Shown one piece after another: positions 1 through 64,000 of a stretch of DNA of 64,000 nt; position 1 is the first letter of the stretch, and every line of letters starts with the position of its first letter. This DNA comes from Chelonoidis abingdonii (lineage: Eukaryota; Chordata; Testudines; Testudinidae), in assembly GCF_003597395.2 (NCBI RefSeq), contig NC_133770.1, positions 87,331,469-87,395,468 on the forward strand, in the 5' to 3' direction. The notes below the pieces were generated by a model. The model was not told the origin of the DNA. It saw only the letters and a program-made list of their open reading frames with translations, and ran no database searches. The translations under genes were made by a program, and so were the position numbers.

Positions 1-985
1 ACATGGCACATCCTATGCAGGTCACAACAGCTGATCGTTCACTGTCCATAATATCTTCCTTCTAAGAGCCTCTTCAGATCTTGTATTTACTGCTCACAGG
101 CTGCTGGGCTCAGAGTGCTGAACCAGGGCTGTACAGACACTCAAGGACCTGCATGCTTATCTGCTGGCTGTTGGTGTTCAGGCTGAGAGTCAGAGCAGCA
201 GAGCATTTAAAACATCAAGGGTTACAGGGCAGATGGTGACACAACCTCTCACTGCTCTGGCTTGAACCATGTTTAATTGGTTCATGTCACCAAACTGAGT
301 GGGTACTCCCTTTATTTTTAATAATCTAATTATTTCTTTTATACTGCATGCAGTCTTTCATACAAGAGATTATTCTGTTTGATTTCAGTGCCTCAGAGAC
401 CGCCTTCACTTCTCCTTGGGGAAGGTAAAAGGGAAAATGATAAGAAAAACTTACATTCAGCATTCAGATGGGATTCTCCTCCTTGAGTCAATTCATTTCT
501 GATTAGTATCTTTCTTAACCGAAGGCAATTTAGGGCCAGTGACTCAGTGTCTGCCTTGATCTTACAGGATATAGTAATTCAGCCATAACCCACTTGAATG
601 GTAGCAGGCAAGAAAACAAAGAAAAAGAAGAGAAGATTCAGCAAAACATCTTGCAGAATGTTGTTACCCTGCTACTGAAAAGCTAGAGCGTTGAGGAGAA
701 GATGGTTTCAGAAGCAGAAGCTGATAATCTTTCTCAGAAACTGTTCTAAGCTAAAATGTAATAAAATAGTGCAACATGTGGCAAGTAAAGGAAAAAGCCT
801 AGAAGGAAATGAATATAAAGCAGGAGCAAAAAGTTTCTAAGTTCAGACTCTAAAACAAGAACCCACTCTTGGTTGTAGATTACTCTCTTCTGCATGGGCA
901 ATGCCTAGCATCAATAGGTGTTCCACAGTTGGCTCAAAAGAAGAAAGCAATCTAAAAGCAGTTCTCTTTGCAGGATTGGACCTTG
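1..985. other. No supported feature
   Basis: About 1 kb of AT-leaning sequence. I see no gene, no structured RNA and no recognisable transposon. There may be old repeat debris here that only a library search would reveal. Confidence 0.5.
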
Positions 986-987
986 AC

Positions 988-1097
988 ATTGTGAGCTCTT
1001 TCGGGAAGGCACTGACTCTCTTTCTATAGGTTTATATGGTGCCTAGCACAATGGGACCCTGATCTCAGCTGGTGCTTATAGACAATACTGTAATATA
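988..1097 (+). repeat. L2/MIR-like LINE/SINE 3' tail fragment
   Basis: The stretch carries a 'gtgagctctttcgggaaggc' block followed by 'tgcctagcacaatgggaccc' and ends in an AT-rich tail (taatataaaa). This order resembles the old 3' tails shared by L2-type LINEs and their SINEs in amniotes. It abuts the end of the Penelope-like fragment, which probably inserted next to it. The family assignment is from memory. Confidence 0.45.
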
Positions 1098-1561
1098 AAA
1101 GCAGCAGAGAATCCTGTGGCACCTTATAGACTAACAGACGTTTTGGATCATGAGCTTTCGTGGGTGAATACCCACTTCGTCAGATGAATGTAGTGGAAAT
1201 TTCCCAGAGGAGGTATATATATATGCAAGTAGGCTAGAGAAAACGAGGTTAGTTCAATCAGGGAGGATGAAGCCCTGTTCTAGCAGTTGAGGTGTGAAAA
1301 CCAAGGGAGGAGAAACTGGTTCTGTAGTTGGCAAGCCATTCACAGTCTTTGTTCGACCCTAAGCTGACGGTGTCAAATTTGCAGATGAACTGAAGCTCAG
1401 CATTTCTCTTTGAAGTCTGGTCCTGAAGTTTTTTTGCTGCAGGATGGCCACCTTAAGGTCTGCTATCGTGTGGCCAGGGAGGTTGAAGTGCTCTCCTACA
1501 GGTTTTTGTATATTGCCATTCCTGATATCTGATTTGTGTCCATTTATCCTTTTCTGTAGTA
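1098..1561 (-). mobile_element. Penelope-like retroelement 3' end with GIY-YIG remnant
   Basis: A 5'-truncated retroelement on the minus strand. Its last coding part lies at about 1359-1560. The readable residues RINGHKSDIRNG, then PVGEHFNLPGH, then DLKVAILQ match the C-terminal half of the GIY-YIG endonuclease that follows the reverse transcriptase in Penelope-like elements: an arginine-rich helix, an EHF-x-PGH block and a DLKV strand. After the stop codon at about 1359 comes a roughly 260-bp 3' region. It holds an imperfect hairpin, GTGGGTATTCACCCAC on the minus strand (1157-1172), and a terminal block with GGTGCCACAGGATTCTC. The reverse transcriptase and the catalytic GIY-YIG start are missing, so the copy is dead. 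The family assignment rests on motif recognition. Confidence 0.75.
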
Positions 1562-1574
1562 TAAACAACAATAT

Positions 1575-2563
1575 ACTGCAGTTTGCCTCAATTTAGCATG
1601 CAAATATAATATTTTATATAAGTTACAGCAAATTGTAGAGAGGAGGAAGGGAGAGAGAGATATTCAAATGTTTTTTTAAAAAAATACTCTGCTCTGAAAA
1701 AGTCTATCCATCTTTGTCAAGAACAAATTAAGTAGCCATACATTTTCTGCAACCTACTCTTCTCTGAACGTGCCCTGCCCTCAGTCCATATTCTGTTAGA
1801 TATTACCCTGGAAAAGCTATTCAGTTCACATCAAGTTTTTTTGTTTCCAGTCTTAGGTTCTGGAAAAAGCATAGTTACAGTTGAACAAATTGGTTAATTC
1901 TGCCTCTCTCTGTGCATATAGGAAGTTTGAAAACAGATTGAGATTTTCTCATATGTATTCATTATTCTAAAGTATTGAAAGAATTTTTCTTCTGGAATAT
2001 TTTAAACTCTAGATTCCGCTACGAAACTCAAGTTGTCGCTTCATTTGTGATTGGTGAAATAAGTCACATGGTATTGTTTCTATCTCCTGATTGGCTGGTG
2101 GTCTAGTACATATGGTCATGAAAATGGAATTTTAAGGCTGAGAATTTCAAAGCTGCCTAAGAGAGCTGGATCCCCAATTTGTATTAATATTAATGAGAAC
2201 CAAAATTCTTAGGAGCATTTGAACATAGGAAACTAAAACCTGCTTTCTGCAAACATTCATGAGTGTGAACCCCCACTGTGTGAATGATTGCAGGAAGTGG
2301 GCACAAAATGGGTTTTATAAGTTGACATATGAACAAATACTTGTGGATTTTTTTTTCAGTATTTCACTATTTCCATTCATAGAAAATTATGGGCCTTTTA
2401 CCTTTCATACCCAGCCAGCTAATTCACCTGAATCTCAGCTTGAGTCAAGGAAGTTTTATATTTTGCTGGGTGGTATTTCCAGTGGAGAGGCTGTTAGAAA
2501 TGGATTTCCATATAATGTACAATGTTCAAGTTGGTAGTTTGTTATTACTTGCCACATCCAGAG
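1575..2563. other. No supported feature
   Basis: Non-coding sequence with short AT-rich runs (poly-T/poly-A near 1670-1685). The open frames at 2259-2601 are short, lack homology that I recognise, and overlap the adjoining LTR-like repeat. Confidence 0.5.
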
Positions 2564-2887
2564 TGTTATGTTCAGGACATACAAACAGAGAAGTTAGATG
2601 AGAACAAAAGCCTTTTGCTGGAAGGTTGCAATGTACTCTGCCTTATTTCTTAAACTCCAGAACTCTAATACATTAGAACCCCAAAACAGAGAGAGAAACC
2701 ATGTAGGCTGCCCCCTAAAACAGAGAGGCACAGCTCACCATACCTTACTATAGTATGTCTGTTCCAGACTGGCTGCTGCTTCCACATGCTTCCCTACAGA
2801 GCCCCATAGCCTGCAAGCCGGGCCAGGAAATAGTTCCACTCCTAAAGTGATAGTTTGCAATTCCAACATAGTCCTCAGTACACCACA
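2564..2887 (-). mobile_element. Solo-LTR-like element, copy 1
   Basis: About 324 bp, read on the minus strand. It begins TGTGGTGTACTG and ends ...CCTGAACATAACA, so it has the TG...CA ends of an LTR. Its flanks are CAGAG on the left and CAGAA on the right, a near-perfect 5-bp target duplication. A diverged copy in the same orientation lies at 34939-35251. An AATAAG near the minus-strand 3' third corresponds to AATAAA in the other copy, which fits an LTR polyadenylation signal. No internal retroviral coding sequence flanks it. It looks like a solo LTR left by recombination of an endogenous retrovirus or similar element; the class cannot be fixed from the LTR alone. Confidence 0.65.
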
Positions 2888-2979
2888 CAGAATACTGTAA
2901 TATGCTTCCAATCAACCTTTCCTTGAAACTTACCTGAGAGCTGCGAAAGCTGAAGTACGTGGGTGCTCTTTTGTGCCCT

Positions 2980-3052
2980 GATCCAAAGCCCGTTGAAGTC
3001 AATGGCAGTTTTTCTTTGACTGACTTCAATTGATTTCAGATCAGGCCCATGC
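2980..3052. repeat. Palindromic 'AAGTCAATGG' MITE fragment
   Basis: The sequence contains ATCCAAAGCCCGTTGAAGTC and then the near inverse, ending in GATCAGGCC. It belongs to a widespread class of small inverted-repeat elements in this window that share a CCATTGACTTCAATGG core. Confidence 0.5.
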
Positions 3053-3059
3053 TCCCTCA

Positions 3060-5110
3060 GGGTCCGATCCATTTTCCTTTAGGAACTGGAAGTTTTTTTC
3101 CATTGATTGTAACAGGAGTTCGATCAGGTCCCTGACGTCAGTTACACCCACTCTCCAAGAACTACATTGGCAGCCAATATGCAAAAACTATAAGCCTAGG
3201 GCTTAGCAAAATGCACCCTCCTTCCTCTGTCTGTCGTTTTTAGTCATCAAGAGGAGAACAGTTAACCTGAGACTAGACATACTTATAAATAAAAGTAGCT
3301 GCAAATGGATATGTGGTCTCCACAGGCATTTTTTTCTGTATAATGACAAAATTCTTTCTCATAATACCCTATTTTGTGATGCTATATCAAGATCCATTGC
3401 CTCATGTGTCAGGACAGCATGATCTGCCAAACAATTAAACTAGTACACAGGGTAGCAGAAGTTAAAGATGGAAAAACCTATTACCGGTAGTAATTCAGTC
3501 TGTCCTTCATGGTATTTATCTCGTTGTCACCAGTGTCTTAAAATCCTGACTTTAAGACCTAGTAGAAATGGGTAGTGGGCAGTATAGTTCTACCAACTGG
3601 CTGAAATCGAATATGGGCATTGGCCAGCACAATTGTGACATTAGACTTTCTCTGGATTTTTCTTTACAGTCTAGTGATTGCAAAGGGTAATTAGAAGAAA
3701 ATAAAATGTCTGACAAAATTTCAGTAATTCTCCGTAGGTCAGCAGGTTCACATAGCTGTAGTTATGTTGTTTCTGTATGGGGCTGGATTGGCACTTTGCA
3801 TTCTGCCCAAGTCAGGGGCAGCATGCAGTTCTGCTTCTCCAGCAGCAGAACGGGGACCAAATTGTGAGCCTCTCTTGATGCAGCATACTTTCCCTCTCTG
3901 TGCTGACCCGGCTGGCAAGTGCATTGGGGAAGCGAGACCAGAACTAAGGCTCTGTCTACTGCCTCTGCATCTGCACGGGAGAAGGATTAGCAGCCTGGTG
4001 TCAGGTGCCTCATCCCCCACACTCTCTGTCCTCAATGTGGGTAGCCTGCAGGGAAGTTGGAGGGCTCACACTTGAGCCCATGGTTAGTACATAGGAGAGG
4101 GGAGGGAGGCAAAGGTAAAAATGAATGTGCATGTCTCTTCTGCAGGTGGAAATCTGAATAGCCTCACTGTCTACTCACTGTTCTCCCTATCAAGAGAAAA
4201 AATGAAATTTATTTGATTCCTGAGGCTAAATATAAAAAAAAACACCTCAAAATGAAAAGAACCAACACTGAATTTAATTAAAATAGCCTAAGGGTTCAAA
4301 ATGCAGCCAAAAAAGAGAAGTGATTCTTTTTCTTTGTAAAATGGTTTTTAAATGCCTCTGTAACTTTGTCCGGTCAGCTAAGTAGACATTAGGTTATATA
4401 ACCTGATAGCTAAACTAGTTCCTGAAAACAGGTGCTTTCTTTAGTGTATTTATCTAGCAAAGGTGTCGTCTGTCATTCATTCATTTCATTCATCCATTGC
4501 AGTAATTGTGAGGTTAATCATTAAGGATCAAATGATATGTAAAGAAGAAAACTCTGAACAGAATGGTTTGCTTTCTTGGTCCCACAGATCCAAATGGTTT
4601 TCACTCTCAGGGGGAGTGAAAAATGGCTGTAAAATGCTGCCAAATCTGACTGGTGACGAGGTAACAGAGAATCAGGCACAATGTGATTAAAAAAACCTAA
4701 TCTTTCCTACTTGCCTAGCCTTTCCAACCACTCCCTCTGCCACTGAGCATTCTCTGTCCTTTTCTTAGCAAAGGCAGAGGGAAGGCCCATTCAGGCCCAA
4801 GGAAAAGTAAGCAGTTTTTACCCCTATTGCCTTCCCTCCATAGGTGTTCCGTCAGCAGAGATTGAAGCAGGGATGTACTCAGTCTCTGAATGCCCTAATT
4901 ATCTTGGCCATGCCCTTCCCTTAGTTGCCCTTGTTCTATCCATCATTGCCATCTTTTGGGGCTGTGCCAGTCCTCCACCTGTCAAGGAAATGTGATGGGG
5001 TGATTTTTCCACAGCCACAAGGGAACCCTTTACCAGAATCTGCAGCACTTTCACCAGCATAGAGACTGAAATGACCCTGAGCCCTCATTGCCTGCAAGCG
5101 TTTGTTCATA
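3060..5110. other. No supported feature
   Basis: About 2 kb with no recognisable repeat or gene. Opposing frames at 3748-4075 are open on both strands over a GC-richer patch. They show no domain that I recognise, and I treat them as chance. Confidence 0.5.
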
Positions 5111-5111
5111 T

Positions 5112-5345
5112 CTTTATAGAGTTCAAGGTCAGAAGGGACCAGATGATCTAGTTCAACCTCCTGAATGTCAGAGGCCATTACATTTCACCTAGATATCCTG
5201 ATCTTAAGCCTACTATTAGGCCAAAACATTTCAAGCCGTAGGGAACTAAACTATGTGCCACAGGCAGATAACAAGAGAGATCCCGATGCCACCAACACCA
5301 CCAATTTTGGACAGCTCATTTTATACTTGGTGCTGTGACAGGCCT
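5112..5345 (-). mobile_element. CR1 LINE 3' fragment
   Basis: Read on the plus strand, it starts at the 3' end with 'aggtcagaagggaccagatg', then 'atctagttcaacctcctgaa', the reverse complement of a CR1 3' untranslated region. Further right, 'tgtgccacaggcagataaca' and 'gagagatccc' match another CR1 block, also seen at about 55360-55400. The 5' part is truncated, as is usual for CR1. No coding remnant is visible. Confidence 0.75.
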
Positions 5346-5419
5346 TTGTTATGAAAGGGATCATATCTGTATTCTTGCCTGCAGTGAGTGACCAGTCACC
5401 ATGGTCTTAAAGGTACTGT

Positions 5420-5520
5420 TCAAAAAGGGCCAAATTCTTATTTGGTGTACATGGATGAAATACTACTGAAGTCAATGGAGCTACATTCATGTATACCAGC
5501 TGAGAATTTGGTCCAAAGTG
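5420..5520. repeat. Palindromic MITE with GGCCAAATTCT ends
   Basis: Inverted ends (gggccaaattct and gagaatttggtcc) surround a TGAAGTCAATGGAGCTAC core. The two arms are imperfect inverted repeats. It has the same architecture as the copies at 28196, 33301 and 61105. Confidence 0.6.
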
Positions 5521-6234
5521 GCCAAAGGTAATGCAGTGTTTAGCAGGTCTCATATTTGCAGCATGAAGGTTATATTTAATCTGTGGGAACGAAATAGTTT
5601 AGAGACGGCAACAAAAACTTGGGCCTCACTCCGTGAAATGGAATGCTGAGCCACTTCTGCTTACGCAATCACTGCTTATTATCAAAGCTTCAGTTTTTTA
5701 TTGACTTAAGTGTGAATTGTGTGTGTCTATCAAAAGGCAGGCTCTGGCCAACTAACTCGTTCTGTGGAAAGTGTGTGGGATGCACTCATTTCCAGTAATA
5801 AAATTAGAATTCACAAACCTTTAACTTGTAATTGGGGACCAAAAACCTCTCAAAGGAAATGGAAGACAGTTGAAGGAGGAGAGTGTGCTCCTTGAACATA
5901 CTGTCAGAAATAACTGGTCAGTGCTCACATGGTCCCAGGCGTGATCTGAGACTTTTTTAGCATGAAAGACCTACATTTGCTCAGGTTTTCTACAGTAGGC
6001 TAGTGTGTGCTGCTATAGTTATATTTCTATTCAGAGCTAAAAAGACTTATGAGCCATCTTTCGTGCCCTGAAGCTGCCCCTTTTATTCTTCTGTACAAGC
6101 TATCTGCAGAACTGATCTGTACAGGGGGGCAGGGAACGGGACAGCTGCCACGGGGCTGCTACTTCTTCTCCCACACAAATAGGTGGGCAGCAGCAGCACT
6201 GCAACTCCTCAAAAATCTCTAGTCAGCACAGCTG
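5521..6234. other. No supported feature
   Basis: I see nothing beyond ordinary AT-leaning non-coding sequence in this stretch. Confidence 0.45.
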
Positions 6235-6302
6235 CTTTCAATGGGACTGCTCATGCAAGTAAAGTTACACATGTACATAAAGGTGTGCAGGATTGGGACC
6301 TT
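6235..6302. repeat. Partial palindromic MITE
   Basis: 'caatgggactgctcatgcaa' followed by 'gtgtgcaggattgggacc' matches one arm of the CAATGG-core inverted-repeat family seen elsewhere in the window (for example near 29400-29460). The other arm is absent. Confidence 0.4.
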
Positions 6303-6548
6303 TCTGACTTCTCCTTATCTCATGGCACAATGTGCAGGTGCCCTTGGGAGGCATTATAACATCCTTAAATTCAGCCCTAAAAGAAGTTGCTGCGCTGTGC
6401 TTCTCCTGTATCTCAGATTTCATTTGGGGTGGCAATTCACCACCATCCATATGGATGTACTTCGGGCCCAGCCCCTGAAATCCTATTCTTTTGTGCTTTG
6501 GCTTGTGGAATTTGCCATTTTCACTGGAAGGAAAAACTAACTTACTTG

Positions 6549-6656
6549 TAGGCTGAGATTTTCAAAGCAGGTTAGGGGATTTGGACAGTCAAGTCTAATT
6601 CATTTTAATGCAAATGGGAGTCCAAATCCCATTAATTGGTTTTGAAAATCTCAGTT
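6549..6656. repeat. Palindromic MITE with GCTGAGATTTTCAAA ends
   Basis: The left end GGCTGAGATTTTCAAAGC is the inverse of the right end GGTTTTGAAAATCTCAGT. The interior also pairs (ggggatttggac with gtccaaatccc). This makes an almost complete hairpin of about 105 bp. No coding capacity. Confidence 0.65.
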
Positions 6657-6659
6657 ATA

Positions 6660-8203
6660 GTCCTTGGGCAAGTTAACCAAACACAAAGCACTGATCCAAT
6701 ATTGATGGCTACTGTTGTGACAGATATGAGCACAAACATTTCTTCAACAGCCATTATGCTAAAATGGGCCATACTTCTGAGCCTGCGGAATATCCATAAC
6801 CTGTATTGATACAGAGGGCTATGTATATTTTTGTGTTCCTGGAATCACCAAGGGATGATTAATGCAAAAATCCCAAGACTGGCTGTCTAGTCAGGCTTTG
6901 AAGCTTGGTCGCCTAGGGAATAGGGGGCAAGACTGGTTTTACTTGTTTTCAGGAGCCTGGGGGACTAAGCAAGACTGTGATATACAAGATTGAGTTTAAG
7001 CAGACTCAGGGCCTTCCATTCGATTCAGCAAAATGATGTGATCTCTGGTCCATGCTGAAGGGTTGAAAGGACGAGGGCCCCAAAGAACTGATGGGCAATT
7101 TCTGGTCCGTTTAGTACTTGTGTAGAACCTTTTATTATTTTACAATGTTTTGTCTGTGATGCTTTTGCCCTAAGAAAAAATGTACTTTGCTTAGTGAAGG
7201 CTGGTTGGTAATGAGTGTACAATCTTGTAGCCCCTGAAGGAGCAAGCAAACCACAGGCACAGAACCCTGGGCAGAGCTGCTGAGGAAATCACGGTGGGAT
7301 GCAGAGGAACCTCAAGCCTAAATCCTTGGTCTGAAGGGAGACACATACAGGTCTCCTCCTGAGAGAGGTGATGGTAAGAAATCTTGAGACCTTAAGTGGG
7401 TGCCCTAGAGGAGGCCAAGGTCTTTGTGTGTCAAAGGTGTAGTTTACCCTAAAACTGTGAGAGCTGTGTCATTTTAAAATTGGCTTATAACGTGTTTCTG
7501 CTCTGGCCAATTGTTTTCCACATAAAACTGTACTTTGTGGGAAACTGATGATGCTGGTGGCACATGGATGATATTGGCTGTAATGTATGTATGGGTGAAA
7601 TAAAATTTAAATGATAAAACTCAAAGTGTTTCTTAGGATACATTTTAAATTTTATTGGAATGAGGAGAAGCTGGGGCAATGTAGAAGAGTTGATATTTGG
7701 TAGGCTTAACGGCCCTTTGAAAACACCTAAGAGCAAACCTAATAAAAATACTAGTAGAAAGTTAGTCAATTGTCCTCTGAAGAATAATAAGAGTTGTTTT
7801 TACATGCATCAGCATGGGGGAAAGGCCATAAATTGTTGCATACGTAGTCCCAATAGCTGGGTTAACACTCCTGGGATACATGAAAGAAGAACACTTTGGA
7901 AAAATACTATACTTTAGCAAGGTTTTAATCTTTGCAGTGGAAATTTTAAGGGTTTAGGAGAAAAAAAATGCCAAACAACCATCTTGTATTTGTTGACCCT
8001 CTAGAGGAAGGTGAAATATTTACTTCATCCCAAAGATTATCTGGTTCTCAAGGCCATTAACAGAATCTTGAGGGCCAGAGTCTCAGCTGGTGTACACTGA
8101 AATCATGGCAGTATCTTGATTTACCCCAGTTCATGATCTGGTCTGGAATAGTGTCCTTTTGAATTGTATCCACATTTCATATTTCTATACAAAAGCAAAA
8201 ACA
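6660..8203. other. No supported feature
   Basis: Non-coding; no identifiable element. Opposing frames at 7485-7917 overlap each other on both strands and show no domain. Confidence 0.45.
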
Positions 8204-8211
8204 CTGTAAAG

Positions 8212-8881
8212 CAGAGGTGGGCAAACTATGGTCCATGGGACCATTCTGCCCAGAACTTAAGCTCCCAGACGGGGAGGCTAGCACCCGGCCCCTCCCCTGC
8301 TGACCTCCTTCTCTGCGGCCTCGCCGCCGCTCGGGCAGTGGGTCTGGGCGGTGGGGCTGCATGCTCCTGCAGGGCAGTGCGGCAGCGTGTCTGGCTCCAG
8401 CCAGGGGGCGCAGCTACCAGACATGCTGCTCTGAGTGGCATGGCAAGGGGGTGGGGAGTGAGGGGGTGGATTAATGGGCAGGGAGTTCCAGGGAGCAGTC
8501 AGGGGATGGGGAGCAGGGGGCGGTTGGATGGAGTGGAGGTTTTGGGGGGTCGGGGATAGGTAGGGGGGCAGGGGTTGGATAAGCATGGGAGTCCAGGGAG
8601 CCTGTCAGGGTGGGGGTATGGATAGGGGTTGGGGCAGTCAGGGAGAAGGAGGAGTTGGATAAGGGTGGGTCCCAGGAGGGGGTGAATCGGGGACAAGGAG
8701 CAGGGTGGGTTGGATGGGTTGGAGAGGTTCTGAGGGGGGCAGTCGGGGGTGGGAAGTGGGAGGGGGTGGATAGGGGGCAAGGGCCAGGCTGTTTGGGAAG
8801 GCACAGCCTTCCCTACCTGGCCCTTCATGCAGTTTTGCAACCCCAATGAGGCCCTTGGGCCAAAAAGTTTGCCCACCCCTG
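8212..8881. mobile_element. Non-autonomous hAT-type DNA transposon
   Basis: The terminal inverted repeats are CAGAGGTGGGCAAACT on the left and AGTTTGCCCACCCCTG on the right. The flanking 8-bp duplication is ctgtaaag versus ttgcaaag (6 of 8 match), which fits hAT insertion. The 670-bp interior is very GC-rich and strand-asymmetric. It contains a degenerate tandem array from about 8440 to 8800, built around 'gcagtcaggg' and 'ggttggat' motifs. No transposase is present. The long open frames inside (such as 8164-8559, and 8499-8876 on the minus strand) follow from the G-rich repeat and are not genes. Confidence 0.85.
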
Positions 8882-8889
8882 TTGCAAAG

Positions 8890-10308
8890 TGGCTAATGTG
8901 CGAGAATTATATTGTATGGTTAAGTCCAAATTATGCTTTCTGTTACGCCATTTACAATAGAGTCTGTTATACCAGCTGCATTTCTACTGGGAAAAATAGG
9001 GCAGTTTTTTCCCATGATATCCTATGGCTGTAAGTCATATTCTTTCCTTGACTGACTGATTTTTTTTTAAATCAGGTGTCTCCATTGTTATAGATATTAA
9101 ACAAAAGCAACTATGCCAAAAGAATTAAAATTAAAACTCCTCCACTGCATGAAAGGATCAGAGCAGAATCTCAGCTATGCAAATGATCAGAATTGTTTTG
9201 CACCCCCCCAGTCTCCGTTCAATTTTGATGCGTCCTTCCTGAACTCAAGGTCCATAATTGTGATGGGCTCTTGCGGGGGACTGCTTTTAACATGCATCCT
9301 CCACTGCACGTCGGCGTAAGGGCCAGTCACAATCTAATCCTTAGGATTTTACTATATCAAAGACAAACAACATACAAAATTAAATCAAAGTAAAAATGGA
9401 GAAAAATACAAGTTTTATTAAGTCATCAAGGTGTTTATTCCCAAATTACCACTTCACCAAGCCGTGTTGTTGCTATCCCATGTGATACCCAGATAGTAAA
9501 GCTGATGAAATCTGAATATTCCTGTTGCTGTGACTTAGATATGCGTCCAGTCTCTGGATGCACACCAATGTATCTGAGATCACAATCTGGCCTAATCTGT
9601 GTAGCTAGTAATGAAGTCGATGGAAGTTTACAATTGATTTCAAAGGGACTAGATTTTCATTTTGTAGCCTTCATTGTGGTTTTTATAAGACAGAGCCCTG
9701 TGGGGATATAAAGTGCTGACATACAGTGTGTCTGGTTTAAACATTTTCTAGAAGCAGATTTACACATTTATCAGGAAACCACTGTGAAAATATCCCTTTG
9801 CTTCCTCTCTCCTTCATTAGCTGATTCCACAGATCAGGACCAATCAGCCAGTTATCTGGATTATTATTATAGTTTGAGCCATCACTTTAAAGCTGTCTAA
9901 ATAATTGTCAGCCCTTTCACTTCCATTCATGTTTCCCGCTTTCTGTATTATTTTCAGACCCTTTAATTGTGTATTTAGATGCATTTATTAAAAGATTTAA
10001 CTTTATAAGTTTTGATGATTGTCTTCTGATCTGATGGTTATGAATCAGTCATTAAATACTATCAGATTTGTAATGGATCATCAGTCCAAGCCTTTCATTC
10101 CAGTGAAAATGCTCCCAGGTTGATATTAACATTTTCTTTGTTTTTGCTTGTCTGTGGTTGGTCGGGCATTCTTGCGGCATTCTCTGCACAGGTGATAAAA
10201 ACAGCTCTGAGTTATGAAAGTGGAAAATGGAGCTGGTTGAAATGTTTCAAATTGTGAAATTGTATGGGGTGGGAGATGGGAAGAAGGTGTATACAATTTT
10301 AATGTTTT
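8890..10308. other. No supported feature
   Basis: AT-leaning non-coding sequence. The frames at 9113 and 9505 are short and unrecognisable. Confidence 0.45.
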
Positions 10309-10690
10309 CATAGATTCATAGATTTTTAGGCCAGAAGGGACCATTAGGATCACCAGCATAACACAAGCCAATGAAACTTACCACATTTCTGAATTAAGGT
10401 CGTGACTTCTGTTTGAGCTACAGTATCTAATTAGAAAGATGTACTTAATTTAAAGACTGCAAGCAATGGAGAATCCACCACAACTATTCTTCCAATGGTT
10501 AATTACCCTCCCTGTTAACAATTTTCACCTCATTTCTGCTCTGAATTTATCTAGCTTCAGTTTTCAACCCCCGGATCTCATTATGCCTATCCCTGTTGGA
10601 TTGTCACCTCTTAACTTTCTGTTTGATAAACTAGATCCAACTTATCTAGTATCTCACTTCCAGGCATGTTTTCCAGATCTCTATTTTCCC
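10309..10690 (-). mobile_element. CR1 LINE 3' fragment
   Basis: The plus strand opens with 'tcatagattcatagattttt', the reverse complement of the short tandem tail typical of CR1 3' ends (ATGAATCTATGA units). 'ggccagaagggaccattagg' follows. Downstream blocks such as 'atggagaatccaccac' and 'tccaatggttaattaccctc' match the CR1 3' region. It is 5'-truncated and non-coding. Confidence 0.8.
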
Positions 10691-10816
10691 TCCTACCCCA
10701 CTATTTCAACTGGGGTTGAAACTTTTTGAATGTCAACATTTCAAACTCAATTTCAAATTTTGAAATTAAAAAATGATAAACTCATGGAAATACTTTGAAA
10801 ATACTCTTGTGAATCT

Positions 10817-10828
10817 CCCCCCCCCCCC
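10817..10828. repeat. Poly-C tract
   Basis: Twelve consecutive C residues. Length in this assembly may be unreliable. Confidence 0.95.
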
Positions 10829-10829
10829 T

Positions 10830-12108
10830 GCTTTTCAACTAGCTTCAAGCAGTTGGAGAGGGCTGAGAGGAGAGAACTTCTGGAAGCTTCCGTATGGTCC
10901 AATTGGGAGTGGGATACCCTGAGAAAGGGAAGGTGTTTCACACCCAAACTCTGCAGAGTACAGGGGATCTCCTTCATGCTTTAGGCTGTGCTTGAGAAGA
11001 ACCTTTGCACTAGGTCAATATTCTCTGCCCTCTTTCTGGCTGCATGGCTCCTTAATAAGGGAAGGACTTTGTTTGCCTTTAACTTGCAACAAACTCAAGG
11101 GGCCAAGTATGAGTTAGTAGAGTTGCAACAGGGGTGAATCAGGCCCGGGGATAAAATTAAGATCAGGTCCTTTCTTTTCTTTCTCCTGGGTGATATCTTT
11201 GATCTCTCTCTTAATTTTAGGTGTGATCAAAGTTTGATAATCTAAAGATTCCAAAATATTCCTCCCTCACCCAGTTACTTCAGTATGGATTCATCTATTG
11301 GATCGGCTAACTTTTTTGTTTTAAGATGATGGTACAGGTTACATGCAGCACCATTCAGACGCACACACATCTATTGATTGTAGATTGAATTGGCAAGGAG
11401 GGCTTGAGGAACAAAATCCGTGTAACATTTTCCCAGGATGACTGTAGGCACATCACAGTTGCAACATGCCCAGCCACCATTGGGCACATGAAGAGTGTGA
11501 GTCTTGTGATGATTCTTGCATAGCAGAACAATACACGATGTCTTCATGCCCTGCAAATGGGCCTTTTAAACAACTTTAAAAGAAAACTCCCTGTAGTATT
11601 GTGGTGCGACAAACATTTTTAAAAAGCAACAAAGAAATAAATCAACACAAAAACACTCTTGCAACACAAGCCTGGTTGGTATGGGATTAATCATAGAGCG
11701 GTGATTAATGTTATGATATTGCTGTTTTTGAATGTCTTAGACCTAGCCATTCACAGAATAACAGAGATCATATACCTCTCTGTTGTTTCAGAGAACTCTT
11801 GGCTTAATAATTAAAAGTGATTGATTGTTCCATGCAGTCAGTGCTAGTAATAGGTCAGAATAATAGGAAATTGATCATATTTTGAGTATATCATTGCAAA
11901 GTGCAGCATTAGCTGCAAATATATGTATTACACTGTGAAAATGGGGGGATGGGGAACAGATCCTCAGGTCCATTAGCTTAATTGAGGAACAGACAAGGGA
12001 TGTCCATCCACATTCATGTTGCTGGATCTCCTTGTGTGATGACTGATATAAAGGTATGATCAATATCTATCTGTTCTTGGGATACGCTTAAATATGTTTT
12101 ATTAGTTA
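10830..12108. other. No supported feature
   Basis: No gene or repeat that I can name in this 1.3-kb stretch. Confidence 0.45.
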
Positions 12109-12116
12109 GTTTAATA

Positions 12117-12556
12117 TAGGGGTGGCCAATCTGTGGCTCTGGAGCCACATGTGGATCTTCAGAAGTTAATATGTGGCTCCTTGTATAGGCACCAACTCCA
12201 GGGCTGGAGCTACAGGTGCCAACTTTCCAATGTACCAGGGAGTGCTCACTGCTCAACCCCTGGCTGTGCCACAGGCCCTGCCCCAACCCCAGCCCCTGCT
12301 GCCCCCTCCCCTGAGCCTGCTGTGCCCTTGGTCCTCCCACTCCCCCTTCAAGCCTCCTGCATGCCATGAAACAGCTGATCCAGAGGTGCAGGGAAGGAGG
12401 AGAGGCGCTGATTAGCAGGACTGCCAGTGGGCAGGATATGCTGGGAGTAGGGGGGGCAGGAGCTCATGGGGGGCTGCTTAACGTATTACTGTGGCTCTTT
12501 GGCAGTGTTCATTGGTAAATTCTGGCTCTTTCTCAGGCTCAGGTTGGCCACCCCTG
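12117..12556. mobile_element. Non-autonomous hAT-type DNA transposon
   Basis: The ends are TAGGGGTGGCCAATCTGTGG on the left and GGTTGGCCACCCCTG on the right, clear inverted repeats. They are flanked by gtttaata and gtttaaca, an 8-bp target duplication matching at 7 of 8 positions. Length is 440 bp. Short subterminal 'GTGGCTC' motifs recur near both ends (12133, 12172, 12490), as is common for hAT transposase binding. The interior is C-rich and non-coding. Confidence 0.88.
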
Positions 12557-12690
12557 GTTTAACAGGTTACTTTAAACAGGGGAGGGATGTAGCAACAGTC
12601 CATTCCGTGATTGCTGAATCCAGGCTCAGACCCTGTCTGGTAGCTCTGCACAACACACGCTGTGTTCCTCACTCTGAGAGCTGGAGCCTG

Positions 12691-12715
12691 GTGTGTGTGT
12701 GTGTGTGTGTGTGTG
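12691..12715. repeat. (GT)n microsatellite
   Basis: About 12.5 uninterrupted GT units, likely polymorphic. Confidence 0.97.
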
Positions 12716-13117
12716 CATACACAGCACCTTAGGTCTTTCTCTTACTTATCCCCCAACTGCTTATTAACCTTCCAAAGACGTTTATAGTAGGGATGGATAA
12801 ATCCACTTCCTTCTGGTCTGACCAATACCATATTGTTGGCCTTTGTTATTCAGCAGACCCTGATGATAAATAATGCAGGTGGTGATGAGATGGAGCCAGC
12901 TCATAGAAGGGAGCAGGAGAGGGGTTCTAGAATAGTATTAAGACTCAAGGAAGTGGGTGAGGAGGTTGGGAGGGCCATTGGCAGGAGGAAAGTATCTGAG
13001 CTAGGGAGGGTTCTGTATTTCAACGTGGTGGTGTTGCTGGAGGTGGTAACTGCAGCACGAGGAAGTAGGTGGGGTATTCCCTGCATTGCATAGAGGTGGC
13101 ATGGGCACAGAGGACCA

Positions 13118-13225
13118 GGTTTTGTTTAAAGGTATCTAGGTGCCTAAATACGCAGATAGGCACCTAGTAGTATTTTCAAAAGCACCTGAATACCTAGTTG
13201 CCATTGACTTTCAAATTCTTTCTCC
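13118..13225. repeat. Palindromic 'TAGGTGCCTAAAT' MITE
   Basis: Contains 'tatctaggtgcctaaatacg', 'ataggcacctagtagtattt' and 'caaaagcacctgaatacc', with internal inverse pairing between AGGTGCCTA and TAGGCACCT. One side has decayed. Related in style to the hairpin element at 6549. Confidence 0.55.
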
Positions 13226-14832
13226 GGTGTAAGTTACAGTGGCCTCATAGATAGCCTGACTTAGGCTAGTTGGTAAGAGTGCCCTAGAGGGCATTATGCA
13301 GCTGGGCATCACTGAAGCAGAAGGCACTCAGGCTGTGCTCCATCCTATACAACTCCTACCCAGGAAGCCGAGACTGGATAACACAGTGCAGCTTTCCAGC
13401 CCTTTTGTGCCATGGAAGCAGCTCATGAGAAACGCAGGTCTGGCCCAGAACATATATCAGAATGAGGATTTTAAGCTGTGATGGCTGGGGCATGAATAAG
13501 TACTTCATCTTAATAGCTTCAGAATCAAACTGAGAAGAATGTAGTAGGATAGCCAGTGGCATGTAGGAAAAATACAAATAGTCCTAATGATACTGAGGAT
13601 AATAACGAACTGTTCCCAATCTGTGCACAATCGGAATGAGACTTAAAACACTTTTAAGAATAGTTGATTGATACCACGCACAGCAATTGTATAAAGAATG
13701 CAGTTCTGATGGGCTGAGGGCTATGTGATTACTAAACAATAATAGACAATCGTTCAGTGGGCTTGACTAGATTTCATAAGAAATGTTATTCATCTGTGCC
13801 TGAGCTCAAATTCTCCCAACGAATACAGGCAGCAAAGGCAAGACTGCCACATCTAATAAACTTGCTATATAGCATATATATTTCTGCATTTATTTTCTCA
13901 TTATGTGCGATCTACTGGTTCATTCTTTTGACAGACATTCTTCTCTGCCACTGCTAACAAAAGAAAGGATGCAGGGTAAGAACCCAGTCCCATTCCTCTT
14001 GAAACCAATCGACTTCATGGGAGCTGGATCATGATCTAGGTCCTACGTGCTCTCTTTGGGCCTCCAGCAATGTGTCCTCAATGGAGCTATGTAGGCCAGA
14101 AGGTCGGGTAGTGATGGTGGCTTACAGAGACCATATTCCTGCTAGTTGATAGTGGAAAGATCATAGGCCTGTAAAGGTCAGGGTGGGAAGCTAATAAGAA
14201 CTGTGTTACCTTTCTTCAGCTCCCTGCCCCACTGGGAATGCTTGGGGAAGCTGCTAGCTATGGCTATTAGCATAGCTTCATCAGAGTCACATTGCTGGAG
14301 GCTCAGAGGCAGCATGCAGGCCCTACATGGCTTTAGCATCTCAGTCATCAGAATTTGTGAGGAACTTGAGGGATCAGTGTGGTTTGTGGTTGGGCCCTAG
14401 GGCCTGTTCTATGAAGGGCAAATCCTGCCCCCTGACAGAATGACCAGGGAAGGCTCATAGAGATTTGGTACTCTTCAGTCTCCCCCGCCAAATAATTTTC
14501 CCACAGCAGGGGGGCGGTCGGGCCAGACATTCTTTCCTGGCTGAATTACTTTACTCTGAAAAGGATATTGACTTGTTTAAAATAACTAGACAATCCTGAG
14601 CTACTGAAGAAAATAATAATAAACAAAACAAAACCCAAAGGGCTAACTCTTAGATGAGCAACTGGAATAAGAAACAGGAACACTTCTGCATCTAAGGGTT
14701 TTTGAAATTGCAACGAGTAAAAGAAAATTGCTAGTGCTTCAAAGACAATGCTTACAGAGGTGTTTTACTGACCTCATTGTGATGGCATAATTAGCAAAGT
14801 CACTTTGGCTGCAATGGAATCACTCACTGGAG
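13226..14832. other. No supported feature
   Basis: Non-coding. The frames here are 60-73 codons long and show no domain. A weak CAATGG-type inverted-repeat remnant may lie near 13990-14045. Confidence 0.45.
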
Positions 14833-14834
14833 TA

Positions 14835-14953
14835 GGGTTGCCAATTTTGGCTGAACATATTCCTGGAGATTTCATCACATGACATAATCTTTAATTAAAT
14901 ATTAATCTTTAATTCCTGGAGACTCCAGGACAATCCTGGAGGTTTGGCAACCC
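14835..14953. mobile_element. Small MITE with GGGTTGCCAA termini, copy 1
   Basis: Inverted ends GGGTTGCCAATTTTGG and GGTTTGGCAACCC enclose about 119 bp, with TA on both sides. Internal inverted pairs (cctggaga with tctccagg; attaaatattaat) make the whole element hairpin-like. A second copy lies at 53024-53124. A TA target duplication would fit a Tc1/mariner-type mobiliser; this is inference. Confidence 0.7.
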
Positions 14954-15435
14954 TAAGTAAGCACTACTCCCCATCATAAATATTTGCAGATTTGGACCCC
15001 AAATTATTAATCCTAGTTTGTCTGTTCTCATTCAGGAGTTGCTTGTGAATCTGGTGGCAGCAGATTTCTTTTCTGAAATGGTAAAATCTTATTCTGTCTG
15101 GTATTTGCTAACTGAGTGTATGTACCGTACTGTAGGATTTATTATTACATTTTGTTGTTGTTATGCGTTTAAGTAGCATATAGGCACCTTACACATGGGT
15201 TAGAAATACATCGCACTTCCACAAAGGGCACAACCCTCTATTGCCTTGCACCTTGTGTAGTCACAGATGTGCAAAGTGGAGTATAGCACATGACTACAAT
15301 GGGAGTATGTTATACCCACTTTGCACTCACTCTGCCCAGATGTAAATCACCACATAGCATGCAGGCGGTGGAGAATTGGGTGTTCTCACTCATCATAGCC
15401 CCTTTCTTAAATGGCTCACAACCTGATGATAGACG

Positions 15436-15530
15436 TTATTGTCCTCTTATGCTGGTGTAAATCTGTACTTTCACGCTGGTTGAAGTCAGTGGAGTTACAT
15501 AGATGTAATGCCAGTGTAAGGGAGAGAAGA
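15436..15530. repeat. Palindromic 'GCTGGTGTAAAT' MITE fragment
   Basis: 'tgctggtgtaaatctgtact' followed by 'gaagtcagtggagttaca' and 'atgccagtgtaagg' shows the two arms and the TGAAGTCAGTGG core of the palindromic family also seen at 28196 and 61105. Confidence 0.5.
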
Positions 15531-15649
15531 ATCCAGGGAAAGAATCACAATAGTAACCACTGCTCCCATCAAAGCATCTTTTCTCTCTAAATGAGTTTGT
15601 GGTTTCCTCCTGTATTTGGCAAAACGGGGAAATTTTCAAAGGCATGATC

Positions 15650-15748
15650 TTATATTGGCATACTTATGTCGGGGGTTGAAAAAAACACACCGTCTAGTGA
15701 CATTGCTATACCAACAACCCCCCGTGTAGCTGCAGCTATGTCTATAGG
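15650..15748. mobile_element. Partial Harbinger-type MITE, inverted relative to its neighbour
   Basis: 'acttatgtcgggggttgaaa' followed by 'gtgacattgctataccaaca' and 'gtagctgcagctatgtc' resembles the inner arm of the MITE family at 15750 and 39302, but in inverse order. It directly abuts the MITE at 15750, so the two may form a head-to-head compound or an older nested pair. Confidence 0.45.
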
Positions 15749-15749
15749 A

Positions 15750-16272
15750 GGACTGGTCTACACTTAAAATGCTACAACGACACTGCTGTAGCACTTCAAT
15801 GAAAACACTACTTACACCTATGGGTTGGGTTCTCTTCTCAGCGTAGGCCAGGGATTGGCAAACTTCGGCACGTGGCCCATCAGGGTAATGCGCGGGCAGG
15901 CCACGAGACATTTAGTTTACGTTGACAGTCTGCAGGCACAGCCCCCCTCAGCTCCCAGTGGCCACTGTTTGCTGTTCTCGGCCAATGGCCAGGAACGGCG
16001 AACTGCATCCACTGGGAGCTGTGGTGGCTGTGCCTGCAGATGGTTAACGTAAACAAACTGTCTCGCGGCCAGCCAGCGGATTACCCTGTTGGCCCGTGTG
16101 CTGACCCTGGTGTAAGGTAATTCACTTTCCCGAAAATCAGCCACTAGGTCAACAGAAGAATTCTTCCCTCAAACTAGAACTGTCTACACTGGGCCTTAGA
16201 TCAGTATCGCTACATCTCTCAGGTGTGGGGATGGGTTAATACCAATGTAAAATCTCTTGTAGACCAGGCCGA
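15750..16272. mobile_element. Harbinger-type MITE, interrupted by a hAT MITE
   Basis: The ends GGACTGGTCTACACTTA and TTGTAGACCAGGCC are inverted repeats. The interior shares blocks with the MITE at 39302-39543, including AGAAGAATTCTTCC and a 'taggtcaac' or 'caggttgac' block. The element is split at 15849-16109 by another transposon. The host reads on across the insertion from 'cagcgtagg' to 'taattcac', matching 'gtgtaagtaatccacc' in the 39.3-kb copy. Confidence 0.7.
15849..16109. mobile_element. hAT-type MITE nested in a Harbinger-type MITE
   Basis: Terminal repeats CAGGGATTGGCAAAC and GTGCTGACCCTG, with flanks gcgtaggc and gtgtaagg (5 of 8 match) as a decayed 8-bp duplication. The interior is a long imperfect hairpin: 'catcagggtaatgcgcggg' near the left pairs with 'ccagcggattaccctgttgg' near the right, and 'gcaggcacagccccc' pairs with 'ggtggctgtgcctgc'. 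It is non-coding; opposing open frames at 15825-16144 are a by-product of the hairpin. Confidence 0.75.
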
Positions 16273-16274
16273 AG

Positions 16275-17563
16275 AGTTCTTCTGTTGGCATATCTAATGT
16301 CATTTGGGGAGGTGGGGTTCCTGAACCATAAGCATACATTATGTCTATACGAGGGGGCTATGCCAATCTGTGTTTCTCAGCTGAATCACAATTTGAAAAT
16401 AAGATGCAGTTTCTCTGAGTTGTAGCTGAGGAAAAAAATTGAGAGACTAGAACAAATAATTTTTAGTTTATCCTTTTGGTGCTTTTTAGCATATGGCTTC
16501 ATTAATTTTCTGTTGGCACAGAAATTACGCAGAAAACTCCATTCTCAAGGTGTTTTTTAGTTAGAAAAACTGCCCTACTCTTTTGATTCTATAGATTCTG
16601 GAGGAAATGTGTGTTGGTAGAGAGGAAAGAACATTTTGACATGCCACACAGCTTTGCCAAACAACTTAGCAGAATCTCTTGCTTGGAGAAAATAACCATC
16701 TGCTTAACATTATAAAGAGGAGGGTAACAACCTATCCAAGGTTCTAAAAGTGGTCTTGTAAATATTATAAAAACTAGTCCTAAATGCCCTTTTCATGCTT
16801 GTACAGCATCCATACAACAATCTAGCTATTATGTATTTAGTACACAGTAAATGTTAATATTATTACACATTCATAGGCCAGATTGCTGGCACATCATCTC
16901 TTTTCAGAGCTTGCATTAGAGAATCAGGTATAGTGAAAGAAATGAAAGATTTTTAACAAAAGAGCTTCTTTTGGAAATATAATGCCATGCAAATTACTTT
17001 AAGACCTGTGAAGTTTTAGAACTGTTAGTTTCTTGCTGATACAAAAGAAAATGTTTTCTTCCTCCTTCCCGCCCTCCAGTATTGGCCAGAAGACTTTGAG
17101 TGCAAACAATTGGATTTTGTCTGATTGCCTGAGGCTTTGACTAGAAAGTAAATAATGACTTGATTAATAGTCTCTTAAATGGCACATAAGCTCCTTATTC
17201 TCTGCTGAAATGTGAAATAATATATATTAGTCACAGTGAGTCACTTGTTCCCTCTGGAGTTGCATGATTACATTAATGAGGTTAATTATTTCTCCTTTTA
17301 GAGTTAAGTACCAGAAGAAGGCAGACTACATATGATATTTGACACTGATAGAGATGTCAGACATCTGGATTTCTCTGTGTGTTGAACATTCTTGCTTTCA
17401 GCATAAATTCTCACATCCTGCCTGTAGCAGGCTAGAGTCCTGAACCCTCCACAGGTGCTCTGCCACAGCACATGCAGCTGCTCAAAAGTGCCAGAGGTCC
17501 ACAGTTCCAATGACTGGTGCTCTGCCTGACATGTTTCATGTGTAATCCTCATAGCTAGAAGGC
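16275..17563. other. No supported feature
   Basis: AT-rich non-coding sequence. No element identified. Confidence 0.45.
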
Positions 17564-17710
17564 TTAGCATATGTCTACATTGCAGTTGAAAACTTGTGGC
17601 TGGCCTGCGCCAGTTGACTCAGCCTTGCAGGACTTGGGCTAAGAGACTGTTTAATTGTGGTGTGGATGCTCTAGGACCCTGAGAGGTGGGAGGGTCCCAG
17701 AGCTTGAACT

Positions 17711-18783
17711 ATAGGCCAAGCCAGGCTTACGATGGTTAGGAAGACCCACAACACATGTGCCAGCACTGCTTCTGTCTCCTCCACCTGCGCCTGTAGCCAG
17801 ACAGAGCACCAGAGCATGGATGCTTCTACTCAGATTCTGGTGTGGTTTTGCAAAGACTGTAACTTGCAATTTCCACTTACTGATATCCAGGCTGGGCGGG
17901 GGGGGAATCCAATGTGAAAGGTACCTACTGGTGGAATCTCTCAGGCAGCAGGTGGGAGAGCTACAGGAGGAGGTGGCTAGGTTGAGGAGCATCCGTATCC
18001 ACGAGCAATTCCTGGACAGTGTCCATGTGGAGAGAGCTGAGGTAGCTGTCCCAGTTTCACAGGACTGCTGACACACCACTGGTGGAGGAGGAGATGGCTC
18101 AGGGTGGACACTGGCAGCTGGTTACTTCTGGCAGCGGGCAGTGCTCCACCCCTGCTGCGAACCCTCCCGCCATGGTAATAGGTAACCATTATGCTCTTCT
18201 TGATACAGGAGAGAAGGAATCACCCCCTACAGTAAAGGAGGAGAAGCCTCGTACCCTAAGGCTGGGAGGTCTGCTGCCACCACTGAAAATAGGAAACGTA
18301 GGGTAGTGGTGGTTGGAGACTCTCTGCTGAGGGGGACGGAGGCACCCATCTGTCGCCCTGACATTTCATCTCGGGAGGTATGCTGCCTGCCGGGGGCCCG
18401 TATCCGAAATGTTACAGAGGCATTGTCGAGGATTATCTGGCCTTCTGACTACTACCCCATGCTACTCATCCATGTGGGCACAAATGATACTGCGAGGTGT
18501 GACGCTGAGCAGATCAAGAGTGACTACAGGGCTCTGGGAGTACGGGTGAAGGGTTTGGAGCGCAGGTGGTATTCTCTTCGATTCTTCCTGTCAAAGGTAG
18601 GGGCCCGGGCAGAGACAGATGCATCATGGAGGTGAATGCCTGGCTGCGAAGATGGTGTCGCCAGGAGGGCTTTGGCTTCCTCGACCACGGGATGCTATTT
18701 GAGGAAGGACTGCTAGGCAGAGATGGCGTTCACCTTTCGAGGAGGGGAAGACCTATTTGCACACAGACTGGCTAACCTAGTGA
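17711..18783 (+). pseudogene. CR1 LINE ORF1, broken (SGNH esterase domain)
   Basis: ORF1 of a CR1-clade retrotransposon, spread over several frames. An N-terminal Cys-rich stretch (frame at 17732) and a coiled-coil-like part (LRQQVGELQEEVARLR, frame at 17757) are followed by an esterase-like domain. There, VVGDSLLRG carries the nucleophile Ser at about 18321-18323, HVGTND carries the Asn at about 18483-18485, and GRDGVHLSRRG carries the catalytic His at about 18731-18733. These are the GDS, GxND and DxxH blocks of SGNH hydrolases, known for ORF1 of CR1 elements. At least one frameshift separates the GTND block (18306-18635) from the DGVH block (18566-18775), and more lie upstream, so it cannot make an intact protein. 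All catalytic residues remain, suggesting a fairly young copy or assembly indels. The 5' boundary is approximate. Confidence 0.85.
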
Positions 18784-18849
18784 GGAGGGCTTTAAACTAG
18801 GTTTGACGGGACAGGTGAGCAAAGCCCACAGGTAAGTGGGGAACATGAA

Positions 18850-20241
18850 GACCTGGGAGATGGGTCGAAACAAGAGGGAGCATGGGCTATAATGGCAGAG
18901 AGAAAGGAGGGTCAGGGCAAAACTGGGAGGCAAGATCAAACCAGTATCTTAGATGCCTATATACAAATGCGAGAAGTATGGGTAATAAGCAGGAAGAACT
19001 GGAAGTGCTAATAAATAAATACAACTATGACATTGTTGGCATCACTGAAACTTGGTGGGATAATACACATGATTGGAATGTTGGTGTGGATGGGTATAGT
19101 TTGCTCAGGAAGGATAGACAGGGAAAAAGGGAGGAGGAGTGTTGCCTTATATATTAAAAATGTACACACTTGGACTGAGGTGGAGATGGACATAGGAGAC
19201 GGAAGTGTTGAGAGTCTCTGGGTTAGGATAAAAGGGGTAAAAAACAAGGGTGATGTCGTGCTAGGAGTCTACTACAGGCCACCTAACCAGGTGGAAGAGG
19301 TGGATGAGGCTTTTTTTAAACAACTAACAAAATCATCCAAAGCCCAAGATTTGGTGGTGATGGGGGACTTCAACTATCCAGATATATGTTGGGAAAATAA
19401 CACCGCGGGGCACAGACTATCCAATAAGTTCCTGGACTGCATTGCAGACAACTTTTTATTTCAGAAGGTTGAAAAAGCTACTGGGGGAAGCTGTTCTAGA
19501 CTTGATTTTAACAAATAGGGAGGAACTCGTTGAGAATTTGAAAGTAGAAGGAAGCTTGGGTGAAAGTGATCATGAAATCATAGAGTTTGCAATTCTAAGG
19601 AAGGGTAGAAGGGAGTACAGCAAAATAGAGACAATGGATTTCAGGAAGGCGGATTTTGGTAAGCTCAGAGAGCTGATAGGTAAGGTCCCATGGGAATCAA
19701 GACTGAGGGGAAAAACAACTGAGGAGAGTTGGCAGTTTTTCAAAGGGACACTATTAAGGGCCCAAAAGCAAGCTATTCCGATGGGTAGGAAAGATAGAAA
19801 ATGTGGCAAAAGACCACCTTGGCTTAACCACGAGATCTTGCATGACCTACAAAATAAAAAGGAGTCATATAAAAAATGGAAACTAGGTCAGATTACAAAG
19901 GATGAATATAGGCAAACAACACAGGAATGCAGGGGCAAGATTAGAAAGGCAAAGGCACAAAATGAGCTCAAACTAGCTATGGGAATAAAGGGAAACAAGA
20001 AGACTTTTTATCAATACATTAGAAGCAAGAGGAAGACCAAGGACAGGGTAGGCCCACTGCTCAGTGAGGAGGGAGAAACAGTAACAGGAAACTTGGAAAT
20101 GGCAGAGATGCTTAATGACTTCTTTGTTTCGGTCTTCACTGAGAAGTCTGAAGGAATGTCTAACATAGTGAATGCTTATGGGAAGGGGGTAGGTTTAGAA
20201 GATAAAATAAAAAAGAGCAAGTTAAAAATCACTTAGAGCAT
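18850..20241 (+). pseudogene. CR1 LINE ORF2, endonuclease part, truncated before reverse transcriptase
   Basis: An apurinic-like endonuclease domain readable in three frames. In the first (18882-19157), LYTNARSMGNK and [10 protein letters not shown] carry the conserved Asn (about 18966) and Glu (about 19047). In the second (19027-19518), [17 protein letters not shown] and VMGDFNYPD carry the Asp at about 19366. In the third (19442-20236), [10 protein letters not shown] carries the SDH motif with His at about 19571. Single-base frameshifts fall near 19120-19140 and 19475-19500. A basic linker and the stretch leading to the reverse transcriptase follow ([12 protein letters not shown]). The sequence stops abruptly near 20238, where a second copy of the element's 5' part begins. 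The reverse transcriptase is absent from the window. Confidence 0.88.
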
Positions 20242-21347
20242 TTTCCACTTACTGATATCCAGGCTGGGCGGGGGGCATACAATGAAGGACCTACTGGTTC
20301 GGAATCTTTCAGCAGCAAGTGGAGAGCTACAGAGGAGGTGGCAGTGAGAGCATCTGTTTCCACGAGCAATTCCAGGACAAGTTCCAGTGACACAGCTGAG
20401 GTAGCTGGTCCCAGTCACGAGGACTGCTATACACCACTGGTTGGAGGAGTAGATTGGCTCAGGTGGACACTGGCAGCTTGTTACTTTGGGCAGCGGGCAG
20501 TGCTCCACCCCTGCTGTGAACCTCCCGCCTTGGGAATAGGTAACATTATGCTCTTCTTGATACAGGAGAGAAGAATCACCCCCTAAGTAAAGGAAGAGAG
20601 CCTCGTACCCTTAAGGCTGAAATCTGCTGCCACCCACTTGAAAATAGGAAACATAGTAGTGGTGGTCAGAGACTTCTCTGCTGAGGGACGGGGCACCCAT
20701 ACGTTCACCCTGACATTTCATCTCGGAGGTTGCGCCTGCTGGGGGCCCGTTATCCTAAATGTACAGAGGCATTGTCGAGGATTATCTTGGCCTTCTGACT
20801 ACTACCCCATGCTACTCATCCATGTGGCCAAATGATACTGCAAGTGTGACGTGAGCAGATCAAGAGTGCTACAGGGCTCTGGAGTACGGGTGAAGGGGTT
20901 TGGAGCACAGGTGGTATTCTCTTCATTCTTCCTGTCAAAGGTAGGGCCCGGGGCAGAGACAGATGCATCATGGAGGTGAATTGCCTGGCTGCGAAGATAG
21001 TGTCTCCAGGAGGCTTTTGCTTTCCTCGACCATGGGATGCTATTTGAGGAAGGACAAGCTAGGCAGTTCACCTTTCGAGGCAGGGAAAGACCCTATTTGC
21101 ACACAGACTGGCTAACTAGTGAGGAGCTTTACTAGGTTGACGGGCGGGGGGGCAACTGGGGAAAACATGAAGACCTGGGAGAATGGGTCGAACAAGAGGA
21201 GCGTGCGCTATAATGGCGAGAGAAAGGAGGGTCAGCGGCAAAACTGGGAGCAAATCGAACCGTACTTAGGATGGCCTATCTACAAATGTGAGAAGTGATG
21301 GGTAATAAGCAGGAAGAACTGGAAAGTGCTAATAAAATAATACAAAC
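20242..21347 (+). pseudogene. Second, indel-rich copy of the CR1 5' part
   Basis: This segment repeats 17870 to about 19027 in direct orientation, from 'ttccacttactgatatccag' to 'ggtaataagcaggaagaact'. Substitutions appear few, but dozens of one-base losses or gains occur, often in homopolymers (for example 'gaggagggctttaaactagg' reads 'gaggagctttactagg'). The copy is about 50 bp shorter. It contains the same ORF1 esterase and start of ORF2, with every frame destroyed. The pattern resembles uncorrected long-read error more than natural decay. See the findings. Confidence 0.85.
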
Positions 21348-21515
21348 TTGAATCTCTTTGTGCTTCTACCTGGTCATCCACTGGTACAACTTCTCCAACC
21401 TGTTTAAAGCCCTGTCCTCTTCGGGTATTAATGAGTTCACAATGCCTTGAGTCTGTAATGTGTGCGAGTAAAATGTAGTGGTCTTTCCACTCGTCCTCGA
21501 GGTATGAGGTTGTTA
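21348..21515. other. Unassigned joiner inside the CR1 complex
   Basis: About 165 bp between the second 5' copy and the CR1 3' end. It does not look like CR1 reverse transcriptase. On the minus strand it is part of a frame at 21280-21540 (YLEDEWKDHYILLAHITD) that I do not recognise. It could be filler, a small foreign insert or a misassembly joint. Confidence 0.4.
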
Positions 21516-21686
21516 GACTGGGAGGTTGTGGAATCTCCATCTCTGGAGATATTTAAGAGTAGGTTAGATAAATGTCTATCAGGGATGGTCTAGACAGTAT
21601 TTGGTCCTGCCATGAGGGCAGGGGACTGGACTCGATGACCTCTCAAAGTCCCTTCCAGTCCTAGAGTTTATGAATCTATGAATCCA
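21516..21686 (+). mobile_element. CR1 LINE 3' end
   Basis: The stretch includes 'aggttgtggaatctccatct', 'aatgtctatcagggatggtc' and 'gggcaggggactggactcga', and ends in the tandem tail 'tatgaatctatgaatccatg'. This is the standard CR1 3' untranslated region with its short-repeat terminus. It lies directly before the right half of the interrupted MITE, consistent with being the 3' end of the same insertion that starts near 17711. Confidence 0.85.
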
Positions 21687-21783
21687 TGAATCTACACTGC
21701 AGTTAAACAGCCCTATAGCCCAAGCTGAGTCAGCTGGCACGGACTGTCCACAGGTGTCTAATTGCAGCATAGACATACCGTTA

Positions 21784-23084
21784 GACATATGGAATTCTCT
21801 GCTGCTTTTACAAGAGAATAGATAGCTGTAGGGTGGCTTCATTTACATGAATTATTGTTACTTACTTGTAGTTCCATAAACTATGTTTTGTTGCTTTAGC
21901 TGGAATTTTTTTATATTCTTTTTGTATAAATGATGATAGATTGTTGCCATTACTGTACTCACACAGGGGCATAGGAATTGCGCAAGTAGGTCCCTGGAGT
22001 AAGAGGGTCACCCTGACTGACAGGTAGTGGACTCTGATTTGGGAGTGAGATTCAAATGCAAAAGATTGGGAGCACTATCCCAAAGAATAAGGGTGCTATC
22101 CAAGGGTCCCATTTTACTCTGGGTCTCCCACCTGCAGACTGTAAAGTCTGGGTGGAGTGAATGGACTCAATTGATGGCACCAATGTAGAGCTGGCTCTAG
22201 GGCAGGGCCTGACTAGGCAGTGCCAACAGTGCAGAGATCACTGCAGCAGGTCTGACTGGATGGTGGCAGCACAGCAGTGACCTCACAACAAGCCTTATGT
22301 TGGTAGCAGAGCAGGTGTCACAGGATGAGACCAGGAAGCTGCATATCTGAATAGGACCTGGTGGTGCAGACTTCACTGGACTACTGGAGTAGACTGGCAG
22401 AGGAGAGCCACCCTCTGATGCCCCCCTGACTATAACTGAGTCTAGCTGGCCTTGCAAGTGGATTTTAGGTGAGTGTGGTTTGCTTTGTTGCTACAACTTC
22501 TAGACCTCAACAAGCCGGATGATTAATACTTGGAACTGTGCTGGTGGCCAGAGTCCTCGTACGCTGACTGGCTCTTGCTTGTTTTACTATATGCAATTAT
22601 CTGTATGGTTTTCATGTTTCTTGTGTTTGGCTTTTTCTTTTTCCCAGGTAAAAGGTACTTGTGGTTCAATGTTACCAAGGACACTTGTAAGGACTTCCAA
22701 GTGGTGAAGAACCACCTGGGAAGGTGACTATTAGGTTACGTTTTAATTACCTAGACTCAAAAAGTAGGAGTACAGATCTGGGCAGTGGCTCAAACCATAG
22801 TTTCCTTTAAATTAGATTGAACCTGGCCCTTGGTGTTACCACTGGCACCTAGCAAAAGTGGTACATGTGCAAAATAAAGAGCGGTCACTGTTGATCAGAG
22901 GGGTGACAGAAGGAGAGCGGGAGTAGGGTGGGTTGTGGCTAGCATAACAGAGTCTGACAGGAGAACCAGTGAGGGGAGGGAGAATGGAGGATTTTGGGTA
23001 CAGGAATCATGGAAGAAGTGGAACAGTTAGGAGAAAGGAAAAACCAAAAACGGGAGCAGAAGGAGATAGAATGTGAAAGTGGAA
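21784..23084. other. No supported feature
   Basis: No identifiable repeat. A short frame at 22530-22727 has a run of hydrophobic residues resembling a membrane segment, over a T-rich tract. It has no recognised homology and I do not call it a gene. Confidence 0.4.
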
Positions 23085-23312
23085 GCTATGGAGGTAGGAA
23101 ACATTTTCTAACTATAAGAATAGTTAAGCATTGGAATAAGTTACCAAGGGAGGTTGTGGAATCCCCATCACTGGAGGTTTTTAAGAACAGGTTGGACAAA
23201 CAGCTGTCTGGGGTGGTCTAGGTTTACTTGGTCCTGCCTCATCATGGGAAATTGGACTAATGACCTCTTGTGGTCCCTTCCAGCCCCACACTTCTATAGT
23301 TCTATGATTTTA
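23085..23312 (+). mobile_element. CR1 LINE 3' fragment
   Basis: Contains 'ggaggttgtggaatccccat', 'ttggtcctgcctcatcatgg', 'ttggactaatgacctcttg' and 'tcccttccagccccac', and ends in TTCTATGATTTTATG. It is the same 3' region as at 21516 but from a different subfamily (TGACCTCTTGTGGTCCC). 5'-truncated. Confidence 0.85.
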
Positions 23313-23395
23313 TGCTGTAGATAGGACAGACACAAATTTGGCAGCACACAGGGGAACAAATTCTTTGTTCCAGAAACTTCTAATCAGTAATGATT

Positions 23396-23492
23396 TTTTC
23401 AAAACTACAGCACTTTTAAAAAAATCATTAAAACCAGGTTTTTTTAATAATGATTTTAATTAAATTAATTAATTTAAAAAATAATTAAAACT
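23396..23492. repeat. AT-rich tract with ATTAAAA/TTTTAAT inverted motifs
   Basis: Nearly pure A/T, with repeated TTAATTAA-type words and self-complementary blocks. Confidence 0.7.
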
Positions 23493-23499
23493 AAGAGTT

Positions 23500-24085
23500 C
23501 TAGGGGCCTTAATTTTCTTTCCTGCAGAGTGGCGGCTTTACAGCTTGGAGTTATTTAATATAATTCAACTTAATGATGTTGCACCAGTATAATTTGAGGC
23601 AGAATTTGGCTTACTATTTCCCCGGTTACTGGCTAAGAAAATTGAATGTGGGAGAAAAATCACATCTATATTCATTATTCTTCTGTATTACAGCCTGAAT
23701 TTCCAATTAGAAGGGCTGGCAGGAGGAACAAAACATGTCCAAGCCACTTAAGTTCAGAAAACTCAAATGAAGCAATACAGGCCAAATTCTTCCTGTCAGT
23801 TGAATAGTTGAGGGTGTAATTCAGTACAGAATTTTGTCTTACCCATTTTCCACACAATGATTGGTTCAAAAGAACACTATAGAAAGAAATGGTGATTTCC
23901 TTCAAAATCCTCATCACAATCATGTAAAGTTCAACAATGGTATTGCTTCCAGAAAAGCAATTTAAACAGCCTTCTTGTCTGCATTCCTTAACCAGGAAGC
24001 AGGCAAAGTTCAGTATCTATGGTACTTATGTGGCCCCCATCGCTGTAGTAGCCAAGTGCCCAAAGCCTTTGATGTGTTAATCATT
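23500..24085. other. No supported feature
   Basis: Non-coding, with no repeat identified. Confidence 0.4.
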
Positions 24086-24089
24086 ACAA

Positions 24090-24141
24090 TACCTCTGTTG
24101 GTCCCATTTACAGATGGGGCACCAAGGCACAGAGAGGTTAA
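24090..24141 (+). repeat. MIR-like SINE, left part
   Basis: 'cccatttacagatggggcac' followed by 'aaggcacagagaggttaa' is the conserved core region of MIR/CORE-type SINEs. It breaks at TAA (24139-24141), where two MITEs are inserted. It resumes at 24639 with a 'gtcacccaggaagcaggga' block. Confidence 0.8.
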
Positions 24142-24342
24142 GGGTTTGTTTAGACAAACAATTAGTGGGTAGCCAGCTGGGGTATAAATCTGCACTAACT
24201 GTCTGAGTGGACCTTCATGCAGTGCACCAGAATTTCCCCAATGCACATTGACAATAAACTAGCATGGTAGCAGGGCCAACATGGACAGTTAGCGTGAAGT
24301 AGGCTAATGGGCTATAGATTTGCACCCCAGCTTGTCACACAC
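24142..24342. mobile_element. MITE A inserted in the MIR
   Basis: About 200 bp between TAA at 24139-24141 and TAA at 24343-24345. Left end GGGTTTGTTTAGACAA and right end CTTGTCACACAC are weakly inverted. The interior shares 'ttagtg', 'gtggacctt' and 'gcatggtagcagg' style blocks with the element at 60030, so the two are probably the same family. Non-coding. Confidence 0.6.
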
Positions 24343-24345
24343 TAA

Positions 24346-24635
24346 GAATATGTCTACACTACCCACTGGATCAGCAGGTAGCAATTGATCTATTGTGGAT
24401 TGATTTATCGTGTGTAGTGTAGACACGATAAATTGATCCCTGATCGCTCTCCTGTCGACTGCTGAGCTCCAGCTTGGTGAAAGGTGAAAGCAAAGTCGAT
24501 GGGGGAGCCGTGGCGCGCCGCAAGGATGTGAAATAAGTAACTTTAATTCGATCTAAGATACGTTGACATCAGTTACGCTATTCTCTTAGCTGAAGTTCCA
24601 TATCTTAGATCGACCTCCCCAGTGTAGACTAGGCC
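24346..24635. mobile_element. Harbinger-type MITE B, copy 1
   Basis: Ends GAATATGTCTACACTACC and GTGTAGACTAGGCC, flanked by TAA on both sides (24343-24345 and 24636-24638). Internal blocks include 'gattgatttatcgtgtg', 'cgataaattgatccctgatc', 'gtcgatgggggagc' and 'gatctaagatacgttgac'. The block ATCTAAGATACG pairs with the inverse 'tatcttagat' near the right end. A second copy in the same orientation is at 26634-26936. Confidence 0.85.
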
Positions 24636-24638
24636 TAA

Positions 24639-24731
24639 GTGTTAGTCCAGGGTCACCCAGGAAGCAGGGACCTGAACTGTGATTTCCTCAGCCCCAGGCT
24701 CTGAGCCTAACTGCTAGACCATGCTTCCTCT
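24639..24731 (+). repeat. MIR-like SINE, right part
   Basis: Continues the SINE broken at 24141: 'cagggtcacccaggaagcag', 'ggacctgaactgtgatttcc' and 'taactgctagaccatgcttc'. This is the order seen in MIR-like elements downstream of the core. Joining across the two MITEs restores a continuous element. Confidence 0.78.
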
Positions 24732-24734
24732 GAA

Positions 24735-26250
24735 TAAGAGGTTAGTCTTGAATTAAAAGGCCCAGTCATTAGAGTGGGCTCTTATCTTCTGCCTATGATT
24801 TCACCCTTTTACAACCATATGAAACAGAAATGTAGGTGCAGTTTCCATCATCCTTTTTAACATCAGCCAGTATATTAATGCACGCTTTGCGCTACAGACA
24901 ACTACAGCCTGCTAATCTGTTCAGTTAAATGGAGTTCTCTCCATTCCTGATAGATGGCCAGCTTACGCTGTCAGAGATACAAGAATGGAGGCTTCCCACC
25001 CAAAGAAGACATCATCCCTTCTAAACACAAGAGCATACCTCATCTCTGCAGCACTTGTGCCCTCTTACCAACAGCCTTGTAGGGCACTTTTCTAGGGTTG
25101 GTATCTGTGTGGTGGGCAGTGGTGGACAAAGTGACTGGACATTCTGTTTTTTCCAGGACTGTCCCATTTTTCAACTATCCTGGAAATCTGGAGCCTTCAA
25201 ACTGGACACATAGAGCTGTTTGTTTTGTGCTCAGCAGCCTCCTGTATTCCTCCTCCCTAGCAGGGGGTGTTAATGCAGGGGAATCCATTTTCCCCATGGG
25301 GCCTGATACCATACATAGAATAAAATGGGTAAAAGTTTTCCAAAGTTTGATTTTTATGAGAGGAGCTCTGCTTCATGGTGGCAGAGGGATAACGTTTGGC
25401 CCTTAGTTTGTATTTGTTTTACTGGAAATGCCTATGTTGCTTTGTTACCTGAGTCCCTGCAGGTTACAGTTTGCATTTTTTTCTGTCAGACCCCACTTTC
25501 ATGCACTAGATTCTTAAGTCAAAAGTTTCCACTTTTTTCTGCATTATTAAAATATCAGTAAAGAAGTATTTAAAAAATGTGCAACCAACCAACCAATAAA
25601 TAGCATCCAGAGAATGATCGGCTTCCTAGCTGAGGAGGCATAAGGGGATCGTTTATATCATCAAGTGATTGGAATAAATTATGTTCAATAAACTGGTTTC
25701 ATGTCTACTTGCTGCAGACGATAATGAAGGAATAACCTACAGTATGCATTTGGTAAAAAAAATAAAAATTCCCCACTCTTGTTTCAGGTTCTCTGCCTTT
25801 ATAATTATAGAAGAGATGTAGGGCTGGAGAGCCCTGCTTTTCACAGCATTGCAGAATACTGCCGGCTCTCAGCAGCACAGAGACTGCTGAAAACCCTTCT
25901 AAAGCACAAATCATTCCTAACTGTTTAGGTCAGCCCCTGAGAACAGAGGGGAGAATCACTACCTAAGTACTGAACAGAGTGTTTGAACACAGTCTGTATA
26001 TTGGTGACATTCTGACATTTTGATTATAGTACACGCATTTAAGATTATTATACGATGAAAGAGTTCTGGATTCACAAGGGTTTTCTCGGTCTTTTCTGAG
26101 CCTGCATTACAGCTGCAGTTTCAAAATGACGAGCAGCTAGGTCATCTGCTGTTGTAAATCAGTACGACATCAGTGGAACTACACTAGTTTAAAACAACTG
26201 AGGATCTGTCTGACTGCTTTTTCTGAACAGACCTGCTTATAGAGTCCAGC
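24735..26250. other. Mostly featureless non-coding sequence
   Basis: No gene. A GGTTGGTAT-to-TCCTGGAAAT stretch at about 25094-25185 may be a decayed small MITE. A half-palindrome with a 'catcagtggaac' core lies at about 26150-26210. Confidence 0.4.
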
Positions 26251-26261
26251 TGGTTACAGGC

Positions 26262-26352
26262 CTTGATTCTGTTCTAAAGTTGCTTTTACACCAGTGTAAC
26301 TCTATTGACATCAGTGGGGTTACGCCTGACTTACACTGGTGTAAGTGAAAGC
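26262..26352. repeat. Palindromic 'ACACCAGTGTAA' MITE
   Basis: 'ttacaccagtgtaactctat' and 'cttacactggtgtaagtgaa' are inverse arms around a GACATCAGTGG core. Confidence 0.65.
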
Positions 26353-26633
26353 CAAATCATCACTTAAAGTCTGATTGTAAAAACTGGCTGTGCACCATCC
26401 TTAATATTTCCAAATTTCTCACCAGAACAGCTGATTTGTGAGCTGTGTGACACTGCGACAGATTGTCTCACTGTATGGTATTGTGTCATTTATTGCCTCC
26501 AAGATTAGGTGAAAAGAGGCAGATCCAGATTCTGCTGGGTGAAGCAGAGAGTGGGCTATCAAGGAGCCCATTAGCACTAGTGGTTCTGACCCTGATCCTA
26601 AACTGAAGAACTCAACATGATTTATGCCATTAA

Positions 26634-26936
26634 GGGAATGTCTACACTACCTGCCATATCGGCGGGTAGTGATCGGTCTATCGGGGATCAATGTATCACA
26701 ACTCATCTAGACATGATACAGCGATCCCTGAACATGCTCCCCGTTGACTCCAGAACTCCACAAGGGCGAGAGCCAGAAGCAGAGTCGACGGGGGAGCGGT
26801 GGCCTTCGATCACGCGCCGCGGCGAAGTAAGTCAATCTAAGTCAATCCAAGATACATCGACTTCAGCTATGCTATTCTCGTAGTTGAAGGTGCGTATCTT
26901 AGATTGATCCCCTCCTGCCCCAGTGTAGACCAGGCC
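26634..26936. mobile_element. Harbinger-type MITE B, copy 2
   Basis: Starts GGGAATGTCTACACTACC after TAA (26631-26633) and ends CAGTGTAGACCAGGCC before TAA (26937-26939). Shared internal blocks with the 24346 copy include 'tcggggatcaatg', 'gtcgacgggggagc', 'cgcgccgc' and 'gcgtatcttagat'. The open frame at 26617-26883 is an accident of this GC-richer element. Target duplications are exact in this copy. Confidence 0.88.
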
Positions 26937-27215
26937 TAACAGCAATGGGAGCAGGATCAAGCCCTTTCTCTCCAGCCTGACCCTGGGCACAGTTTAGAGC
27001 AGCCTGGGAACTGCCAGCTGTTGATACTTGGTGCACGTCTTGCTCCAGCCACCCTCCCAGCTGCCCTGACACATTCCTTATGTATTAGGAGGAAGGCAGA
27101 GAACCCACGTTTGCTGGTCTACACCTGCTCAGGCCTCTCCCATCTGATGGGAGGTACCGGCTCCCTTTGTGTCATAAGAGTGATGATTAGAGAGCACAGT
27201 AGGATAGGGACTTTG

Positions 27216-27248
27216 GTCTCTCTCTCACTCTCTCTCTCTCTCTCTTTT
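27216..27248. repeat. (CT)n microsatellite
   Basis: TCTC repeats with a single interruption (tcac), followed by a T-run. Confidence 0.93.
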
Positions 27249-27547
27249 TAAATTAAAATGATACTTCTCTGTAAATGGACATCTAAAAAACATAAAAAAG
27301 GTACAACATATGGACACATTTCGATTGTATTGTTTTCCTTCATGTGCACACAAGTTGCATAAAAGGATGCTGTTTCTCCATTGAATATAGTATTTAATAA
27401 TTAGCATCTGCTCAATAGGATAAACTTCCTCACATAACCGTTTGCACGCTCTGGACCTCATTTGGTGATGTTAAAATACTACGCTTAAGCTCATTTACAG
27501 GACAAGACAAAGCAAACAGCCAAAATCCCATCAAGATTAACTGCTAA

Positions 27548-27836
27548 CAGAGGCAGATTAAGGTTTCCTGGGGCCCTGGGCCAGAGCAAGTGGGCTGCCC
27601 CTCCACCTCTTCTGCTTGTGGGCCCATGCTCGTTCTGCCCCTTCCACCTGAAGCCCAGCACACAGCCCTACCCCTTTCTGCCCTTTCCCCAGGACCCTGC
27701 CCTTGTTCCACCCAGGGTCCCCTCATTTCATCCCCTCACTGCAGCCCCCAACCTATTTGGTCCTTTCTCTTTCCCCCGGCCCTCTCTGCAGCCCCAAGAC
27801 CAGAGAAGCCCAGTCCCAGAACCACTTCCCCTGGGT
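27548..27836. mobile_element. Truncated hAT-type element
   Basis: Begins CAGAGGCAGATTAAGG, then 'tggggccctgggccagagca', a known style of hAT terminus. A strongly C-rich, strand-asymmetric interior follows, like that of the elements at 8212 and 12117. I cannot find a matching right end. The frames at 27590-27941 come from the C-rich sequence. Confidence 0.5.
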
Positions 27837-28195
27837 AACTTGCACTGCTGCTCTCTGTGCTGTACTTGGTCTATGGTTAAGTGGTGGACTTGTATCTCCA
27901 GAAATGTCCTGATACTTTTCACATGTGTTAAATTCACTTAAAACTTTTCTTTAGAGAAATGCAGGGAAACACATACAAAGTTGTAAATTAAAAAATTGGG
28001 GGTGTTTAGTCTAATATTTACCCTAATATCTTGATGTTCCTAATTATAAGACTGGTGGGATTTTTTGAGTAATTAAGCCTCTGAACCAGCAATTCCAGAG
28101 AGAGTTTGGAATACGCATGTGAAGTATATAAAGTTATGTTTTATTTTAGCTCTAAATTTTGATACTAACATTAGTGTTTACTTCTATAATACATA

Positions 28196-28287
28196 GTGGG
28201 CTAGATCCTTAGTTAATGTATATCAACATAGCTCCATTGACTTCAGTGGAGTTATGCTGATTTACACTAGCTGGGGATCTGGCCTTG
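28196..28287. repeat. Palindromic 'GGCTAGATCCTTAG' MITE
   Basis: Left arm 'gtgggctagatccttagtta' through 'catagctccattgacttcag', right arm 'tggagttatgctgatttaca' through 'gctggggatctggcc'. The element is nearly fully self-complementary, centred on CCATTGACTTCAGTGG. Confidence 0.75.
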
Positions 28288-28289
28288 AA

Positions 28290-31110
28290 TTTCTATAAAG
28301 TTCTTAAATCTTGATTTCTTTTTGGAATTCTAAGGCAAGGGTGTTCAGTAGCATTTTAAGTTGCAGGTCCTATGTTAATTCTTATTTGTGCTCTGCTGTT
28401 TGTTAAACAACATTTACTCCGAATTTTCTCTTGGTCAGTAGAAATTGAAATTGACAGGCACAATTTTCTGCAGGGAAAGTGGAAATGTAATGAGAAACTT
28501 GGTGCCATGGATACTCTTCCATGCAGGTATATGAAAGTGACTGTGCTCTTGTACAATTTATGTTGAGTTTCTAGGGGGAAAACTGGAGTGTTCCATATGA
28601 ATGCTACCTGTTACCATGTTGAATTGTTTCCCTCCATTAAGTACCTCCCCAAAAATCAGAGTACTGACTTTTTAGGAATATTGACAATGAATATCAAACA
28701 ACCCAGAGCTACTGATCACAACCAGTGCTATGTTCTCTGTTATATTCAATTATTATTTTAATGCATTGATATGTTGGTTTACATGTATGGTATTGGTAAA
28801 GTTAGGAGTATTGTAATGCTTTCTATATGTAAGCACAGGCATAAGTAGCTTATCTGTAGACAGTGGTTGGTTTCCATACATATACCTTTGGTCTAGGGAG
28901 TTTGATTTGTGCAGATTAGGGATGTGATTAATCTAATATATATTTTAGATATTCCAGATGCCAAAGGCCATCTCTCTTCCAACACACGCAAATCTGGATA
29001 ATGACCCCTTTGTACAACGTCCACTCCCATTGACTTCAATGGGCTTTGGATTAGCTCTCCAGTGAAGATAACCCGTGCTCACAACATGACTTGTAAGGAA
29101 TGAACTCAGCTACCACCATTGTTCAACATACACTGAACTTGGAAAGCAGCTCTGCAGGCCTGAAAAGACTTTTACTTCTTGGTGAGCAGCTCGTTGCTGC
29201 AGAGATTTTAGTGTGGATTCCCCCAAAGCAGGATTTGCAGCCTATGAAAGTAAACTGGAAATGTCCTTGTCTTCTAACAATGTTCACATTTTAAATGTAT
29301 TACTGCAGGGCTAACATTTGCCTCCAGTTATATCTACACAACTTCATTAAGTCAATGGAGCGGCACCTGAGGGCAGAATTTGGTTCTAAGGCTCTGATCT
29401 TGCAATGAGCTCCATGTAGGCAGATTCCTAGTGAGCAGGATTGGGACCTATGGTTTGTATTTTAAGCTGTTTGTCAATATGGCGATACTCAATTAGCTGC
29501 TCCATTGAGAAATCCCTAAGTGCCAACTCCAGAGAAAGTATGTGAGGTCTCAGCCCACTCCTAGGCAGATTGTCCTAAAATGTCATAAGCAGAGAGAAAG
29601 GATGAGGAACTTCAGCCTACTCCCACTGATTCAGACGTGCTAAGTCCCAAAGAGAAATAATTCACCTATGTAGACAGCTGCTTAGATACTGAGTCTGAAG
29701 AGAAAGCAAAAAGAAATCACCGTTCCGGAACTTTCAGAATTGTAGAGCATTACCAAAAAGTAGCATTTGACTCTGCAGAATGGCACCCTTTATTTCTGAT
29801 GGGGCATTTTGAGCCACTTTTATTCCCATAAGCAGAGTTGCATCTTGGGACAGGTTGTTGGTGTCATGTGTGCATAAGTGCGTGCACGCTTTTGCATGTC
29901 CCTCTTTGAAAATCTGGGCTTTGCTTTAGGTATAAGTTAACGTTACCGCTGGATGTTTGTAAACATTAAACAATGTGTGTCCTTGCATCATCCTCATCGA
30001 TATCCTAACATTTGCTTTGTCCTCCAGCATGAGATAATTGTTGATATAAGGCTGCCATAAACTGTTGCTGATGACTTGTGGGATTAATGGGGCTGGGAAG
30101 AGATGGCAAAGTATTAGATTTGTTCCTCATTCTGGATTATAGTTTGATCAATTGTACTGTGTCATGAAGGTCCACATCAATATGAAAGTTCAGGATTAAA
30201 TGAAGTGTATGCAGTATTTTACAATATCATCACTAGTACTTTTGTTAAGGGGCTTTGTTTTCTCTGTACTCTTCGAATGATCTTTGCATTCACTGCTAGA
30301 TTGGAGAGGGCTGTTTTGACACTATTTATTGTTCTAAGCTAAATGCTTCAGTATTAGAAATTGCCAGCGATCTCTTTCAATAAGGGAATGGTGGAAAGGG
30401 AGAGAGGACATTTTAGGTAGCAATTATCTTGTAACCAATTTATACTCTCCATTGGAATATTAAAAGAAGTTACAGCATGTGGCACCTCTTGGGGACCTTT
30501 TCATGGTTCCATATTTTTCATCACTGAGGACAGAAGTCAGGACATCAAGGAAAGATCTAGAAACAGAGATTTTAACTACTTGATTCTAAAGGACAATCTC
30601 CATTAGCCGTCACAGGACTAGGGCCTTAGCCCCCATGGATCAGTCACTAGATGGTGACATGATAGCACACACTTCAACAACTTGGACAGTCCATCAAACA
30701 GCAGTGCATCTATTATATATACACTCCCTATTTGTGGTACATACCTTCATTTGCTTTAAAAACATTTAAAAAAGTGATGCTCCTGATTCCATCTCCTTGC
30801 ATTGCTCCTCTTTGTTTCCTCAGGACACAAATTATGTGTAGGGAAATTTAAATATGCTGAATGTACTGTGTGTGGCTGGAATCACTGGGTGGAAAGTCTA
30901 TGGTATGTGATATACAGGATAATCACGTTAGATGCCCGTATGTTAGATGACCATACTCACCTCTGAATTTCCTGTAAAAGAAGGCCTAATAGGTATATTT
31001 ACATGTAACAATCTTTGAACATAAATTCACCGGTTTCTTTTCTTTTCTTCTCCCTTCCTCCCCCTCAATTTGAAAACCAAGGCCTGCATTTTCAAAAATG
31101 ACAGATTTAT
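28290..31110. other. No gene; scattered palindromic repeat remnants
   Basis: Almost 3 kb without an identifiable gene. Pieces of the CAATGG-core family lie at about 29020-29056 ('cattgacttcaatgggcttt') and 29340-29455 ('gtcaatggagcggcacctga' and 'gagcaggattgggacc'). A TG-rich 'gtgcataagtgcgtgcacgc' patch is near 29870. Confidence 0.5.
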
Positions 31111-31237
31111 CTCATTAGACTGACCTAACACTTGGTAAAGCACCCCCATCCTTTCATGTATTTATACCTGCTCCTGTATTTTTTACTTCGTACATCTGGT
31201 GAAAAGGGTTCTAGCCCACGAAAGCTTATGCTTTTTT
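31111..31237 (+). mobile_element. Penelope-like retroelement 3' tail, plus strand
   Basis: 'atctcattagactgacctaa', 'catgtatttatacctgctcc', then 'acatctggtgaaaagggttc' and 'tagcccacgaaagcttatgc' form the 3' region of a Penelope-like family related to the element at 1098 (both share the CCACGAAAGCT hairpin region). No coding sequence remains. Confidence 0.65.
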
Positions 31238-31239
31238 TT

Positions 31240-33010
31240 AAATGACAGGTGATCTTGGGTGCCTTAAATTCTGGTTGCTCAACTTGAGCTATCTTTAAAA
31301 CGCCTGATTTTTTCTGATGAGTGGGTGCAGTTCAAAATGCATGTATCCCCCACCGCCCAGATGGAACGTTCACTGTGTCAATTGCCCTGCTTAAATTTCC
31401 TGTCCAGCTCCTGGGTTATCATTCATTTTACAACAGAAAAAATATTTCTATCTTTCACAAAAGTGTACTTTTCTGACATTTTATAACCTGCTTCCCCACT
31501 GCCAGAAGCTGGGGGAATGACTTCATGGCACTGACTTGCAAATATTGATTATAGCCCATTGACTTCAATGGAATCATCACTGATGTGAGAGCAGCATCAG
31601 GCTCTCTGTTTTGAACTGTGGGCATCTGAGATTTATTTGCGCTGCTGTTTCAGTACTGTCCTTCCAAGTACAGGGGCTAATTAGGGGCTAGATTGAGGCC
31701 TTCTTGCACAGTCATGCAAGAGGGTCAGGAAGAGAAACTTTACTTCCTTGCATTGGCCACCCAGACTGCGGGCAGTAGCACAGGAAGAAGAGCAGTCTCT
31801 CTGTGGGGTTGCTGCTTTTCCTTATCCTGCTCAAGTGGGTGAGGTAGCCTTGGCTTTGATCCCACAGTTCACCAGTTGGCATAGCTGCACTGGTGTGCAG
31901 GGAGAAGTACGCTGCACCTGGTTTAGACCTGTCACAAAGTAATTCCCCTTGCAGAGCAAGAGGGAAACCAGAGGGCAGATTGTGACTTGAGTCACCAGTC
32001 TGCCCTTGGGATAGCATAACATAGTGCTCAGGACTCCTGACTGATCTCCAAGGACAGGCCCACGCTCCAGAATTCAGATCTAAATATGAACCTCCTCACA
32101 CTTGAAGTGTATGTGTATTAATATCCAGGGTTTTATTTTGACCCATTACAGAATTGCAGCAACCAACAGTGAAGTTCCAATCTGGGGTTTTGCTTTGGGC
32201 CCATCTTTCACAGTAATACTATTGTGTTTCACGGTAAAAGCTGAAACCTTGGCACTGACTCCAAATTTCTCATTTCAAAGCATTCCCCTGTTCCAAATAA
32301 ATAGCAGCCACAAACTTAGACAGGAGGAAAGGTTTCACATTTCCACCCTCCATGAATAAAGAGACAAACAAGATCCACTAAACCAGTGAAAGAGCTAAGG
32401 GCTCACTGACAGGGAAGTGAAAATTCACCAGACACTTGTAAGACTTTGCATGAAGGGTTTTAAACAGACAGTTGAGGAGAGTATGTTATCTCTGCCAAAG
32501 TAATGAAAAACAGATTGCAAAACAAATTAATAACAAAGGGCAGCATCTGGCAAAAGTGGCTGTACACACTTCTGATTTATGCCAAAGAGAAATATGTTTA
32601 GGAGACCATAGAATAGAACCAGACTACATTATAATTTTTAAGTGCCACATCTCATGTTGATGAGCATGAAGAGCTCCCATTTCCCTGTGCTCTGTTTAGC
32701 AGTGCACATGATTAGATGATACTAGACAGGATAAACCATACTTTGTGTGAACCCTGAGCTTCTTGGTTGGCCTGCTTGATTAACCATACAAGAGGCAACA
32801 CCCATAGACAGATTTTTAGGCAATTTTCAATGTATTTAAAAAAAAATTATGGGCGCTTAGGGATCAGAAGCAAATGGAAAAAACATCAGCTGAGCAGTAA
32901 AACTTATAAAAGTTGATTAGAAAATAAAATACATTTAAAATTGTCAACCCCAGCTGTCTGTACACAACCATCTGTCTAGCTGAAAAGGTAGACAAAAATG
33001 TACCTGGGTA
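31240..33010. other. No supported gene
   Basis: A CAATGG-core remnant lies at 31550-31605. Otherwise no recognisable repeat or gene. The short frames at 31712-32660 are not convincing. Confidence 0.45.
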
Positions 33011-33014
33011 CAAA

Positions 33015-33295
33015 GGTTACATCTACACAAGGATAAAAGAACAGCGGCATGGCCACGATTGGCCTGGGTCAGCTGACTTGAGCTCGGGTAGTTGGGCTAA
33101 ATATCACTGTTTAGGTATTTGGGCTCTGATTCAAATTTGAAATTGGGGACCCTCCACCCTTGCAGGGTTCCACAGCTTGGGCTCAAGCCCAAAGATCTAT
33201 AAAGCAATTTTTCAGCCCCAGAGAAGAAGCCCCACGAGCCTGAGTCAGCTGACTCAGGCCAGCTGAGGGTTTTTTATCCCTATCTAGACATATTT
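33015..33295. mobile_element. Harbinger-type MITE
   Basis: Left end GGTTACATCTACACAAGG and right end CCCTATCTAGACATATTT are inverted. Inside, 'gcctgggtcagctgactt' on the left pairs with 'gagtcagctgactcaggcc' on the right, and 'ggataaaaga' pairs with 'tttttatccc'. It is similar in design to the split MITE at 17567 but distinct. Borders are good to a few bases. Confidence 0.72.
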
Positions 33296-33300
33296 TAAAG

Positions 33301-33377
33301 GCCCAGGGCTAAATTCTCTGCTAGCATAATGTCCTTGACTTCAATGGAGTTACACCAGCAAGAGAATTTGGTCTCCA
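33301..33377. repeat. Palindromic 'GGGCTAAATTCTCT' MITE
   Basis: 'gggctaaattctctgctagc' and the inverse 'accagcaagagaatttggtc' flank a GACTTCAATGGAG core. It lies just right of the MITE at 33015. Confidence 0.65.
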
Positions 33378-33758
33378 GGTTCACTCAGGGTCTACACTGG
33401 CTTCTGCCTGTGTAGACACTGATGGAAGTCAGTGGAAAGTCCACCAGGGAGAAGGATGCAGTATTGTGACATGTAGTAACCTCTCCATCCAGTGCTGGGG
33501 TTTCAGGAAGCCAGCACAGCACTGATTAAATAGTAAGCTAGGGTGGCCAAGGAATGCATTGATATAACACATTCACTCAGCAGGTCCCGCCAGTTGGGCT
33601 TCTATGGAACCCTTACCCCATACATTACAACAGCTGTGTCTGGTTGGGAACTCTGGATGGAAAGGTGGCAGCCCTGCCCCAGGATACGTTCCTCAGCGGG
33701 AGAGTGGTGCAATTTTCACCTCCCTATCATCTTGCATAAATATAGTCCTCGGGGCAGT

Positions 33759-33770
33759 GGGGGGGGGGGG
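33759..33770. repeat. Poly-G tract
   Basis: Twelve consecutive G residues. Confidence 0.95.
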
Positions 33771-33849
33771 TGCATCTGAGAGACAGAATATCTGCAGGAA
33801 CCTTTTTTAACCCTTGTTAAACATGAATGTCAATGCACTGCCAGTATAG

Positions 33850-34640
33850 GGTTCTGTAACATCATAGCTGGCCATTAAAGGCAACTGGGTTCAGCTCTCT
33901 TGTTCCAGTCCAGGTGAATCCATGTGGCAGGGAAGCATCTAGGGGCTAAAAGAGGCCTGGTCAGAAAGCCAGGGAGTCAGAGCAGACTGAGTCAGTCAGC
34001 AGTCAGACAACGGAACACCAGGAAACCTGTCAGAGAAGCTGGTTCCTGGGAGAAGGCTGAAGGCAGGAGAGTAACAAATGGGTTTGCTGACTGGTATCGC
34101 CAAGGGTGGAGAGAACTGAAGGCAGGAGAAGAAGCAGCAGAGGGAGTTGCTTGCTGGCTCTAAGCCAGAGAGCTCTGGACCGAGATGTACTGTGAGAGGG
34201 CTGGGGGAGTGAGGGATGCTCCAAGCAAGGAGGCTGTGGGATCTCCTGCTGGGAATAGTGGGGTTATCCCTCCAAAGGAAGGGCTGGAGTGACTGTCCTG
34301 ACAGACAGTCCAAGTATAGCAGAAGACACTGCAATGTCTTATGTCAATGGCCAAGGAAATGTATGGTTTTTAAGGACTATGTGCACTGGAGTGAGATGGA
34401 TTATGCTATTGGACTTTTGCTTTATGTTTTGTTGTTAAAGTTTGTTGATGGACTTGAGGACATGCTTGCCTGGAGTTACTCAGGATGCAGGAGGCAACCA
34501 GAGGTGAGGCCTCTAGGTCACAAGGGGATGCCTGGAGAAGGCTATGCACCTACAGATCCCCAGAGGTTTATTTCTGCAATCTAGATTTTGCTACACTAAG
34601 GAGTTTGTGTGTGACAAAGGGATGCTGCTGGAGGTGGTAT
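33850..34640. repeat. Possible unclassified retroelement-like region
   Basis: The base style is repetitive ('ggcaggagagtaac', 'ggcaggagaagaag', 'gagaagctggttcctgggag') and GC-richer than its surroundings. The wording resembles turtle LTR-type repeats that I have seen, but I cannot define ends, target duplications or a coding region. Open frames here (33924-34584) show no domain. Confidence 0.3.
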
Positions 34641-34938
34641 AGAAGAACAAAGTGTGAATGATGGTAAGCATTTTCTATTTTTCCCCTTCAGCAGAAAAAC
34701 ATCTATGAAATACAAAAGCCAAGCTGAACTAACACTAAGTTTCTGAAGCAAGCACAGAAAGAATTTCACAGCTGAGCCTGCCATTCTGTGGTATAATTGA
34801 CCACATTATACTTCGATATCACAGCATATATTAGATAATAGTGAACAACCCTCCAAATGCTATCATAACACAATAAACTGTTATAGCTAAAATTGCAGCT
34901 CTACATGCATTATAAAGCTCTGTTTTTTCATACACATA

Positions 34939-35251
34939 GCTATGTTCAGGACATACCAACAGAGAAAACCCTAATTCTCTTGCTAGAAGGTTGCAGCATA
35001 GCACTACTTTATTTCTTAAAATTCAGAATGATAACACACAAGAACCTCAAAACACAGAGAGAGACAAAGCAGGCTGCTCCTTAAGGCAGCGAGGCACAAC
35101 TCAAACCACTTCATTCTAAGATAGGTGTCTGATGAAGTGAGTCTGATTGCACACTTTCCTACAGATACCCCTAACCTGCAAGCAGGACCAGGAAACTCCT
35201 TAAAACTTAAAGCGATAGCTTGTAATTTTAACACCATTTCAGTACACCACA
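34939..35251 (-). mobile_element. Solo-LTR-like element, copy 2
   Basis: A diverged direct-orientation copy of the element at 2564-2887. Shared blocks include 'tatgttcaggacata', 'tagaaggttgcag', 'aaaacacagagagagac', 'caggctgctcc', 'aacctgcaagcaggaccagg' and the terminal 'cagtacaccaca'. On the minus strand an intact AATAAA lies at 35008-35013, where copy 1 has AATAAG. The left border (the minus-strand 3' end) is less clear than in copy 1. No internal coding sequence adjoins it. Confidence 0.68.
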
Positions 35252-35254
35252 ATA

Positions 35255-38200
35255 ATAATAAGGTTCCTTTTGGACCATAAGCTCCCATGCCTGGTCTCAG
35301 CCCAAAGATGGATTTTGTTTGGAAAATCTGAGTTAGACCTATTTGGCCATTCTTGTGGAAGCTGTTGTCTCCCACTAGAGGCCAAGTCTAGCTCCCACCA
35401 GCATCAATGGGATTTGAATCAGGCACTAGCCTACACTTGGGTTCAGCTTCTGATAAGGCTGCAAATTAAATGAGCTTTGTGGTCTGTTCCTAACCCCTGT
35501 GGATCTTTGTCTGCTTTACAAAATGTCCGTACAGTTTAGCAGAAGGTGCCAGTAATGGAATAGCAGGAGAATTACAAGTCATGACAGAGGTGTATTGACA
35601 CAGCTCTGTGGAGCTTTTTGCCACTCTCCACTCCTGCAATCCACCATTGCAGGATTCCCTGCCTGTAGGGTGAGTTCCTTCACAAAAGACCACCTCTTCC
35701 TGCAGCACTGCTGGAATTTTTAGGCTGTGGGACTGTATGCCTAGGTCCCAGGAGTGTTACCATTCCCTGCTCACAACCTCCAAAATGAATAAAAGAAATT
35801 TAATAATAGTAATAAACTGAAGCGACTGCAATTAGAGCACATTTGTTGCAGCAATTTCTTTTCCAATAGATTATTCTGAAATCACTTCTGTTCCAAACTA
35901 AGCTCCCAAGCAGTTCATTTTTATTGCATCCTAACACCTGCTCGGTTTGTTTAACCTAAAATAAAAACAAGCATGAAAATATAGTGCTAGGAGCTTATTT
36001 GGTTTTTACAGTTATAATCCAATAAGAATCATGTCTTGGTTTTGTTCCCCACAGAGCAGAGTAATTTTTGTTTGGCAATAATGTTATAGGCAATTAGGAG
36101 GAGAGACGCCTCTACTATATATATATGTGTGTGATTTTTCTGGGATTAAATAGAGTACAGAGTTCTAAGTACTGAAATGGATTGAGATGCAACTGATGTG
36201 CTGTATAAATTCAACACACTGTAGCAGTAAACCTATATGGAAGATCTGCCCACTGTGAAATCTCACACCAATTAGGTTACAATGATGAACACCGGGCAAA
36301 CAGCTATAAAAAAAATAAGGAATTCCTCCTTCTGTTTTTACTCATTGAAAAGGTCCCATTGAAGATGGGAATACAGTGCTCATGTGTGAGTAAGGTGAGC
36401 AGGATTTGGGGCCTTTTCTGTGTGTATTAGGTAAAATCACAATCCAAGAAGAATATCAGGAATTCTAAGAGATTTATAACAGGATAGAGGAATTACAAGT
36501 TGCAAGTCACAAAAGATGAGCTGAGTCATGCCATCTCTACTCACCCTCCAAACACCCCACCATATGCATATGGGGAAATTCTATAGATTTTGATAGGGAT
36601 TAAACCAATAGGTCTCTACAGATTTGACAGATGTCTATAGCAATGACTCTAAATACCTGTAGAATTAACAGAGAAAGACCATCTTTACAGAGGCTTCATG
36701 AGCCATCCTATAAGGATTCTATGGCAGGGGCAGAGTTCCCTCTTAAATTCCATAGGTTGATCTAAAAGTCCTCTAGAAAAGTTATCATTCTCTCTGAAAT
36801 TTGTCTAGATTTTTCCAAGAGGGATCGTCGCTTCGTTCTCTAGGGATGTCTCGTTTTTCACATCTGGTGCCCATGTCCCCTGATTTGCTCTTCCCATATG
36901 CAAACTGCCAAACTCTCTCATGTCTAGGACCAACCTCTTTCTACACACTCTTTGCATCTCCTGAAGATTCTGACTCTCATTCACGAGCTCAGGCCATTGC
37001 TAGCTCTGACCAGTCAGGTATATTACTACTAATTACAGATTGGTGATCCAACTTTATACACAACAGTTTTGTGCTCCCATTGGGCATAGGATTATTTTAC
37101 AAACTCGTGATTGGCAAGACGCTCTTTGAAACTGAATCCTTACAGATATCTGTCTTGTGCACGGCAATCACAGCTCTTGGTTTGGGTTTGAGAAATTCCC
37201 TCCCCTTAGGGGGAGCTCTGGGAGGAATTCTGCCTTAGAAAGGCAGGATGGTTCCCAAGGATATGCTTGATGGACAGAAGCAGTGTACCTGCTGCTACAT
37301 GGCTTCTGGGGCTACAGTATACTCACCACAGCTTACCCAGCCTGTTTTGCTGGCTAGCAATTGATGCTGGGGAGCTATTGGGATTGTAGGCCTATTGTTT
37401 ACCTGCTCTTCCTCACCATCTTTGGGACATCTAACCCCAAAGGCAGCACAGAGACTGCAGTAGTTCCTGGCTTCTGCAGAGAGGTGTGAGACAAAAGGTA
37501 TAGGGGGCTGTGGGCTCCCTGACCCTCTGCAGCTGCTGAGGAACCTGGCATAATCAATCCCTGAGTGAGGTGATCTCAGCTATGGTATACTGCTCTATTC
37601 TCAATTAAGGGTGGGTGTTTCAAAAGTGACCAGTGTCCCGCTGACTTCCATGGAGCAAAGTTAGGCCCATGCTGAGCATTTCTGTAACTCTCACCCTTAT
37701 TAAACAGATCCAAAGTGCTAATATGCAGTGCTCAGTGCTGTGTTTTTTGCAAAGGGGAGGTCCAGAAGCTGGGAATGTTGCTTTCCAAAACAAAGCACAT
37801 CCCCTTCACTCCAAGCTTAATGCTGGATCCTCTCACTTTTCTAAACATACAATACCTGGAGCACAGCTCCAAGCTCAGAGAGAAAAATCCTTTCTCATCA
37901 CTGCCAGATGAATCCCTGATCCTGGCCTATGGAGTTCTCTGGGAGTCACCTCACTGAACTGATTGGTTAGTAAACTTAAACAGGACCATGGTGAATATAA
38001 AAAGACAAGGCAATAATACCTGACAGTCAAATGACAAATTCTGTCTGAGACAGCTTAGCAAAAGGAAAGGCAGCCATTCTTCAGGGGTTTATGCTCTCTT
38101 GATGAATTTGACAAATATAAATATTTAGTAATAGATGAGCTGTTCAGGCCTAATAAATTTCATGCTGTATGGCAGTTGTGAATTGGATAATTGTCACCAG

Positions 38201-39170
38201 CTATTTAATAACTTTCACCAGAAGCCCTTGTGAAAGATCTCATTTGGCTCTGCAGTTCTAGGATCATAATAAAAACCAAGTGTATTTATCATAATACACT
38301 AGCTGGTCGGTTCCACAGCATGGGTCTCTAAACAATCTGTAGGCTACATTTCGCCTTGGAGTGACATTTCAGGGTCCTCTGTGAGTTTAGATAGTAAACT
38401 GAAGTCAGCATGCTGTCACAAAACACTCCACAGCATGAGACACTTTTGCCCACACGCATTCAACTTGTGTATTTCATTATCTTGTGATTTATTACTAGCT
38501 ATAGTTAAATTTACTGCTATTGTTACACTATTCCCTGTAAAGTTGACCAACAGCTTAATTGATATTTGATTCCAGGCACCTTAGTTTGCCTGGGATCTTA
38601 GTAGTCACCACTTTTTTTCTAGTCCAGCTGATATTTTTGGTAGAAGGTATAAGGAGAAGCTTTAGGTTTTCGTGAGTGATTTTTTTTTCTTCTTATCACC
38701 ATTATTGTTTTGCGTTCCTGACATTATTGCCTTTCCTCTGATGTATTCCTTTTTGTTGCCTTTCTGTTTTGTGAAATCTAATTTCTTAAATTACAGTTTT
38801 GTGTTTTCTGTGTTGTGGATTTCGGTTAATTCAATTGTAATATTTTGACATTTTCTGTTTTTATTTTCATTCAGACTGGACCGAGCATTGGGGACTGTAC
38901 TGGAAGGAACAGCCCTGCACTAGCATGCGCTGGCCAAGATGATCCACTATATGCTTTACACTTCTGAGTTCTGTGATTCTAAACCAGTGGGTTGAGAGCA
39001 TTCCTTTCTTCCTTCACAGACAAGGAGAAGAATTTCAGCGACCGAATGAGCTAGTGAAGTGTGATGAATGCATGAATCTTCAAATCATGTGGTTGCAAAT
39101 CTTGTCCAAACTTCCTAAAGACTCTTTGGCCTGGAAATGGAACCAGAGACCTAATATCTGGCTCTTATGT
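35255..39170. other. No supported feature
   Basis: Nearly 4 kb of non-coding sequence without recognisable elements apart from a short (TA)n(TG)n run at 36116-36133 and T-rich stretches near 38600-38870. The frames of 60-81 codons show no domain. Confidence 0.45.
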
Positions 39171-39174
39171 AGTG

Positions 39175-39301
39175 CTTTTCATCTGTAGATCTCAAAGCGC
39201 TTCACAGTCTTCAATGTATTTATCTTCACAACATTCCTGTGAGGTAGGGAAATGCCCTTATCTCCATTTCACAGATGGGGACTGAGGCGCACAGAGACTA
39301 A
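39175..39301 (+). repeat. MIR-like SINE, left part
   Basis: 'agatctcaaagcgcttcaca', then 'cattcctgtgaggtaggg' and 'tctccatttcacagatgggg', then 'ctgaggcgcacagagactaa'. This is the MIR-type core region. It is broken at TAA (39299-39301) by the MITE at 39302. Confidence 0.8.
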
Positions 39302-39543
39302 GGGCATGTTTGCACTTAAAACACTACAGTGGTGCAGCTGCAGTGCAGGTAGACACTACCTATGCTGACAGGAGGGGTTCTCCCATCAGTGTAAGTAATC
39401 CACCTCCCCGAGAGGTGGGAGGCAGGTTGACAGAAGAATTCTTCCATTGACCTAGCACCGTCTACACAAAGAGTTAGACTGGATTTTTCACACCCCTGAT
39501 GGACGTAGTTACACCAACCTAATTTTCTAGTGTAGACCAGGCT
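39302..39543. mobile_element. Harbinger-type MITE nested in a MIR-like SINE
   Basis: Ends GGGCATGTTTGCACTTAAAA and TTCTAGTGTAGACCAGGCT, flanked by TAA on both sides (39299-39301 and 39544-39546). The interior has 'gacaggaggggttctcccatc', 'ccacctccccgagaggtgg' and 'agaagaattcttccattgac'. This is the same family as the element at 15750. Removing the MITE and one TAA rejoins the surrounding SINE exactly, which confirms the boundaries. Confidence 0.9.
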
Positions 39544-39632
39544 TAAGTGACTTGTGAAAGGTCACACAGGAAGTTTGTAGCAGAACAGGGACTTGTCTCC
39601 CAAGTCCTAGGCTAGTGTTTGAGAGATAGGAT
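39544..39632 (+). repeat. MIR-like SINE, right part
   Basis: 'taagtgacttgtgaaaggtc', 'acacaggaagtttgtagcag' and 'cttgtctcccaagtcctag' continue the SINE from 39301. Confidence 0.8.
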
Positions 39633-39635
39633 ACA

Positions 39636-39948
39636 GTGTTGCCAGCTCTGGCTGTTTTATCACAAATTGTATGATATTTGGTGTTTTCCTTGATGCTCCA
39701 TCTCCTGGATGCATGTAACTTAGAATCTCACCCCCTTTTTTTTTTTAAAGTAAATTTCTAGTCTTTGTGGCTATGGAGATAGTTTTTTTTGAATTTATGA
39801 ATTTTAAGCCTAATAAATATTGGGTTCTTTGTTGTTTGCTTGCTGGGTTTTGAGTCATCAGGGTGCACTCAGGTTGTGTTTTCAAGCTTATCTCATGATT
39901 TTTAGGGGCCTAACTCATGATTTTTGAATGTTTGAGGTTTGTTGATGC
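39636..39948. mobile_element. Probable hAT-type element with GTTGCCAGCTCTGG end
   Basis: Starts 'agtgttgccagctctggctg' and continues with 'tatgatatttggtgttttcc' and a poly-T stretch. The right part has paired 'tctcatgatttttaggggcc' and 'actcatgatttttgaatg'. The right terminus is not exact. Family assignment is from memory. Confidence 0.5.
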
Positions 39949-39949
39949 T

Positions 39950-40870
39950 GAGGACCTCTTATAAGGTTTCTAGTACTATTTCATTTCAATAGATATTTGC
40001 TGTTTTGAGACTTGACCCAATTCCCATTTTAGACTTTACATTGCCTTCAATGGGCATTGAATCAGGGCCCTAATGCTTTTTGTTGCATTATAATCTGGTG
40101 TGCACAAGGAGCACACAGCTGAAGGAAGGAAGGAAATTATTTTTATACAGTACTTCAAAATAGCTTTGGTTTCAGCCAATGGATGGTTCAGGTTGCTGCT
40201 TACTGTAATCAAAGCAGTTTTCTCATGCCTACATCTCCCCTATTGCTCGGTTAGGTCAGTTAAGAATGGCCCTGCATTCAGGGTGCTGAGGTGCTGCTGT
40301 ATCATCCCAGATGGAGCAGTGGGAGGCACTCTGCTTCAGGGTTTGCAGGTGTACAAAGGACTCATGCCTACTGCTACACCCTTTTGTGCGGTTTGCCACT
40401 TTCTTGCAGCAGTTTAATTCATCTTCCCAATGGGGAATGGACAGGGCAAACCCAGAATGCCACCTTATCATACATACCCCTCCCAAGGGTGTACCATAAA
40501 AGATGCAGGGAGAAAGAAGTTTCTGTGCTTCCCAGGGCAACTCTACCTGGCTTTTCTGCAAGCTTCATAGTGGGAGAGAAGGCTCCACATGCCCTACTTT
40601 ATACTGTACATGTGCGTAAGGGCTAGGCATAATCTGGCGCTTAATGTTTTTTTAATGAATCCTGTTCTATTTCATTTACCTTTCCTGCCTCCAGGTATGT
40701 GGTGAAAGTTCAATCCAAGTAACTATGGACTGGAATAAGCTATCTGTCATTCTGTTCTGTAACAGCTATAAGTAACTGTAATGGTTTCCATTGTGTGCAT
40801 TGAAAGGATCTCTTTGACTTGCTGGATTCTCGGTTGAGCCAGAGTCTAAGGAAAGGTCTGGCCCTTTTGT
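39950..40870. other. No supported feature
   Basis: Non-coding. Overlapping frames on both strands at 40100-40626 lack any recognised domain. Confidence 0.4.
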
Positions 40871-40874
40871 ATTA

Positions 40875-41128
40875 TTTATTTAGCTTAGATAAAGAACTAG
40901 ATAAATCCATGGAGGATAGGTCCATCAATGGCTATTAGCCATTATGCGCAGGGATGGTGCCCTTAGCCTCTGTTTGCCAGAAGCTGGGTGACAGGAGCTG
41001 GCTCATGTGATGATTACCTGTTCTGTTCATTCCCTCTGGGGCACCTAGCATTGGCTACTGTTGGAAGACAGGATACTGGGCTAGATGGACCTTTGGTCTG
41101 ACTCAGTATGGCCATTTTTATTTTCTTA
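40875..41128 (+). mobile_element. CR1 LINE 3' fragment
   Basis: 'catggaggataggtccatca', 'tctgtttgccagaagctggg', 'attccctctggggcacctag' and 'ctgggctagatggacctttg' followed by 'gtctgactcagtatggcc' is the 3' region of a common CR1 subfamily. It ends in a T-rich tail at 41128. Confidence 0.88.
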
Positions 41129-41299
41129 ATGTTACCCCCACAGAAAACCCCCTCCTAAAGTTCACAATCCCATATCCTGCAGATGCTGAAAAATGCAACC
41201 CTGAGACCTGCATTGTCTGGTCAGTCCGGCAATTGCAGCATCCTTTTGGTTTTTGTTAGTACAGAGCCTGGAGGATACACTTCATCTTATTTGCTAAGG

Positions 41300-41412
41300 G
41301 CCAGTTTCTGATGCCTTTGTCATTGCTGAGTTAGCCTTAGCTCCTCAATTATTCCATTGAAACCAATGGGATTAAAGTACTACTTAATGTAAGTGTCGAA
41401 GAATCTGGACCT
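41300..41412. repeat. Palindromic 'GGGCCAGTTTCTGATG' MITE
   Basis: 'aagggccagtttctgatgcc' on the left and 'gaagaatctggacct' on the right, with a CCATTGAAACCAATGGG core. The arms are diverged. Confidence 0.5.
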
Positions 41413-41414
41413 AA

Positions 41415-42235
41415 ATAGCCAAGCAGGTAAGGAGTAAATGAGGCAGCAGGATAATTCACTGTTTGGTTTCTTGCTTTTGCCTTCTGTTGTTGTAGCATTC
41501 AAGCCCTAGTCAAGACTGGGACCCCATTCTGCATGGAGCTGTACATACAAAGGTAAAGAGACAGTGCTCCCCTGCAGAGGTAACCTTTAAAAGACATGTT
41601 TCTGTTATGAAGAAATGTATGGGACTATGTAAGAGGAGTGAAATGGGGAACTGAGGAAAGAGGGAGAAGTTAGTCTGGCAGTGAGCTTCACTGGGTACCA
41701 AAACAGTTTCGTTGTTTATAGAATTATTGCAATATTTTGTTGCACAACATTGAACAATTGTTTGCCCTTTGAATAAGTGCCCATGCTTCATAATGCTATT
41801 TGGGATAATTGCTTGCTTGTGCAGTGGTTTATTGAACATGTGCCTGCTTACACATTATTGAAGTGCTTGACTTACACAGTATTTCACTGAATAGCTGCCT
41901 ATTTTGCTTGGTGTTTCATTGAACTCATTCTAAGGCTGACTGTAACTTCCCCAGGATCTGGTTTCTGTCGATAACATGGGCCAGAACCTGAAGGGTCTTC
42001 TCAGGAGTTGGCAGAGTGAAACCCCCCCCTGGGTTTGGTAGGTTCTTCATCCAAATATCCCTTACCCTCTACACCCACAGCCCCACATGCCCCCACTTAC
42101 CTTTATTGTGCTCTGAGAGCCTGAACACTTTTCCTGACCCCTCTCCCATCTACCCGATGAGACTGGGTTTCCCTCTCCCATTGGTCTTTTCAGTTTATTG
42201 AGTGGCTGCTCCCCCATTGTCACTCTTAAGGAGGG
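41415..42235. other. No supported feature
   Basis: No identifiable element; frames here are short. Confidence 0.4.
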
Positions 42236-42237
42236 GA

Positions 42238-42290
42238 TATATTTTATTAATTATTAATTATTATTATTTTATTATTCATTTGTATTACAG
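42238..42290. repeat. AT-rich low-complexity tract
   Basis: ATTATT and TTAATTA words in tandem. Confidence 0.85.
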
Positions 42291-42299
42291 CTACACCTA

Positions 42300-43560
42300 C
42301 ATTCCCCAGTCATGGATCAGTGTTTCATTGGGCCAGGAAATGAACAGACACAGAACCAAAAGACGATCCCCACCCCAGATCTAAGTAAGCTTAGGGCCAT
42401 TTCCTTAATGAGCTATCATACCCAGGGGCCTCAACTCCTATCCACCAGCACTGCCACAGGCAACAGGAGCAGATACCACCATCAGGCTTAGCATGCATTT
42501 GCTAAGGCGTCCCAAGAAGCCAGATTCTCCCGTTGCTTGGATAGAAGTGTTAATCATCACTTCTCATTCTCCATTTGTTTTAATTTAGAAAATGTTATAA
42601 TTATACTGTTAAGAATTTAAGGTTCCATGAATATTATAGAAAAATAATCTTGTTACAACCTTGCAGTTAAAATAATTAAAATCCCTTGCCCAACACAATC
42701 TGAATATTAACCCGTTAGCTCCTTTATTGTTTAGCCCCTTATTAGCTTGACTTCACATCTCTTATATAAAGAACTCTCTCTAGCACAACAGTTACTGAGA
42801 GTCTGAATCATTGCTTCAGTGGGAATGGAGCGCAAAATAGATGCAAAATGCTACCATTCTGAACTGACACCCCATTGCACTGATGTCAATGAGGAGAGAA
42901 GGTGCAGGCTAACAATGAACTAAGGCCAAGATGTTATATTTGAGATGTAAAGCTTGAGCATTTAGTAAGTTTAACGCTTTCTCTGAGTGCTGTATGTCCT
43001 GAACCATGCTGGTAGCGGATACTGTGCCGCTGGAGGTGTGATGGTTTGGAAGAGATGGAAAGCCAAGGACTGATGACTCATGAGCATTAAAAATCCAATA
43101 TAGCAGTTTTTCTTAGCGAGAGGGCAGTTATCCTTGGTGGCCTGGCCAAATTCCAGTTTGGTTCATTACATTCTGTCTACCAAAAAACCCCCTCTGCAGT
43201 TTCAATTGGCTAAATTCTTCTCACCCCCCCACCCCGGTCTTAAAGTGTACTGATGCTGTGGACTGTTAGATAGCTGCTGCTGTTCCACCCCAAAGGTGGC
43301 TGCATTTCAGTGAGGGGGGTATATTTAGGGCTAAATAATGGCTCTGAGTCAGCAGAGTGCTGGGGACAAAGCAGCTGTGACACAGTAGTGGTGGTGGCGG
43401 GAGGCCTATGCCTACATGATTGAAGGGGGAGCATGCTCAGCAGTGGTACCGTTACAGCGGTATTCATGGTGAAGCAGGTGCTGTTCCCCTCCCAGTACTG
43501 CCTTGTGCTGCTCAGGGACTGCAAGGTGATGCCCTGTGGCTGCACTCCTGTGCACATGCA
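42300..43560. other. No supported feature
   Basis: Non-coding. The minus-strand frame at 43240-43557 contains Ser/Thr/Pro-rich sequence without a domain. Confidence 0.4.
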
Positions 43561-43563
43561 ATC

Positions 43564-43672
43564 CAGGGTGACCAGATGTCTCGATAATATTGGGACTATC
43601 CCGATATTTAACCCTTTGGCTCATGTCCTGATCAATATACGAGTGGGATGCCATTTGTCCCAATATTCAGGT
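43564..43672. mobile_element. Small MITE with CAGGGTGACCAGATGTC end
   Basis: Left end 'cagggtgaccagatgtctcg'. The interior has 'gggactatcccgatattt' and 'tgtcccaatattcagg', which pair partly with each other. This resembles a compact DNA element frequent in turtles; the right end is degraded. Confidence 0.5.
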
Positions 43673-43674
43673 AA

Positions 43675-44290
43675 GGAGAGGGAGGCACTGACTCTGTGGG
43701 TGCTCATTTCTTTAAAAAATTAAACTCTTTTAAACTCCCCACAAAGTTTGGGTTCTGATTCAGTTTCTAGGGGGGGGCAGGATGCGGGGAGGGGGAGCGC
43801 AAATCCTCTGGTCAATTTTTTCATTATCTGAACCACTTTCCCTCATCATAATGAGATGTCACTTGGTGGCCATTGCTATACTGGGAGTTTGATACTGGAG
43901 TAGCTGGTGGAATAAGTTAAATTAGCTACATTGACTACAGAAAAATACTACAAAAGTTGCCAAGGACCTTAGGACGGAAAAGATAGAAAAAGAACTGTAG
44001 CAAGGTAGATACGTTTCCTGGGAGATAGTGCCAGATGTGTCTATCTTACTCCCTCAACCCTGACAAACAATATTTTAAAAGTCCCATTGAAACGCTATTC
44101 AATATTTTATTAGATAAGGTGATTCTCTTTTATATTTTCCTGGTAAATATTTTATTTGCTTGCAAGGATTCAGCATGTGAAAGAAGTTTCTGTGTTTCCC
44201 CCCCCAGTATTATTTTTTATATGAGCTGATCCAACTATAGCTCTCTCATCAGTGATATGAAAAGGAATAAATTCTCCGGAGTGTTTTCTC
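43675..44290. other. No supported feature
   Basis: AT-rich non-coding sequence with a short G-run near 43770 and a C-run near 44200. Confidence 0.4.
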
Positions 44291-44294
44291 ACAG

Positions 44295-44625
44295 TGATAG
44301 AAATCAGAGCTGGAAAGACTATTGGGCCATCCAATCCATCCCCTGCCAGTTGAGGCTTGCTTCCTACAGTATATGCTTGAGAAACAACTGAAGTGATGGG
44401 ACGTCAACTATCACCCTTGAGAAATTATGACAGAATCTCAGAATGGTACATTTATCCTCACATTAACAGAAAAGGAAGGAAACTATACAGCCCCAGAAGG
44501 TACCTATGGCGAGATTCCATAAGGTCTTTGCAGGTGAAATCCAATTTAATTCCCCAAGAAAGTTTCAATTTGCCTCAAGCAAATTCTGCCTAATATGAGA
44601 TACTTAACGTAGATCAGCCATGAAC
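44295..44625 (-). mobile_element. CR1-like LINE 3' fragment
   Basis: 'cagagctggaaagactattg', 'ggccatccaatccatcccct', 'cttcctacagtatatgc' and 'gaagtgatgggacgtcaac' read as the reverse complement of another CR1 3' region. It is more diverged than the other copies in this window. Confidence 0.6.
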
Positions 44626-45237
44626 TGTTTGTTGACCTGAGGTGAATAGTCCCTGTGAAATCCTGCAGTCATGCTTTCCTCTGTTCACCTGAGTCTTGTT
44701 TTGGGGTACAACCCAGACCAGTGAGAGATACTGTCACCATTTGTCCTGAGTAACTTAAAATGCTCTGCTACTATAGCTCCCTGTATGGACACTCACAGAC
44801 AGCATACAAGCATGCACTGAGGGTATGTCTACACTACGAAATTAGGTCAAATTTATAGGTCGGTTTTTTAGAAATCGTTTTTATACAGTCGATTGTGTGT
44901 GTCCCCACACAAAATGCTCTAAGTGCATTAAGTCGGCGGAGTGTGCCCACAGTACCAAGGCTAGCGTTGACTTCTGGAGCATTGCACTGTGGGTAGCTAT
45001 CCCACAGTTCCTGCAGTCTCCACTGCTCATTGGAATTCTGGGTTGAGATCCCAATGTCTGATGGGGCAAAGACAGTGTCGCAAGTGGTTCTGGGTACCTG
45101 TGGTCAGGCCCCCCCCCCAATGAAAGCAATGGCAGACAATCGTTTCGTGCCTTTTTTCCTGGGTTACCTGAGCAGACGCTATACCACAGCAAGTGTGGAG
45201 CCCGCTCAGCTCTCTGTCACTGTATATCTTCTGGGTG

Positions 45238-46944
45238 CAGGGCTGGTGCAAGGATATTTTGCGCCCTAGGTGAAACTTCCACCTTGCTCCCCCCGCCCCC
45301 AGCATTGCTTATTAAAAACGTTAAAAAATGAGTACTGTATAATTTGGCCTTGTTCATTAGAATTAATACACATTTGGCTTGAAAATTTATTAATTTAATT
45401 ATTTAGTCTACATATTTAATGAAAATAAATGAGTAACCTGACAATGCGGACACTGTTATTGTTTTCACTTTGCACAACATAGCCTGGATCTTAAAATAAA
45501 TCACACACATTATACACAATACCCTGTCACAGGGTAACACGTTATCATTTAGAATTTATTTTTCCGCAGGGAAGAGAAGCAAACTGAGTTCAGTCAGCGA
45601 TGATTCAAGTTTGGCCAGGAAGAGAAGGAAGCAGACTGGGTTCGGGTCAGTGGGGAATTGGGTTTGTCGGGGGAGTGGAAGGGAAGCAGACTGGACCGAG
45701 TCAGTGGGGTATCGGGTTAGGGAAGCAGACTGAGTTCAGTCAGTGGGATATTGGGGTTTTGGTGGAGAGGGCAGGGGAGCAGTTTGAAGACTGGGTTCAG
45801 TCACTAGGAGGATCGGGTTTGGCTGGGGAGGGGGAGGGGAAGCAGACTGGGTTCAGTCAGTGGGGGTTTGGGTTTGGCCAGGAGGAGAAGGAAGCAGACC
45901 GGGTTCAGTCAGTGGGGGTTTGGGTTTGGTGGGGAAGGGGAGCAGACCGGGTTCAGTCAGCGGGGGTTCGGATTTGGCTGGGGAGTGCAAGGAGAGCAAA
46001 GCGAGTTCAGCTGGGGAGAGGGGCAGCAGGCGGGGTAGGATTCAAAAAGTCGCAAGGTGAAATGGACACTCTCCTCTCCAGTCCCTGGCATGCAGCAGCA
46101 GGCCAAGTACACTTGCAACAGGGCAATGGGAGCGTGTGGCCTGCCTTGCCCTCACAAGTCTGTCCTGTGCAAGGGCTAGGGAGTTAATGCTGGGCTCTCG
46201 CTCCAGCAGGGGGGCATGGGGCAGGAAGGACTGTGAAGGCAGAGCGTGTGCAGCCCTCACGCCAAAGCAGGGTCGGGAGGGTCGAAAGCTGGAGTGCAGG
46301 GAGATGGGTTAAAGCAGCTTAGCCGCCCCTCCACACAAGAGAGCCCGCAGAGCTACCAGCCACAGCCTCCCTCCCTTCTCTCCCCAGGGAAAAGAGCCTC
46401 TGCTCTGGAAAACCTGGAGCACGATCTCTGAGGAGCATGCCATGTGCAAGCCGGCCCTACTTACACCACACTGACAGCACAGCTCAGCCCCAGTGGGGGG
46501 GCTTACACTTCCTGCTGCAAGCTGCTACGCTCTCCTTCTGGCTGCTGCTGTGCAATCTACAAGACAGAGGAGCTAGTACTGTAATAATGTACCTACCAAC
46601 ACAGCAATCTGTACAATTATTGATTCACAATCAAAGGACATCACTGACTTTCTAATAGGCAGGAATCGGAGAGCACTTCATTGGGAGTGTGGTTCTTATC
46701 ACACACATCCTCCCTATAGTCTGTGATCTAATCAAAGGAATTCCCTAATTGCTGGCTGTCTAAATGGCAGGAGAGCAATTCATTGGGAGCATGGTTCTTA
46801 TCTACGTCCTCCCTACAGTCTGCGATCTGCAGCCTGCATCTTGATTGCTATCTAGTCCTACCTTTAGGCACCGCTTTTCAGAGCCCCCCAAATCTCAGCA
46901 CCTTAGGCGACCACCTAGTTTGCCTAGTGCTTGCACTGGCCCTG
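45238..46944. mobile_element. hAT-type element inside the Harbinger-like element
   Basis: Ends CAGGGCTGGTGCAAGG and GCTTGCACTGGCCCTG are inverted repeats. The flanks are tctgggtg (45230-45237) and cctgggtg (46945-46952), an 8-bp duplication with one mismatch. The subterminal 'gcgccctaggtgaaac' on the left pairs loosely with 'ttaggcgaccacctag' on the right. The 1.7-kb interior holds a minisatellite (45583-46035) and a second half that includes a tandem pair: 'attgggagtgtggttcttat' at about 46680 and 'attgggagcatggttcttat' at about 46780. No transposase is evident. Confidence 0.85.
45583..46035 (+). repeat. Minisatellite, about nine units of 40-60 bp
   Basis: Each unit starts near ACTGGGTTCAGTCAGTGGG and continues with 'tttgggtttgg', a variable G/A-rich part, and GAAGCAG. 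Units start at about 45583, 45636, 45691, 45730, 45791, 45847, 45898, 45946 and 46000. Lengths vary because the purine-rich part expands and contracts. The 195-codon open frame at 45600-46187 exists because the repeat lacks stops in that frame. Confidence 0.88.
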
Positions 46945-47254
46945 CCTGGGTGCTGTCAGATGTGGGACTCCATTGCTACGCAGCAGCAGCTTATTGCCTT
47001 TTGGAAGCAGACGGTGCATTATGATTGGTAGCCATCGTCATCGTATTCCTGGGTGATATTTTAGCCGACCTCGGTGAGGTCGATCAGGGATGCCTGGACA
47101 GACATGAAAGTGACTCAGCCAGGTCATTCCCATCTTCTGCCGAGTACCCAGGAGATGATGATGGCTAACAGTCGTACTGCACCGTCTGCTGCCAGCCTAA
47201 GATGTAAAAGAGAGATGGAGTGGATCAAAACAAGAAATTGATCCGATTTGTTTT

Positions 47255-47312
47255 GTGAAATCAATGGCCTGCTAAACCAGAGTTTTGAGTTCAATCCTTG
47301 AGGGGGCCATTC
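47255..47312 (+). repeat. Fragment of tRNA-derived SINE inside the Harbinger-like element
   Basis: 'caatggcctgctaaaccaga', then 'ttttgagttcaatccttgag' and 'ggggccattc' resembles the 3' half of the tRNA-related region of the turtle polIII SINE. A B-box-like GAGTTCAATCC is present. The A box and the SINE tail are missing. It lies within the transposon body, so it was probably captured or inserted before that family spread. Confidence 0.55.
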
Positions 47313-47954
47313 TGTGTGACAGTTGTTTGTGTTTCTCCTTGATGCAAAGCCACCCCTTTTGTTGATTTTAATTCCCTGTAAGCCATGTCGTCAGTTGCCT
47401 CTCCCTCCGTCAGAGCAATGGCAGACAACTGTTTCACGCAAAACCAGGCGAGAAGGCGATGGCAGGGTGATGACGAGAGTGATGAGGACATAGACATGGT
47501 CATAGACTTCTCACAAATTACTGGCCGCTCAATGTGCCCCTGCAATGTGCACATCATCCAGATGAGCTCTGCATGAGCTCTACGTGGTCACCTATGCTGA
47601 TCAGCTCGCCACGCTGGCCAAACAGGAAATGAAATTCAAAAGTTCACGGGCCTTTTCCTGTCTACCTGGCCAGTGCATCTGAGTTGAGAGCACTGTCCAG
47701 AGCGGTTGCAATGGAGCACTCTGGGGTAGCTCCTGGAGGCCAAAACCATCAAATTGCATCCACACTACTCCAAATTTGACCCGGCAAAGCTGATTTCAGC
47801 GCTAATCCCCTTGTCGGAGGTGGAGTAAAGAAATTGATTTAAAGAGCCCTTTACGTCAAAAAAAAAAGTGCATCATTGTGTGGACGGGTCCACGGTTAAA
47901 TCAAGATAATGCTGTTAAATTTGACCTAAAGTCGTAGTGTAGACCAAGCCTTAG

Positions 47955-48960
47955 TCTCTTTGTGATAGGCAGCCCTAGTACAGCAGCTGTGACTCCAACA
48001 GCTTTAGTTAGTACTGGCCAACTGACCCCAACACAGTCCACTTCCAAATTTCCCAGTCTTCTATTGGAAAATGTAGGCCTGTTGCTCTTTTAAAGAGGCA
48101 AAAACACAGAAGTTTGTTGCTTTAACTGCAGTCAACAATCAATTCAGTTCAAACACAGCACTGAGTTGGTTTAGATTAAAAGTAAAAGAAGTTTATTAAC
48201 AAAAATTAGAGGTTCTAAGTGAGTTCAAGCGTAAAATTAGAAATGTTTACAAATAAATAAAAGTGAAAAATGCTTTCCTAGTGACTAAGATTTAACAAAA
48301 CTACAGTTTTGGTTGAAGATACGACTCTCACCATATGTCTTCCTAGCAAGATGGCTGACATCTCCTTGGTCAGGATCTCCCACAAACTACAAAGCGCTTG
48401 GTTCCTTTGTTGTCTTAGGTGAAAGAGAAGATGGGGTTCATTGCCCCTCTTTCTTATAGTCCAGTGAACTTTTAAAATGTATCCTTCTCGAAGTCCGGTG
48501 GCTGTGAGAAAAGTGCCATGGAGTCCGAGGGAGAAGGTTCCATGCCAGTTTCTTTCCCGCTGGTACTTTCTTCAATGCAGATTGATCTGTTCCTGCAGCC
48601 TGTGATTGCCAATTGTCTGTGATTGTACCTGAATGGAGACATTGGCCTTTCCTGTGTCTGGAAAAAACGTGTTTACCCACTCCCCAGACTTGTCTGGTTC
48701 AAATACATTTTAGTCCCATATTTTCTTCACGTTTGTACAGTCCTTTGGGTGTTTACTGTACATCCACCACACAAGAATATTAATGATCAGTGTGTTACTG
48801 GTTTTCCAATGATATCTTACATGGCACCTATTAGACACAGACCATGACCTAAGTGATGAACTGGTCAGGCCAGCTGAAATTCACTATCTGATACCAGTGA
48901 TCCCATTACCCTCTGGCACTGGGATGCTCTTAGGGTCATAATCTGTCACATTCTCATTTT
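47955..48960. repeat. Unclassified region, possibly an old retroelement
   Basis: About 1 kb beginning just after the Harbinger-like element. It includes an A-rich part 'taaaagtaaaagaagtttat' at about 48177-48197 and later 'cagcaagatggctgaca'-like text. It reads like repetitive reptile sequence that I have seen in many copies, but I cannot fix ends, class or coding content. Confidence 0.3.
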
Positions 48961-48964
48961 TTGC

Positions 48965-49900
48965 CAGGCTTTCATGCAGTCAGTACTCTTGCCATGAGGA
49001 TTTTGACAGTATTTCAGACTTGATTGTGACCATATGTGCACACGCAGCAGCTGATTTTTATAAGATACATAGCAGTTAGTGCCTGCCTGCAGTATACTGA
49101 AAGGCAGGGTTGAGCCATAAAACTGGATTCTCCAAGTCAGCAGAATACATTTTTTTTTTAAGTCTTCATATATGTTTATACAGTGTCTCTCTCGCACAAT
49201 GAGGCCCCATGCCTGATTGGAACCTTTGGTTGTTACTATAGTACACACATTGATGATTTGGTTCACATAGGATCTATCTATTCAGGTTTTACAAATTCAC
49301 TCATCATTGTGGTATCTGAACACATGTATTATCATTGGGGTTGAAAGTAACTTAGATTAGGAGCTCAGATCAAATCACAGTCTAAGTGTTCTCTTCTGGA
49401 GTAAAAAAATGCCTTTGCTAATGCATTTTCTTAAATCGAATGTGATGAAAGGGGCAATTTTTTCATATTTTCACGTAATAGTAATTAACCTTTTTGATAA
49501 TATGAAGCAACTAAGAGTCTTGTGTTGCATCATTTTCTGCTGTACATAAAATACAAATCTTGGAGTAAGAATAATTTTTGGACAATTTTAGATATGTGCT
49601 GTTATTTCTTGCCAGTAACTGGTCAAGTTTGGACAGTGGCAAACATCTGTGTATTACTCATATAATTGTGACTCTTCAATGTACCAGATTTTAGAAAATT
49701 ACCTATATTTGATGCTGACAATGTGGGGGTTTTGGTCAAAATGTTATTCCACTTTTCTTTTCTTTTCACTGATTCCTCTCTCAGTTAAACTAGAATAGAA
49801 TAGCTACACTACACACACTAAAGTAATCAGAACTACTCTAGAGTTTCACTGTCATAACTGATGTCAAAATCTGGCTCTATGTTTGGACTGTCTATGAATA
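48965..49900. other. No supported feature
   Basis: Non-coding; nothing recognised. Confidence 0.4.
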
Positions 49901-49904
49901 CAGA

Positions 49905-50005
49905 CAATGGCCCTGAGTCTGATCTTATTTACACCAATTTTACAGCCGTGTAACTTCACTAACTTTGCCAGAATTCTTGATTTTCACTGGTATAAGTCAG
50001 AGAAC
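49905..50005. repeat. Palindromic 'TTTACACCAATTTTAC' MITE fragment
   Basis: 'ggccctgagtctgatcttat' then 'ttacaccaattttacagccg' and 'cactggtataagtcagag' show two inverse arms of the ACACCAGTGTAA family. Confidence 0.45.
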
Positions 50006-50214
50006 CTGAGTGTACTCTATGCAATGGAGAATGGGTTCCACACTGACTCTAACAAAGAACCGTACAAATTTCTGATTCCCATTTTTGACCATTTCCTCCT
50101 CTCCCCCATCCGAGTATCAAATAGCTTGCACTCTAGCTTGCCTTCCTCACTTAAAAGTCATCTCTTGTGACTAAACCTTTAATTAGTCTGACTTAAAAGA
50201 TTCAGATCAAGACA

Positions 50215-50585
50215 AAAAGTAAATACAAAATAAATAATTAGAGTTAGTCAAAAACAGAAACAATTTTGTGAAATATTTCAAAAATATTTCCATTGTTATG
50301 GTTCAAAATGGGTATATCATCTCTTTTCCACTGAATTTTCTGCAATATTTTTACCAAAACATTCAATACAACTTTTAACAACATTTTTACTGCCTTTTTT
50401 GTCAAAATCATTTTTAAATGTTTTTTTTGTTTAAACAAGAAAGCACATTTTTGTTTAAAACCCCCCTCAGGAATGATTTCAATAATATTTTTGATTAAAA
50501 ATTTTAATTTACAAAAAAGTTATGGAAGAAATTGCAAAAACCAGAAAATTCAATGTCAATTTTTTTGGGAGGGGGAAGAGGAGAA
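50215..50585. repeat. AT-rich repeat with AAAATTTT/TTTTCAAAA words
   Basis: Long stretches of A/T with recurring 'aatatttcaaaaatattt', 'acaacatttttactg' and 'gaaattgcaaaaac' words, including many inverse pairs. Comparable in style to 61790-62130. The class is uncertain. Confidence 0.45.
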
Positions 50586-50599
50586 GGCCATTAAACAAT

Positions 50600-53020
50600 T
50601 TTGTGTCATCCTGCTCTATAAATAATGATGTATAGTGATGTTAAATGCCTTTCCTGCAGCTCTTGCAACAAGAATGCCTTGATACTACTACTTAAACCGT
50701 ATGACAAGTTTCTTTCTATTTACCTAGATCTTTTTATTATAGGGTTTATTCTACTAACCTAATGCAAAATTAGATTATATGAACCTATAGAAATAGATGT
50801 ACATGACACAACATAAGAAAAATGCAGGCAGCCCTCCCATGGGAGAAATAAAAGGAACAGTCCAATTCCACTTTTGCAGCAGCATCAATTAGTAGAAAGG
50901 ATTGATTCTACCATCTGCCTAGCACTCTTAGGTAGCTGAGTCACACACAATAAATGCTGAAGTGGAAAAAGACAACTAATTCCCAAGAATCCCAATGGGA
51001 AAGAAATTAATAGATGCCGTTTTGCAGGATTTAAAACAAACAACCTGTGGGTTGTTTTTAAGCTCTACATTATAAATTACTGCATTTGAATTATTTGCAT
51101 TATCCCTCCCAATTGTCTTTATCTAGTAAATATGTAACTTTTCAGATCAATTTATTCAGTGCTTTGCTTGTAGTATGTTCCTGCTCTTCCTAATTTCTTT
51201 GAAACCCATATGAACCTAGTCTCAAAAGTGGAAGCTGTTCAAACCAATAAAATGTAGCTCTTAGATTTGGAGCCAATCATTTTTACTTCACTTGAAAGTG
51301 CATGTTATTTTTAGGGAAAGATCTTATCAGATTTATCACATACAAGTTTATTTCAGCAGGAGTTCTGTGTAAGATTGGATCTTTAACTGAGACAAAATTC
51401 TTATGCTTGTTTCAGGAAATGAAAAGTGTGCCATCATCTTTGTAAGAACAGTTATGTAAAATCTTAAACGTAAGAGTACATAAGATGGCATCAATTAACA
51501 GAATTAGTAAGAAAATATATGACACAAATTCTCAGAGCTCTTGGAGTCTGATATGGACTGCTAGAATAGTCAATTCAGTAGAGACCTGAGGATTGTAATA
51601 CAAACCTGTACCAAAATAATAGAGTAGTAGAAAACGTTATGCTTTATGGACACAGAGTAAATACGTAATACTCTAATTTAGAAATGTGAGTGAAATACTA
51701 GCCATTAAATGAGGATTAAAATAGATGGAAATATATTCAATACATTGATGATATTTGAAAGGTTGTATTTAATGCTATCTTGCCTTGACCTTTAGATGAA
51801 ATTTGCATTTGGTTTTGGATGCCTCAGTGAATTTTCTCTTTCCTGTTCAAAACCTTTTTAAATCTTCAGGAAAAATATACTGTTGCAATAGTCATCATTT
51901 TACAGTCTCACTAATATAACTTTACACACCAGGACTTTATAACGTTAACTATTGTTATAGGTCAAATTCTGCATGGAATATCCACAGGGAATGCATGGGG
52001 TATACAGAAACACAGAATTTGGATGCTGAGTGTTGTTATAAAGTCATGGCTCCTTCCAGATTTCTGACCAGGACTTTGGAAGAAGAGACAGATCCAAAAT
52101 ATCTGTCCCAACTTTTACACTGGGTGCATTGTATACTATGGCAGGAGGTTATGAGTTTTACTTAGTGCTTTCTGGGTGCTCTTTCAGTATAGGCATGTTT
52201 ACTAAAACTAATCAAACATTCATTTAAGAAACTTGAAGTAAAAGCATCAGAAATTTTTAACTTTGGGGCAGAAATCTTCCATGCTTGGGGCAGAAGCTTA
52301 GTAGTGTTGTTTTATTTTTTGTAACAGCTTAAACCATCTTCGTGCAATGGGAGAATGGAGGAAAATTATACACACTTTTTTGAACAGGACTCCAGCCCAA
52401 ATAGCTGAAGTTTGGAACTTGACATTTTGTGCAGACATACCACAGTGCTCACTGAGGCCTATTTTAGGTTTGGAGGCATGGGAAAGCAATAATTAAAAAT
52501 ATATATCCGAAAATCATTTCTGAGCATGCTTAGGACACATCTACTAAGAGTTTAGCAAAGCCTAATGAACCCAGTGGCCTGACTTCACTATTCACTGTGT
52601 CTGCCTGCTCTGAAGAAAGGATCAGGTAGAAATAGTCTATTCATGTCACAGCCCATCTATACTAAAAATAAAAAGCCCTAATTTGTTGAGGAACTTGATG
52701 ACAATACAGTTGTCCCTTGACCCAGGTACTTCATGGTTCAAATTCATAGTGTGGATAGGACCAAAATGTCATGTAACCTAGTCATGCAACTGAGCTAAAA
52801 CTAAGTGTTTCTTGGTCCCAATAACCAGCTCTGAATGTTGGTTTATATTTTTCATCTGAACTGTATGTCTGGTATTTAAAAGATTGCAGAACTCTTAGAC
52901 AAAGGAACATTGGTAGAGGAATATTGCACTGAAATGGCTATCAAAACCACAAAAGCACCACATGTGAAAATATGTAACAGTTCTGTGCAATTGTTCACAT
53001 ATTAAAAAGTGCAAATGCAA
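50600..53020. other. No supported feature
   Basis: About 2.4 kb of AT-rich non-coding sequence. No gene and no identifiable repeat. Confidence 0.5.
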
Positions 53021-53023
53021 AGT

Positions 53024-53124
53024 ACGGTTGCCAACCCTCCAGGAATTAAAGATTAATCTTGAATTGAAGATCACATGATGTGATGAAACCTCCAGGAATA
53101 CAGTCAACCAGAAGTGGCAACCCC
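53024..53124. mobile_element. Small MITE with GGTTGCCAAC termini, copy 2
   Basis: A reversed copy of the element at 14835: 'cggttgccaaccctccagga', 'attaaagattaatcttgaat' and 'aacctccaggaatacagtca' end in 'gtggcaacccc'. The central AAAGATTAATCTT hairpin is retained. Confidence 0.68.
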
Positions 53125-53325
53125 AATGAAAAGGGTGATAAAATATTTATCACGTGCTGAATGCAATACTGAAAGGATTTCTTGTAAGGCAACAATTTCT
53201 GGCTCATACTAGCCTTCTGCTACTGTATGTCTATTCTGCAGTCCATGCTTATGTTAGAACATTGAACAAAAAACCCTCTAGAGGACAGAGCACACCATTC
53301 CACTTATACTTGGAAGCACCACCAC

Positions 53326-53643
53326 AGGCGTCAACTTTCTAATGTGCTGGGGGATGCTCCCATCAGCTCTGTCCCAGGACCTGCCCCCACTCCATGTATT
53401 CCCCCAAGGCCCTGTTCCATGCCCTCCCCTGACTGTGGCCCATCATCTCTCCTCCCCTCTCCCCCTCAGTGCTTCCAGCACCCTCCAGAACAGCTGATCC
53501 ATGGGAGGCGGTGATCAGCGGGGTGGGCCAGCACTGGGGGAGGAGGAGGAGATGCTGATGCGGGGACTGCCGGTGGTGCTCAGCACCTACCTTTTTTTTT
53601 CCCGTGATTGCTCCAAGGCTGGAGTTGGCACCTATGAGCACCA
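53326..53643. mobile_element. hAT-type element with AGGCGTCAACTTT end
   Basis: Left end 'caccacaggcgtcaactttc' is inverse to right end 'gagttggcacctatgagcac'. The interior is C-rich then G-rich ('cagctgatccatgggaggcg', 'gggggaggaggaggagatgc'). It resembles in layout the element at 12117, with which it shares 'caactttccaatgt'/'caactttctaatgt' and 'aacagctgatcca' blocks. No transposase. Confidence 0.65.
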
Positions 53644-53654
53644 CTGTTAATTTT

Positions 53655-53886
53655 GTCTTATTTGGCAAAACCAGCAGTTTTCTGCCTGTGGGCTGCAGGC
53701 ACCCAAGGTTCACTGACTATGTGTAAAGGGTCCATAAAAGACACAGACTGTAAACTGATTGAAAAGAATTCAACTATATATACATACAGGGGTCCTCCCC
53801 TCCATTTGAAATTTCCAAAGGGGCATGACCTCCATTTCAAATTGTTTAGAGGTCCTCACGTGAAAACAGATTGAGAATCACTGGGC
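53655..53886. mobile_element. Probable hAT-type fragment
   Basis: The right end 'gaaaacagattgagaatcac' plus 'tgggctag' resembles a common 'gattgagaaccactg' hAT terminus. Internal 'cctccatttgaaatttccaa' and 'cctccatttcaaattgttta' are a diverged tandem pair. The left end is not found. Confidence 0.45.
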
Positions 53887-53889
53887 TAG

Positions 53890-54600
53890 ACCATTTAATC
53901 AGCGAATGTTTTTCTAAGTTTCTCTGGCTGATACCAGAGATCAGATCAGGTTAGCAATATATAAGGAAAATGTAAAAATCTGTGGTTTTTCTATGCAGGA
54001 GATTTCATTGTAGTCACTCAGGAATTCTGTAAGGAGCTTGATACCACTGCTGTTCTCAGTGTTTGCAGACAAGTTTACATTTGTTCCAGCAGCATGGCAT
54101 GTGTCTGTGCTCTCTGATTTTTCCAAGTGACCCCTCAGCAGGCAAAGGAAAGAAATTAAATTGGTAATCCTCTTGCAATGGCTGAGAAACACCTATCTTA
54201 GCTGCCTTGGCCTGGGTTGGGTATTAATGTAGATTTTTCTTTCTGTTCCAGAAATTATGGGGACAACAGTAAATAGAGCTCAGGGCTGATGTGTTATCTG
54301 ACTTTGAGCCAGGCTCCTTCCTGAAGCAAATCAATTCAAACTTTTCTCTTTAATCTTTATTTTACTAGGTTGTTTTCCCTAGAACTCATGTAAGGAGACA
54401 AGCTGTACAGACCACAGAAAGACCAGTATAGCTGTTAAATATTGACAAGAGCCAGCTGGACTTCACTGCAGAAGATTTACAGCAATTCTCGTCCCTCATG
54501 AGGTTAACGCGAACCCAAAGGAAAAAGAACACAGCCACAGGCTGCTGAAATCTTTCTCAGCATTTGTATTTTACATGATGACAGAGAAATTCTGAGAAGA
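53890..54600. other. No supported feature
   Basis: Non-coding. No recognised element. Confidence 0.4.
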
Positions 54601-54602
54601 GT

Positions 54603-54614
54603 GGGGGGGGGGGG
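54603..54614. repeat. Poly-G tract
   Basis: Twelve consecutive G residues. Confidence 0.95.
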
Positions 54615-54619
54615 AACAA

Positions 54620-55205
54620 GGGCCCAGATGCAGTAGGGCAAATCTGAAGTGCAGTGGGGGGCTAAGGTGAAGTTAGCCACATTTAACCTGGGACCAACAA
54701 AAGTCAGCCTAGGCCCCAGTGCAACGTAGCATAACCTTTGGGATGCTCTATATTATACCCCCTGAGGCTGTTCTGGCAGCTGGAAATCAACTGGGCAGTG
54801 AGGTGCTCTGGCTGACCTCATTTTCCCTGGTGATGCCCCCCACCCCTGCACAGGGGCCTGGGATGGGACTGGTAATAGAGATATGAGGGTGACCCTATGC
54901 TTCTAGATGATTCCCCTATGGAGAGGAATCCTTCACTGGCTGATGAAGTGAGATTTAAGCAGAGACTATGGCTTACGTTAAAAAGCAGTGCAAAGCAGAC
55001 TTTACAGGCCAGAGAGACTGGTCCAATATTTAAAAAACTTGTTAATTCATAACTGGATTTTCAGCATGATGTTTTACCAGAAGAACTAACCCATTGATCA
55101 GGCATTTAATACTATAGTGAACGAAGCATTCATAAATATACCCCAGGGACTAATTCTTCCCTTGCAATGAGATGGATTGAATGATGTAACTGATTGTCTC
55201 CTCTC
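54620..55205. other. No supported feature
   Basis: Non-coding; nothing recognised. Confidence 0.4.
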
Positions 55206-55211
55206 TGACAC

Positions 55212-55450
55212 AGAGTTTAATTTAAGGCCAGAAGGGACCATTAGTTCACCTAGTCTAGACTGACTGTATATCACAGGCTACCAACAGCACCCCCCACTAA
55301 ACCCAACAACTGAAATTAGACCAAAGTATTGCAATCCACAGGAGACTAAATGATATATGCCAATGGCAAAGAATAGGAGGGACTGAGGTGTACCAGTGCC
55401 TGAGGCCCCTACCACGGAGGATGATTCTGTCACCTGTAATCAAGGATATC
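55212..55450 (-). mobile_element. CR1 LINE 3' fragment
   Basis: 'aaggccagaagggaccatta', 'cacctagtctagactgactg', then 'atgccaatggcaaagaatag' and 'gagggactgaggtgtaccag' read as the reverse complement of a CR1 3' region. It belongs to the same subfamily as the copy at 5112. Confidence 0.78.
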
Positions 55451-55728
55451 TTCTGTTCCATAAATTCGTCTCAAATTAAATGACTGCCAGTTTCTCACTT
55501 CAAGCAAGGTGCAGTATAGCCTGCAGTGGGCACTGTTTCCCTTCAACTCCTGCTAATAGCACAATTCCTAATGCAGGGGGAGGGTCAACCCCCTCTTTGC
55601 AGACACATGGGAGGGTGGTTATGACGTATCCCACAAGTCTCCACTTAAATGGTAATGTAACTCTTGATGACAATCCATTACACTTATATAGTATCGCTCA
55701 TCCCAAAGGTCTTTCAGAAACATTAATT

Positions 55729-56001
55729 CAGTAGTCCCCAACCTTTTCGTCTGGTGGGCGCCAAACGAAGGACCGTGGTGGCGGTGGAGCATCCGCCAAA
55801 ATGCCACCAAATTTCTGTGGCATTTCGGCAGTTACATCACTTGCTGCCGACAAGCAGCGTCATTGAGAGGCGCCACCGCTGAAATGCCGCAGAAATTCGG
55901 TGGCATTTCGGTGGATGCTCCATCGCCGGCCAGGATGCAGCCACATTTAGATGCCCCCGCGGGCACCGTGACACCTGTGGGCAATGCGCTGGGGACCCAT
56001 G
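55729..56001. mobile_element. hAT-type MITE with strong target duplication
   Basis: Ends CAGTAGTCCCCAACCTTTT and CTGGGGACCCATG, flanked by cattaatt (55721-55728) and cgttaatt (56002-56009), 7 of 8 matching. The interior folds on itself: 'ggagcatccgccaaaatgcc' on the left pairs with 'gcatttcggtggatgctcc' on the right. GC-rich compared with its surroundings, non-coding, about 273 bp. Confidence 0.87.
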
Positions 56002-56009
56002 CGTTAATT

Positions 56010-57365
56010 AGTTAAGCTGCACACCACCTTGGTAGGGTTGGCAAATGTTAAGCTATAATGTAGTTTTATTACATGCACTAGTGAAATGTCACACAGGGAT
56101 AAGAGCCCCACTGCCACAGGCATTCTACATGCATGCACACAAAGATAGCCCTTGACCTAAAAAGCTTACAATACAAACATATAACAAAAGAGAATGGAGC
56201 AAGGAAAACAAGTAGGCGAAGATACAGTAACTGCAAAACATGCTTCTTTTTTATTACAATAAACAGCACTCACCCCATGCCCACTGCCTTACCATATAAT
56301 CACTCCCAACCCAAGAACAAATCCCAAGGGGAAAAAAATCAACCCTTTGAAAATGTTCTGGCTGAGCCACCTCACAAGGGAAAGAATGACACACAAACAT
56401 CTGCAGCATTTGTTTCAAGGATCGCCTGACACACATACCGTTAAGTGTAAAGAAATACATTTAGCTACTGAGGTGTGGGCTGCATGCAGCACTTGATGAA
56501 ACAATGATCCTCTTTGCTTTCTGGAACTGGCAATCTGATGACCAGCATCTTTAGCGCAATGAGATTCATGACCTGCTGCATAGACAAAACAATCTAGAGC
56601 ACACTTGAACTCACGCTCTGCACATGAGAGGCCTGTGTGGAAATGGAATGATCACTGACACCCTCGTCTAGGTGTTTACCTCAAAGCTGAACTTAATTCA
56701 TAATGCAACAGAAATTTTAAAAAAAGTATATGTGAAATACTGTGATGGCAGATAAGAATAAGTAGAGCCGGGAGAACTTGGGAACATCCTGTGCATTAAG
56801 TAGTACTGGTCAAATACCGGGGGAAAATATGTTGAATAATTAATGTCACAAATATTGCTAGCACTTACTGAATAATTTATCCAATACATATCCCTGGCAT
56901 TCATCACATTTATTCAATGAATAGGACACAAGCAGCTATAGAGCTGGTTAAATCCATAAAAAAATTCTTTTGTTAAATAAATTATAAGATTAAAGGCAGC
57001 AATTTTTGGTGTCTAATATATTCCGTAAATATTATTCATCCAGCTGTAGTAGTAATGAACACTTCATTCAGTGGAGGCTTCTAAGCCTATAGCTGTATAA
57101 TTAAGGCCAGAAACAAAAGCTCTGTTCAAGTAATATTACAATTCAGGTTTAAACCACAAAGAACAAGGAATTTAAGGCTGCACTCGCTTCTCCAGTTATC
57201 CTAGTATGATATACCAAGGTTGCCCTACAAGTTACATTGGTGCAGGACTGTCTCAGCTTCAGAACAGGGCCTGCATTCCAGAAGTGCATTGTGGGGAGAG
57301 AAATTAATAAACACAAGCACAGGGATTGTTCCCTATTCTATTGTTTACAATAATTACATTGTTCC
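56010..57365. other. No supported feature
   Basis: AT-rich non-coding sequence with frames that overlap on both strands. No element identified. Confidence 0.4.
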
Positions 57366-57370
57366 TGTCA

Positions 57371-57482
57371 GTGCTGTCAAGGTTCCTCCCCCACTCTGAA
57401 CTTTAGGGTACAGATGTGGGGACCTGCATGGACACTTCTAAGCTTAATTATTAGCTTAGAACTGGTAACACTGCCACCATCC
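57371..57482. repeat. Fragment of an unclassified interspersed repeat
   Basis: 'cctcccccactctgaacttt', 'agggtacagatgtggggacc' and 'tgcatggacacttctaagct' match a high-copy turtle repeat that I remember, probably from an LTR retrotransposon. Its class cannot be shown here. Confidence 0.4.
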
Positions 57483-57484
57483 AG

Positions 57485-58125
57485 AAATTTCAGTTGTTTT
57501 GTTGTTAGCAGTTAAAATCACACACATCAAGACTAATACAATCACTACATTGCTTGCACCTCAACTGATAAGGCTGACGTTTTGTCAAGATATTTCTAAT
57601 GTTCCCATCACAGCAGAATCTGTGTATCCACCATCTGACTGCTGTCATCATACTTGGATAATGTATTACAACACAAATAAGGACTAGGCAAGCTAAAAAG
57701 GATGACTAATCCACATGACAATGTACATTTCTGCTGTGACAAGTTGACACACAATAGAGCAACAAATGGGAGTGTTATTACATTGCCAAAGGAGAATAGT
57801 TTATACAGTACAGTCCACCATACAGTAGATGTGGGCTTTTTTAAAAAAAATTCTGAAAAGGAGAACCTGGTATTGTTTATGAACAAGTTCACTCTACTTC
57901 ACCGTTTTGAGGGAGAACACTTAACATAACACATATTCCCCTTCTTCCCAAAGGTCTCAAAACAAGTGCCAACCAGGGCCTCTGAGGCTGGCCAGAACAG
58001 TATCATGGTTTCTGAGGTTGGTAGCAGTAGGACTCAGTCTAGTGTTTAGCCTAGTGGCAGCAGCACACAGTTTGCCAATGAACGTATCAAGTAGCTGGCT
58101 AACTTCTACCACATATGTGAATATA
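57485..58125. other. No supported feature
   Basis: Non-coding; nothing recognised. Confidence 0.4.
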
Positions 58126-58129
58126 GTTA

Positions 58130-58454
58130 TAGTAGAATCTCAGAGTTACAAACTGATCAGTCGCCCACGCATCTCATTTGGAACTGAAAATACAAAATCA
58201 GGTAGCAGCAGAGACAAGAGACCAAAAAAAAAAAAAAAAAAGAGGTACAGTACTGTGTTAAGTGTAAATTACTTTAAAAAAAAAGGGAAAGCAGCATTTT
58301 TTTTCCTGCATAACAAAATTTCAAAGTTATATTAAGTCAATGTTCAGCTGTAAACTTTTGAAAGAACAACCCTAACACTTTGGTCGGAGTTATGAACATT
58401 TCAGAGTTAAAAGCAGCCTCCATTCCCAATGTGTTCATAACTGATATTCTACTA
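58130..58454. mobile_element. Tigger-like (pogo/Tc1-mariner) MITE
   Basis: Ends TAGTAGAATCTCAGAGTTAC and TTCATAACTGATATTCTACTA are inverted repeats flanked by TA (58128-58129 and 58455-58456). A second, internal 'cagagttaaaag' near the right end echoes the left terminus. The interior includes an 18-A run (58224-58241) and 'gtactgtgttaagtgtaaat'. A TA target and CAGTAGAA-like ends fit Tigger elements. Non-coding; the open frame at 58018-58335 crosses its border and is spurious. Confidence 0.82.
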
Positions 58455-58459
58455 TAATT

Positions 58460-59675
58460 CATCCTACCATGTCAGCCAACTGCGTGATCTTAAGTGCGCA
58501 CTTAGTAATTCTCCTCTCACTATAGCAATTGTGTTTGCAGCCTTTAGATTGACGGCTTCTTTAAACCTAGATTAAAATATATACAAGCCCTAATTTTTAA
58601 TAAATACTCTGAAGTTTGTGAGACCAGAAGCCATAGCACTCTTTATTAACTGCACAAGCACTCAGTCCAGTCAAAGAATGCTTGGCTTCTAGAAACTCCT
58701 AGTTCACATTAGACATGTTTGTAGGCTTAATGTACTTTAACACGTTACGGAGCCATTCCCCTTTCTTTACAGCATAGCTGTAGTGTCGGCTTCATTCCCC
58801 CTCTGCCCCCTCCAAATATTGCCTGTTCTCTTGGTGGAGAAAAGTTCACTTTAATTAACGAGTATAAAAGTGTATAAAAGGAGCACCCACTTCCAATACT
58901 TGTGTGTATCTGTGTGTATGAAAACACTCCCCACTGCAACACCCACAGGAACTTTAAATTGCAGCCTGAACAATGCACGTAGATTGAGATAATTTTATTT
59001 TTAAAAAAATTATTTTGTTTAGAATGGTAAAATAGCTACATCTCTATACTATTCCATTCGTTTATAGGTTAGCAGAATACACTATTCAGAATAAATATGC
59101 ACAACTAGCACTTCTATATTATCATCACATTAAACCCCTGGATAAGTAAGAAAAGCATAACAATTGTCATTTTTATGTATCCCTTTATGATACCTTTGTG
59201 AAAAGTGTAACAATAGTGGCACATTATGAAAATGCAATTTTAAAGTACTGTAGTTGGAATTTCGCACAGTATAACTTGCTGATCGACTGCTAACTTCCTC
59301 AAAGTGTGATGGTTTCCAGTTCCTGGCATAGTCTTTGGAAAACCCCTCCATGTTCAACACTGGTATCTTTACTTGTGCTGGGAATCTAAATCTAAAGGAT
59401 TTGAAACTCATTGCCTAAATGCTACCTGTGATTAAATCAATCAACGAATCTGTCTAGACTCTAGGCCTTTTCCAGCATTAATTCCTAGGAATAATATTGA
59501 GATAATTCTAGTCAATTGATCCTGCCAATTTAAAATTCTCAAACTATTTCAGGCCTTAAGAGAAAAACATTTCAGTTTTTAAAAAACAAACCCTGAAAAA
59601 AACCATAAGCCTAAATGGGATAATGTCAACTCAATTAAAAATATCATAAATAAAATCCCAGCAAAAAAAAATTTC
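58460..59675. other. No supported feature
   Basis: AT-rich non-coding sequence; no element identified. Confidence 0.4.
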
Positions 59676-59680
59676 AAGAT

Positions 59681-59768
59681 CTCCTGCCGGCATAATTCGT
59701 CTTCACCAGACGCACTACAGCGGGATGGCTGTGCCGACATAGCACTGTAGTGTAAACTTGCCCCTAGT
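59681..59768. mobile_element. Partial MITE of the TGTAGTGTA...ACTT type
   Basis: 'ctgccggcataattcgtctt' then 'acgcactacagcgggatggc' and 'agcactgtagtgtaaacttg' ending 'cccctag' resembles one half of a Harbinger-type MITE. The other half is absent. Confidence 0.45.
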
Positions 59769-60029
59769 GCCAAGGAGGGAAGATTTTGAGGGGATGTTTT
59801 AATGACATGAAGGCCAGAGTTTCAACCATGTTTGAGTGCTGAAAAATGCATATACAACTGCATACCTAATTTGCAAATGCATTTACTGTGATTGTGCATG
59901 ACAACTGGGTCACTGTAGTTAACTGTACGAAAATTAAATTTGCAGTTGGATATGCAATTGTTTTGTTTCAAAATCTGGCCCAAAACATACTGAGCCAGAT
60001 CTTCAAATACATTGCCATAAATTGACATA

Positions 60030-60314
60030 GGGCTTGTCTATACAGTGCATTAGTCAGCACTAGAGGCTGTAAATTCTAGTATGCAGTAGGCTGTCATGCA
60101 CTAACTGGCCCCTGTGGACACAATGACATGCACAACAAGTTCCCTGGTGCATGATAATATAGTCCCATTTCAAACAGAACTTTGTTAACACACACTACAG
60201 AAGTCTTAGTGAACACCAAAAGAGTCCAGATGGGCAAGTTAGTGTGCAGCATGCTAGCGCGCATTAAAATTTAGATTCCTCTAATGTGAACTAATATGCT
60301 GTGTGGACAAGCCC
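60030..60314. mobile_element. MITE with GGGCTTGTCTATAC termini
   Basis: Ends GGGCTTGTCTATACAGTGC and TGCTGTGTGGACAAGCCC are inverted repeats. The flanks are ATA (60027-60029) and TTA (60315-60317), consistent with a decayed 3-bp Harbinger-type duplication. Inner parts pair as well ('cattagtcagcac' with 'gtgaactaatatgct'). It is related to MITE A at 24142. Non-coding. Confidence 0.78.
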
Positions 60315-60319
60315 TTAGC

Positions 60320-61100
60320 TCCCTTGGCTTGTATAGAATAACATAGATTAACAGCTGAGGATATGTCCTATATAACAGACACATAATAATTTCACTGAAA
60401 TTTTCTGCATGCCTTCCATACTGTAAAATGGACACACAATATGGATAATTGAGGGTACTAATTATTCATAGGGCCTAAGCATTTCAAATGCAGTTCTATT
60501 AACTAGATCACCTACTATTCCTTATTTCTATGACCACTAAGTGGAGAATGGCATTTTGACTTAGTTAACCTGGAGGGCAAGAATTATTTATAAAAGATTA
60601 GAAGCACTGATAAATATTTTTAGTGGTATATACTCCAAAGTTTTTAACCCAGAAGGGTGCTGGTGCATCTGTGATCAGAAGTTGAAACAAATTTACAATA
60701 ACAGGTAACACTCATTTCATAAACATCCAATGTACAGTATTCTTTTTGTAGTTGGTAAAAACTAATGGATTCCTTGACAGACAGAGCTATGTAGAAATAT
60801 ATTTGCTCTAGAACTGAAAGTCTGTAGTGCTTTAGTTCAAGTAACACAGCTCATGTTAAGTCCTTCTGTCTTACGAGGAGTGGGTAGGGGTGGGAGTGGA
60901 GGTGTTTCTGTCTGTCTCTCTCCTAGTCAGATGCCTTAGTTTTTGTGTATTGAGATGTTCATAAATTCACATGACCTTCTGCTCTTTGCTATTTGTTGAT
61001 AGTCAGAAGGAAGGATGTTTATTAAATACCAAATATAAATTTCCTTTTTATTTCATTAAGGACGTGTTTGTTGTTGAAGGAGCATTATCACCACATTGGC
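60320..61100. other. No supported feature
   Basis: Non-coding; nothing recognised. Confidence 0.4.
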
Positions 61101-61102
61101 CC

Positions 61103-61190
61103 AAGTTGTTAGCTGGTGTAAATCAGCATAGCTCCATTAAAGCCTATGGAGCTACACTTATGCCAGCTGAGGATCTGGTCCTGAAGTGTT
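61103..61190. repeat. Palindromic 'GCTGGTGTAAATCAGC' MITE
   Basis: 'agctggtgtaaatcagcata' and the inverse 'cacttatgccagctgaggat' flank a CTCCATTAAAGCCTATGGAG core. It ends 'ctggtcctgaa'. Same family as 28196. Confidence 0.7.
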
Positions 61191-61199
61191 TTTAATAGA

Positions 61200-61785
61200 T
61201 GTAATGGTGGGCACATTCATTATAAAGAGGAGACAGGTTACTTCATTTCTTTTCCCAAGGATAGTGGAAGAGGGATAGTCCAATACTTCAGCTCCATTTT
61301 GAGGGATGGTCAAAAGTTTGTCTAATGGTGGCCAGATGCTTAGGAAAGACCTAGCAAATCAGTGGACTCCATCTTCATCAAGTGACTGGATTTGCTGTAT
61401 AGATGCACATGGATATTATCTCAGCCACCACAGGAGGCAGCAGCTTCTCTATATGAACTAGAGGGAAACATCCCCTGGGATGAACCAACATGAGCCACAG
61501 TTCAGTCCCCAACTAGAGGTTCTTCTATTGAAGTTATGATGCACATCACACTGAAAACTAGATAAGCATTTGAAGTGGCACCAAAAAGCAGATGAAACTT
61601 AAGTTTTGCTATAAACTTCATCTTCAAGACAGGTTTGCCCAAGGGTTCACTGAGGTTCATGAATCTCTTGGCTAACCAGTTTCAAGTGAGCCTAGACAGA
61701 CTTTTGGTTATCAGAAACTATGTAAAACTCATAGTTCTGTGCAGCTTTGACTTGAAACTAGGCAATTTTGGTTGTGTTTCATTTT
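61200..61785. other. No supported feature
   Basis: Non-coding; nothing recognised. Confidence 0.4.
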
Positions 61786-61794
61786 GAGAAGATG

Positions 61795-62132
61795 GGTAGA
61801 GCTGGGAATTTTTCGACTAAATGTTCTTGCAGCAGAAAGTATCAGTTTGTCAAAAATAGAACTTTTCAAAGGAAAGGGTCAATTTCAATGAATTTTTTTG
61901 ACTTGGAAAAAATTAAAAATTGTCAAAACATTTTGCTTCAATATTTTCAGAGTGACAAAAAACTGATTAAATATCACAAATAAATACATAAATGGTCAAC
62001 ATCAAAATGAAGCATTTCAACTGACCCAAACCAAATATTGAGCTCAAACTTTCAGTTCACAAACATTTTTCAAGATTTTGACATTTCATCCTCTGTCGGG
62101 ACAGGAACATTTTTCAATATCTCATAAACTTT
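61795..62132. repeat. AT-rich repeat starting GGGTAGAGCTGGGAATTTTTCG
   Basis: Words such as 'aatttcaatgaattttttt', 'attgtcaaaacattttgctt' and 'gacatttcatcctctgtc' recur with inverse partners. From memory it belongs to an AT-rich element with 'gctgggaatttttcgac' at one end, frequent in turtles. Ends are not sharp here. Confidence 0.5.
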
Positions 62133-62134
62133 CG

Positions 62135-63125
62135 TGGAATGGAAACACCTGCTCTGCTTATGAATTCATTACAATGCAAAGCTCAGGGATTGCCTAACCA
62201 AGCAGTGTGGTAACGCTTTACCAACATTTCTCATGCTTTTAGCTTCCCTTTTCTGATCTAATTTCTTTACATGCTTTCTCTTTGACAGTGCCATTATAAA
62301 AGGATGGTCAACTGATTTATCAAAGCAAAAACATTCCACATGTAAATTACATTTCAATCAAAACGAGAAGGTAGGGAATTTCAATACACTATTTACATAC
62401 CAGCACAACATGTAGTTTCACAACTATATACTCATCAGCGCATAAGCATTTTTAAGTGGAAAATTATATTTTTCCCCTTCTCTTTATCATAAAGTTCTCA
62501 CCTAAGCATGTAATGAGAGCAAGAAAATTTAGAGTAAATGCTCTTGTTCCATACCTAATTTCTTCCATTTTACTTAGAAATTATTGGATTCTGAGAGCAG
62601 AGACAGAGTGTAAGTAACGTATATACTCCTATAAACTAGGCCTAACAATGACAGCTTTGCTTCTGAGTGTCCTTGCCTTGATCTTTCCACATTAATTCCT
62701 ATTCCCATCTATTACAGAGAAGATCATGTCTGGATTTAAGTGCAATTCAGAGAGAACAATATCTCCATTTCTGTGATGATGTTTTCATTTTTGTGCTATC
62801 ATCTTCTTGCCCTTGGTTTAAAGCAATGGAATTATTATGGTGCCCCTGATGACCCATGTACTGCTGCCATCCATAAAATCAGGAAACAGTGAGTGCCGCT
62901 GGAGGTGAGCAACAAAGTTTGATTAGTCTAAATTCCATTTGAAATTGTGAAATGACATAGCAAAAGCTATGTAACCCAGCTCCAAATTTAGGCAGAAATA
63001 AAGTTCCGGGGAGAAAAATATATTTAGACCTAAGGCCTGTTAGGATGCGGCTAATATAATTTATTCATTATTTCAAGCCGGGTGTAATGATTCTATAGCA
63101 TGTCTAGGGTTTGTCAAGCAACATT
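62135..63125. other. No supported feature
   Basis: AT-rich non-coding; nothing recognised. Confidence 0.4.
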
Positions 63126-63127
63126 CC

Positions 63128-63745
63128 TTTGATTCATGGTGTAAGGGGGCATACAAGCCCCACACCGGGGAACCAAAGGTTAACAAGCAGCTCTGGGCCT
63201 AGACTGTCACACCCCACCACACTGTGAGGCATGCTCACAGTGGAGGCAGAGCTCAAAAGGGAGCAGCCCAGTGCAGTCAGGGTGGACAGAGTGATGGAGC
63301 AGTCTTATGCTGTTAGCTGCTCCAGAGAGGCCACAGAAGCTCCACACGGCCTGGACCAGACCTTGTTGCCACGCAGTAGAAGGCCCCCATGGAGACCAGG
63401 AATGGGTGGCAGCACCTGACAGAAAAGAGTTTCTGGATCACTAGGGAGAACCCCTTCCACACACTTGATGAGTCCATAAGCTGATTCTACGGTGACTTTG
63501 CAGGGGCAGAGGCCCTGGCCTAGGGAGCAGGCTTATGGAGGGACGTCCACTTTAGGCCACATACCTGACCTGCCAGTCACTGGGTCCTGGGTTGGAACCC
63601 ATTGGAGCAGGAAGGGTCTGGGTTCCTCCACCACCAGAACCACTGACTCTCACCACTTGGCCATACCGCTTCAAACTCTCACCACCAGGAGACACTACAA
63701 GGTTCAGACACTGAACCCTCTGACACATGGTTATACAAGATGTTA
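63128..63745. repeat. Possible LTR-type repeat fragment
   Basis: A GC-richer block starting 'tggtgtaagggggcatacaa' with the text style of turtle LTR retrotransposon ends ('caagccccacaccgg'). No inverted ends, duplication or coding domain can be shown. Frames at 63231 and 63492 lack recognised domains. Confidence 0.3.
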
Positions 63746-63777
63746 GCTAAATCCCTTGCTTAGAGTCAAGTAAATAG

Positions 63778-63965
63778 GCTACGTCTACCCTGTCCAGTTA
63801 ACCTGGGTCATTGGCACCCAGGTGTAAGCACCTGGGTTAGCCTAGCCAGGGTGTAAGCATCCCAGCAAAGCTCTACCTGCATTGTGATCTCAATGCTTCT
63901 GCAGGTGACTCACCTGTGTGTGTTGGGGGCATAGCCCAGGATTCATCGTGCTGAGAGGTTCTAGG
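63778..63965. mobile_element. Possible MITE fragment, left end CTACGTCTACC
   Basis: 'ggctacgtctaccctgtcca' then 'gttaacctgggtcattggca' and the partial inverse 'tgggttagcctagccagg' suggest the left half of another TACGTCTACAC-type element. The right half may lie outside or be lost. Confidence 0.45.
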
Positions 63966-64000
63966 GTTCTCTTCCAGTCAATTGTGAGAGAACATGTCTG

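What the first reader, a model, noticed from the sequence alone, without database searches (positions are those of the whole stretch)
17711..21686. CR1 with a duplicated 5' part: likely assembly gap-fill rather than biology
The first copy (17870 to about 19027) is clean enough to read SGNH and endonuclease catalytic residues. The second (20242-21347) follows the same sequence with few substitutions but very many single-base gains and losses, often in homopolymers. Natural decay gives mostly substitutions. An indel-dominated pattern in only one of two adjacent copies is typical of raw long-read sequence used to close a gap. The reverse transcriptase, which should lie between the endonuclease and the 3' end, is missing exactly here. 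Both outer ends sit neatly inside one split MITE, as a single full-length CR1 insertion would. My inference is that the real locus holds one near full-length CR1 and the middle was misassembled.
Basis: partly seen in the sequence, partly recalled or inferred. Interest (0 to 1): 0.75.

Follow-up and report, generated by a model that had tools for sequence, protein, structure and literature searches.

The report
Noisy false copy inside CR1 retrotransposon
A common jumping gene (CR1) in what looks like turtle DNA seems to carry a damaged second copy of its front part, but the damage looks like sequencing and assembly error rather than biology, so the locus is ordinary and this stretch should not be trusted.

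Summary
17866-19024 recurs at 20238-21345. The copies differ by 40-75 substitutions and 62-93 indel events, depending on scoring; indels win in 8 of 9 scorings. Fifteen other repeat alignments in the window total 63 gap openings to 616 substitutions; this pair has 71 to 59. Against a turtle CR1 ORF1 protein copy 1 needs 6 frameshift steps, copy 2 needs 31. Changes lie almost wholly on copy 2's side: 23 private residues to 1. A copy inside an insertion cannot be older than it, so ordinary decay fails. Joining the outer flanks restores one hairpin MITE, so all between lies at one insertion site. The reverse transcriptase is absent from the window.

Best reading: one near full-length CR1 whose middle was replaced by noisy long-read sequence. 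Reads, orthologues and whole genome were out of reach (genome search did not complete). An artefact in an ordinary element; interest is low.

The parts
17566..17703 (+). Left part of a palindromic MITE-like element (outer arm and inner loop); the name MITE is recalled
   Evidence: Inverted arms 17570-17623/21724-21777 and 17633-17667/21690-21724; joined-flank hairpin
17704..21689 (+). Everything between the two MITE halves: 3986 bp at one insertion site; edges uncertain by several bases
   Evidence: Best of 400 tested joins; length
17732..18797 (+). CR1 ORF1 of copy 1 (SGNH-type), broken by 6 frameshift steps, no in-frame stop, 316 of 355 residues as in a Chrysemys relative
   Evidence: Frameshift-aware alignment to P0025
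18978..20237 (+). CR1 ORF2: endonuclease and the linker up to the start of the RT; 4 real frameshift steps (19120, about 19145, 19483, 20208); the relation to CR1 proteins stops at 20238
   Evidence: P0005, P0001 and P0003 alignments; PF14529 above its curated cut-off
20238..21345 (+). Copy 2: noisy, indel-dominated copy of 17866-19024, judged a sequence-and-assembly artefact
21346..21519 (.). Unassigned stretch between copy 2 and the 3' end; no match elsewhere in the window (its last bases may belong to the CR1 end)
   Evidence: no Pfam family and nothing under E = 0.78 in PDB sequences for the 90-aa antisense ORF across it
21520..21688 (+). CR1 3' end (naming recalled), related to 23148-23314 with an ordinary pattern: 42 mismatches, 4 gap openings
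21690..21785 (+). Right part of the split MITE-like element

Best explanation
One CR1 element inserted once into a palindromic MITE, starting just ahead of its ORF1 and ending with its 3' end. The assembly shows its ORF1, endonuclease and RT start (17732-20237) at near-consensus quality and its 3' tip correctly, but the stretch that should hold the RT was filled with error-rich long-read sequence: a noisy copy of the 5' part (20238-21345) followed by 174 bp of unknown origin. Shown: the noise pattern, its confinement, its one-sided polarity, the single insertion site, the missing RT. Inferred: that a long-read gap fill, unpolished contig end or chimeric read put it there, and that the true locus holds the RT.
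For: 71 gap openings to 59 substitutions, against 63 to 616 in 15 other repeat alignments of the window, Fisher p = 2e-29. 31, 34 and 30 frameshift steps in 875-883 bp of copy 2 against three turtle ORF1 proteins, versus 6, 6 and 5 in 982-1066 bp of copy 1. 23 residues private to copy 2 against 1 where copy 1 alone departs (p = 3e-6): a copy lying inside the element cannot be older than it. Copy 1 differs from all compared relatives at only 11 of 722 codons, so the insertion has had little time to decay. The noise begins at the 20238 junction (1 frameshift step in the 605 bp before it, P0003), and the 3' tip is ordinary again. In bases, deletions (75) exceed substitutions (58), which exceed insertions (24), the order reported for nanopore reads in passages of PMC8486125. 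The 87% identity equals that of raw-read fills: about 87.7% for LR_gapcloser and 88.6-95.2% for PBJelly with simulated reads, passages of PMC8848313.
Against: No reads, orthologue or assembly record could be consulted. A filler should carry the true RT sequence; here it carries ORF1 and an unknown 174 bp, so a misplaced or chimeric read must also be assumed. 8 of the 29 transitions fall on copy-1 CpG sites, of which there are 30, as real decay in another CR1 copy would give. Copy 2 keeps the relatives' length at four of five single-base sites where copy 1 is broken. In one of nine scorings substitutions outnumber indel events. Some of the 23 private residues sit beside indels and may be alignment effects.
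Confidence: 0.8

Rival explanations
1. The structure is real and only the base quality is bad: the CR1 in this animal truly lost its RT and gained a duplicated 5' part plus filler DNA by a replication- or repair-based rearrangement, and copy 2 was left unpolished because short reads do not map uniquely in repeats.
For: The 174-bp unmatched stretch looks like filler DNA; a gap filler would be expected to bring RT, not ORF1. Copy 2 shares most of copy 1's own residues: of 8 copy-1-private codons copy 2 shares 5 (one beside a frameshift), 2 are gapped, 1 is not shared.
Against: Three odd junctions and loss of exactly the RT are needed; the junctions coincide with the borders of the noisy stretch. 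The shared residues may be marks of a subfamily.
Confidence: 0.13
2. Copy 2 comes from another, older CR1 locus read at high error and misplaced here, so it is noise on top of real decay.
Against: Most copy-1-private residues are shared. This is a variant of the best explanation, not opposed to it. The restored sites could instead be homopolymer errors in the printed copy 1.
Confidence: 0.4
3. Ordinary biology: a nested CR1 insertion or tandem duplication followed by neutral decay.
For: CR1 copies do nest, and only the alignment is known for certain.
Against: Indel to substitution ratio twelve times that of the window's other repeats; one-sided changes, 23 to 1; neither copy carries its own 3' end before the next begins, which insertion by target-primed reverse transcription would leave (recalled).
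Confidence: 0.03

Closest known systems
CR1 LINE retrotransposons of turtles
   Same: ORF1 with SGNH-type domain and ORF2 endonuclease 90-95% like named turtle proteins (Chrysemys, Terrapene, Gopherus, Macrochelys)
   Different: RT missing in the printed sequence; second, noisy 5' part
Long-read gap fills of low identity (PBJelly, LR_gapcloser; passages of PMC8848313)
   Same: About 87% identity, indel-rich, confined to one stretch inside a repeat
   Different: Content is the wrong part of the element plus 174 bp of unknown origin; no assembly record seen
False duplications at contig boundaries (passages of PMC8081667)
   Same: A second, lower-quality copy next to the first
   Different: Described there for contig ends about as long as reads; here 1.1 kb and the contig structure is unknown

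Membership tests
CR1 LINE | ORF1 with SGNH-type hydrolase domain | tested here: met
   316 of 355 residues as in P0025, which carries PF13472; Pfam on the broken ORF piece itself 21.9 bits, below the cut-off of 32.9; GDSL, GTND and DGVH motifs readable (their role is recalled)
CR1 LINE | ORF2 apurinic-type endonuclease | tested here: met
   PF14529 32.5 bits, cut-off 27.4; 384 of 404 residues as in P0001
CR1 LINE | Reverse transcriptase | tested here: not met
   Absent from the printed window; judged an assembly loss, not proof that the real element lacks it
CR1 LINE | Conserved 3' end with short terminal repeats | tested here: inconclusive
   21520-21688 is related to 23148-23314 but neither was compared with a CR1 library; naming recalled
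CR1 LINE | Single-site insertion | tested here: met
   Joined flanks -135.5 kcal/mol for the best of 400 joins; -128.5 for the join matched by the controls, shuffles -71.5 +/- 5.2 (n = 200, lowest -85.2), left half with random 96-mers -79.8 +/- 6.9 (n = 300, lowest -107.6); RNA parameters
Unpolished long-read fill | Indel-dominated differences confined to one stretch | tested here: met
Unpolished long-read fill | Errors concentrated in homopolymers | tested here: inconclusive
   36 of 59 single-base indels in runs, background 46%, p = 0.026
Unpolished long-read fill | Read depth or spanning-read break at the borders | not testable with these tools
   No reads held; the genome search unanswered

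The most novel reading that the evidence does not exclude
A real templated rearrangement inside a young CR1: the RT was replaced in the genome by a copy of the element's own 5' part and 174 bp of filler, and only the base-level noise is technical.
Probability: 0.12. Interest if true: 0.3.

Novelty: not a real feature. Interest (0 to 1): 0.12.

Why it matters
It warns that a stretch of about 1.1-1.3 kb in this assembly should not be used for repeat ageing, indel statistics or gene models. The test used (indel to substitution ratio against the window's own repeats, plus which branch carries the changes) needs no reads and could flag similar stretches elsewhere.

Tried and rejected
Searches for DNA relatives to use as an outgroup found none: viral contigs, genome contigs, plasmids. 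The transition to transversion ratio did not discriminate: 29 to 29 here, 156 to 131 in 6 of the 15 control alignments. The 174-bp stretch found no match in the window, in Pfam or in PDB sequences (best E 0.78). Rfam found nothing in the window. The species could not be fixed: best CR1 relatives are turtle proteins, and the snapping-turtle assembly paper PMC7718744, seen in passages, describes PBJelly gap filling and a nanopore merge, but nothing ties the window to it. Searches for a published neutral indel to substitution ratio gave a listing only; the window's own repeats were used instead. Control limits: only alignments of 80 columns or more at E <= 1e-5 were counted; some overlap, and three are hairpins counted against themselves. 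The copy-1 indel excess (p = 4e-4 to 6e-4) rests on an assumed share of amino-acid-changing substitutions and on private residues only, which undercounts copy 1's changes.

Full report
What is there. Two copies of one sequence lie 2.3 kb apart: 17866-19024 and 20238-21345, 1025 of 1183 columns identical. Nine scoring schemes give 40-75 substitutions and 62-93 indel events, indels more numerous in 8 of 9. The copies are the 5' part of a CR1 element: copy 1 aligns from residue 1 to 355 with a Chrysemys ORF1 protein (P0025, 316 of 355 identical), and the sequence after it aligns with CR1 endonuclease and RT-linker proteins up to 20238 (384 of 404 with P0001, 192 of 202 with P0003). RT residues 206-502 of P0003 find nothing better than E = 0.59 in the window. 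With 144 collected proteins as queries, all 382 tblastn matches at E <= 1e-4 begin inside 17600-21800 and none beyond 21300.

Is it more than chance or decay. Fifteen other repeat alignments of 80 or more columns in this window total 63 gap openings to 616 mismatches, with ratios from 0 to 0.26; this pair has 71 to 59, ratio 1.20, Fisher p = 2e-29. Against three turtle ORF1 proteins copy 2 needs 31, 34 and 30 frameshift steps and has 2 stops each time; copy 1 needs 6, 6 and 5 and has none. With nine turtle ORF1 proteins as references, 304 codons were compared: 23 residues are private to copy 2, 6 differ but both states are known, and 8 are private to copy 1, of which copy 2 shares 5, is gapped at 2 and agrees with the relatives at 1. 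The split of 23 to 1 has p = 3e-6. Some of the 23 lie next to indels and may be alignment effects. Equal-age copies should have changed equally, and a copy inside an element cannot be older than it; so the excess on copy 2 is not neutral decay.

One insertion site. Joining 17566-17703 to 21690-21785 gives a 234-nt hairpin of -135.5 kcal/mol, the best of 400 joins. The join matched by the controls gives -128.5, against -71.5 +/- 5.2 for 200 shuffles and -79.8 +/- 6.9 for 300 random partners. That the last part, 21520-21688, is a CR1 3' end is recalled; its own relation to 23148-23314 has an ordinary pattern, 42 mismatches and 4 gap openings. The noise is thus bounded: on the left 1 frameshift step in 605 bp before 20238 (P0003), on the right an ordinary 3' end.

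What it most likely is. The differences resemble long-read error: by bases, deletions 75, substitutions 58, insertions 24 (scheme 5/-4/-12/-4), the order that passages of PMC8486125 give for nanopore reads (deletions, mismatches, insertions), which also report transitions over-represented; here 29 of 58. The total, about 11%, is above the 6-8% given there. Passages of PMC8848313 report fills of about 87.7% (LR_gapcloser) and 88.6-95.2% (PBJelly) identity with simulated reads for three species. I conclude that noisy long-read sequence was put where the RT should be. Whether by gap filling, by an unpolished contig end (false duplications near contig boundaries are described in passages of PMC8081667) or by a chimeric read cannot be told.

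What does not fit neatly. First, copy 1 differs from all compared relatives at only 11 of 722 codons yet needs 11 frameshift steps, about 9 after dropping one caused by the reference protein and merging two in a G run; against the control ratio this is an excess (p = 4e-4 to 6e-4, with assumptions). Several are one-base losses in short runs, as residual consensus errors would be, but real indels are not excluded. Second, at 18257, 18553 and 18752 (two bases) copy 2 has the length of the relatives while copy 1 does not; at 18060 neither has. So copy 2 is not just a bad reading of the printed copy 1: either copy 1 has errors there or copy 2 comes from another CR1 copy. Third, 8 of 29 transitions lie at copy-1 CpG sites, which also hints at some real divergence. 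Fourth, 174 bp (21346-21519) match nothing else in the window.

Limits. No reads, no orthologue, no assembly record; the genome search did not answer in 10 of 10 tries. The host is called a turtle only because the best CR1 relatives are turtle proteins.

Noticed in passing
window 21346-21519: 174 bp between copy 2 and the CR1 3' end with no match elsewhere in the window; origin unknown.
   Followed up: partly
window 45569-46010: Imperfect tandem array with units of about 39-61 bp, seen also in the self-comparison.
   Followed up: no
window 15865-16104, 33060-33261, 6553-6654: Long self-complementary stretches (hairpins), probably further palindromic elements.
   Followed up: no
protein P0039: A protein named SGNH/GDSL hydrolase of Klebsiella pneumoniae, on a 2.9-kb contig, is 48% identical to the CR1 ORF1 query; it looks like animal DNA in a bacterial record.
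   Followed up: no
proteins P0001, P0057, P0106, P0118, P0139: Reptile gene models with host-gene names (mitoferrin-1, NUBP1, HAUS7, shisa-4, beta-parvin) match CR1 ORF1 or ORF2, so transposon sequence seems to sit in the annotated proteins.
   Followed up: no
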